From: Candidatus Raymondbacteria bacterium RIFOXYA2_FULL_49_16
GTDB lineage: Bacteria > Fibrobacterota > OXYB2-FULL-49-7 > XYB2-FULL-49-35
Assembly (NCBI GenBank): GCA_001789205.1
Contig: MFYT01000088.1
Span: 1-29,486, forward strand
Reading direction: 5' to 3'
DNA length: 29,486 nt
This document shows positions 1 through 29,486 of the stretch, one piece after another. Under the pieces are notes generated by a model. The model was given only the letters and a program-made list of their open reading frames with translations. It made no database searches and was not told where the DNA came from. Every line of letters begins with the position of its first letter. The first letter of the stretch is position 1. The translations under genes were made by a program, and so were the position numbers.

Positions 1-13
1 CTTGAAGGGCAGA

Positions 14-72
14 CTTTACCCATAGGGGAAAGCGCGAAAAATGGAAAGGTGGCCCATCCCTGGCAACCCACC
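14..72. other. two tandem stem-loops upstream of the esterase gene
   Basis: Two inverted repeats lie in the gene-free 169 bases at the window start. The first (14-32) pairs CTTTACCC with GGGGAAAG around an ATA loop, with one mismatch. The second (48-52 with 68-72) pairs GGTGG with CCACC around a 15-base loop. Both lie upstream of the putative promoter at 106-132, so they more likely belong to the end of an upstream transcript or to a small RNA than to the leader of the following gene. I could not match them to a known riboswitch class. Confidence 0.3.
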
Positions 73-105
73 CTAATCGTTAAGGCTGTTTTTCTATGAT
101 ACCTT

Positions 106-132
106 TTGACAATTATATAAAATTAATATTAT
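106..132 (+). promoter_or_regulatory. putative sigma-70-type promoter for the esterase gene
   Basis: A perfect TTGACA (106-111) is followed after 15 bases by TATTAT (127-132) in a strongly AT-rich stretch. The start codon lies 38 bases downstream, preceded by a run of six G (161-166) that can act as ribosome-binding site. The spacer is a little short, and the A/T richness makes chance -10 matches likely. Confidence 0.4.
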
Positions 133-169
133 TTATATAGCACGGGGGACAATCAAACAAGGGGGGAAT

Positions 170-2287
170 ATGGTTTTTTTAGCGGTTTTATTCACAGCGT
201 GTCTTCTGACATTCTCCGTTGCACAGGCGGTTCCGTCAAATATAGCGGCCTTTCACCGGAGCGGCCAAACCTTCATCAATTGGACCGAGGATGGCGGATC
301 GTACGATGTGTACCGTCACACAGAAGCTATAACCACGGCAAATGTTGGTTCAGCGGTCAAGGTCGCGAGCGGCATTTCCCAGGGTTCGGGCAACTGCTCC
401 AAATGTGATGTTTTTGGTATCAGCAGGGTAGTGATGAGCGACATTACCACCGATGGCTTGGGCACCCAACTGGCCTCGGGAAAGGGCTTTTTTGTCTACA
501 CTGCACGCGATACCGGGACTTTTTTTTACGCGGTCACATCGAGCGGATCAACCGAAGTGGGGGCCACTGGCGCCACAACAGGTATTGCCGAGGAAATGGC
601 GCCCACCCGGCATATTGTCGCAAAACGGTCGGGATCAGGGACTTTCCTCGGAATAATTCAATATATGGATTATGCCGAATACAAAAACTGCCCCGATGGA
701 TATATTTTTGTGTATTCAATTCAGCGGCCAGTGGCAACGCATCCTGATTCCATGCCCATTGCGATCTATTTACACGGGTACAGCGCTTTCAATATCAACG
801 GAAACGGCGTACCAGCGGCCGATACCGCGCGCCGCCGTTACGAGATCACCATAGACGACCGCACCAATACCTGGTACTACGGCTACAAAAGCATACAGGG
901 AGACACGACCGCTAATTTCACCGAAGCGCGCGTCATTGACGCGATCGATTATACTCTTCGGGCGTTCAAGACCAATCCGAACAAGGTGTTCGCGTACGGC
1001 CATTCCATGGGCGGCAGCGGATGCATTTCCCTGGGTCTGCGTTATCCGAATGTTTTTGCGGCGGTTTTCTCGTCAAAGGGAATGACCAATTTTGCAAACG
1101 AACACACGGGCTGGTCCGCCGACGCGCAGAGCAAATGGGGCACCATTACGCAGAACCTTCCTATTAAGAACATTGGGCGCCTTGCCGCCCATCTCAGGAA
1201 ATACGACGGCACTCCCACCTTCAGGTGGATGAACCATGATCAGATGATGGCCGACATGATCAGCGACGAGACCGCGTTCATCACCTCTGCCCACGGATCC
1301 TCGGACGGGAGCGTCATATACCCTGACCAGGGTCAGCAGTTCTACAAGGCGCTCAATCTTGCAAAGCGCGGGTTTGTAGGCAGGATCATCAATGTGAGTC
1401 ACAGCGGTTTTGAGGCCGCCTGCAGCCCGGTCTGCGGCCGCTATGACTGGCAGATAAACACCCCAGGCGCGAACGGCGGGCCAGACTGGCGATTCTGCAA
1501 AAACTACAGCTTTCCGGCGCTGACCAACTCCCATATTATTGGCGATTATACGGGTCCGGCAGTCGGAGGCGAGAAATTTTACAACCTGCACCTCATGTGG
1601 GGGTGCCCCTGGGTAAATTTCTGGAAACTTTCCAACCAGAATTCCGTTCCCGATTCATGTACGCACATTGTCGATACTGAAAACGAGTATAAAGTATGGC
1701 TCCAGGTTTTTCAGGAAACCGGCACTGGCTATCTGCCAGTCACTTATGGCATCGATACCTTTGACGTTACGCCTCGGCGACTGCAGAATTTCAAACTAGT
1801 GCCTGGTGCGCAGTACGAGGCGAAAAACATTTTGAAAACAGGCCTTGTTTTCCAGACCAAGACCCTGCAGGTGGGGGCCGATGGCCTGCTTACCTTCCCT
1901 GATTTTATTTGTCTGGCAAATGGCAACTGGCTCCAGATCAGGAACACCACCGTGCCAACAGAGATGAAACAGCTCGAAAAAAAGGTCACTGACGCGTATA
2001 TTCTGCCGCCCAATGCGCCAAACCCCTTTAACCCTTCAACGCGGATTGCCTACCGTGTGGTTGATATTGGCGGTAACAGCTCCGCCAAGCCCGTGGTAAT
2101 CCGTATCTACGACAGTGCTGGCAGGAGTGTGCGCACCCTGGTGAATGACGTACTGGCATTGGGAGAGTATGCGGTTGCCTGGGATGGCAGGGATGTGTCG
2201 GATAAGCTGTGCGCCAGCGGTGTATATGTTGTTGTTTTTTCCTGCGGCAACGAACGCTTTCAAAGAAACATAGTACTAGAAAAATAG
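170..2287 (+). CDS. secreted alpha/beta-hydrolase (esterase / depolymerase type) with FlgD-like sorting domain
   Basis: A 705-residue exported serine hydrolase, probably acting on an ester-linked polysaccharide or polyester outside the cell. Residues 1-20 form a signal peptide ending in AQA. Residues of about 21-135 look like a fibronectin/Ig-type beta domain. The hydrolase core follows, with an oxyanion-region LHGYS near 201, nucleophile elbow GHSMGG at 277-282 (Ser279), a probable catalytic Asp379 in HGSSDGSV, and a probable His411 in NVSHSGF. The last 93 residues, from about 613, start with PNAPNPFNPST and end in a beta sandwich (SAGRSVRTL, WDGRD, SGVY), the FlgD-like / type IX secretion C-terminal domain. 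The start at 170 follows a G-rich ribosome-binding site. The layout resembles PHB-depolymerase/feruloyl-esterase-like proteins; the substrate is unknown. The PRMT-like gene begins 18 bases after its stop. Confidence 0.85.
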   Translation: MVFLAVLFTACLLTFSVAQAVPSNIAAFHRSGQTFINWTEDGGSYDVYRHTEAITTANVGSAVKVASGISQGSGNCSKCDVFGISRVVMSDITTDGLGTQLASGKGFFVYTARDTGTFFYAVTSSGSTEVGATGATTGIAEEMAPTRHIVAKRSGSGTFLGIIQYMDYAEYKNCPDGYIFVYSIQRPVATHPDSMPIAIYLHGYSAFNINGNGVPAADTARRRYEITIDDRTNTWYYGYKSIQGDTTANFTEARVIDAIDYTLRAFKTNPNKVFAYGHSMGGSGCISLGLRYPNVFAAVFSSKGMTNFANEHTGWSADAQSKWGTITQNLPIKNIGRLAAHLRKYDGTPTFRWMNHDQMMADMISDETAFITSAHGSSDGSVIYPDQGQQFYKALNLAKRGFVGRIINVSHSGFEAACSPVCGRYDWQINTPGANGGPDWRFCKNYSFPALTNSHIIGDYTGPAVGGEKFYNLHLMWGCPWVNFWKLSNQNSVPDSCTHIVDTENEYKVWLQVFQETGTGYLPVTYGIDTFDVTPRRLQNFKLVPGAQYEAKNILKTGLVFQTKTLQVGADGLLTFPDFICLANGNWLQIRNTTVPTEMKQLEKKVTDAYILPPNAPNPFNPSTRIAYRVVDIGGNSSAKPVVIRIYDSAGRSVRTLVNDVLALGEYAVAWDGRDVSDKLCASGVYVVVFSCGNERFQRNIVLEK

Positions 2288-2305
2288 GTTTAACGGCGTT
2301 TTTAT

Positions 2306-3268
2306 ATGATTCAAAATCATTGGTCCATGCTTTCTGACCGTATTAGGACCAGTGCGTTCCGCAAGGCCATTGAGGCTGTTGTGCGGCCAGGCCAGGTTGT
2401 TCTCGACCTTGGCTCCGGCTCAGGCATCATGGCCTTTTTTGCGGCCAAGGCAGGCGCCCGCAAGGTGTACGCCATAGAACAGACAAACCTGGTCGATTTT
2501 GCCCAAAATGCCTGCACCTCCAATGGTCTTTCCGAAAAGGTCAGTTTTATCAAGGGTCATTCTTCAGATATTTCCCTGCCCGAAAAAGTTGACGTTGTTA
2601 TTTCAGAAACAATCGGTTCCATTGGTTTTGATGAAAATATCATCAGGAACTTCATTGACGCCCGCGGCCGTTTTTTAAAAACAGGCGGCAGTATTATACC
2701 CGCGCGCATGCGGGTCTTTTGCGCGCCCGTATCCGTGCCTTGCGTGCATGCGCGTATTGGTTTTTGGAAACGGAAGGTATGGGGGTTTGATTTTCCCCTG
2801 GGCCATGAGTATGCGGCGAACACGATCTATCCTGCGCGCATACGCCAGTCTCAGATGTTTGCCCGGCCGCGCTGTTTTTTTACCGTAGATCTTGGTACAG
2901 CGCAGGACGACTGTCTTGAGAGCGGTTTTTCATTCAGTATTGAACGGCCCGGGATTGTGCATGGGTTTGCCGGATGGTTTAGCGCAACCCTGTCCAAGGG
3001 GGTTGATATCACCAATGCGCCCGGCGCCAGAATCACCCACTGGAGTCAAAATATTCTTCCCCTTCCCAAACCTGTTGTTGTGAGAAAAGGCGACCGGATA
3101 CATCTTACGCTTCAGACAATTCCCCTTGAAAAGAGTTTGTTTTGGAACTGGAAGGGAGCTGTGCGTAGAGAATGGGCGGAAAAAAAGGAGCGGGTGCTGG
3201 AATTCGACCTTTCCACCTTCAGGGGCTATCCGCAGCAACTGGCAGTTGTTCGCCAGTCTTCCATTTAA
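2306..3268 (+). CDS. PRMT-like class I SAM-dependent methyltransferase
   Basis: A 320-residue methyltransferase resembling protein arginine methyltransferases. SAM motif I is VLDLGSGSG at 32-40, with the ribose-binding acid Glu58 in YAIE. The double-E loop is SETIGSIGFDE, with Glu101 and Glu110 in the spacing used by PRMTs to hold the guanidinium group. A THW sequence occurs at 244-246, followed by a beta-barrel-like segment (NILPLPKP, RKGDRIHL), matching the THW loop of PRMTs. The N-terminal HWSMLSDRIRTSAF resembles the PRMT helix that covers SAM. The arginine target is an inference from the family; bacterial members are little characterised and a small-molecule substrate is possible. It probably shares a transcript with the esterase 18 bases upstream. 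It ends 12 bases from the end of the convergent msrA. Confidence 0.8.
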   Translation: MIQNHWSMLSDRIRTSAFRKAIEAVVRPGQVVLDLGSGSGIMAFFAAKAGARKVYAIEQTNLVDFAQNACTSNGLSEKVSFIKGHSSDISLPEKVDVVISETIGSIGFDENIIRNFIDARGRFLKTGGSIIPARMRVFCAPVSVPCVHARIGFWKRKVWGFDFPLGHEYAANTIYPARIRQSQMFARPRCFFTVDLGTAQDDCLESGFSFSIERPGIVHGFAGWFSATLSKGVDITNAPGARITHWSQNILPLPKPVVVRKGDRIHLTLQTIPLEKSLFWNWKGAVRREWAEKKERVLEFDLSTFRGYPQQLAVVRQSSI

Positions 3269-3280
3269 GCGGGCGTTGGA

Positions 3281-3862
3281 TTATTTTAAATTCACTGAAA
3301 ATTTCCGCATTAATTTTTGTATTTTCGGGGCAATGACCAGCCGGCAGTAGGGCTGGTTTGCATGTTGGGCAAAGTAGTTCTGATGGTTTGGCTCTGCCTT
3401 GTAAAAGACCGACAAAGGCGCTACTGCGGTTATTGCTGGTTTGTCCCAGATCTTTTCAGTGTCAACTTTTTTGATTGCCTCTTGTGCGGTCTTTTCCTGT
3501 TCTTTGGTTTGATACAGTATTATTGATCTGTACTGGGTTCCAGTATCAGCGCCTTGCCGGTTCATGGTTGTTGGGTCGTGTAATGCGAAAAAGACCTCAA
3601 GTATCTCTTTAAGATGTATTTTTTGGTTATCAAAGGTGATTTGCACTACTTCAGCATGGCCGGTTTCTCCTGAACAGACCTGTTCGTAGGTTGGATTTGC
3701 TGTTTTTCCGCCAGCGTATCCGGATTCGACTTTGGCAACGCCTTTGAGGTTCTGGAACACAGCTTCCATGCACCAGAAACAACCGCCTCCCAGAGTGATA
3801 GTTTCTTCCATTGCTCCCGCCAGAGTAAAGGTCAATAGTAATAGTGTTGTGATATATTTCAT
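3281..3862 (-). CDS. msrA: peptide-methionine (S)-S-oxide reductase MsrA, exported form
   Basis: Reduces methionine-S-sulfoxide in oxidised proteins. The catalytic motif GCFW is complete (Cys28), preceded by [16 protein letters not shown] and [18 protein letters not shown] are strongly conserved in MsrA. A likely resolving Cys173 lies in the C-terminal [12 protein letters not shown] stretch. I chose the ATG at 3862 because it yields a good signal peptide ([17 protein letters not shown]). An in-frame GTG at 3898 would add 12 residues before the hydrophobic segment. The signal peptide places the enzyme in the periplasm or on the outer membrane side. No MsrB domain is fused or nearby. It follows wzx by 41 bases on the same strand, so it may be the last gene of that operon or have its own transcript. 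Confidence 0.93.
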
Positions 3863-3903
3863 ACTATAAAGATAGGAAATTGATCGAAAAAAAACCACCT
3901 GGT

Positions 3904-5364
3904 TCAGGTGTCTGACAATTTCAGGAAAAAGGCGTTTCTAAGCTCGATCGCATTGTACCGGAAGAAAACAATCACTGATCCGGTCCACAGTAGCGCGGGC
4001 GCGGGAATCGCAATATACCAGGGTTGGCCGGAAAGCGTCAGGCCCAGCGTGACCAGCAGGACCACGAAAGCCAGGATCATGTTTCTGAACGAGGGCAGGA
4101 CCTTCAGCCTGCTCCGGACAATCAATGGTATTATAGCGAGGAGTACCGCATCGGTCACTGCCATGGAAAGAGCGGCCCCATAAAAAGAATAACGTGGTAT
4201 AAGCGCCATATTGAGGACAAGATTTATTGCCACACCGAAAACACGGAGAAGGGAGAGCGGCATTTTTTGCAGGCCAAGGACCAGAAGCATGTTGCCAAAG
4301 CAGTTGTTGAGGAACATCAGGAACGGCGCCATGCCCAGTATTTGGAGAACGACAATAGCTTCACGGTACTGCTCGCTAAAAATGGTCCGTATCAGGAGCG
4401 GCGCGGTTATAATGAGGCCGATAGAGAGGGTTCCGCCGATGATGGCCAGGTAATCGATGGCTTTTTGGTATATACGGTTGAGCCCTTCGATATTATTGGG
4501 AAATCGGCCTGCCATGAGCGGATAGATGGAGACCATCATAAGCGAAGAAAGCATATACGCATAATCCACGAACCTGAAGGAAGCGTTGTAGATAGCGACC
4601 GCTTCAACCCCTTTCATGTGTTCGAGAATGAGAATATTGAAGCGGTAATAGATGATCCAGAGGGCTGTGGAGATGCCCATAGGCAGGGTCTCTCTCAGCA
4701 GGAAGCGGATACACGGCATGTCCACGATGAATCGAAAAACGATGAATTTTCTGGCCCACAGAAATAAAAAGAGGCTATAGACAAGGTTTGCGCCAATATA
4801 GGTGATAATGACTGTCGTCAATGAGGCGTGGAAATAGACCGCAAGCGTGATAAGCACCAAGTGGCAGATGCGGTAAATGATCGCTGAAAAAGCCGCGTAT
4901 TCCATGCGCAGTTTTGCCCTGAACACAGATTCGAATGAGTTGAGCAGTGCCGCGAAATGAACCACGCCCATCAGAAGAATCTGTATTTTCAAAGCAACGG
5001 GATATTCCTTGGCCCAAAGGACCACGGCAAGGCACGCAACAGCAATGGTGGTGGAGAGCGCCTGGAGGACCAGGGCCGAAGACAGGAGGGAGTTGACCCG
5101 GTCTGGTTCCCATGTCTCATTTTTTGCCAGTTCGCGTACCAGGATGCTTGTGTACCCGAGGTTGGCCGCGATCCCGGCAAAACTGAAGTAGGTTATCGCA
5201 AGGCTCAACTCGCCAAAACCCCTGGTGCCCAGGTATCGGGCAAGCATACCCGTGATACACAAGCCGGTGACCAGGTTCACGGCAATGCCAATAGCCTGCA
5301 AGGCGGTGTTTGTGACCACTCGTTTTTTATTTACCAGTTCGTCGTGTGAAAGTTTTTCCTGCAT
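3904..5364 (-). CDS. wzx: polysaccharide flippase of the Wzx / MVF-PST family
   Basis: A 486-residue integral membrane protein with about 12-14 hydrophobic segments over its whole length. It fits the flippases that move undecaprenyl-diphosphate-linked glycan units from the cytoplasmic to the periplasmic face. The N-terminus ([19 protein letters not shown], then [16 protein letters not shown]) is typical of polysaccharide biosynthesis protein / MATE-like exporters. The start at 5364 is supported by AAGGTG about 8 bases upstream. It sits 29 bases behind a methyltransferase gene in a minus-strand operon of glycosyltransferases and methyltransferases. Together with the Wzy-like protein at 19537-20907 it indicates a Wzx/Wzy-dependent pathway. 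Substrate specificity cannot be read from the sequence. Confidence 0.88.
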
Positions 5365-5393
5365 GCGTATAGCACCTTGAGCTTAAAGGCCTG

Positions 5394-6134
5394 TTATTGC
5401 TTTTCGATTAGGCCGATTCCCGCCCAACCCTGGTTCCAAGAGCGGATAAATTCCATGAATGGACCGCGGGTTTTTATCTCCTGCCAGTACCGGTCGACCC
5501 CGCATCCGTCGTTGCTGGAGTGGGGTGCAATGTCGTGAAAAGCGATGAGTCCGCCCTTTTTCACAAAGGGCGTGTACATATTAAAATCCTGTTTTACCCC
5601 TTCGTACGTGTGGTCACCGTCTATGAAGAGAAAGTCGATCTCCCTGTTTTTCAGGATTGCGGCTATTTTTTTACGCGTCTCTTCCAAGTGTGAATTGGCC
5701 CTGACCAGGAAAAGGCGCTGGCAGGTCTTTGGAAAAGAGCGGTAGAGCCATTTTCTCCAGAGAGGATAACCGCCGCCGTATTTTCCCCCAGGCAAGTCGA
5801 GGCTGATGATAGTGGCATCGGGGCGGGCCACGGAGCAGAAGAGAAAGAGGTTGCCGCCAATGGCAGTGCCGATTTCGAGGACCGTGGCTGGTTTTTTATC
5901 CGCAATGGTTTTAAGAAGCCCCAGAATTTCGGTTTTTTCCTGCAAAGGTTTAATGATACCGGAATATCCGGTAAAGGCGAAGTCGACTAACGATTCAATC
6001 TCCTGTGCTTCGAGCTTTTTTCTGTTGCCCGGCAGGGAAACAAAAAACCGGCCAAAAAGAGAGATTTTTCTCGCTATGCCAAAAAGTCCCTGCTCCTTGA
6101 ATATGCGGAGCGCATTTTTGAAATCATAAATCAT
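5394..6134 (-). CDS. class I SAM-dependent methyltransferase, Methyltransf_24 / CmcI-like
   Basis: A 246-residue protein with SAM motif I VLEIGTAIGG at 85-94, acidic residue in ISLDLPGG near 113, and the diagnostic FLFIDGDHTYEGVKQD at 169-183, followed by GGLIAFHDI. The DGDHxYEGVxxD block and the following HD are the hallmark of Methyltransf_24 / cephalosporin-hydroxylase-like enzymes, which often bind a metal ion. In sugar loci they usually O-methylate glycan residues or activated sugars; this role is inferred. Its ATG at 6134 follows an 83-base gap after the fkbM-type gene; a weak AGGCGG lies upstream. It precedes wzx by 29 bases. Confidence 0.82.
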   Translation of the reverse strand: MIYDFKNALRIFKEQGLFGIARKISLFGRFFVSLPGNRKKLEAQEIESLVDFAFTGYSGIIKPLQEKTEILGLLKTIADKKPATVLEIGTAIGGNLFLFCSVARPDATIISLDLPGGKYGGGYPLWRKWLYRSFPKTCQRLFLVRANSHLEETRKKIAAILKNREIDFLFIDGDHTYEGVKQDFNMYTPFVKKGGLIAFHDIAPHSSNDGCGVDRYWQEIKTRGPFMEFIRSWNQGWAGIGLIEKQ

Positions 6135-6217
6135 GGTCAGGGCCGCCTGGATTCAGGATCCTTTTAAAATTGTTGATGACCGCCTGCCAGTTTTGCATAA
6201 TTGCAGTGTTCCTTGGG

Positions 6218-7078
6218 TTAGAGCATGGTCTGGATGCTATCAGGAAGCGCCAGCGTGTTTACCGACAGATTGGGATAGTGTGTTGCCGTAAGACCGCCAT
6301 TGTTGTCAATCCGGTAAAACCGGTATCCCAGTCCTGCGAGCATGGTCTCGATCTCGCGGAATACAGGTCTGTTTCGTTGTTTTTCAAACCCCAAAATTGA
6401 TTCGTATACTATGACCGGCTTGCTGGAGCGCCATGTTGCCATACCGCCTGCAATGACTTCATATTCCATGGCTTCAACATCTATTTTAACAAAATTGATT
6501 TTAGCAAGGGAGCGCGCCGCGCAAAACGCGTCAACCGTAGTCACTTCAATGGGCAGTGCGCCTGGACGCTGGTCGGGTATGATGCTGCCGTTTCCCGGCT
6601 GTCCTTGGTGTTCAATCCAATAAATCTTCGATTCCTTGTCTGCCATGCCTTGGTTCACCGGGGTCGCGACCGCTTTGACCTGCTGATTCAGATCAATGTT
6701 GGCGCAGAGCCGGGTGTAGGCGGCAATGCCCGGTTCAAAGGCAAAAACCTTTCCATGGGGCTCGGCATGATGCGCGAGCGCGAGTGTTATTGCCCCAGCA
6801 TTTGCCCCAATATCGAGACAGACGCTGTCCGGTTTCACAAATCTGCGGACAAGGGAGAGTATGGCTTTATCGTACACACCGTTTAAAATGCGTTTTTCAA
6901 TCTCGAAACGCGTATGGATATGAACTCGCAAGCTCCCGAGATAGTTGTAAAAAATGAATTCCCTGTCCGAAGGCACTAGGCCGGTGAGCCGCGGGATCCA
7001 GCGGACCACTGCGAGCATACAGGGCATAGGGAGAACGGCAAGGAAGAGGGCGATAAGTTTTTTTATGGTCTCTTTCAT
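6218..7078 (-). CDS. FkbM family methyltransferase
   Basis: A 286-residue enzyme of the FkbM family, which O-methylates sugars and polyketides. SAM motif I is CLDIGANAGAITLALA from 87, followed by VFAFEPGIAAY with Glu115, and the characteristic NFVKIDVEAMEYEVIAGG near residue 200, where FkbM proteins have a K-x-D-x-E-G/ME pattern. Residues of about 6-28 are hydrophobic and may anchor the protein to the membrane. The most likely role is methylation of one sugar of the repeat unit. It lies 27 bases after the GT2 gene and 83 bases before the next methyltransferase on the same strand. No strong ribosome-binding site precedes the ATG. Confidence 0.87.
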   Translation of the reverse strand: MKETIKKLIALFLAVLPMPCMLAVVRWIPRLTGLVPSDREFIFYNYLGSLRVHIHTRFEIEKRILNGVYDKAILSLVRRFVKPDSVCLDIGANAGAITLALAHHAEPHGKVFAFEPGIAAYTRLCANIDLNQQVKAVATPVNQGMADKESKIYWIEHQGQPGNGSIIPDQRPGALPIEVTTVDAFCAARSLAKINFVKIDVEAMEYEVIAGGMATWRSSKPVIVYESILGFEKQRNRPVFREIETMLAGLGYRFYRIDNNGGLTATHYPNLSVNTLALPDSIQTML

Positions 7079-7105
7079 ACAATTAGTTCTTTTATGGAAA
7101 AATAA

Positions 7106-7951
7106 CTAATAATTGCCCTGTGGTGCATAAGAGGGGTTTTTCCCCAATTTTTTCCTCAGACCGTCGAAAAGACCGTTGACAATGGCAATGCAGCTGCGGG
7201 GCTTTCCTGAAAAAAGAAAATAGAAAAACCCCTTTGCGCCGTAAAGAACAATCCCCACGGCCTGCGGGACTTGCCCGAAACGGAGGTGAACGGCCAGTTG
7301 GTTTCTGAAAGCATAGTAAAGCCTGAATGTATCAGAATAAAAACGGAACCGAGACCCGAGCACATACTCTGATTTCCTGGGACTGGGGGTTATCTCGCTG
7401 AGTCTGCCTGCACATACACCGAATATTTTATAGCCAGCGCGCCGCAAACGCATGGAGTATTCCACATCTTCGCCATACAGGAAAAAATCCCTGTCAGGAA
7501 GTCCGATTTTTTGGATTGCGGTTGACTTGATAAATGTGCCGCGCCAAGCAAAACTGCCGAATTCAATGACATCGTCCTTGCTCTTTCCGTAATTTACCCT
7601 AAAAGCCCCCAGATTGCCCCGCGCTTCCAGCATGGGGATGCGGGCGCAGGCTTCGGCTAGGGTCATTTTTTGGGCAACAATATCGTCATCCAGGGTCCAG
7701 ATGTAGTCGTGGTTCTGGAAGGTGCGGACAATGCCTTCATAAAAACCTCCGGCGCTGCCTATGTTCTCCTGAAAACGGCAGTAGCTGATTCCCGGAAATG
7801 ACGAGGAGATCAGGTATTCGGTCTCATTATTTCCGCTATTGTCGATGACTTGTATTTCATCGAGCAGCCGGTCTTGGGCAAGAAGGCTTTCGAGACATTG
7901 CCTGAGAATTGCCGGACGGTTGTAGGTGGGGATTACCGCGGCTATTTTCAT
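7106..7951 (-). CDS. family 2 glycosyltransferase (rhamnosyltransferase-like)
   Basis: A 281-residue GT-A inverting glycosyltransferase. The nucleotide-sugar fold begins at AAVIPTYNRP (4-13), continues with IQVIDNSG, ENIGSAGGF (62-70) and the metal-binding WTLDDDIV (Asp88-90). The acceptor/base region is GEDVEYSMRLRRAGYKI from 160, with the ED of the catalytic base. The NxGxxGG and LDDD pattern is close to rhamnosyl- and galactofuranosyl-transferase-like GT2 enzymes. I set the start at the ATG at 7951, which overlaps the stop codon of the preceding GT4 gene in an ATGA. A longer reading from 7996 would add 15 residues unlike the family. Donor and acceptor sugars are unknown. Confidence 0.88.
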   Translation of the reverse strand: MKIAAVIPTYNRPAILRQCLESLLAQDRLLDEIQVIDNSGNNETEYLISSSFPGISYCRFQENIGSAGGFYEGIVRTFQNHDYIWTLDDDIVAQKMTLAEACARIPMLEARGNLGAFRVNYGKSKDDVIEFGSFAWRGTFIKSTAIQKIGLPDRDFFLYGEDVEYSMRLRRAGYKIFGVCAGRLSEITPSPRKSEYVLGSRFRFYSDTFRLYYAFRNQLAVHLRFGQVPQAVGIVLYGAKGFFYFLFSGKPRSCIAIVNGLFDGLRKKLGKNPSYAPQGNY

Positions 7952-9081
7952 GTGATTTCCAGGGTTTTTCGCCATGCCGCACGCTGGTTGGTCCAACTCA
8001 GTTCCCGGGCCCTGCGCACCGCTTCTCCAGAAAATTGAAAAGGATTTTCAATCATATGCACTACAGCATCCGCGATTTTCTCAGGGGTGACCGGTTCGTC
8101 GATCAATATTCCGGTCTTATTGTGTATTACTGCATCAACAACACCGCCGTTGCGCGAGGCAATGACCGGAAGGCCTGAAGCGCTTGCTTCCAGATAGACA
8201 ATGCCAAAACCCTCTATATCGCCATGTTCCATCAATTTGGGAAGCATGATAAAGAGGTCGGCAAGCGCATAGATCGCAGGAAGGTCGTTGTCCGAAACAG
8301 AACCCAGAAAGGTCACATGATCGTCTACGCCGGATTCGCGGGCAATTGTTTTAAGCGAATGGTGGTTTGGGCCTTCTCCGGCTATAACATAGTGTGTTTC
8401 TGGCAGACGTTTTAGCACAAGGGGCAGCGCGCGAACGACGCTTTCGTGTCCTTTGCGTTCAACAAGGCGTCCAACGGTAAGAACTATTTTTTTACCAGTC
8501 AGCCCGTATGTTTCACGAAAGGCTTTTGCCTTCGTAGTATCCGGCGAAAAGAAGCGATCCTCAACACCGGGAAGAATGACCGATACTGGGCAGGTTGGGA
8601 CAAACGCGCTGCGCACAAGATCAGCGGTGAAATTGCTGCACGCGATTATATGTCTGCAATTCCCGAGGACCGCGCGTATCACTCGATTGCCCCATGCTTT
8701 TTCGCGGAATTCAAGCACATCAGCCCCAAAGACATACACCACATAGGGGACCTTGAACAGCTTGTTCAGGACAAGGCCGCTGATGCCGCCAGCAAGTACC
8801 TGGCCAGCGTGGAATTCAAGAGGGCCCATGCGGAAGTAGGCGAACAGGCACGAGAAGAGCACGGCTACCGAACGTATAATTCGCGCAAGTGTCCCTTCCG
8901 AGCCTGGAACTGGCATGTAGGCAAAGGAATGGCCGGGCATGACCTGGCAATGCTGCCTGCAGCGGCCAGGTACCAGAAAAATATCGCCAGGAAGGGCGTC
9001 GGCCAGCCAGAGGTTCTTAAAATAATTGGATTGACCACCAGTCATCGGCGGAAAATCGCAGGTAACGAAAAGCCTTCGCAT
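7948..9081 (-). CDS. family 4 glycosyltransferase
   Basis: A 377-residue GT-B retaining glycosyltransferase. The N-terminal acceptor domain starts RRLFVTCDFPPMTGGQSNY. The donor domain shows VGRLVERKG (203-211), YVIAGEGP and the E-x7-E motif EGFGIVYLE (290-298) in which the first Glu contacts the sugar-nucleotide. The ATG at 9081 is preferred over a TTG at 9087, because AGG lies 8 bases before the ATG but only 2 before the TTG, and the ATG directly follows the stop of the nucleotidyltransferase gene. Its own stop overlaps the GT2 start by 4 bases, suggesting coupled translation. Confidence 0.9.
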   Translation of the reverse strand: MRRLFVTCDFPPMTGGQSNYFKNLWLADALPGDIFLVPGRCRQHCQVMPGHSFAYMPVPGSEGTLARIIRSVAVLFSCLFAYFRMGPLEFHAGQVLAGGISGLVLNKLFKVPYVVYVFGADVLEFREKAWGNRVIRAVLGNCRHIIACSNFTADLVRSAFVPTCPVSVILPGVEDRFFSPDTTKAKAFRETYGLTGKKIVLTVGRLVERKGHESVVRALPLVLKRLPETHYVIAGEGPNHHSLKTIARESGVDDHVTFLGSVSDNDLPAIYALADLFIMLPKLMEHGDIEGFGIVYLEASASGLPVIASRNGGVVDAVIHNKTGILIDEPVTPEKIADAVVHMIENPFQFSGEAVRRARELSWTNQRAAWRKTLEIT

Positions 9082-9083
9082 AA

Positions 9084-10193
9084 TCAAGACCTATTTTTCG
9101 CACTGCCACGGCGCAGCATGCGAACACAAAAGGAGGCAAGCATGCCTATTCTCTTCAAATATAATTTAACCATGCTCTCGGATTCGTGGTTTGCCGTTTG
9201 CCTGATAATGGACGGCCGGGGGAAGATGGTCTCAAAGGCAAACCGCATTTTCCGTACAATCCCCGGTATAGTGAAGAAGAACAACAAATCGCCCGCCTGT
9301 TCCATTGGTTGAGCGTTCACAATACGGTCAATGATGCGCTGTTCAATGCGGTTTGGCGGGTACCCAAAAGCGCCTTTTGACAATGGAAATCCAAAAAGGT
9401 CCCTGAGAACCATGAGACTGTGGGCAAGCGGCCGTCCCACACCCAGGCGTTTGGCTTCTTCAAGCACCTGTTTCAGAAAAAGAGGGTTTGGGTTACGGTC
9501 CAGAAAAAGGGCCAGATCAACACCCCATATCCACCGGCTGTATGAGTGTTTGACCGTATGCAGGGAACAGTGGATAAACGAACGTTCGGGAGAAAGTACG
9601 AAAAGATTCGGGATTGAGGCATGAGGATGCAGAACAGTTGTATCAGTCAGGTCCGGTGAAATGAACCAGCGTGCGCTTATGCGGTCTGTTTCCAGCAAGT
9701 CAAAGTGCACATCAAAGACAAGGGAGCCTTTTTCATAGTGACCGGGATAGATTTTGTTTTGGGTAAAACCTCTTTCCGCAAATGCCTGAGCAAGCTCTTT
9801 TTTATGTTTTTGATTTACCAACAGGTCCATGTCGCAGAGGGGGCGCAGCGAAAGGTCCATATACAGGGTGTCGAGGAGCGCGCCTCCCTGTACCACGGCA
9901 AGGTCGTTGAACGGATAGCGGGAGGCTATCTCGCGGAGTTCGCTGAGCAGGGCCAGGTTGAGGGCCAGAATATCAGCGCGCATGGCAGCCCATTGACGTT
10001 CAAAAGGCTTGGGTGGAGCAATAGTGTCCTGCTTCAGAATGTAATGAGCAATTGGATACAAGCCGTGGTTTGTTATAATTGTGTGTATTTTCTCCCAATC
10101 CATGCCTGGGAAGGGCGAAATCTTGTCTACTTTTCCCAGGAAGCGTCTGAGAAGCTCGAGAATGAATCGATGTTCGGTTGATAGAAACGGCAT
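9084..10193 (-). CDS. NTP_transf_5-type nucleotidyltransferase family protein
   Basis: A 369-residue protein that fits the NTP_transf_5 family (PF14907), uncharacterised proteins with a nucleotidyltransferase core. The signature is VVQGGALLDTLY (100-111), the turn LSLRPLCDMDLLV (114-126) with metal-binding Asp121 and Asp123, and a third-acid candidate in VFDVHFDLL. The C-terminal half is helical. The ATG at 10193 sits 1 base after the stop of the PqqD-like gene; an upstream TTG at 10205 would overlap it. Members of this family recur beside PqqD-like and HPr-kinase-related proteins, in lasso-peptide and exopolysaccharide loci. That pairing is seen here, with the kinase-like protein 15 kb away at 25123-25926. 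Substrate unknown; a nucleotidyl transfer onto a peptide or sugar is conceivable. Confidence 0.75.
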   Translation of the reverse strand: MPFLSTEHRFILELLRRFLGKVDKISPFPGMDWEKIHTIITNHGLYPIAHYILKQDTIAPPKPFERQWAAMRADILALNLALLSELREIASRYPFNDLAVVQGGALLDTLYMDLSLRPLCDMDLLVNQKHKKELAQAFAERGFTQNKIYPGHYEKGSLVFDVHFDLLETDRISARWFISPDLTDTTVLHPHASIPNLFVLSPERSFIHCSLHTVKHSYSRWIWGVDLALFLDRNPNPLFLKQVLEEAKRLGVGRPLAHSLMVLRDLFGFPLSKGAFGYPPNRIEQRIIDRIVNAQPMEQAGDLLFFFTIPGIVRKMRFAFETIFPRPSIIRQTANHESESMVKLYLKRIGMLASFCVRMLRRGSAKNRS

Positions 10194-10194
10194 G

Positions 10195-10491
10195 TCAGGC
10201 CACAATCACGATATTTTTTTGCCTGGCTTTTTTCAGAAAGGGGATGACATCGGCCGTGGCCTCCGCGTCAGTGAGGCCGTATTCGCGAGCAACGGCGTCT
10301 ATGATATTCCGGACAGATTTGCCTGAGGAAGTCAGCATGTTCCAGATAAAGGCGCCGGTCTTGTTGATCCGGTGGATAGTGGAATCTTTTGGTGTGATAG
10401 CTACCAGATTGCCGTCAAGCATTCGCCAGGCAATCGCGGGATTCCGGGAGATGTTTGCATTCAGGGGAATATCCATGTGTATAAGATACAT
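10195..10491 (-). CDS. PqqD-like protein (RiPP recognition element fold)
   Basis: A small protein of about 98 residues. The segment RNPAIAWRMLDGNLVAITP, then STIHRINKTGAFIWNML, then a helical SVRNIIDAVAREYGL and a C-terminal DVIPFLKKARQKNIVIV follows the PqqD pattern of beta strands and a winged-helix. PqqD-fold proteins bind leader peptides and pass them to modifying enzymes. Three in-frame starts are possible. I prefer the ATG at 10491 (GGGG 4 bases upstream), but ATG at 10476 also works. A TTG at 10548 would fall almost at the predicted transcription start. The next gene begins 1 base after its stop, so both are surely cotranscribed. No precursor peptide gene is evident beside it. Confidence 0.72.
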   Translation of the reverse strand: MYLIHMDIPLNANISRNPAIAWRMLDGNLVAITPKDSTIHRINKTGAFIWNMLTSSGKSVRNIIDAVAREYGLTDAEATADVIPFLKKARQKNIVIVA

Positions 10492-10537
10492 TTTGCCCCA
10501 AGGTGAGGCAATACGGCCAAACCGGGGTAATATATAT

Positions 10538-10590
10538 TTGGCGTCCAATTCTCCAATATAATTATTTTATACGCATCCATTGTCAAGGAG
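10538..10590. promoter_or_regulatory. overlapping divergent promoters between the pqqD-like and GT2 operons
   Basis: On the minus strand a perfect TTGACA (10586-10581) is followed after 17 bases by AATTAT (10563-10558), which would drive the pqqD-like operon. On the plus strand a perfect TATAAT (10557-10562) would drive the GT2 operon, with a weak TTGGCG at 10538 at non-ideal spacing. The two -10 elements share bases, so the two polymerases would compete. The minus-strand -35 also overlaps the AAGGAG ribosome-binding site of the GT2 gene. Confidence 0.45.
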
Positions 10591-11529
10591 TTGCCTCTGT
10601 TTGTTTCAGTAGTTGTACCCGTTTATGGCGCGCCCGAAGCGCTGCCTGAACTGCACCAGCGTCTTGCCGCTGTTTTTGCGGCCATGGCCGTTGAGTATGA
10701 AATCATTTTAGTAAGCGATTCCTGCCCGCGCGGGTCATGGCAGGCAATTACCGCGCTTTCCCAGGCCGATGGCCGCGTGGTGGGCGTCAATTTATCCAGA
10801 AATTTTGGCCAGCATGTTGCCATTACAGCCGGGGTTGACAGAACCCGGGGTGATTTTGTAATTGTGATGGATTGCGACCTCCAGGACTGTCCTGAGGACA
10901 TTCCTGCCATGTTTGCAAAAATCCAGGAGCGTCCTAATGTTGACATTGTTTTTGGCAGGAGAGGCAGGGAAGACCCTTTTTTCAAACGCTTGTCGTCGCG
11001 GCTTTTCTACCGCGTTCTCGAATACATGACCGACCGGACCTATGATCCTTCCATAGCAAATTTTGGCGTGTACCGGCGTTCGGTCATCGATGCCTATTGT
11101 TCAATGCGCGAACGGTTGCGCTTTTTCCCACTTATGCTCATGTGGCTCGGGTTCAACGTGGACTATTGCGAGATACGCCATCCCCGGCGTCCCATGGGAA
11201 AGAGCAGTTATTCTTTTTCCAAACTGGTGCGGCTGGCGCTCGATGTCATGGTCGCCTTTTCCGACAAACCGTTGCGGTTGGCCGTAAAACTGGGCTTTGG
11301 CATGTCGCTCATTTCATTTTTGGCAGCAATCTATTTTGTCCTCAAGGCGCTTTTTACCTCAATTCCTATCCAGGGATGGGCCAGTCTTATTGTATCGGTC
11401 TGGTTTTTATCGGGCCTGCTGTTGCTTTTCATGGGAGTGACGGGTGTTTATATTGGCCGCATTTTCGACCAGGTCAAATTACGGCCTTTGTATGTTGTAC
11501 GGGAAGTTTCAAAAAAGACGGGAACGTAA
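10591..11529 (+). CDS. polyprenyl-phosphate glycosyltransferase, GT2 DPM1/GtrB-like
   Basis: A 312-residue membrane glycosyltransferase. The GT-A domain begins VSVVVPVYGAPEALPEL and carries VNLSRNFGQHVAITAG (66-81) and the metal motif MDCDLQD (93-99, Asp94 and Asp96). Both are typical of dolichol/undecaprenyl-phosphate sugar synthases such as GtrB and ArnC. Two C-terminal hydrophobic helices (about 230-295) also fit GtrB. It would load a sugar onto undecaprenyl phosphate for a GT-C enzyme; the GT87-type protein at 18199-19425 is a candidate user. The start is unusual: AAGGAG (10585-10590) directly abuts a TTG at 10591, while a CTG at 10597 has better spacing, so the protein may lack the first two residues listed. 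Confidence 0.88.
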   Translation: MPLFVSVVVPVYGAPEALPELHQRLAAVFAAMAVEYEIILVSDSCPRGSWQAITALSQADGRVVGVNLSRNFGQHVAITAGVDRTRGDFVIVMDCDLQDCPEDIPAMFAKIQERPNVDIVFGRRGREDPFFKRLSSRLFYRVLEYMTDRTYDPSIANFGVYRRSVIDAYCSMRERLRFFPLMLMWLGFNVDYCEIRHPRRPMGKSSYSFSKLVRLALDVMVAFSDKPLRLAVKLGFGMSLISFLAAIYFVLKALFTSIPIQGWASLIVSVWFLSGLLLLFMGVTGVYIGRIFDQVKLRPLYVVREVSKKTGT

Positions 11530-12324
11530 ATGGCCAGAATGAAACTTTCTCAGATACGCACCTATTGGACGGATCAGGCAGGCGTGCATGGCGCAAAACC
11601 ACAGGCGTCGTGGTCAGATTTCCGCGTCATGGAAATGGAATGCCGCGAACTCTGCAAGTATATCAATGACGGCGACAAAGTACTCGATGTGGGATGCGCC
11701 AACGGGTATACCACCATGCATGTTGCGGCGCAGAAGAACGTGCGCATACACGGTGTCGATTATATACCCCGGATGATTGCTTCTGCAAAAAAAGGGCTGC
11801 GTGCGCACAAGGCGTTTGCTGCACGGGTCTCCTTTTCCGTCGGCGATATCATGAAACTGAAGTTTCCGGCTGGGAATTTTGATACGGTCATGGTGGTACG
11901 GGTAGTCATTAATCTGGGGACGTGGACGCGTCAGCTGCACGCCATGCGCGAGTGTTTGCGTGTGCTCAAACCCGGTGGCCTGCTGCTGCTGTCTGAAGCC
12001 ACGCTGCAGGGCTGGCGGCGGCTGAACCTGCTTCGTGTTGAATGGGGCCTTCCAACAATCCCGGTCCCTTCATTCAATACCTATCTGGATCAGAAGAAAG
12101 TGGCCACCGCGCTGCGCGGACATGCCGACCTTCTCGATATTGCCAACTATGCAAGCACCTATTTCGTGGGCACGCGGGTGTTAAAACCGCTGCTTATCAA
12201 AGCGCTTTCCCTGAATGCCGATCCATCCGATCCGGGCATGGAATGGAACCGGCTCTTTTCCCTTGCGCCGTCGATTGGTGATTACGGAACCCAGAAGATA
12301 TTTATTTTTAGGAAAAAGAGGTAG
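11530..12324 (+). CDS. class I SAM-dependent methyltransferase
   Basis: A 264-residue methyltransferase with motif I VLDVGCANGYTTMHVA from 51, motif II acid in VDYIP, VSFSVGDIMKLKFP before the aromatic/acidic motif IV (NFDTVMVVRVVINL), and the post-motif RVLKPGGLLLLSEATL. This is the Methyltransf_11/25 type, most similar in layout to small-molecule or sugar O-/N-methyltransferases. The ATG directly follows the TAA of the upstream GT2 gene (TAAATG) with GGGAAC as a weak ribosome-binding site, so the two are coexpressed. wecE begins 9 bases later. Substrate not deducible. Confidence 0.85.
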   Translation: MARMKLSQIRTYWTDQAGVHGAKPQASWSDFRVMEMECRELCKYINDGDKVLDVGCANGYTTMHVAAQKNVRIHGVDYIPRMIASAKKGLRAHKAFAARVSFSVGDIMKLKFPAGNFDTVMVVRVVINLGTWTRQLHAMRECLRVLKPGGLLLLSEATLQGWRRLNLLRVEWGLPTIPVPSFNTYLDQKKVATALRGHADLLDIANYASTYFVGTRVLKPLLIKALSLNADPSDPGMEWNRLFSLAPSIGDYGTQKIFIFRKKR

Positions 12325-12333
12325 TACGGCCCC

Positions 12334-13467
12334 ATGGCGCTCCGCATACCCTTCAACAAGCCCTTTATGGTGGGCAAAGAGCTCTACTACATGGCGCAGA
12401 GCGTCATCGGCGGCCACACAGCCGGCGATGGCCCGTTTACAAAAAAATGCCACGCCTTTCTCGAAGAGACCTTGAAATGTAAAAAGGTCCTTCTGACCCA
12501 TTCCTGCACCGCTGCTCTCGAAATAGCGGCCATTCTTTCCGACGCAGGGCCCGGCGACGAGGTCATTCTGCCCAGTTTCACCTTTGTTTCAACGGCAAAC
12601 GCTTTTTGCCTGCGCGGAGCACGGCCGGTTTTTGTTGATATCGATCCACGTACCCTTACTCTTGACTCCCGTGCGGTTGAGGCGGCCATTACACCGCGCA
12701 CCCGGGCCATTGCCCCGGTCCACTACGCAGGCGTACCATGCGATATGGATGCGGTTATGGCTCTGGCCCGAGTGCGCGGACTTTTTGTGGTGGAAGACGC
12801 AGCTCAGGCCCTGGGATCATCGTATCGAGGACAGGCGCTGGGAACCATAGGCGATGCGGGCGCCATCAGTTTTCACGAAACGAAAAATGTAATTTCAGGC
12901 GAAGGCGGCGCAGTACTCATCAACCGCGACGCCCTTATCGAACGGGCCGAGATTGTTAGGGAAAAAGGCACCAACCGGTCAAAGTTTTTCAGGGGCGAGG
13001 TTGATAAATATACCTGGATAGACATTGGTTCGAGCTATTTGCCGTCGGAACTTATCGCCGCCTTTCTTTTTGCGCAGCTGGAGCATATGGATGCTATCAA
13101 TCGCCGCCGGATCGAATTATATAGAAATTACACGGCGCTGCTTGCCGATCATGCGCGGAAATACGGATTTTCACTTCCGGGAACCGAATCCGAAAACGGT
13201 CATTTGTTTTACATTCTCACCAAAGACCTGCACGAACGCAATCGGCTCATCGCTTTTCTGAAAGAGCAGGGCGTTCACGCGGTTTTTCATTATATACCGC
13301 TCCATGTTTCTCCCATGGGAAAACGGTTCGGCTATGCGCCGGGTATGTTTCCCGTCACCGAATCGGTCAGCGACCGGTTGGTGCGGCTTCCCATGTATTT
13401 CGAGCTTTCGTCATCCAGTCAAGATATTGTTGCGCGGGCCGTGGAACGGTTCTATGCCGGCGCATAA
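12334..13467 (+). CDS. wecE: dTDP-4-amino-4,6-dideoxygalactose transaminase (WecE/RffA)
   Basis: A PLP-dependent aminotransferase that converts dTDP-4-keto-6-deoxyglucose to dTDP-4-amino-4,6-dideoxygalactose (dTDP-Fuc4N), using glutamate. The 377-residue sequence closely follows E. coli WecE: IPFNKPFMVGKELYYM, CTAALEIAAIL, EVILPSFTFVSTANAF, FVVEDAAQ, FHETKN with the PLP-binding Lys184, EGGAVLIN, REKGTNRSKFFRGEVDKYTW and VFHYIPLH are all in place. Length is normal for the family. The substrate-making enzymes RmlA and RmlB are not in the window, so they must be encoded elsewhere. Presence of WecE predicts Fuc4N or a derivative in the glycan. The SDR gene at 13573 follows after a 105-base gap with its own possible promoter. 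Confidence 0.93.
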   Translation: MALRIPFNKPFMVGKELYYMAQSVIGGHTAGDGPFTKKCHAFLEETLKCKKVLLTHSCTAALEIAAILSDAGPGDEVILPSFTFVSTANAFCLRGARPVFVDIDPRTLTLDSRAVEAAITPRTRAIAPVHYAGVPCDMDAVMALARVRGLFVVEDAAQALGSSYRGQALGTIGDAGAISFHETKNVISGEGGAVLINRDALIERAEIVREKGTNRSKFFRGEVDKYTWIDIGSSYLPSELIAAFLFAQLEHMDAINRRRIELYRNYTALLADHARKYGFSLPGTESENGHLFYILTKDLHERNRLIAFLKEQGVHAVFHYIPLHVSPMGKRFGYAPGMFPVTESVSDRLVRLPMYFELSSSSQDIVARAVERFYAGA

Positions 13468-13496
13468 AAAGCGAACGTCTGGGGTCTCATCATCTG

Positions 13497-13526
13497 TTGA
13501 AATAGGCCGGCACCTCTGTGTATATT
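13497..13526 (+). promoter_or_regulatory. putative promoter for the SDR gene
   Basis: In the 105 bases between wecE and the SDR gene, TTGAAA (13497-13502) and TATATT (13521-13526) are spaced by 18 bases. A strong AAAGGAG ribosome-binding site (13561-13567) and the GTG start follow. This suggests that the SDR and the two genes after it can be transcribed independently of wecE. Confidence 0.45.
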
Positions 13527-13572
13527 ATCTAAAAATGTACAACGTACAGGGAGTTTCATCAAAGGAGACGCC

Positions 13573-14568
13573 GTGAGAGTGCTTGTTACCGGAGGAGCGG
13601 GCTTCATCGGGTCGCACGTAGTAGATTATTATCTGAGCCAGAAAACGGATATCACGGTGGTCGACAATCTTGTCACCGGACGCATCGAGAATCTTCGCCA
13701 CAATTTGGACAATCCTCAGCTAAAATTCGTCATGGATTCCATTTTGAACAGACAGACCATGGAACCGCTTATTGCCGAGGCTGACCTGGTCTACAATCTC
13801 GCTGCGCCGGTAGGGGTGAAGTTCATTATGAACCATCCGGTCCATACGCTATTAGACAATGTGCGCGGCATTGATTGTGTCCTGGAATACTGCAACAAAT
13901 ACCGAAAAAAGGTCCTTGTCGCATCGAGCAGTGAAGTGTATGGCCGCAACCTGGAATTTTCCACCAAAGGCAAGAGCAGCCTGCTGAACGAGGATTCGGT
14001 GCGCGTCATGGGCGCAACCTCAAACCACCGCTGGGCATATGCCAATACAAAGGCCTTCGACGAATTCCTCGCCTTGGCCTATAAAAAAGAATTCGGCCTT
14101 CCTGTGGTGGTGGTGCGTTTTTTCAATATCATCGGGCCGCGCCAGACCGGAGATTTTGGCATGGTTGTGCCCAGTTTCATCAAAAAGGCCCTGAACAACG
14201 ACTCAATCGAAATATACGGCACAGGAACACAGACCCGCACTTTTTTCTATGTCAAGGACGCCATTTCAGCAATGGTTGGCCTTATGAACTTGCCTGCAGC
14301 CTACGGCGAAGTGTACAATATCGGCGGGTCTGACGAAATCTCAATAATCGATCTGGCGAAAAAAGTGATCCAGCTCACTAAAAGTAAGTCAAAAATAAAA
14401 GTCATAGATTACAAAACAGCCTATGGCGACGGGTTCGAAGATATGTTGCGTCGTACGCCCGACACCGCGAAATTGAAGAAAACAATCAATTTTACGCAAT
14501 ACTATCATCTTGATAAAATGCTTCTGGAGATTATCCAGTCAGTTAAGAAACAATTGAACGCCGGATAG
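13573..14568 (+). CDS. NAD-dependent sugar epimerase/dehydratase (extended SDR)
   Basis: A 331-residue nucleotide-sugar-modifying enzyme. The Rossmann motif GGAGFIG lies at 7-13, the NAD-selective acidic Asp31 in VVDN, YNLAAPVG near 74, the catalytic ASSSEVYG (117-124), and the Tyr-x3-Lys pair YANTK (Tyr156, Lys160). RFFNIIGPRQTG and GTGTQTRTFFYVKDA are typical of UDP-glucose 4-epimerase / UDP-glucuronate decarboxylase-like members. The exact reaction, epimerisation or decarboxylation/dehydration, cannot be settled from sequence alone. The GTG start is well supported by AAAGGAG five bases upstream. The methyltransferase-deacetylase fusion gene follows 14 bases later. Confidence 0.9.
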   Translation: MRVLVTGGAGFIGSHVVDYYLSQKTDITVVDNLVTGRIENLRHNLDNPQLKFVMDSILNRQTMEPLIAEADLVYNLAAPVGVKFIMNHPVHTLLDNVRGIDCVLEYCNKYRKKVLVASSSEVYGRNLEFSTKGKSSLLNEDSVRVMGATSNHRWAYANTKAFDEFLALAYKKEFGLPVVVVRFFNIIGPRQTGDFGMVVPSFIKKALNNDSIEIYGTGTQTRTFFYVKDAISAMVGLMNLPAAYGEVYNIGGSDEISIIDLAKKVIQLTKSKSKIKVIDYKTAYGDGFEDMLRRTPDTAKLKKTINFTQYYHLDKMLLEIIQSVKKQLNAG

Positions 14569-14582
14569 GGCGTGGTACTGGC

Positions 14583-16232
14583 ATGGCTTCACGTCGGGCA
14601 ACGGACAGGGTTTTGCAGGAGACGATTTTTCCGCGGCTGGCGCGGGAACTGTCGGCCAATCCGCTTGTTCTGAACGTCGGCATCCTCTGCGGTAATACCA
14701 CCCCCTTCATACTCAAGGAATTTTTTCCCTCAGCCTCATACAAGACGCTCGACCGTGACCCCACCCTGCGCCCGGATTTCTGTGCCGATCTTCAAAACGC
14801 GGACGGTCTGGTTTCACAGATCGGCCGTTTCGACCTCATCATTGTCACGGCAGTGTTTTTTCTCCTTGATGATCCGGACCGCGCGTTCGCAAACCTGGTT
14901 GCCTGCCTGAAGCCGGGGGGGCACTGCATCGTTGAAATGGACGCCTTTAACAACAGGGGTGAACGTTTTGCGTGTGAGAGCCATACCAGGGACCTGGATA
15001 TGTCCCGTTATATAAGCGCGGATATTGTGCGGCAGCCTACCTTTTCAAACCGGTATGCGATATTCTGTGAATACCAGGGTCTGGCCCCCGAAAGTGTTCC
15101 GGTAGAGAGGGCGCTTTCGTATCAGCATGATCGCAGGAGCAACGCCCAGGTATGGTCCGTTGACCCGATTTTTTCCATGCCCGGCCTGCAGGTGGTGTAT
15201 AATTTCAACAATGACGAAGAACGCATGCGGGGATGCAGTTTTTTAATTGATGCGAAACGGCTCTCCGTAGATGCCCTTCCCCGGCGCGGATACATTCTTA
15301 GCCGGTACGCGCCGCCGGCGCTGCGTTTTAGACGTCTGATACAGGCATGCTCGCGGAGCGTCTGGTATGGCAGGCTGGTTGCCCGATGGGCGGCGAAATG
15401 GTGTATGGCCGTGTGGCGGTTTGTCTCGTGCCGGATTTTCCGGAACTACAAAGGATATGCGGCCACCACCATGGCGTTGATTTTGCGCCGCTGTTGCCCG
15501 CAGAAGGGGTTCCTTATCAGGGTCGATGATTTCCCCTGCCTAAGCCATCCGTTGGAATCATTCAAGAAATTTGACGCCATTATGCGGGAGCACGCGGCAC
15601 CGTATCTTGTGGCCGCGACCCCGTACGAGTCTTTTTTCAGCAAGGGCGAACAAACACGGATCAAGGCCGGCTTCGACTGCCTTCAGGAGCGCGGCATTGC
15701 CTTCGGCCTTCATGGTTTTACCCATGAACGCGGTGAACTCGACCTGCTTCGTTCCGAACACCGACTCGACGCAATGATAGAATCAACGCTTCGGGAGATA
15801 GCCCATTACCCTGCAATGCTGCCCGTCTTTGTCCCGCCTTTCAATGCGCTTTATTATGACGATTACATTGTGTTGAGGAAATATTTCAAGATCATCACGG
15901 GCGGTCCGGAATCCATCCAGACAATGGGGTTTTTACCGCCTTTTTCATTGGGGAACGTTTGGTATCTGCCCTCGTATTGGGGATATTACGGAACCGCGCA
16001 GACTATCAGAGATTTTCTGCTGCGTACGCCGCCACAGCGGTGGTCCTTCTGCATGCCCCTGACCCTGCACTGGACCTGGGAGGCGGACAATGATTTCACC
16101 CATTTGCGAGCGTTGCTCAAACTGATCTCCGGTTCAGTAGTCGATTGGCGCGGCATTGTGCCTTCAGCCAGCGCCTTGGACCGTTTCCGTGCCCAACAGG
16201 ATTGGCATATGCCGGCCGAACCCGACAATTAA
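14583..16232 (+). CDS. methyltransferase-like domain fused to a polysaccharide-deacetylase-like domain
   Basis: A 549-residue two-domain protein. The N-terminal part (about 10-200) looks like a class I methyltransferase: LNVGILCGNTTPF (30-42) sits where motif I should be, YKTLDRDP supplies the acidic residue, FDLIIVTAVFFLL and LKPGGHCIVEM follow. Motif I is degenerate, lacking the usual GxGxG, so SAM binding is uncertain. After a basic linker (about 245-305) the C-terminal part carries RVDDFP (Asp315, Asp316), HGFTH (His377 and His381) and PPFNAL, the metal-binding pattern of NodB/DUF2334-type deacetylases. The protein would deacetylate a sugar and perhaps methylate the same chain. It lies between SDR and methyltransferase genes on the same strand, in the cytoplasm as no signal peptide is seen. 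The fusion is unusual; the ORF is uninterrupted. Confidence 0.78.
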   Translation: MASRRATDRVLQETIFPRLARELSANPLVLNVGILCGNTTPFILKEFFPSASYKTLDRDPTLRPDFCADLQNADGLVSQIGRFDLIIVTAVFFLLDDPDRAFANLVACLKPGGHCIVEMDAFNNRGERFACESHTRDLDMSRYISADIVRQPTFSNRYAIFCEYQGLAPESVPVERALSYQHDRRSNAQVWSVDPIFSMPGLQVVYNFNNDEERMRGCSFLIDAKRLSVDALPRRGYILSRYAPPALRFRRLIQACSRSVWYGRLVARWAAKWCMAVWRFVSCRIFRNYKGYAATTMALILRRCCPQKGFLIRVDDFPCLSHPLESFKKFDAIMREHAAPYLVAATPYESFFSKGEQTRIKAGFDCLQERGIAFGLHGFTHERGELDLLRSEHRLDAMIESTLREIAHYPAMLPVFVPPFNALYYDDYIVLRKYFKIITGGPESIQTMGFLPPFSLGNVWYLPSYWGYYGTAQTIRDFLLRTPPQRWSFCMPLTLHWTWEADNDFTHLRALLKLISGSVVDWRGIVPSASALDRFRAQQDWHMPAEPDN

Positions 16233-16253
16233 ATTTCAGGAGATCTGCTGTCT

Positions 16254-16955
16254 ATGAAGACCGAAGAACAGTTTTATCAACACATATGGCAGGTTGCCGG
16301 AGCGTCGTCTCTCGACGCACCCTCGGACCGTGAAATTGCGGCGCAGCACGATGTCCGCACGGGTACGGGCATTGCCCTCGACGTTGGGTGCGGTGACGGA
16401 AGGTTCTGCACCATGATCCGATCGCGGTGTGCCGCAGTACTTGGCGTTGATATATCCATGAATGCGCTGCAGGTAGCTCGAAAGCGGGACCTTGCCGTTG
16501 CCCAGGCGAATTTTGGCGAATCGCCCCTGCCTTTTGCCAGCGCGAGCATAGACCTTGTTACCTGTCTCGATGTCATAGAACATATTTTTGACCCCTATTT
16601 TCTTCTTCACGAGATCCATCGGGTTTTAAAACCCGGCGGCAGATTTATTTTGACCACGCCAAACCTCCGGTTTGTGAAACATGTCTTCGATGTTCTGTTA
16701 CGCGGGCGTGCGCCAAAAACAAATCTGGACCACGCGTCCTGCGATGGCGGGCATTTGCATTATTTTTGTACGCAGGACCTGAAAGAGCTGCTGCAAGAAT
16801 GCGGGTTCAGCGTGGTTGCGTGCAGAGGCGTGCGCCAGTGCTTGTTTAATTCCCCAAAGCTGTTTGTGTTCAGGCTTCTTGCGAGATTTTGGGAGCGGGA
16901 TGTCCTGCGAGAATTTTTCCACCAGGGGATATTAATCACAGCCGTTAGGAAATAA
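16254..16955 (+). CDS. class I SAM-dependent methyltransferase
   Basis: A 233-residue methyltransferase. Motif I ALDVGCGDGRF at 41-51 is canonical, with the acid in LGVDISMNALQVA, IDLVTCLDVIEHIFDP as motif IV (CLDVIEH is typical of the UbiG/Methyltransf_11/23 group), and RVLKPGGRFILTTPN. The later HLHYFCTQDLKELLQECGF resembles sugar and quinone methyltransferases. An AGGAG lies about 12 bases before the ATG. It is the last gene of the plus-strand block. The perfect palindrome at 16961-17012 starts 5 bases after its stop. Confidence 0.86.
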   Translation: MKTEEQFYQHIWQVAGASSLDAPSDREIAAQHDVRTGTGIALDVGCGDGRFCTMIRSRCAAVLGVDISMNALQVARKRDLAVAQANFGESPLPFASASIDLVTCLDVIEHIFDPYFLLHEIHRVLKPGGRFILTTPNLRFVKHVFDVLLRGRAPKTNLDHASCDGGHLHYFCTQDLKELLQECGFSVVACRGVRQCLFNSPKLFVFRLLARFWERDVLREFFHQGILITAVRK

Positions 16956-16960
16956 TAGGC

Positions 16961-17012
16961 CATGTAGCCGCCGAAGGAGCGTATTGCAATACGCTCCTTC
17001 GGCGGCTACATG
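16961..17012. repeat. perfect 52-bp palindrome between convergent genes
   Basis: Two 26-base arms are exact reverse complements with no spacer; the centre of symmetry lies between 16986 and 16987. The arms start CATGTAGCCGCC and end GCGTATTG. It separates the plus-strand methyltransferase (stop at 16955) from the minus-strand GT4, whose TAG (17008-17006) and last codon fall inside the repeat. The RNA of either strand would form a very stable hairpin, so it can work as a bidirectional transcription end or mRNA 3' stabiliser. No U-tract follows on either side, so it is not a classical intrinsic terminator. It may be one copy of a dispersed palindromic repeat. Confidence 0.92.
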
Positions 17013-18202
17013 CAATGCAGTGCCTCGCTGAAGATCTTTTCCAGTTGTTCCATATGCTGTTCGTGTGTATATCGTTGTTCCGCGATTTCCCGCCCACGCA
17101 AGCCCCACTGCTCATTCTGAGACCGGTTCGTCACAAGCTGCGTAATAGCTTGTGCCAGGGCAGCGCTGTTGTTCCGCGGCACAATGAGGCCGGTTTCACC
17201 GTGGGCAAGCCAGTCGCGGATGCCGCCAACATCGAAGGCCACGCTGGGAACCCCATGGGCCATGGCCTCAATACCGTTGATGCCGAATGCTTCCAGATTA
17301 AGCGAGGGGACCACGAGCAACGCGGCGCGCCTGTAAAAACCACTAATGTGTGTATTATCGACCCAGTCATGGAAATCGACACGGTGCCGCCAGCCGGGTT
17401 TCGCCGCGATTTTTTTAAGTTCTTCGAGCTGGGGACCGCTGCCGAGAATGGAAAGGCGCAAAGGAATGGCCACCTTTTCAGCAGCCGCGAACAGCATCTG
17501 CGGCCCCTTTTCAGCCACAAGCCTGCCTACATAGAGAATTTCAGGCATGTCCCAGTCAACGGAACGCTCGATGCGCGCGGGGAATTCGGTGAAATAGGGG
17601 AGTACGACAATTTTATCAGGGTCCATGCCTTGTTTGATAAGCATTGATTTTACAAATGCACTCGCAACGCGTACCCGGCGTACGTGCGCATGGGCGCTGA
17701 GGCAGCTTTTCATCTCGCGGATCCGTTTAAGACCAAGGAATATGTTGCGCGGCATGCACTTCTGCGTATAGGCGAAGAGCTGGCATGGCCACCCCGCTTT
17801 TCTGTCGCAGACCAAGTTGAAATCGCTGGACATGCGCCTGCTTGTAGGACAGGTGAGGTCAATGCCGTGTTCGAACCTGACCGTGGGCCAGTGTTCGGCC
17901 ACAAACGAGATAAAGGCGGGATTGTGAATTTGGTGGATGTATATGACTTCAGGATTAATGGTCAAAACCGCTGATTTCAGGGAATCCATTTTTACGGGAT
18001 CGTTGGAGAAGACCTTTCCCAGCATGCCGGGAAAGGCGAGGAAGTGATGCGCTCCTTTGTACGCTTCAAGCGGTTCTTTGTGGCCATGAATGACCGATAC
18101 GTCGTGTCCGCGCTCTATTAGCGATTGGATGACTTTTATTACGTATAGTGTTGCGCCGCCCGTGGCTTGGTCTAGATACTCGTTGACGACCAGGATTTTC
18201 AT
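17006..18202 (-). CDS. family 4 glycosyltransferase with a cysteine cluster
   Basis: A 398-residue GT-B retaining glycosyltransferase. The N-terminal domain starts KILVVNEYLDQATGGATLYV. The donor domain shows VGRLVAEKG (225-233), ILGSGPQLEEL, and the E-x7-E motif EAFGINGIE (304-312). A stretch EHGIDLTCP to KCMPRN has four cysteines (118, 132, 140, 149), a pattern seen in a subgroup of GT4 enzymes that may bind a metal or form structure. The ATG at 18202 overlaps the stop of the GT87-type gene by 4 bases (ATGA). The stop codon lies in the palindrome. Sugar specificity unknown. Confidence 0.9.
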   Translation of the reverse strand: MKILVVNEYLDQATGGATLYVIKVIQSLIERGHDVSVIHGHKEPLEAYKGAHHFLAFPGMLGKVFSNDPVKMDSLKSAVLTINPEVIYIHQIHNPAFISFVAEHWPTVRFEHGIDLTCPTSRRMSSDFNLVCDRKAGWPCQLFAYTQKCMPRNIFLGLKRIREMKSCLSAHAHVRRVRVASAFVKSMLIKQGMDPDKIVVLPYFTEFPARIERSVDWDMPEILYVGRLVAEKGPQMLFAAAEKVAIPLRLSILGSGPQLEELKKIAAKPGWRHRVDFHDWVDNTHISGFYRRAALLVVPSLNLEAFGINGIEAMAHGVPSVAFDVGGIRDWLAHGETGLIVPRNNSAALAQAITQLVTNRSQNEQWGLRGREIAEQRYTHEQHMEQLEKIFSEALHCM

Positions 18203-19425
18203 AGAGCGTCCGGTTCTGCGGTTTTTCGCAGAGAAAGAAGGGAGAGGACTATGAAGTAAGCGCCCACGGCCTGCATGGAAAGGAGGGCCGTAAAAAAAAG
18301 ATGGCCGTTGTCCGCGAATCTATTCCAGGAATATCTGCTTATGATCAGAAGCAATCCAATCACATAGCAAAGCCTTCCGGTTTGGCTTGCGTGGCCAATT
18401 CTGTTCGCGCAAATAAGAAGCGGTAAAAGCAGTATTGAAAAGTGGTGAATCTCGGTCAAAGGGGAGATGAGGGGTATCATGGAAAGGCAGATTAGAAAAT
18501 CAATATCAGGACGCGCGCACGGTTTCTTCAGAAACCGGAACGCGACAGGCAGGCCCAGCATGGCTATAATACAGAGAAACATCAAAGACGCGGCCTGGGG
18601 ATGGCCTTTCAGGAAGCGATGCGTCATACCGTTGAACCCAATGTTCCCCAGAAAGGTATTGGTGTATTCCAGGTTGCCATAGGTGAAAAATCCCCTGCCC
18701 CAATCCGCATAGTGGTGAAGGCCGAAAAAGGGGATCGCACAAGAGCTGAACACGATGGAAAAAAAGGCCGCGTACCCGAATGCCTTCCATTGCCGCATAA
18801 GCAGGAGCGCCGGCACCAGCGCGATATAATGCAGTTTGAGGGTGGCCATGGCGCCCACCCATAGTCCTGCGGTCAGATGGTTGCCCTTGACAATCGCGTA
18901 CCAGGCGAAAGCTGAAAAAAGTACTAAAAGCCACTCAGTTTGCCCTGAGAACAGGGCCTCGTGAAGCGGCTGGCATAGTAAGGTGATAAAAAAACACATG
19001 GCAACATGCAGCGGCGACACAAATCGCTCGCGTCTAAGAACAAATATGATAAACGCGAATATGGCACCACAGGCCAGTATCAGCCAGAGTGTCGTGAAGA
19101 CAGGAAAGGAAAATACAGTCAGGGGCGCAATTACCATGAATACTGTGGGTGAATAGACCGGCAGCCCGCCAGCCCTGCGAATAGGAATACGTTCTTCTGC
19201 TTTTTGAACAGACGCCGGGTCGAATAGGTCCAGTCCCTGGCGCGCCATGGAGGAATAGAAGTAGAAGTATGCGTTGTCGATAAACGGACTTTCAACACGG
19301 TATTTGATAACGCTGTGAAAAAACAAGAACGAGGAGAAAAGCACGACACATGTGTACAAAAACAGGTCTTTGGACAGGAGTGTTCTGGCCCGAAACATGA
19401 GTGACGGCTGTGTTTCCTGTTTCAT
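18199..19425 (-). CDS. GT87-type membrane glycosyltransferase (DUF2029)
   Basis: A 408-residue multi-pass membrane protein with about 10 hydrophobic segments. It fits the GT-C family GT87, polyprenyl-phosphate-sugar-dependent (often mannosyl) transferases. The key acidic region is SPFIDNAYFYFYSSMARQGLDLFDP, with candidate catalytic Asp50, followed by VYSPTVFMVIAPL and later GAMATLKLHYIAL. I set the start at the ATG at 19425. A reading from 19686 would add 87 charged residues overlapping the divergent Wzy-like gene and is surely spurious. No ribosome-binding site is visible before this ATG. It could use a polyprenyl-phosphate sugar made by the GtrB-like enzyme at 10591-11529; that link is inference. 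Confidence 0.8.
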   Translation of the reverse strand: MKQETQPSLMFRARTLLSKDLFLYTCVVLFSSFLFFHSVIKYRVESPFIDNAYFYFYSSMARQGLDLFDPASVQKAEERIPIRRAGGLPVYSPTVFMVIAPLTVFSFPVFTTLWLILACGAIFAFIIFVLRRERFVSPLHVAMCFFITLLCQPLHEALFSGQTEWLLVLFSAFAWYAIVKGNHLTAGLWVGAMATLKLHYIALVPALLLMRQWKAFGYAAFFSIVFSSCAIPFFGLHHYADWGRGFFTYGNLEYTNTFLGNIGFNGMTHRFLKGHPQAASLMFLCIIAMLGLPVAFRFLKKPCARPDIDFLICLSMIPLISPLTEIHHFSILLLPLLICANRIGHASQTGRLCYVIGLLLIISRYSWNRFADNGHLFFTALLSMQAVGAYFIVLSLLSLRKTAEPDAL

Positions 19426-19536
19426 TACTGTTGATAAAATAGCTGATTGTGAAAATGAAAACAAGGAAACTCCGTTCTGCTTGTGGTGCTCTTGATTGTA
19501 GATGTATTTTTTAGTTTTACTATTCCCAGGACGAGC
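19426..19536. promoter_or_regulatory. divergent intergenic region between GT87-type and Wzy-like genes
   Basis: These 111 AT-rich bases must hold the promoters of both genes. On the minus strand TTGTTT (19464-19459) and TATTTT (19441-19436) are 17 bases apart, placing the transcript start almost at the GT87-type ATG; with no ribosome-binding site there, leaderless translation is possible. On the plus strand TACTAT (19518-19523) is a candidate -10 with no clear -35. AGGA at 19528-19531 is a good ribosome-binding site for the Wzy-like gene. All elements are weak. Confidence 0.3.
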
Positions 19537-20907
19537 ATGCTGCAGACACAACAGGTGTATAAAATCCCGCTGCTTCTGGCCGTTATTGCGGTGGCTGTTG
19601 GTATTGGTTTTTTTGTCAACCTTCAGGTGACCCAGCCCCTGGTCGTGGTGACCGCGGTCCTGATCTTCATCGTACTGTTTCTTCACGGCGATTACATCCT
19701 TTTCGGCCTCCTTTTCTCAATGCTGCTGTCGCCGGAAATTGTCGTCGGCGAGACCGCACGCCGCGATTTTACCGTGCGTTTTGAGGATTTTATCATACTG
19801 GTCATGGCGTTTGCGTGGGTCTCAAAGATCGCCATTTTAAAAGATCCGGGTATTTTCCAGCATGCGCCTATCAACCGTCGAGTGCATCTCTATATCGCTG
19901 CATGCGTTCTGTCCACAACGTTTGGCATGTCCATCGGAGATGTGGATGTTGCCGCGGGAATGGCGTTTGTGATCAAATATATCGAGTTTTACATTGTCTA
20001 TATCGTTGTACTCAACAATATCAAGGACCGGCATTCCCTTCAGTATTATGTGTATACAATGTGTCTGGTCTGTTGCATCATCTGTCTTGTCGGTGTTGGC
20101 CAGTATATCCAGGGGCTGGGTGTGGAAGCGCCCTTTGAGGGCGGGGGCTCTATCGAGCGCAATACCCTTGGCGGCTACCTGATTTTTCTTTTTGGCCTGA
20201 CCATGGGCCTTCTCTTTTACGAAAAGCGCAGGGGGTTGCGGATTTTCCTTTTTTGCCTTGCGGTTCTTATCATTGTCACACTCGTCATCTCCCTGTCGCG
20301 CAGTTCCTGGATCGCGTTCGGGGTCATCTGCATATATTTTCTGGCAGTGGTGCGTCAATACCGGAAGCACCTTTTTGTATTCATGATCACCTTGGCCATC
20401 ATTATCCCCCTTACCGCCCCGGAAATGACCAAAGAACGCGTTTACCAGACGTTCAAACCAACGGAGACCCGGGAAAAGGTCGTCACTGTTTTTGATTTTC
20501 GTCTCGACCCTTCCATGTCCGCGCGTATTATCAGTTTTCAACGGGCGCTTGATGAGTTTTACAAACACCCGTTGCTTGGCTGGGGCATCACCGGCTTTTA
20601 TTTCATCGATAGCCAGTATTTCCGTTCTATCGCCGAAATCGGCGCCCTTGGCCTTTTGGCCTTTCTCGCCATGCTTTTTGGCATTGGAAAGGCCGCCCGG
20701 ATGGTCAGGGCGCGGCTCTCCGGGTTTGAACATGGGGTGGTTCTTGGATTTTCCGGAGGATTCGTGGGGCTGCTGGTCCATTCGCTTGCGGCAAACACCT
20801 TTATCATAGTCCGTATCATGGAACCTTTTTGGTTCCTTACCGCCATTGTCATGTACCTGTATATTCAGGAATTCCATCCTCAGGAAAAAGCAACGGAGAA
20901 AAAGTAG
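19537..20907 (+). CDS. O-antigen ligase / polymerase-like membrane protein (Wzy_C type)
   Basis: A 456-residue protein with about 11-12 membrane segments. The central ISLSRSSWIAFG and the periplasmic loop ending in RALDEFYKHPLLGWGITGFYF are hallmarks of the O-antigen ligase / Wzy_C superfamily. Those enzymes join undecaprenyl-linked glycan units to one another (Wzy) or to lipid A core (WaaL) or proteins. With Wzx in the same locus a polymerase role is more likely, but a ligase cannot be excluded. I prefer the ATG at 19537 with AGGA five bases upstream over a GTG at 19483. It is transcribed alone on this strand and ends 12 bases from the end of the convergent radical SAM gene. Confidence 0.85.
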   Translation: MLQTQQVYKIPLLLAVIAVAVGIGFFVNLQVTQPLVVVTAVLIFIVLFLHGDYILFGLLFSMLLSPEIVVGETARRDFTVRFEDFIILVMAFAWVSKIAILKDPGIFQHAPINRRVHLYIAACVLSTTFGMSIGDVDVAAGMAFVIKYIEFYIVYIVVLNNIKDRHSLQYYVYTMCLVCCIICLVGVGQYIQGLGVEAPFEGGGSIERNTLGGYLIFLFGLTMGLLFYEKRRGLRIFLFCLAVLIIVTLVISLSRSSWIAFGVICIYFLAVVRQYRKHLFVFMITLAIIIPLTAPEMTKERVYQTFKPTETREKVVTVFDFRLDPSMSARIISFQRALDEFYKHPLLGWGITGFYFIDSQYFRSIAEIGALGLLAFLAMLFGIGKAARMVRARLSGFEHGVVLGFSGGFVGLLVHSLAANTFIIVRIMEPFWFLTAIVMYLYIQEFHPQEKATEKK

Positions 20908-20919
20908 CGGGGTTTCTAA

Positions 20920-21984
20920 TCACCGACGCTTAGCCAGTTTGCAGCATCCGGCACAGCATGGCCGTGTCTTTCCGTTTTTGAAGAGTTGCCTGAACGCTGC
21001 ATAGCGCGGCGATGTCCAGAGTGAATAGAGAGATTGATCGCGAACATTGCCGATCCGGCAGTTCATACAGGGGAAAAGATCGCCATAGGGGGAGATGCGG
21101 CAGGTCTCCCAGGGGACAAAACACTGCCACGCGGCCAGATTAAAATCGCCCTGATAATACGCGACAAGATCGGCAATGGTCATGCCCCGGGGGGAAACGG
21201 AAAGCGGCAGATTTATACCGTTCGCGACATCGAATGTTTTTTCGAGGCATTCACGAAACGGCGCCGCGGAGATGCGCGGTACATTTTCCATGGGGCTGAT
21301 GTTCGGATCAATCGTGTCTCGCAGCCTGCTGGCCGACCGTTCGTACGAACCGTCCATGGCTTCGATAGAGGCCGTGTCCGCGCCTATCTCTTTCATGATC
21401 CGGATGGTTTCAGGAAGCAGTTCGTAGGTTTTCGGCAGAATGACCGCGTTGACCATGATGCGGGGCGCGCGCGTACCTGCCGTGTCTCTGGCTTCCCGGA
21501 GAGTACGTATACCGTTTACAAGTCCGTCAAACGCATTGGGTTTTCCGCGGACCTGATTGTGAATTTCACGCGGACCGTCGAGAGATAAACCTATTTGGTC
21601 AACCCTGAGTTCCACGAGGGCAGCGCACAGGCCTGGCGTCAGAAGCACGCCGTTTGTGCCAATGGTGACCGAAAAACCGCGCTGCTTCGCCTCCCGTACA
21701 GCATCGATAAATCCTTTTTTTACGAAAGGCTCGCCTCCCGTAAAGGCGATATTCGATTTTCGGGGAAGTTGTTTGACTATGTCCCGTATTTCATTGCCCG
21801 TGAGTTCAGTCCGCTTTTGGATCTCGCCCTGTTTCCGGGCGATTTCCTGCAGGTAACAGCACATGCTGCAGTTGAGGTTGCAGGCGTAGGTGACCTCAAA
21901 CACATAGTTACGGCACGAAAAAAGATAGCGCGTATTCAGGCGTCTCGGCAAGGTGTAGTACAACCAGCGGAAAAATCGTTTCAT
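20920..21984 (-). CDS. radical SAM protein with SPASM-like C-terminal domain
   Basis: A 354-residue radical SAM enzyme. The 4Fe-4S motif is CNLNCSMC (Cys35, Cys39, Cys42); FTGGEPF and IGTNGVLLT follow in the right order, and IGLSLDGP near 160 is typical. The C-terminal part from Cys288 has CFVPWETCRISPYGDLFPCMNC and later CCAGCC (Cys343-344, 347-348), a SPASM/twitch-type region that would hold one or two auxiliary clusters. Such enzymes modify peptides, proteins or small molecules. The ATG at 21984 overlaps the stop of the upstream GT4 (ATGA), with AAAGGG as ribosome-binding site. It is the last gene of the nine-gene minus operon. Its substrate, glycan precursor or peptide, is not evident. 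Confidence 0.88.
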   Translation of the reverse strand: MKRFFRWLYYTLPRRLNTRYLFSCRNYVFEVTYACNLNCSMCCYLQEIARKQGEIQKRTELTGNEIRDIVKQLPRKSNIAFTGGEPFVKKGFIDAVREAKQRGFSVTIGTNGVLLTPGLCAALVELRVDQIGLSLDGPREIHNQVRGKPNAFDGLVNGIRTLREARDTAGTRAPRIMVNAVILPKTYELLPETIRIMKEIGADTASIEAMDGSYERSASRLRDTIDPNISPMENVPRISAAPFRECLEKTFDVANGINLPLSVSPRGMTIADLVAYYQGDFNLAAWQCFVPWETCRISPYGDLFPCMNCRIGNVRDQSLYSLWTSPRYAAFRQLFKNGKTRPCCAGCCKLAKRR

Positions 21985-23168
21985 ATTTTTTTCCCTTTGG
22001 ACGCAATGGCCTGTACCAATGCGGCCTCGTATTTCGACGCGATGATGTTCCAATCAAAGAGTTCCTGCGCGCGCGCCCGTCCCTGGTTGCCCATGCGTGT
22101 GCGCATTCCTTCGTCGTTTAAAAGTTCAATGGCAGCGTCGGCCATGCGTTCGGGGCTGAACGGAGGAACGAGGATCCCGCATTCGCGGTCCTTTACGACC
22201 CCGGGAATCGCCGTGTTGTATACGGACACTATTGGTTTCGCGTAGGCCATTGCCTGGGCCAGGACAATACCGAAGGTCTCGTATGTGGAGTGGAAGAGAA
22301 AAACATCGCAGAGGTTGAAATAATCGCCCAGGCGGATATCGTCGATGAAATCGGTGAAAAGCACATGTTTGGCCAAGTCCAGGTCCTGGACCAGGGTGTG
22401 CAACCGTTCTTTTTCAGGGCCAGTGCCGCCGATGATCAGGTAACTGTCAGGTATGGCTTTGCGTATGCGCGGGAGCGCCTTGAGCACTATATCGACCCGT
22501 TTTTCCTTGCTAAGGCGCTGGAGCGCGAATAGAACGCGCGCGCCTTTTGGTATGCCCAGGCGTTCGCGGAAATGATCAGAAGGCTTCAGATGGATCTTGT
22601 TAAAATCAACGCCGTTCCAGGTGACTGTGCCTGGGCCCTTGGTGCCGAAAACAATATCACGGCAATAATCTGACACATAAGTAAGTCCGCTGTAAAACGA
22701 GGCGGCGATACGGTGCCAGTATTTCCAGAAGACCGGTACTCCGGGGCCCGGGACATCGCGACCATTGAGCGTAAGTACTGATGGTATTCCCCAGAAAGTA
22801 TCCGCAATAGCGCCGGCCAGGCCCGTGGGCATGGTATAATGAACGTTGAGAACATCCGGTTTAAATGTCCGCAGCGCTTTCCGGACAGCAAACACGGCTG
22901 AAAGTGAAAACGGCGGAATGGCGCCCTGAAAAAGCCCATGACCGGGTATGGACATTAACGTCAGTGTGTCGTTGTACCGGGTGACCGGGAAGTTGAGGGG
23001 ATAGTCGGGTGCGTTGTGGGAATAATGGCGGATCAGGTCCTCGGACAGTTGGGGTGTCAGCAGGAGGACGCTGTGGTGTTCGGCGAGTCTGCGGTATACT
23101 TCCCAGAGAACAATTTCAGCGCCCCCGACCGCGGGCAAAAACGTGGGAGAGAGTACGAGTATTTTCAT
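21981..23168 (-). CDS. family 4 glycosyltransferase
   Basis: A 395-residue GT-B glycosyltransferase. KILVLSPTFLPAVGGAEIV forms the first strand and Gly-rich loop. FALQRLSKEKRVDIVLKAL and LIIGGTGPEKERL form the donor domain. In the E-x7-E position the sequence reads ETFGIVLAQ (297-305), so the second Glu is Gln; the first, more critical Glu is kept. It lies 3 bases after the stop of the upstream GT4-like gene and overlaps the radical SAM gene by 4 bases. Donor and acceptor are unknown. Confidence 0.9.
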   Translation of the reverse strand: MKILVLSPTFLPAVGGAEIVLWEVYRRLAEHHSVLLLTPQLSEDLIRHYSHNAPDYPLNFPVTRYNDTLTLMSIPGHGLFQGAIPPFSLSAVFAVRKALRTFKPDVLNVHYTMPTGLAGAIADTFWGIPSVLTLNGRDVPGPGVPVFWKYWHRIAASFYSGLTYVSDYCRDIVFGTKGPGTVTWNGVDFNKIHLKPSDHFRERLGIPKGARVLFALQRLSKEKRVDIVLKALPRIRKAIPDSYLIIGGTGPEKERLHTLVQDLDLAKHVLFTDFIDDIRLGDYFNLCDVFLFHSTYETFGIVLAQAMAYAKPIVSVYNTAIPGVVKDRECGILVPPFSPERMADAAIELLNDEGMRTRMGNQGRARAQELFDWNIIASKYEAALVQAIASKGKKI

Positions 23169-23171
23169 GGT

Positions 23172-24317
23172 TCATTTCGCCAGAATACGGTGTAACTCAC
23201 GATTAAGGTCGCGGCCTATTGATCCCCAGGCAAACGCGGGACGCAGGGCAATAATGCGGGTTTCCAGCGTTTCACGGCGAAGCGAATTGTTCCAAAGCTG
23301 CCAGAGCGTTTCCGCCAGTACCTCAGGGTTCTGGGCGGGTACAAAGCAAAAAGCGCCTGATTTGTCATTGAGATACGCTGATGGGATAGCGGCCGTGGTT
23401 GTCACAGTGGCCAGCCCATGCTCAATGGCGGTGATGAGCGTTGTCCTGCGTATTGAGGCGCCTTTGTCAAATGGAACGCAATAAATGTCCGCGGTGGACA
23501 GGTGCGCGGAAACGGCCTTTGGCTCCAGGTCGCCGGTAAGTACAACGTGAGTGTCCAAACCAAGTTCGCGGACCAGGTTTTGAACAAGGGTGATATAGGT
23601 ATGGTCAATTTCACGGAGTGCGCCCAGCAATAGCAGCCGAAAATGTCCCGTCTTGATTTTGAGTGAATGGCACGCCCGAAGGAGCGTTTCGATGCCGCGT
23701 CCAGGGTAAAAAAGACCAAAGTTGGCGATGACCAGGCATTCTTCCGGAAGGTTCAACGACCTTTTGGCTTGTCTGCGGTCCGGCCGCTGGCCCAATGGCA
23801 CAATGTTCGCGCCAATGGGGATTTGCGCAAAGTCTTTCCGGATGAATGGTGTCTGTTTCAGTATCCGGGTGATTTCCTCATTTGTACTGATGAAACCTCT
23901 GGAAAGCGCGAGGAGCATAAGCGCCTGGGCCTTGCTAAAAATGGTTGATCCGTGCAGCGTATGAAACGTGACAATGACCGGAGTGATAAAACCTGCGAAG
24001 CATACGGCCACCCTGAACCAGAACCCGTAGAGAGCCGGTGTATGCTGCATGTTGATCAGGTCAAAACTGTTTTTTCTGATGAGCAGCAGGAATCTAAAAC
24101 CTGCCATGCACCCGAAGGTACGCGTAAACGGCGCAACAATCAAACGGTCTGTTTTGGGCTGGGTATGATGAAGAGTGCTGGAAAGCACGGTAATGTCATG
24201 GCCAATTTTCAGCAATTCGTCCACAACGTGGCCCGTATAATCGCCTACTCCGCACGCAAAGTCATTGGGCGGAAAGTGCGGACAGATGATACAGATGCGC
24301 AACTGCTTTGCGGTCAT
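23172..24317 (-). CDS. GT4-like glycosyltransferase (divergent)
   Basis: A 381-residue GT-B protein. It begins LRICIICPHFPPNDFACGVGDYTGHVVDELLKIGHDITVL, typical of the acceptor domain. The donor domain has IANFGLFYPGRGIETLLRA (197-215), LLLLGALRE and PFDKGASIRRTTLITAIEHG near 285-305. The usual E-x7-E is replaced by this RR-containing motif, found in a subgroup of GT4 proteins. The start is fixed by the ATG at 24317, which overlaps the stop of the methyltransferase gene as ATGA. A longer reading from 24596 would give 93 residues of out-of-frame methyltransferase sequence. Specificity unknown. Confidence 0.84.
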   Translation of the reverse strand: MTAKQLRICIICPHFPPNDFACGVGDYTGHVVDELLKIGHDITVLSSTLHHTQPKTDRLIVAPFTRTFGCMAGFRFLLLIRKNSFDLINMQHTPALYGFWFRVAVCFAGFITPVIVTFHTLHGSTIFSKAQALMLLALSRGFISTNEEITRILKQTPFIRKDFAQIPIGANIVPLGQRPDRRQAKRSLNLPEECLVIANFGLFYPGRGIETLLRACHSLKIKTGHFRLLLLGALREIDHTYITLVQNLVRELGLDTHVVLTGDLEPKAVSAHLSTADIYCVPFDKGASIRRTTLITAIEHGLATVTTTAAIPSAYLNDKSGAFCFVPAQNPEVLAETLWQLWNNSLRRETLETRIIALRPAFAWGSIGRDLNRELHRILAK

Positions 24318-25153
24318 TTGTTGGTACCGGTTTTTCTGAACACCACAACGATGTTTCTCATGAAATAATGGCCCCAGCGCTTTTCCAGGAAACCCCAAAG
24401 GGCGGTATAGGCTTTTTGGGGCAAACGGGGGACTATGGCGGGCATGCGCCGGTACATTTTGTCCATAAGGTCTCTGAGCACAAACAACGGCTCTTTCCAC
24501 GAAGGCCAATATCCGTACCCGAGAACAGTTTCTTCTATAAGGCCAAGCGACCTGCCCGCGTTCCGGAGATCGCCATAGGAAAATTCCCGTTCCCATCCCA
24601 GTTCCCAGGCGCCTTTCCGGATCTGCGCATGTTTGTGCAGTGTATACCCGGTGAATTTTTGCGGCACATTCACCACGAGGAATCCGTTTGACGCAAGCAC
24701 ACGAACCTGTTCCAGGAAACAGGGCATGGGATCGAAAAAATGCTCCATGACTCCCTGGGTAAAAATGATGTGCAGCGAGTCCGAGGCAATGGGGAGCGCG
24801 GCCATATCAGCGGCGAAAAAGGAACACGACCCGCCTATGGCGCTGTTCATGGACCGGGCGACCGTTCCGGCTTCGACTGAAATATCTGAAACATAGAAAC
24901 GCAATAACGGGTGCCCGGCGGACAGGATGGATGCGTCAACGGCAGTCCCGCACCCCAGCTCCGCAATACGCGCGCCTGGCGCCAGTCTTGCGCACAAACG
25001 CTTCATGAGTTCAAGAAATGGCGCACGGGTGCGCTCGTGATGGTCCCTGATTTGGACCGGGTCTTTTCCATCAAGATACCCGCTCCAAACCTTCCGGTAG
25101 TCGGCAACGACGCTTTTGGGCGTTATTGTTTTTGCTGGATGAGAAATGGCCAA
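24314..25153 (-). CDS. class I SAM-dependent methyltransferase
   Basis: A 279-residue methyltransferase with motif I IAELGCGTAVDAS (63-75), acid in YVSDIS, SCSFFAADMAALPIASDSLHIIFTQGVMEHFFDP as motif IV, and VRVLASNGFLVVNVP. Its C-terminal part is longer than in minimal methyltransferases. The start is a TTG at 25153 with AGGA seven bases upstream, so the gene overlaps the 3' end of the HPr-kinase-like gene by 31 bases. No ATG or GTG closer to motif I fits. It overlaps the following GT4-like gene by 4 bases. Likely glycan methylation, inferred from context. Confidence 0.83.
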   Translation of the reverse strand: MAISHPAKTITPKSVVADYRKVWSGYLDGKDPVQIRDHHERTRAPFLELMKRLCARLAPGARIAELGCGTAVDASILSAGHPLLRFYVSDISVEAGTVARSMNSAIGGSCSFFAADMAALPIASDSLHIIFTQGVMEHFFDPMPCFLEQVRVLASNGFLVVNVPQKFTGYTLHKHAQIRKGAWELGWEREFSYGDLRNAGRSLGLIEETVLGYGYWPSWKEPLFVLRDLMDKMYRRMPAIVPRLPQKAYTALWGFLEKRWGHYFMRNIVVVFRKTGTNK

Positions 25154-25926
25154 GGAATGGTCCTGTTCCGCGGAAAACCCAGGGTTTTAACGTGCGCTGA
25201 TGAGGTAAGCCTGGCAAGGAGCGTCATGGCCCTGGTTGTGGCCAAGGGTTCCTTTTCAAACATGAAAAGACAGCGCGCAAGCTGTACCATTTTTTCTGGC
25301 CGCTCCATTTCAGTAATGGAAAACGTTCCGCTTTTGCATAAAAAATAGATTATTTTGAGCGGCGCCGCCTTGTTTTTACCCGTGCTTTTCATTTCTCCCC
25401 AAAAAGGGGTGCTGTGGACCACGAAGGTTTTTCCCCTTTGCCTGATGGCCACGATCTCATCGCTGATGACGCCATAGCGTTTGCATGCGCGCGAAATGGT
25501 GGTTTTGCCGCTGCCCGATACTCCTGGAAAGACAATTGCCATGTTGTCGCGGATGATGCCAGCCGCGTGCATAAGGCAGCCCTGTTTGCGTATGAGCAGC
25601 GAAGAATAGAGAATTCTCAGGAAAGAATCGAACGAATACCTGTTGTCAGCAATGTCCAGCGTTCCCCGCATCAGGCTCATGTTGAAAATGCATATAAAGT
25701 CAAAGCGACGTATTGTCAGTATCATTTTATGCTCAGAAAGACAGGGGATCATGGGTCCTTTTTTTCTGGTAAAAGACCGTATGGTCAGAACAGCGTTGGG
25801 GCGGCCATGGCAGGTAAAGCTGGAATAGCGTTTTCTAATTTTAATTGCCCGGGTGTATGGAAGAATGAAGCAACAGCGTATTCCCGCGATGGATAGCGTG
25901 AGCCGGCTATTGGTCTTTTGGCGCAT
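25123..25926 (-). CDS. HPr kinase-related P-loop protein
   Basis: A 267-residue protein. The Walker A sequence GVSGSGKT (135-142) is preceded by LMHAAGIIRDNMAIVFP and followed by ISDEIVAI (154-161) and VHSTPFWGEM, the order seen in HPr-kinase-related proteins, which share the HprK/PCK fold. HPr kinases phosphorylate a serine of HPr; no HPr or PTS gene is in the window. Related proteins phosphorylate lasso peptides or occur beside PqqD-like and NTP_transf_5 proteins, both present at 9084-10491. The gene starts inside the last 20 bases of the WecA-like gene and overlaps the methyltransferase gene by 31 bases, so it is part of the operon. A modifying kinase role is inferred. The first 70 residues are basic and less conserved in appearance. 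Confidence 0.78.
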   Translation of the reverse strand: MRQKTNSRLTLSIAGIRCCFILPYTRAIKIRKRYSSFTCHGRPNAVLTIRSFTRKKGPMIPCLSEHKMILTIRRFDFICIFNMSLMRGTLDIADNRYSFDSFLRILYSSLLIRKQGCLMHAAGIIRDNMAIVFPGVSGSGKTTISRACKRYGVISDEIVAIRQRGKTFVVHSTPFWGEMKSTGKNKAAPLKIIYFLCKSGTFSITEMERPEKMVQLARCLFMFEKEPLATTRAMTLLARLTSSAHVKTLGFPRNRTIPWPFLIQQKQ

Positions 25927-27022
25927 TTTTCTTGTATATCATGAGAAACGCGATAAGGATGAAAAAACAGCTGGATTGGAATATGGTGAAAATAAGGTCA
26001 AGTCCCTCGGCTGTTCTTAGCACCAGCCCGCTAAATCCTGAGACAATACAGGTGAGAAAGATCATAATCACCGCGCCCTTGGGCGAGAAACCCATGTCCG
26101 TGAGGCGGTGGTGAAAATGGTCCTTTCCCGTAAAGTGGATCCATTCGCTTGCGCTCTTAACCTTGCCGGTCCGTATGCGCATTATTGTTGTTAGGGTCAT
26201 GTCAAACACCAGCACGCCCATAATGACAGCGGGTGCAATGAGATCAAAGGGGTTGTTGGTGGCCCAGTCACCCATTATGGCCACACTGGCAAGGAAAAAG
26301 CCCAGGAAGTTACTGCCGCCGTCGCCCAGGAATATTTTCGCGTTTTTTCGCGGCCTGAAATTGTGCAGAAAAAAGCCAAGGCAGCTGCCGATAATGGCCA
26401 GACAGAGAAAGGCGAGATAGGGCTGGCCCGTGCGCATGGCAAAAACCGCGAAAAATGAGGCCACAATAATCGATATGCCCGAGGCCAGGCCATCCATGCC
26501 ATCGAGAAAATTCATGGAATTGGTAATACCCACAAGCCAAATGGTCGTAATTATGGCTTCTGTATAAAAACCGCCCAGCCAGTCGGGAATAAAAGAAATG
26601 CGGACGCCAAAAAGAATGACTACTGCCGAAGCCGCGAGCTGGAGTCCCAACCGTATTTTTGCGCTTAGATCGCGGACATCGTCAATAAACCCTGCAAAAA
26701 AAACTATGCCGCTGCCAATCAGGATTCCCTTCATGTTCCAGGAAAAATGAAAATTTAGCAGGATCGTTGTCATAAAGGCGGCGACGATTGCCACGCCGCC
26801 CGTAAGCGGGGTGGGTAGTTTGTGTATTTTCCGTTCGTTGTCCGGATCATCGACAATATTGAACAAAAGGCCAAGACGTATGGCAATGGCGTTGAACAGG
26901 TAGGAGAGGGAAAAGGAGAGAACTATAAGCATGGTCCAGTCGAGAGAAGACGGAATCGCCCCGTTTTGGTGAAGAAAGAGCATACCGCCGAGTAGAATGA
27001 TGTTCAGCGCATGAAGGAGCAT
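25907..27022 (-). CDS. WecA/TagO/MraY-family undecaprenyl-phosphate glycosyl-1-phosphate transferase
   Basis: A 371-residue polytopic enzyme that transfers a HexNAc-1-phosphate from a UDP-sugar to undecaprenyl phosphate, the first step of the glycan. About 11 hydrophobic segments are visible. Conserved features are DDPDNERKIHKLPTPLTGG (58-76), the catalytic Asp pair in FIDDVRDLSAK (114-115), NFLDGMDGLA (171-180), FLGDGGSNFLG (231-241) and the histidine-rich DHFHHRL (301-307), all in family order. This is closer to WecA/TagO than to MraY by these motifs. An AGGG ribosome-binding site precedes the ATG, 2 bases after the PIG-L stop. Its presence in the operon suggests a dedicated initiating enzyme for this glycan. 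Confidence 0.92.
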   Translation of the reverse strand: MLLHALNIILLGGMLFLHQNGAIPSSLDWTMLIVLSFSLSYLFNAIAIRLGLLFNIVDDPDNERKIHKLPTPLTGGVAIVAAFMTTILLNFHFSWNMKGILIGSGIVFFAGFIDDVRDLSAKIRLGLQLAASAVVILFGVRISFIPDWLGGFYTEAIITTIWLVGITNSMNFLDGMDGLASGISIIVASFFAVFAMRTGQPYLAFLCLAIIGSCLGFFLHNFRPRKNAKIFLGDGGSNFLGFFLASVAIMGDWATNNPFDLIAPAVIMGVLVFDMTLTTIMRIRTGKVKSASEWIHFTGKDHFHHRLTDMGFSPKGAVIMIFLTCIVSGFSGLVLRTAEGLDLIFTIFQSSCFFILIAFLMIYKKNAPKDQ

Positions 27023-27024
27023 GG

Positions 27025-27654
27025 TCAGAGCCCTGCCAGGCCAAGATTGAGCAGCATGCGCGGCGTTTTGAACCCTTCGGCGAATTTGACACGGGACTGG
27101 GTACCCCTGAAATTGGCCAGGGCCTCGGCAATGCGCAGGATAGAGAGGTCAGTGATATTGGTGCGGTTCATCTGCGAAGCATGGGCCTTGAGCGACTCGA
27201 GTTTGCTTTCAATGTCAGGGCCAATTTCAAAAAAGATGTTTGGCGTAAAATCGATTGTCGTGGGTACCTCGTAAAAGAGGATGGTCTTAATGTGCCTTGT
27301 CGCTGACAAGGTACAGGCATTTACATAGCGATGGTCCTGGTGGGTGTCCTCGGGCGCGTGAACAAAGACCACGTCGGGCCTTGCCTCTATCACAATAGCC
27401 TCTATTTTATTGATGACATCCGCGTGCTGGGGTATTTGAGTGTCGCGATACCCGCCCCAGAAGAGTTTTTTGAATCCCAGAATACGCGCTGAATTTTCCT
27501 GTTCCGTTTTTCGCACTAGGGGATCGCCGCCTATTTCACCGTGGGTAAGAACAAGGGCCGAGACCGCGTGCCCCATGCGGGAGAGCTTGTGCAGGGTTCC
27601 GCCGCAGCCTATTTCAATGTCGTCGGGATGGGATCCAATGGCAAGGATGTTCAT
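27025..27654 (-). CDS. PIG-L/LmbE-family deacetylase
   Basis: A 209-residue zinc-dependent deacetylase. The motif GSHPDDIEIGCGGT (7-20) provides the His and Asp ligands, and THQDHR near 105 the third ligand. The family removes acetyl from N-acetylglucosamine-type groups of sugars, lipids or thiols. In this operon, between a DegT-type aminotransferase and WecA, it probably deacetylates an amino-sugar or a lipid-linked GlcNAc. AAGGA lies six bases before the ATG. The stop of the aminotransferase gene is 9 bases upstream. The substrate is an inference from context. Confidence 0.9.
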   Translation of the reverse strand: MNILAIGSHPDDIEIGCGGTLHKLSRMGHAVSALVLTHGEIGGDPLVRKTEQENSARILGFKKLFWGGYRDTQIPQHADVINKIEAIVIEARPDVVFVHAPEDTHQDHRYVNACTLSATRHIKTILFYEVPTTIDFTPNIFFEIGPDIESKLESLKAHASQMNRTNITDLSILRIAEALANFRGTQSRVKFAEGFKTPRMLLNLGLAGL

Positions 27655-27663
27655 GCGTTTTCC

Positions 27664-28695
27664 TTACAGCAGAGTGTTGATGGCCTTGATAATTTTCCCT
27701 GTTTCAGCCTGGCTGAGCAGGGGATATATGGGTATAGACACCGCATGCTGATACATGTTGCTGCTGTTTGGGCATGGACATTTTTTCATGTAATCGCCTA
27801 ATAGCTTGTATATTGGCCTGCGCGCCGAGATTCCATTCTTGTTGAGCCTGCGTATCGCTTCACCGGCAAGCCCTTTGTATGTAACGATATATCTAAAATA
27901 AATATTATTCTGCACAATACCACAAGGCAAAACTCGCGGGTTTTTTATTTCCGCTGAATAGCGCGCGGCTATTGCCCGCCGTTTTGCGATAAACCATGCA
28001 AGTTGGTTCAGCTGCGAGAGGCCCATCGCGGCGTGTATATCGGTCAAACGGTAGTTAAAACGGGTCTGGTAATCGTCCTTTTCATCGTATTCCCTCAGGT
28101 CCAGTGTACGCTCCCTGATAGCGGTTGAATTGGTGAGGAGCATTCCCCCTTCACCAGCGCACAGGAGTTTGGTCGCGTAGAAGGAACACACAGCCACGTG
28201 GCCCATGCTGCCGATTTTATTTCCATTGACCTTGGATCCAAATGTATGGGCGCAATCCTCGATAACGGGCACCCCCAGGCGTTTGAAGGGGGCAAGGTCC
28301 TGTGCAAGTCCGAACATATGGGGAACAATAATTGCTTTGATTTTTTTTGTCATAAGGCGCTGTACGGATTCCAACGACAGGTTGGCATTGGTTGGATTGC
28401 AGTCGGCAATGATGGGTTGTGCGCCTACGTAATTGAGGCAGTTCAACAGGGCTGTACATACATAATCTGGTATAATGACCTTGTCACCCTTTTTAATTCC
28501 AAATGCAAGAAGGGCAAGATGGATGGCTGAGGTGCCTGAATTAACGGCAACCGCGTATTTGACACCCGCTGCCTTTGCCATGGCATTTTCAAAGGCCTCC
28601 ACAACAGGACCGCCCGTAACCATGCCCGATTCAAGGACTTTTAACACGTTTTTCCGGTCAGCAGTGGTAATGGTTGGACGTGAATGGGGAATCAT
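27664..28695 (-). CDS. DegT/DnrJ/EryC1/StrS-family sugar aminotransferase
   Basis: A 343-residue PLP enzyme that aminates a keto-sugar nucleotide. Family features: SRPTITTADRKNVLKVLESG at the N-terminus, AVNSGTSAIHLAL (50-62), GDKVIIPDYVC, PVIEDCAHTFGS (143-154), and the PLP-binding Lys176 in SFYATKLLCAGEGG. It is shorter than WecE and diverges strongly from it, so it handles a different sugar. The ATG at 28695 overlaps the stop of the wbqC-like gene by 4 bases. Its place between WbqC and PIG-L suggests that the three act on one amino sugar, which is then N-modified. The exact product cannot be told. Confidence 0.9.
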   Translation of the reverse strand: MIPHSRPTITTADRKNVLKVLESGMVTGGPVVEAFENAMAKAAGVKYAVAVNSGTSAIHLALLAFGIKKGDKVIIPDYVCTALLNCLNYVGAQPIIADCNPTNANLSLESVQRLMTKKIKAIIVPHMFGLAQDLAPFKRLGVPVIEDCAHTFGSKVNGNKIGSMGHVAVCSFYATKLLCAGEGGMLLTNSTAIRERTLDLREYDEKDDYQTRFNYRLTDIHAAMGLSQLNQLAWFIAKRRAIAARYSAEIKNPRVLPCGIVQNNIYFRYIVTYKGLAGEAIRRLNKNGISARRPIYKLLGDYMKKCPCPNSSNMYQHAVSIPIYPLLSQAETGKIIKAINTLL

Positions 28696-29390
28696 ATGGC
28701 GCCTCCGGTCATGAGTATTTCAAGGCTTTTTTCACCGCAATTGAAGAGAAGATCGATAATAGACAGATTGGGAATAAATGTTTTCTGTTCCTTAAAGGCC
28801 ACCTGGGGGTATTGGGGACAGGTGAATTCCTGGTATTGGAGGGAAATGCCTGCTGTGGGAAAGGCATTTTCATCAAGATACTGCTTGCCGCCTGGTCCGG
28901 AAAGATACGTGTCCGCGCTCAAGGCCTTGCAGATAGCTATGAGCCGTTGGGTTGAATGGCCTTTGATCTTCAAGTCAGATGCAAGAACAATGGAACAGCG
29001 CAATCCGAGTATGGTGGCAATGGCTTTTATGAGTGTAGCGTTGAGGTCTGAAAGGCTGTGATACTCGCGCGAAAGAATTGTTGCTATTTCAGGAAAGAAT
29101 TGCTTGAAGAACGGGGCGCGTGAATAATTCATTTCCAGGGCAGCCAAATGCTTTTTCGCCCATTTCTGGCGTGAGTCAACGGTCACTTCACTGAGGAGCT
29201 GAGGAAAGGAATAGTTTACAGGTACTGTCAGAAATTGTTCACCCTGCGCGGTTTTTATGCGATTACGGTTTTGCCATTCGTTTTTGTGGTATTGGGCGTC
29301 GTTGAGCAGTACAAAAGCGTCGCACAGCGCCATCTTGTGAAAATAGCCCACATAAGCGAGGTATTGAGGTTGGTGGATGGCGCAGATCAT
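28692..29390 (-). CDS. WbqC family protein
   Basis: A 232-residue protein that fits the WbqC family, named from O-antigen loci. Recognisable stretches are AIHQPQYLAYVGYFHKM (4-20), VLLNDAQYHKNEWQNRNRIK, FLTVPV, TYLSGPGGKQYLD and FTCPQYPQ followed by LSIIDLLFNCGEKS. The function of the family is not settled; it is assumed to take part in sugar modification such as N-acylation. It is the first gene of the nine-gene minus operon seen in the window, directly before the DegT-type aminotransferase gene, which it overlaps by 4 bases. The ATG at 29390 has no good ribosome-binding site. Confidence 0.88.
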   Translation of the reverse strand: MICAIHQPQYLAYVGYFHKMALCDAFVLLNDAQYHKNEWQNRNRIKTAQGEQFLTVPVNYSFPQLLSEVTVDSRQKWAKKHLAALEMNYSRAPFFKQFFPEIATILSREYHSLSDLNATLIKAIATILGLRCSIVLASDLKIKGHSTQRLIAICKALSADTYLSGPGGKQYLDENAFPTAGISLQYQEFTCPQYPQVAFKEQKTFIPNLSIIDLLFNCGEKSLEILMTGGAI

Positions 29391-29486
29391 TTGACTGTTA
29401 TATTAAATTGTGCAGGTTCATTTTACCAGCAACATTCTACGTTTTTGGATAAAATCGTCCGCTATTATCCGATAGATATATAGACC
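29391..29486. other. region upstream of the wbqC operon, no gene seen
   Basis: The last 96 bases are AT-rich and hold no supportable reading frame. On the minus strand a TATAAC (29402-29397) lies six bases before the wbqC-like ATG, where it could be a -10 element of a near-leaderless transcript, but I see no matching -35 at 16-18 bases. The operon may also continue from genes beyond the window. Confidence 0.3.

Follow-up and report, generated by a model that had tools for sequence, protein, structure and literature searches.

Three genes of a polysaccharide locus in this Fibrobacterota genome, coding for a PqqD-fold protein, an NTP_transf_5 nucleotidyltransferase, and an HprK-like kinase, are likely to represent RiPP maturation machinery co-inherited with a Wza/Wzc/Wzy locus, the precursor peptide and a radical SAM enzyme (rSAM) being located on another contig (C78) of the same genome. 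The window, that is, the whole stretch of DNA analyzed (29,486 bases), is a complete contig (C88) of a 5.43 Mb genome in 112 contigs, whose organism is the sole member of its family among the 167 Fibrobacterota genomes compared. The original prediction had proposed a glycan-locus peptide-modification system of four parts; three of them (PqqD, NTP_transf_5, and HprK), which co-occur with a precursor, can be retained, whereas the rSAM cannot. Its alternative idea, a peptide-controlled regulator of glycan assembly, found no support. The genes of the window on which the discussion is based are the following:

3904-5364, minus strand: Wzx-type flippase, given as context (PF01943, 86.7 bits)
9084-10193, minus strand: NTP_transf_5 nucleotidyltransferase (PF14907), for which an LppN/PsmN-like role is proposed
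10195-10476, minus strand: PqqD-fold RiPP recognition element (RRE; PF05402), 93 aa from its likely true start
17006-18202: GT4 glycosyltransferase
19483-20907, plus strand: Wzy_C polymerase/ligase (PF04932, 57.2 bits)
20920-21984, minus strand: radical SAM/SPASM enzyme, not counted as part of the RiPP set
25123-25926, minus strand: predicted HprK-like peptide kinase, directly after wecA, for which an LppK/PadeK-like role is proposed
25907-27022, minus strand: WecA-like initiating phosphoglycosyltransferase (PF00953, 130.8 bits)
27664-28695, minus strand: DegT aminotransferase
28692-29390, minus strand: WbqC

Two other genes of the window are worth recording in their own right: one (2306-3268) encodes an arginine methyltransferase PRMT_C domain (57.5 bits), which is unusual in bacteria, and one of the glycan locus (14583-16232) a methyltransferase-like domain fused to a deacetylase-like DUF2334.

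Enzymes encoded in the window

The small protein matches PF05402 in the Pfam search with 54.9 bits (cut-off 23.4). Its start is better placed at position 10476 than at 10491, as the first reading had it, because relatives begin at the matching Met; its gene ends at 10195 and the ATG of the NTP_transf_5 gene lies at 10193, which confirms the one-base spacing described originally. The PqqD fold, which the original prediction had named as a point of possible refutation, is supported by an AlphaFold model (mean pLDDT 80) matching RRE-leader complexes, namely those of TbiB1 (TM 0.74-0.77). Moreover, residues N38, D76, and F80 align with the leader-contact residues N33, D70, and F74 of LppB, all of them being kept. 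The score against the PQQ_PqqD equivalog model (23.1 of 46 bits) is below the cut-off. In the RRE tree a weakly supported fork (83/53) places LppB on the side of the window protein and the lasso RREs on the opposite one, and in the PqqD tree the window copy is nearest to the versions found in exopolysaccharide loci, with moderate support (86/44).

A similar picture emerges for the nucleotidyltransferase, assigned to PF14907 in the Pfam search (119 bits vs. a cut-off of 31.2), in which G103, R117, D121, D123, and H163 are invariant and the metal-binding DxD is kept; the nearest rows of its tree are again proteins of exopolysaccharide loci (moderate support, 81/49). The HprK-like protein scores below every curated cut-off (HprK_rel_A, 27.2 of 200 bits; ScmC, 25.6 of 125). 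It possesses the invariant His120, the P-loop SGSGKT, and Asp156, and a structure prediction of modest confidence (mean pLDDT 69) matches PEPCK and HprK/P; these residues and this fold argue for a genuine HprK-like kinase. In the HprK tree it groups with the HprK of exopolysaccharide loci, with moderate support (88/79).

The precursor peptide and the radical SAM enzymes

The original prediction had reported no precursor peptide. This holds for the window, where neither the intergenic gaps (up to 169 bp long at the ends, up to 105 bp elsewhere) nor the small ORFs with a [YW]xxP motif, all of which were inspected, contain a credible one; a YILPRF motif upstream of the PqqD gene was discarded as a precursor, since it falls in the start extension absent from relatives. 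It does not hold for the genome. Indeed, a precursor profile built from four peptides and searched against the 167 genomes of the phylum gave strong matches (E below 1e-25) in exactly seven of them, the match of the source genome being on contig C78 (14130-14282, E 7.5e-26), where two genes are of interest:

C78, 14127-14291: candidate precursor gene, 54 aa, encoding MNGKQKETADKKRAEYEPPTIESESVFERRALSCGKCRTGPHRQHACMQLPSTS
C78, 14288-15319: radical SAM/SPASM enzyme belonging to the maturase clade

The rSAM gene overlaps the precursor gene by 4 bases, and wza and wzc lie on the opposite side of the precursor. The seven sequences share the pattern YxPPxhESExxFExxALxCGKC...C...S, with YxPP, E22, E24, FE, AL, CGKCR, C47, and the last Ser invariant in the alignment; Ser is the last residue in all seven (and also in a precursor from Planctomycetota). 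Pairwise comparison gives 26% identity ahead of the Tyr, 73% within the leader motif, and 77% for the core. Since synonymous codon differences outnumber the amino-acid-changing ones over all pairs (367 vs. 206), the C78-type precursor is a real gene under selection. No Pfam or NCBIfam family matches it, and the analysis suggests a peptide family not described before that is associated with polysaccharides of the cell surface. As for the surroundings, three proteins are encoded beside the C78 precursor (L126:4617-14114): one of 2285 aa that combines a G8 domain with propeller repeats, a propeller protein of the PQQ type carrying a Por secretion tail, and one of 325 aa that matched no Pfam family. 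Their homologues flank the precursor in other genomes as well.

The window rSAM was found, like the HprK-like kinase, where it had originally been reported (20920-21984 and 25123-25926, respectively), and both its domains exceed their cut-offs (radical SAM, 77.9 bits; SPASM, 44.8 bits). In the tree, however, it forms a long branch outside the peptide-maturase clade, and its sole strong relative in the 167 genomes (G033:C36, 57% identity) adjoins, in a glycan cluster, a homologue of the window GT4 gene (17006-18202), with no PqqD or precursor in the stretch read around it. The tree and this glycan neighbourhood rule the window enzyme out as a peptide maturase; it is probably a glycan-locus enzyme, and the maturase predicted for the source genome is the C78 rSAM overlapping the precursor. 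It might still be argued, from their physical co-location and from the coincidence of the window ends with the contig ends, that all four window genes, rSAM included, form a single RiPP set whose precursor lies beyond the contig end. We deem this very unlikely, given the position of the window rSAM, the glycan cluster in which its relative is found, and the fact that the C78 precursor brings its own orthologous rSAM.

Gene organization in related genomes

PqqD is present in 104 of the 167 genomes. At least 10 non-Fibrobacter genomes harbor a compact cassette HprK-PqqD-rSAM-S26 peptidase-NTP_transf_5, mostly just downstream of a flagellin gene, and the Fibrobacter arrangement is HprK-S26-PqqD-ABC exporter, in some cases with one or two NTP_transf_5 genes. 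The original prediction had set the co-occurrence of homologues elsewhere as a test, and the same families do form tight cassettes in relatives; the grouping in the window is therefore more than chance. In each complete cassette of the flagellin type that was inspected, a short ORF stands beside S26, and it separates S26 from NTP_transf_5 wherever the latter is a neighbour; it starts with KxYxxPx[IV], the rest being mostly Cys-containing, and on these grounds it is read as a precursor peptide. The ten control loci, of Fibrobacter and other origin, gave no such ORF in a search with the KxYxxPx[IV] motif; a candidate precursor was found by separate inspection in one Fibrobacter locus (L075). The flagellin-type precursor profile found nothing in the source genome, which shows little because the profile is very diverse.

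Several observations on these loci can be added. The flagellin gene is directly upstream of an HprK-PqqD-rSAM-S26-precursor-NTP_transf_5 cassette in many relatives (L041, L046, L047, L052, L056, L060, L062, and L064), and a lone NTP_transf_5 gene adjoins a flagellin-like gene in the source genome itself (G000 C63, L010). One NTP_transf_5-type protein (L056:5118-6938, 606 aa) carries a long extra C-terminal part resembling a propeller. A short protein encoded beside rSAM and PqqD (L049:7848-8165) begins with YRKPEL and contains three repeats (ACKCTMGQSKAMAP / ACHCTMGQARAMTP / ACHCANGG); it looks like a multi-core RiPP precursor. L069:5693-5857 encodes a PqqA-like precursor (WQKPEFEEINMNAEIGSYQE) with PqqD and rSAM as its neighbours, which is apparently a PQQ operon within this phylum. 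In a further setting (L042, L043, L048, L050, L051, and L067), PqqD has TPR-type proteins on one side and, on the other, a likely ATP-grasp enzyme, a PLP decarboxylase-like protein, and an M23-like membrane protein, as read from their sequences.

The link with polysaccharide synthesis comes from second copies of HprK and NTP_transf_5 located in the Wza/Wzc/Wzy locus of other families. The clearest case is G031:C6 (L140), where a single strand carries all the parts in a stretch of about 17 kb: the precursor, an HD-domain protein, rSAM, PqqD, DegT, WbqC, GT4, a GT9 heptosyltransferase, and a STAS protein, then WzyC, Wzc, Wza, S26, HprK, NTP_transf_5, a second HD-domain protein, and WecA. The window shares with it WzyC (5e-88), WecA (1e-101), DegT (1e-88), and WbqC (3e-79). 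The window too has WecA just upstream of HprK, and the WecA relatives of L082, L084, L089, and L140 lie two genes from NTP_transf_5-HprK-S26, the WbqC-DegT pair being part of the RiPP-bearing locus in L140, L055, and L092. In G154:C85, HprK-S26-precursor occurs with NTP_transf_5; PqqD was not seen in G154, nor PqqD of the window's type in G040. When 84,980 species genomes were scanned with two short precursor motifs, a Planctomycetota contig with the full six-gene set (precursor-HprK-S26-PqqD-rSAM-NTP_transf_5) and a Deltaproteobacteria contig with precursor and PqqD came up besides Fibrobacterota genomes; since such motifs reach near relatives only, this phyletic range is a lower bound.

The connection between the window enzymes and the C78 precursor rests on these relatives, because the parts of the source genome are split over contigs. 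All six genomes whose HprK groups with that of the window, the source genome included, carry the precursor, and the seventh precursor genome (G033) is 79% complete. One might suppose that HprK, PqqD, and NTP_transf_5 act instead on a sugar intermediate or on a protein of the polysaccharide machinery (e.g., Wzc or a glycosyltransferase), their proximity to peptide systems reflecting ancestry only; the three genes are indeed embedded among glycosyltransferases and the precursor lies outside the window. This is unlikely in our opinion, as the leader-contact residues of the RRE are kept and the counterparts of the three genes are found together with a conserved precursor within the same polysaccharide locus.

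A second cassette of the source genome has also to be considered. On contig C55, HprK, PqqD, rSAM, and S26, without an adjacent NTP_transf_5, form a compact cassette of the kind described above, adjacent to its own precursor, the leader of which (KYLKPAVESDLIYETQALGC) is close to that of C78. The genome possesses two copies of PqqD and two strong HprK (C88 and C55 in both cases), and a single S26 (C55). No PqqD, HprK, or S26 was found in the 40 kb read of the 48 kb of C78; since copies of PqqD and HprK are on C88 and C55 only, the C78 precursor would have to use its RRE and kinase in trans. The similarity of the two leaders and the absence of NTP_transf_5 next to the C55 set could suggest that the window set serves the C55 precursor, or both, rather than mainly the C78 one. 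Little credence can be given to this possibility, because the C55 precursor has its own adjacent HprK, PqqD, rSAM, and S26, and the window copies cluster with genes associated with the precursor of the C78 type. The S26 protein of C55 (L007:6637-7089) has Cys for the catalytic Ser (GGYCM), with His and Asp kept, whereas those of the related loci keep Ser, His, and Asp; it may serve the C55 precursor alone.

Proposed maturation and comparison with known systems

According to the reading that we favor, in which the window enzymes mature the C78 precursor, the PqqD-fold RRE would bind the YxPP leader of the 54-aa peptide (step 1), and the C78 rSAM would modify the Cys-containing core, its Cys residues being the obvious candidates (step 2). 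HprK would then phosphorylate a Ser, probably the invariant C-terminal one (step 3), NTP_transf_5 would add a sugar or nucleotidyl group to the Ser phosphate (step 4), and an S26 peptidase, which in the source genome could only be that of C55, would cut the leader off near the ALx/C junction (step 5). The sequences themselves show the gene content, the co-occurrence, the conservation of leader, core, and terminal Ser, and the intactness of the catalytic motifs; from these we infer the binding, the order and chemistry of steps 2-5, and the action of the window enzymes on this precursor. In particular, phosphorylation of the terminal Ser is modelled on paeninodin (in LPP, the target of the kinase is Ser3), and the action of NTP_transf_5 on its phosphate is likewise proposed by analogy.

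The closest known system is that of the linear polyphosphorylated peptides (LPP RiPPs), described in 2026 as restricted to Bacillota (PMC13381572). There, N33, D70, and F74 of the RRE hold the YxxP leader, a Ser receives one to several phosphates from an HprK-like kinase, and a SpI-like Ser-His-Asp peptidase cuts the leader, helped by the RRE (PMC13381572). The system analyzed here resembles it in the discrete PqqD-fold RRE, the HprK-like kinase, the NTP transferase, the placement in capsular polysaccharide loci and, in part, the YxxP leader and the S26/SpI-like Ser-His-Asp leader peptidase, the latter in related loci. It differs in that an rSAM/SPASM maturase overlaps or neighbours the precursor, in that the core contains Cys and, at 77% identity, is conserved where that of LPP varies, and in that its parts are split over loci and belong to Fibrobacterota and Planctomycetota, not Bacillota; rSAM, conserved Cys core, and new phyla are what it adds to LPP. 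The LPP leader YxxPxVLxHQxIxFETxxS is matched in YxxPx[IV] and, with other spacing, in the later FE, the HQ and FET being absent. An MsbA-type exporter is present in the Fibrobacter cassettes; none was found in the window or recognised in L126 or L140. The S26 leader peptidase is present in related loci and absent from the window. We therefore do not file the system as LPP, because no MsbA exporter was found in the locus, the leader consensus is shared only in part, and the one S26 of the source genome, on C55, may serve another precursor.

Paeninodin and pseudomycoidin provide examples of kinases and NTP transferases acting on peptides of this sort (reviewed in PMC9266682), and LPP a further example for the kinase (PMC13381572); in pseudomycoidin, hexoses are placed on phosphoserine only with the help of PsmN, which resembles NTP transferases (PMC9266682). 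In the comparison with these lasso peptides (PadeK, PsmK, and PsmN; PMC9266682), the likeness concerns an HprK-like kinase acting on a C-terminal Ser, a discrete RRE, and an NTP-transferase-like partner required for hexose on the phosphate; the difference lies in the absence of a B2 peptidase here and in a Cys core with rSAM instead of macrolactam threading. Given that kinase, RRE, and NTP-transferase families also tailor paeninodin-type lasso peptides, the window enzymes might be viewed as paeninodin-like lasso machinery with cyclase and leader peptidase encoded elsewhere. However, the B2 peptidase domain PF13471 is absent from the whole genome, no cyclase or macrolactam synthetase was recognised in the neighbourhoods read, and relatives use an S26 peptidase and rSAM; since the standard lasso route is closed to a genome lacking B2, this idea is largely refuted and hardly tenable.

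PQQ biosynthesis (PqqA/D/E) shares with our system a PqqD-fold protein, an rSAM/SPASM enzyme, and a short precursor with a [YW]xxP-like leader, but has no counterpart of the kinase, the NTP transferase, and the S26 peptidase. HprK-like, PqqD-like, and rSAM families also occur together in the HPr-rel-A and SynChlorMet systems (TIGR04352, TIGR04248/04249/04251), membership of which was rejected, as all the models scored far under their curated cut-offs (27 of 200, 15.4 of 100, 25.6 of 125, and 62.6 of 400 bits).

LPP and paeninodin peptides are known from capsule loci, with role unknown (PMC13381572). A tentative and rather doubtful idea is that the peptide represents a structural or capping part of the exopolysaccharide, a phosphodiester joining its terminal Ser to the glycan or, given the vicinity of WecA, to its first sugar; if true, the kinase and NTP_transf_5 would produce a ribosomal peptide that is covalently bound to a polymer of the Wzy type. 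The compact clusters of the Planctomycetota and G154 type are small enough to be expressed, which makes the role of a phosphopeptide in a polysaccharide locus testable. The case also shows that a RiPP precursor can be encoded far from its enzymes, a situation missed by cluster-based mining. Finally, the fixed core is conserved across several families of Fibrobacterota and inherited with the Wza/Wzc/Wzy locus, and this conservation argues for a defined job, be it structural, signalling, or cofactor-like, rather than for a variable antibiotic.
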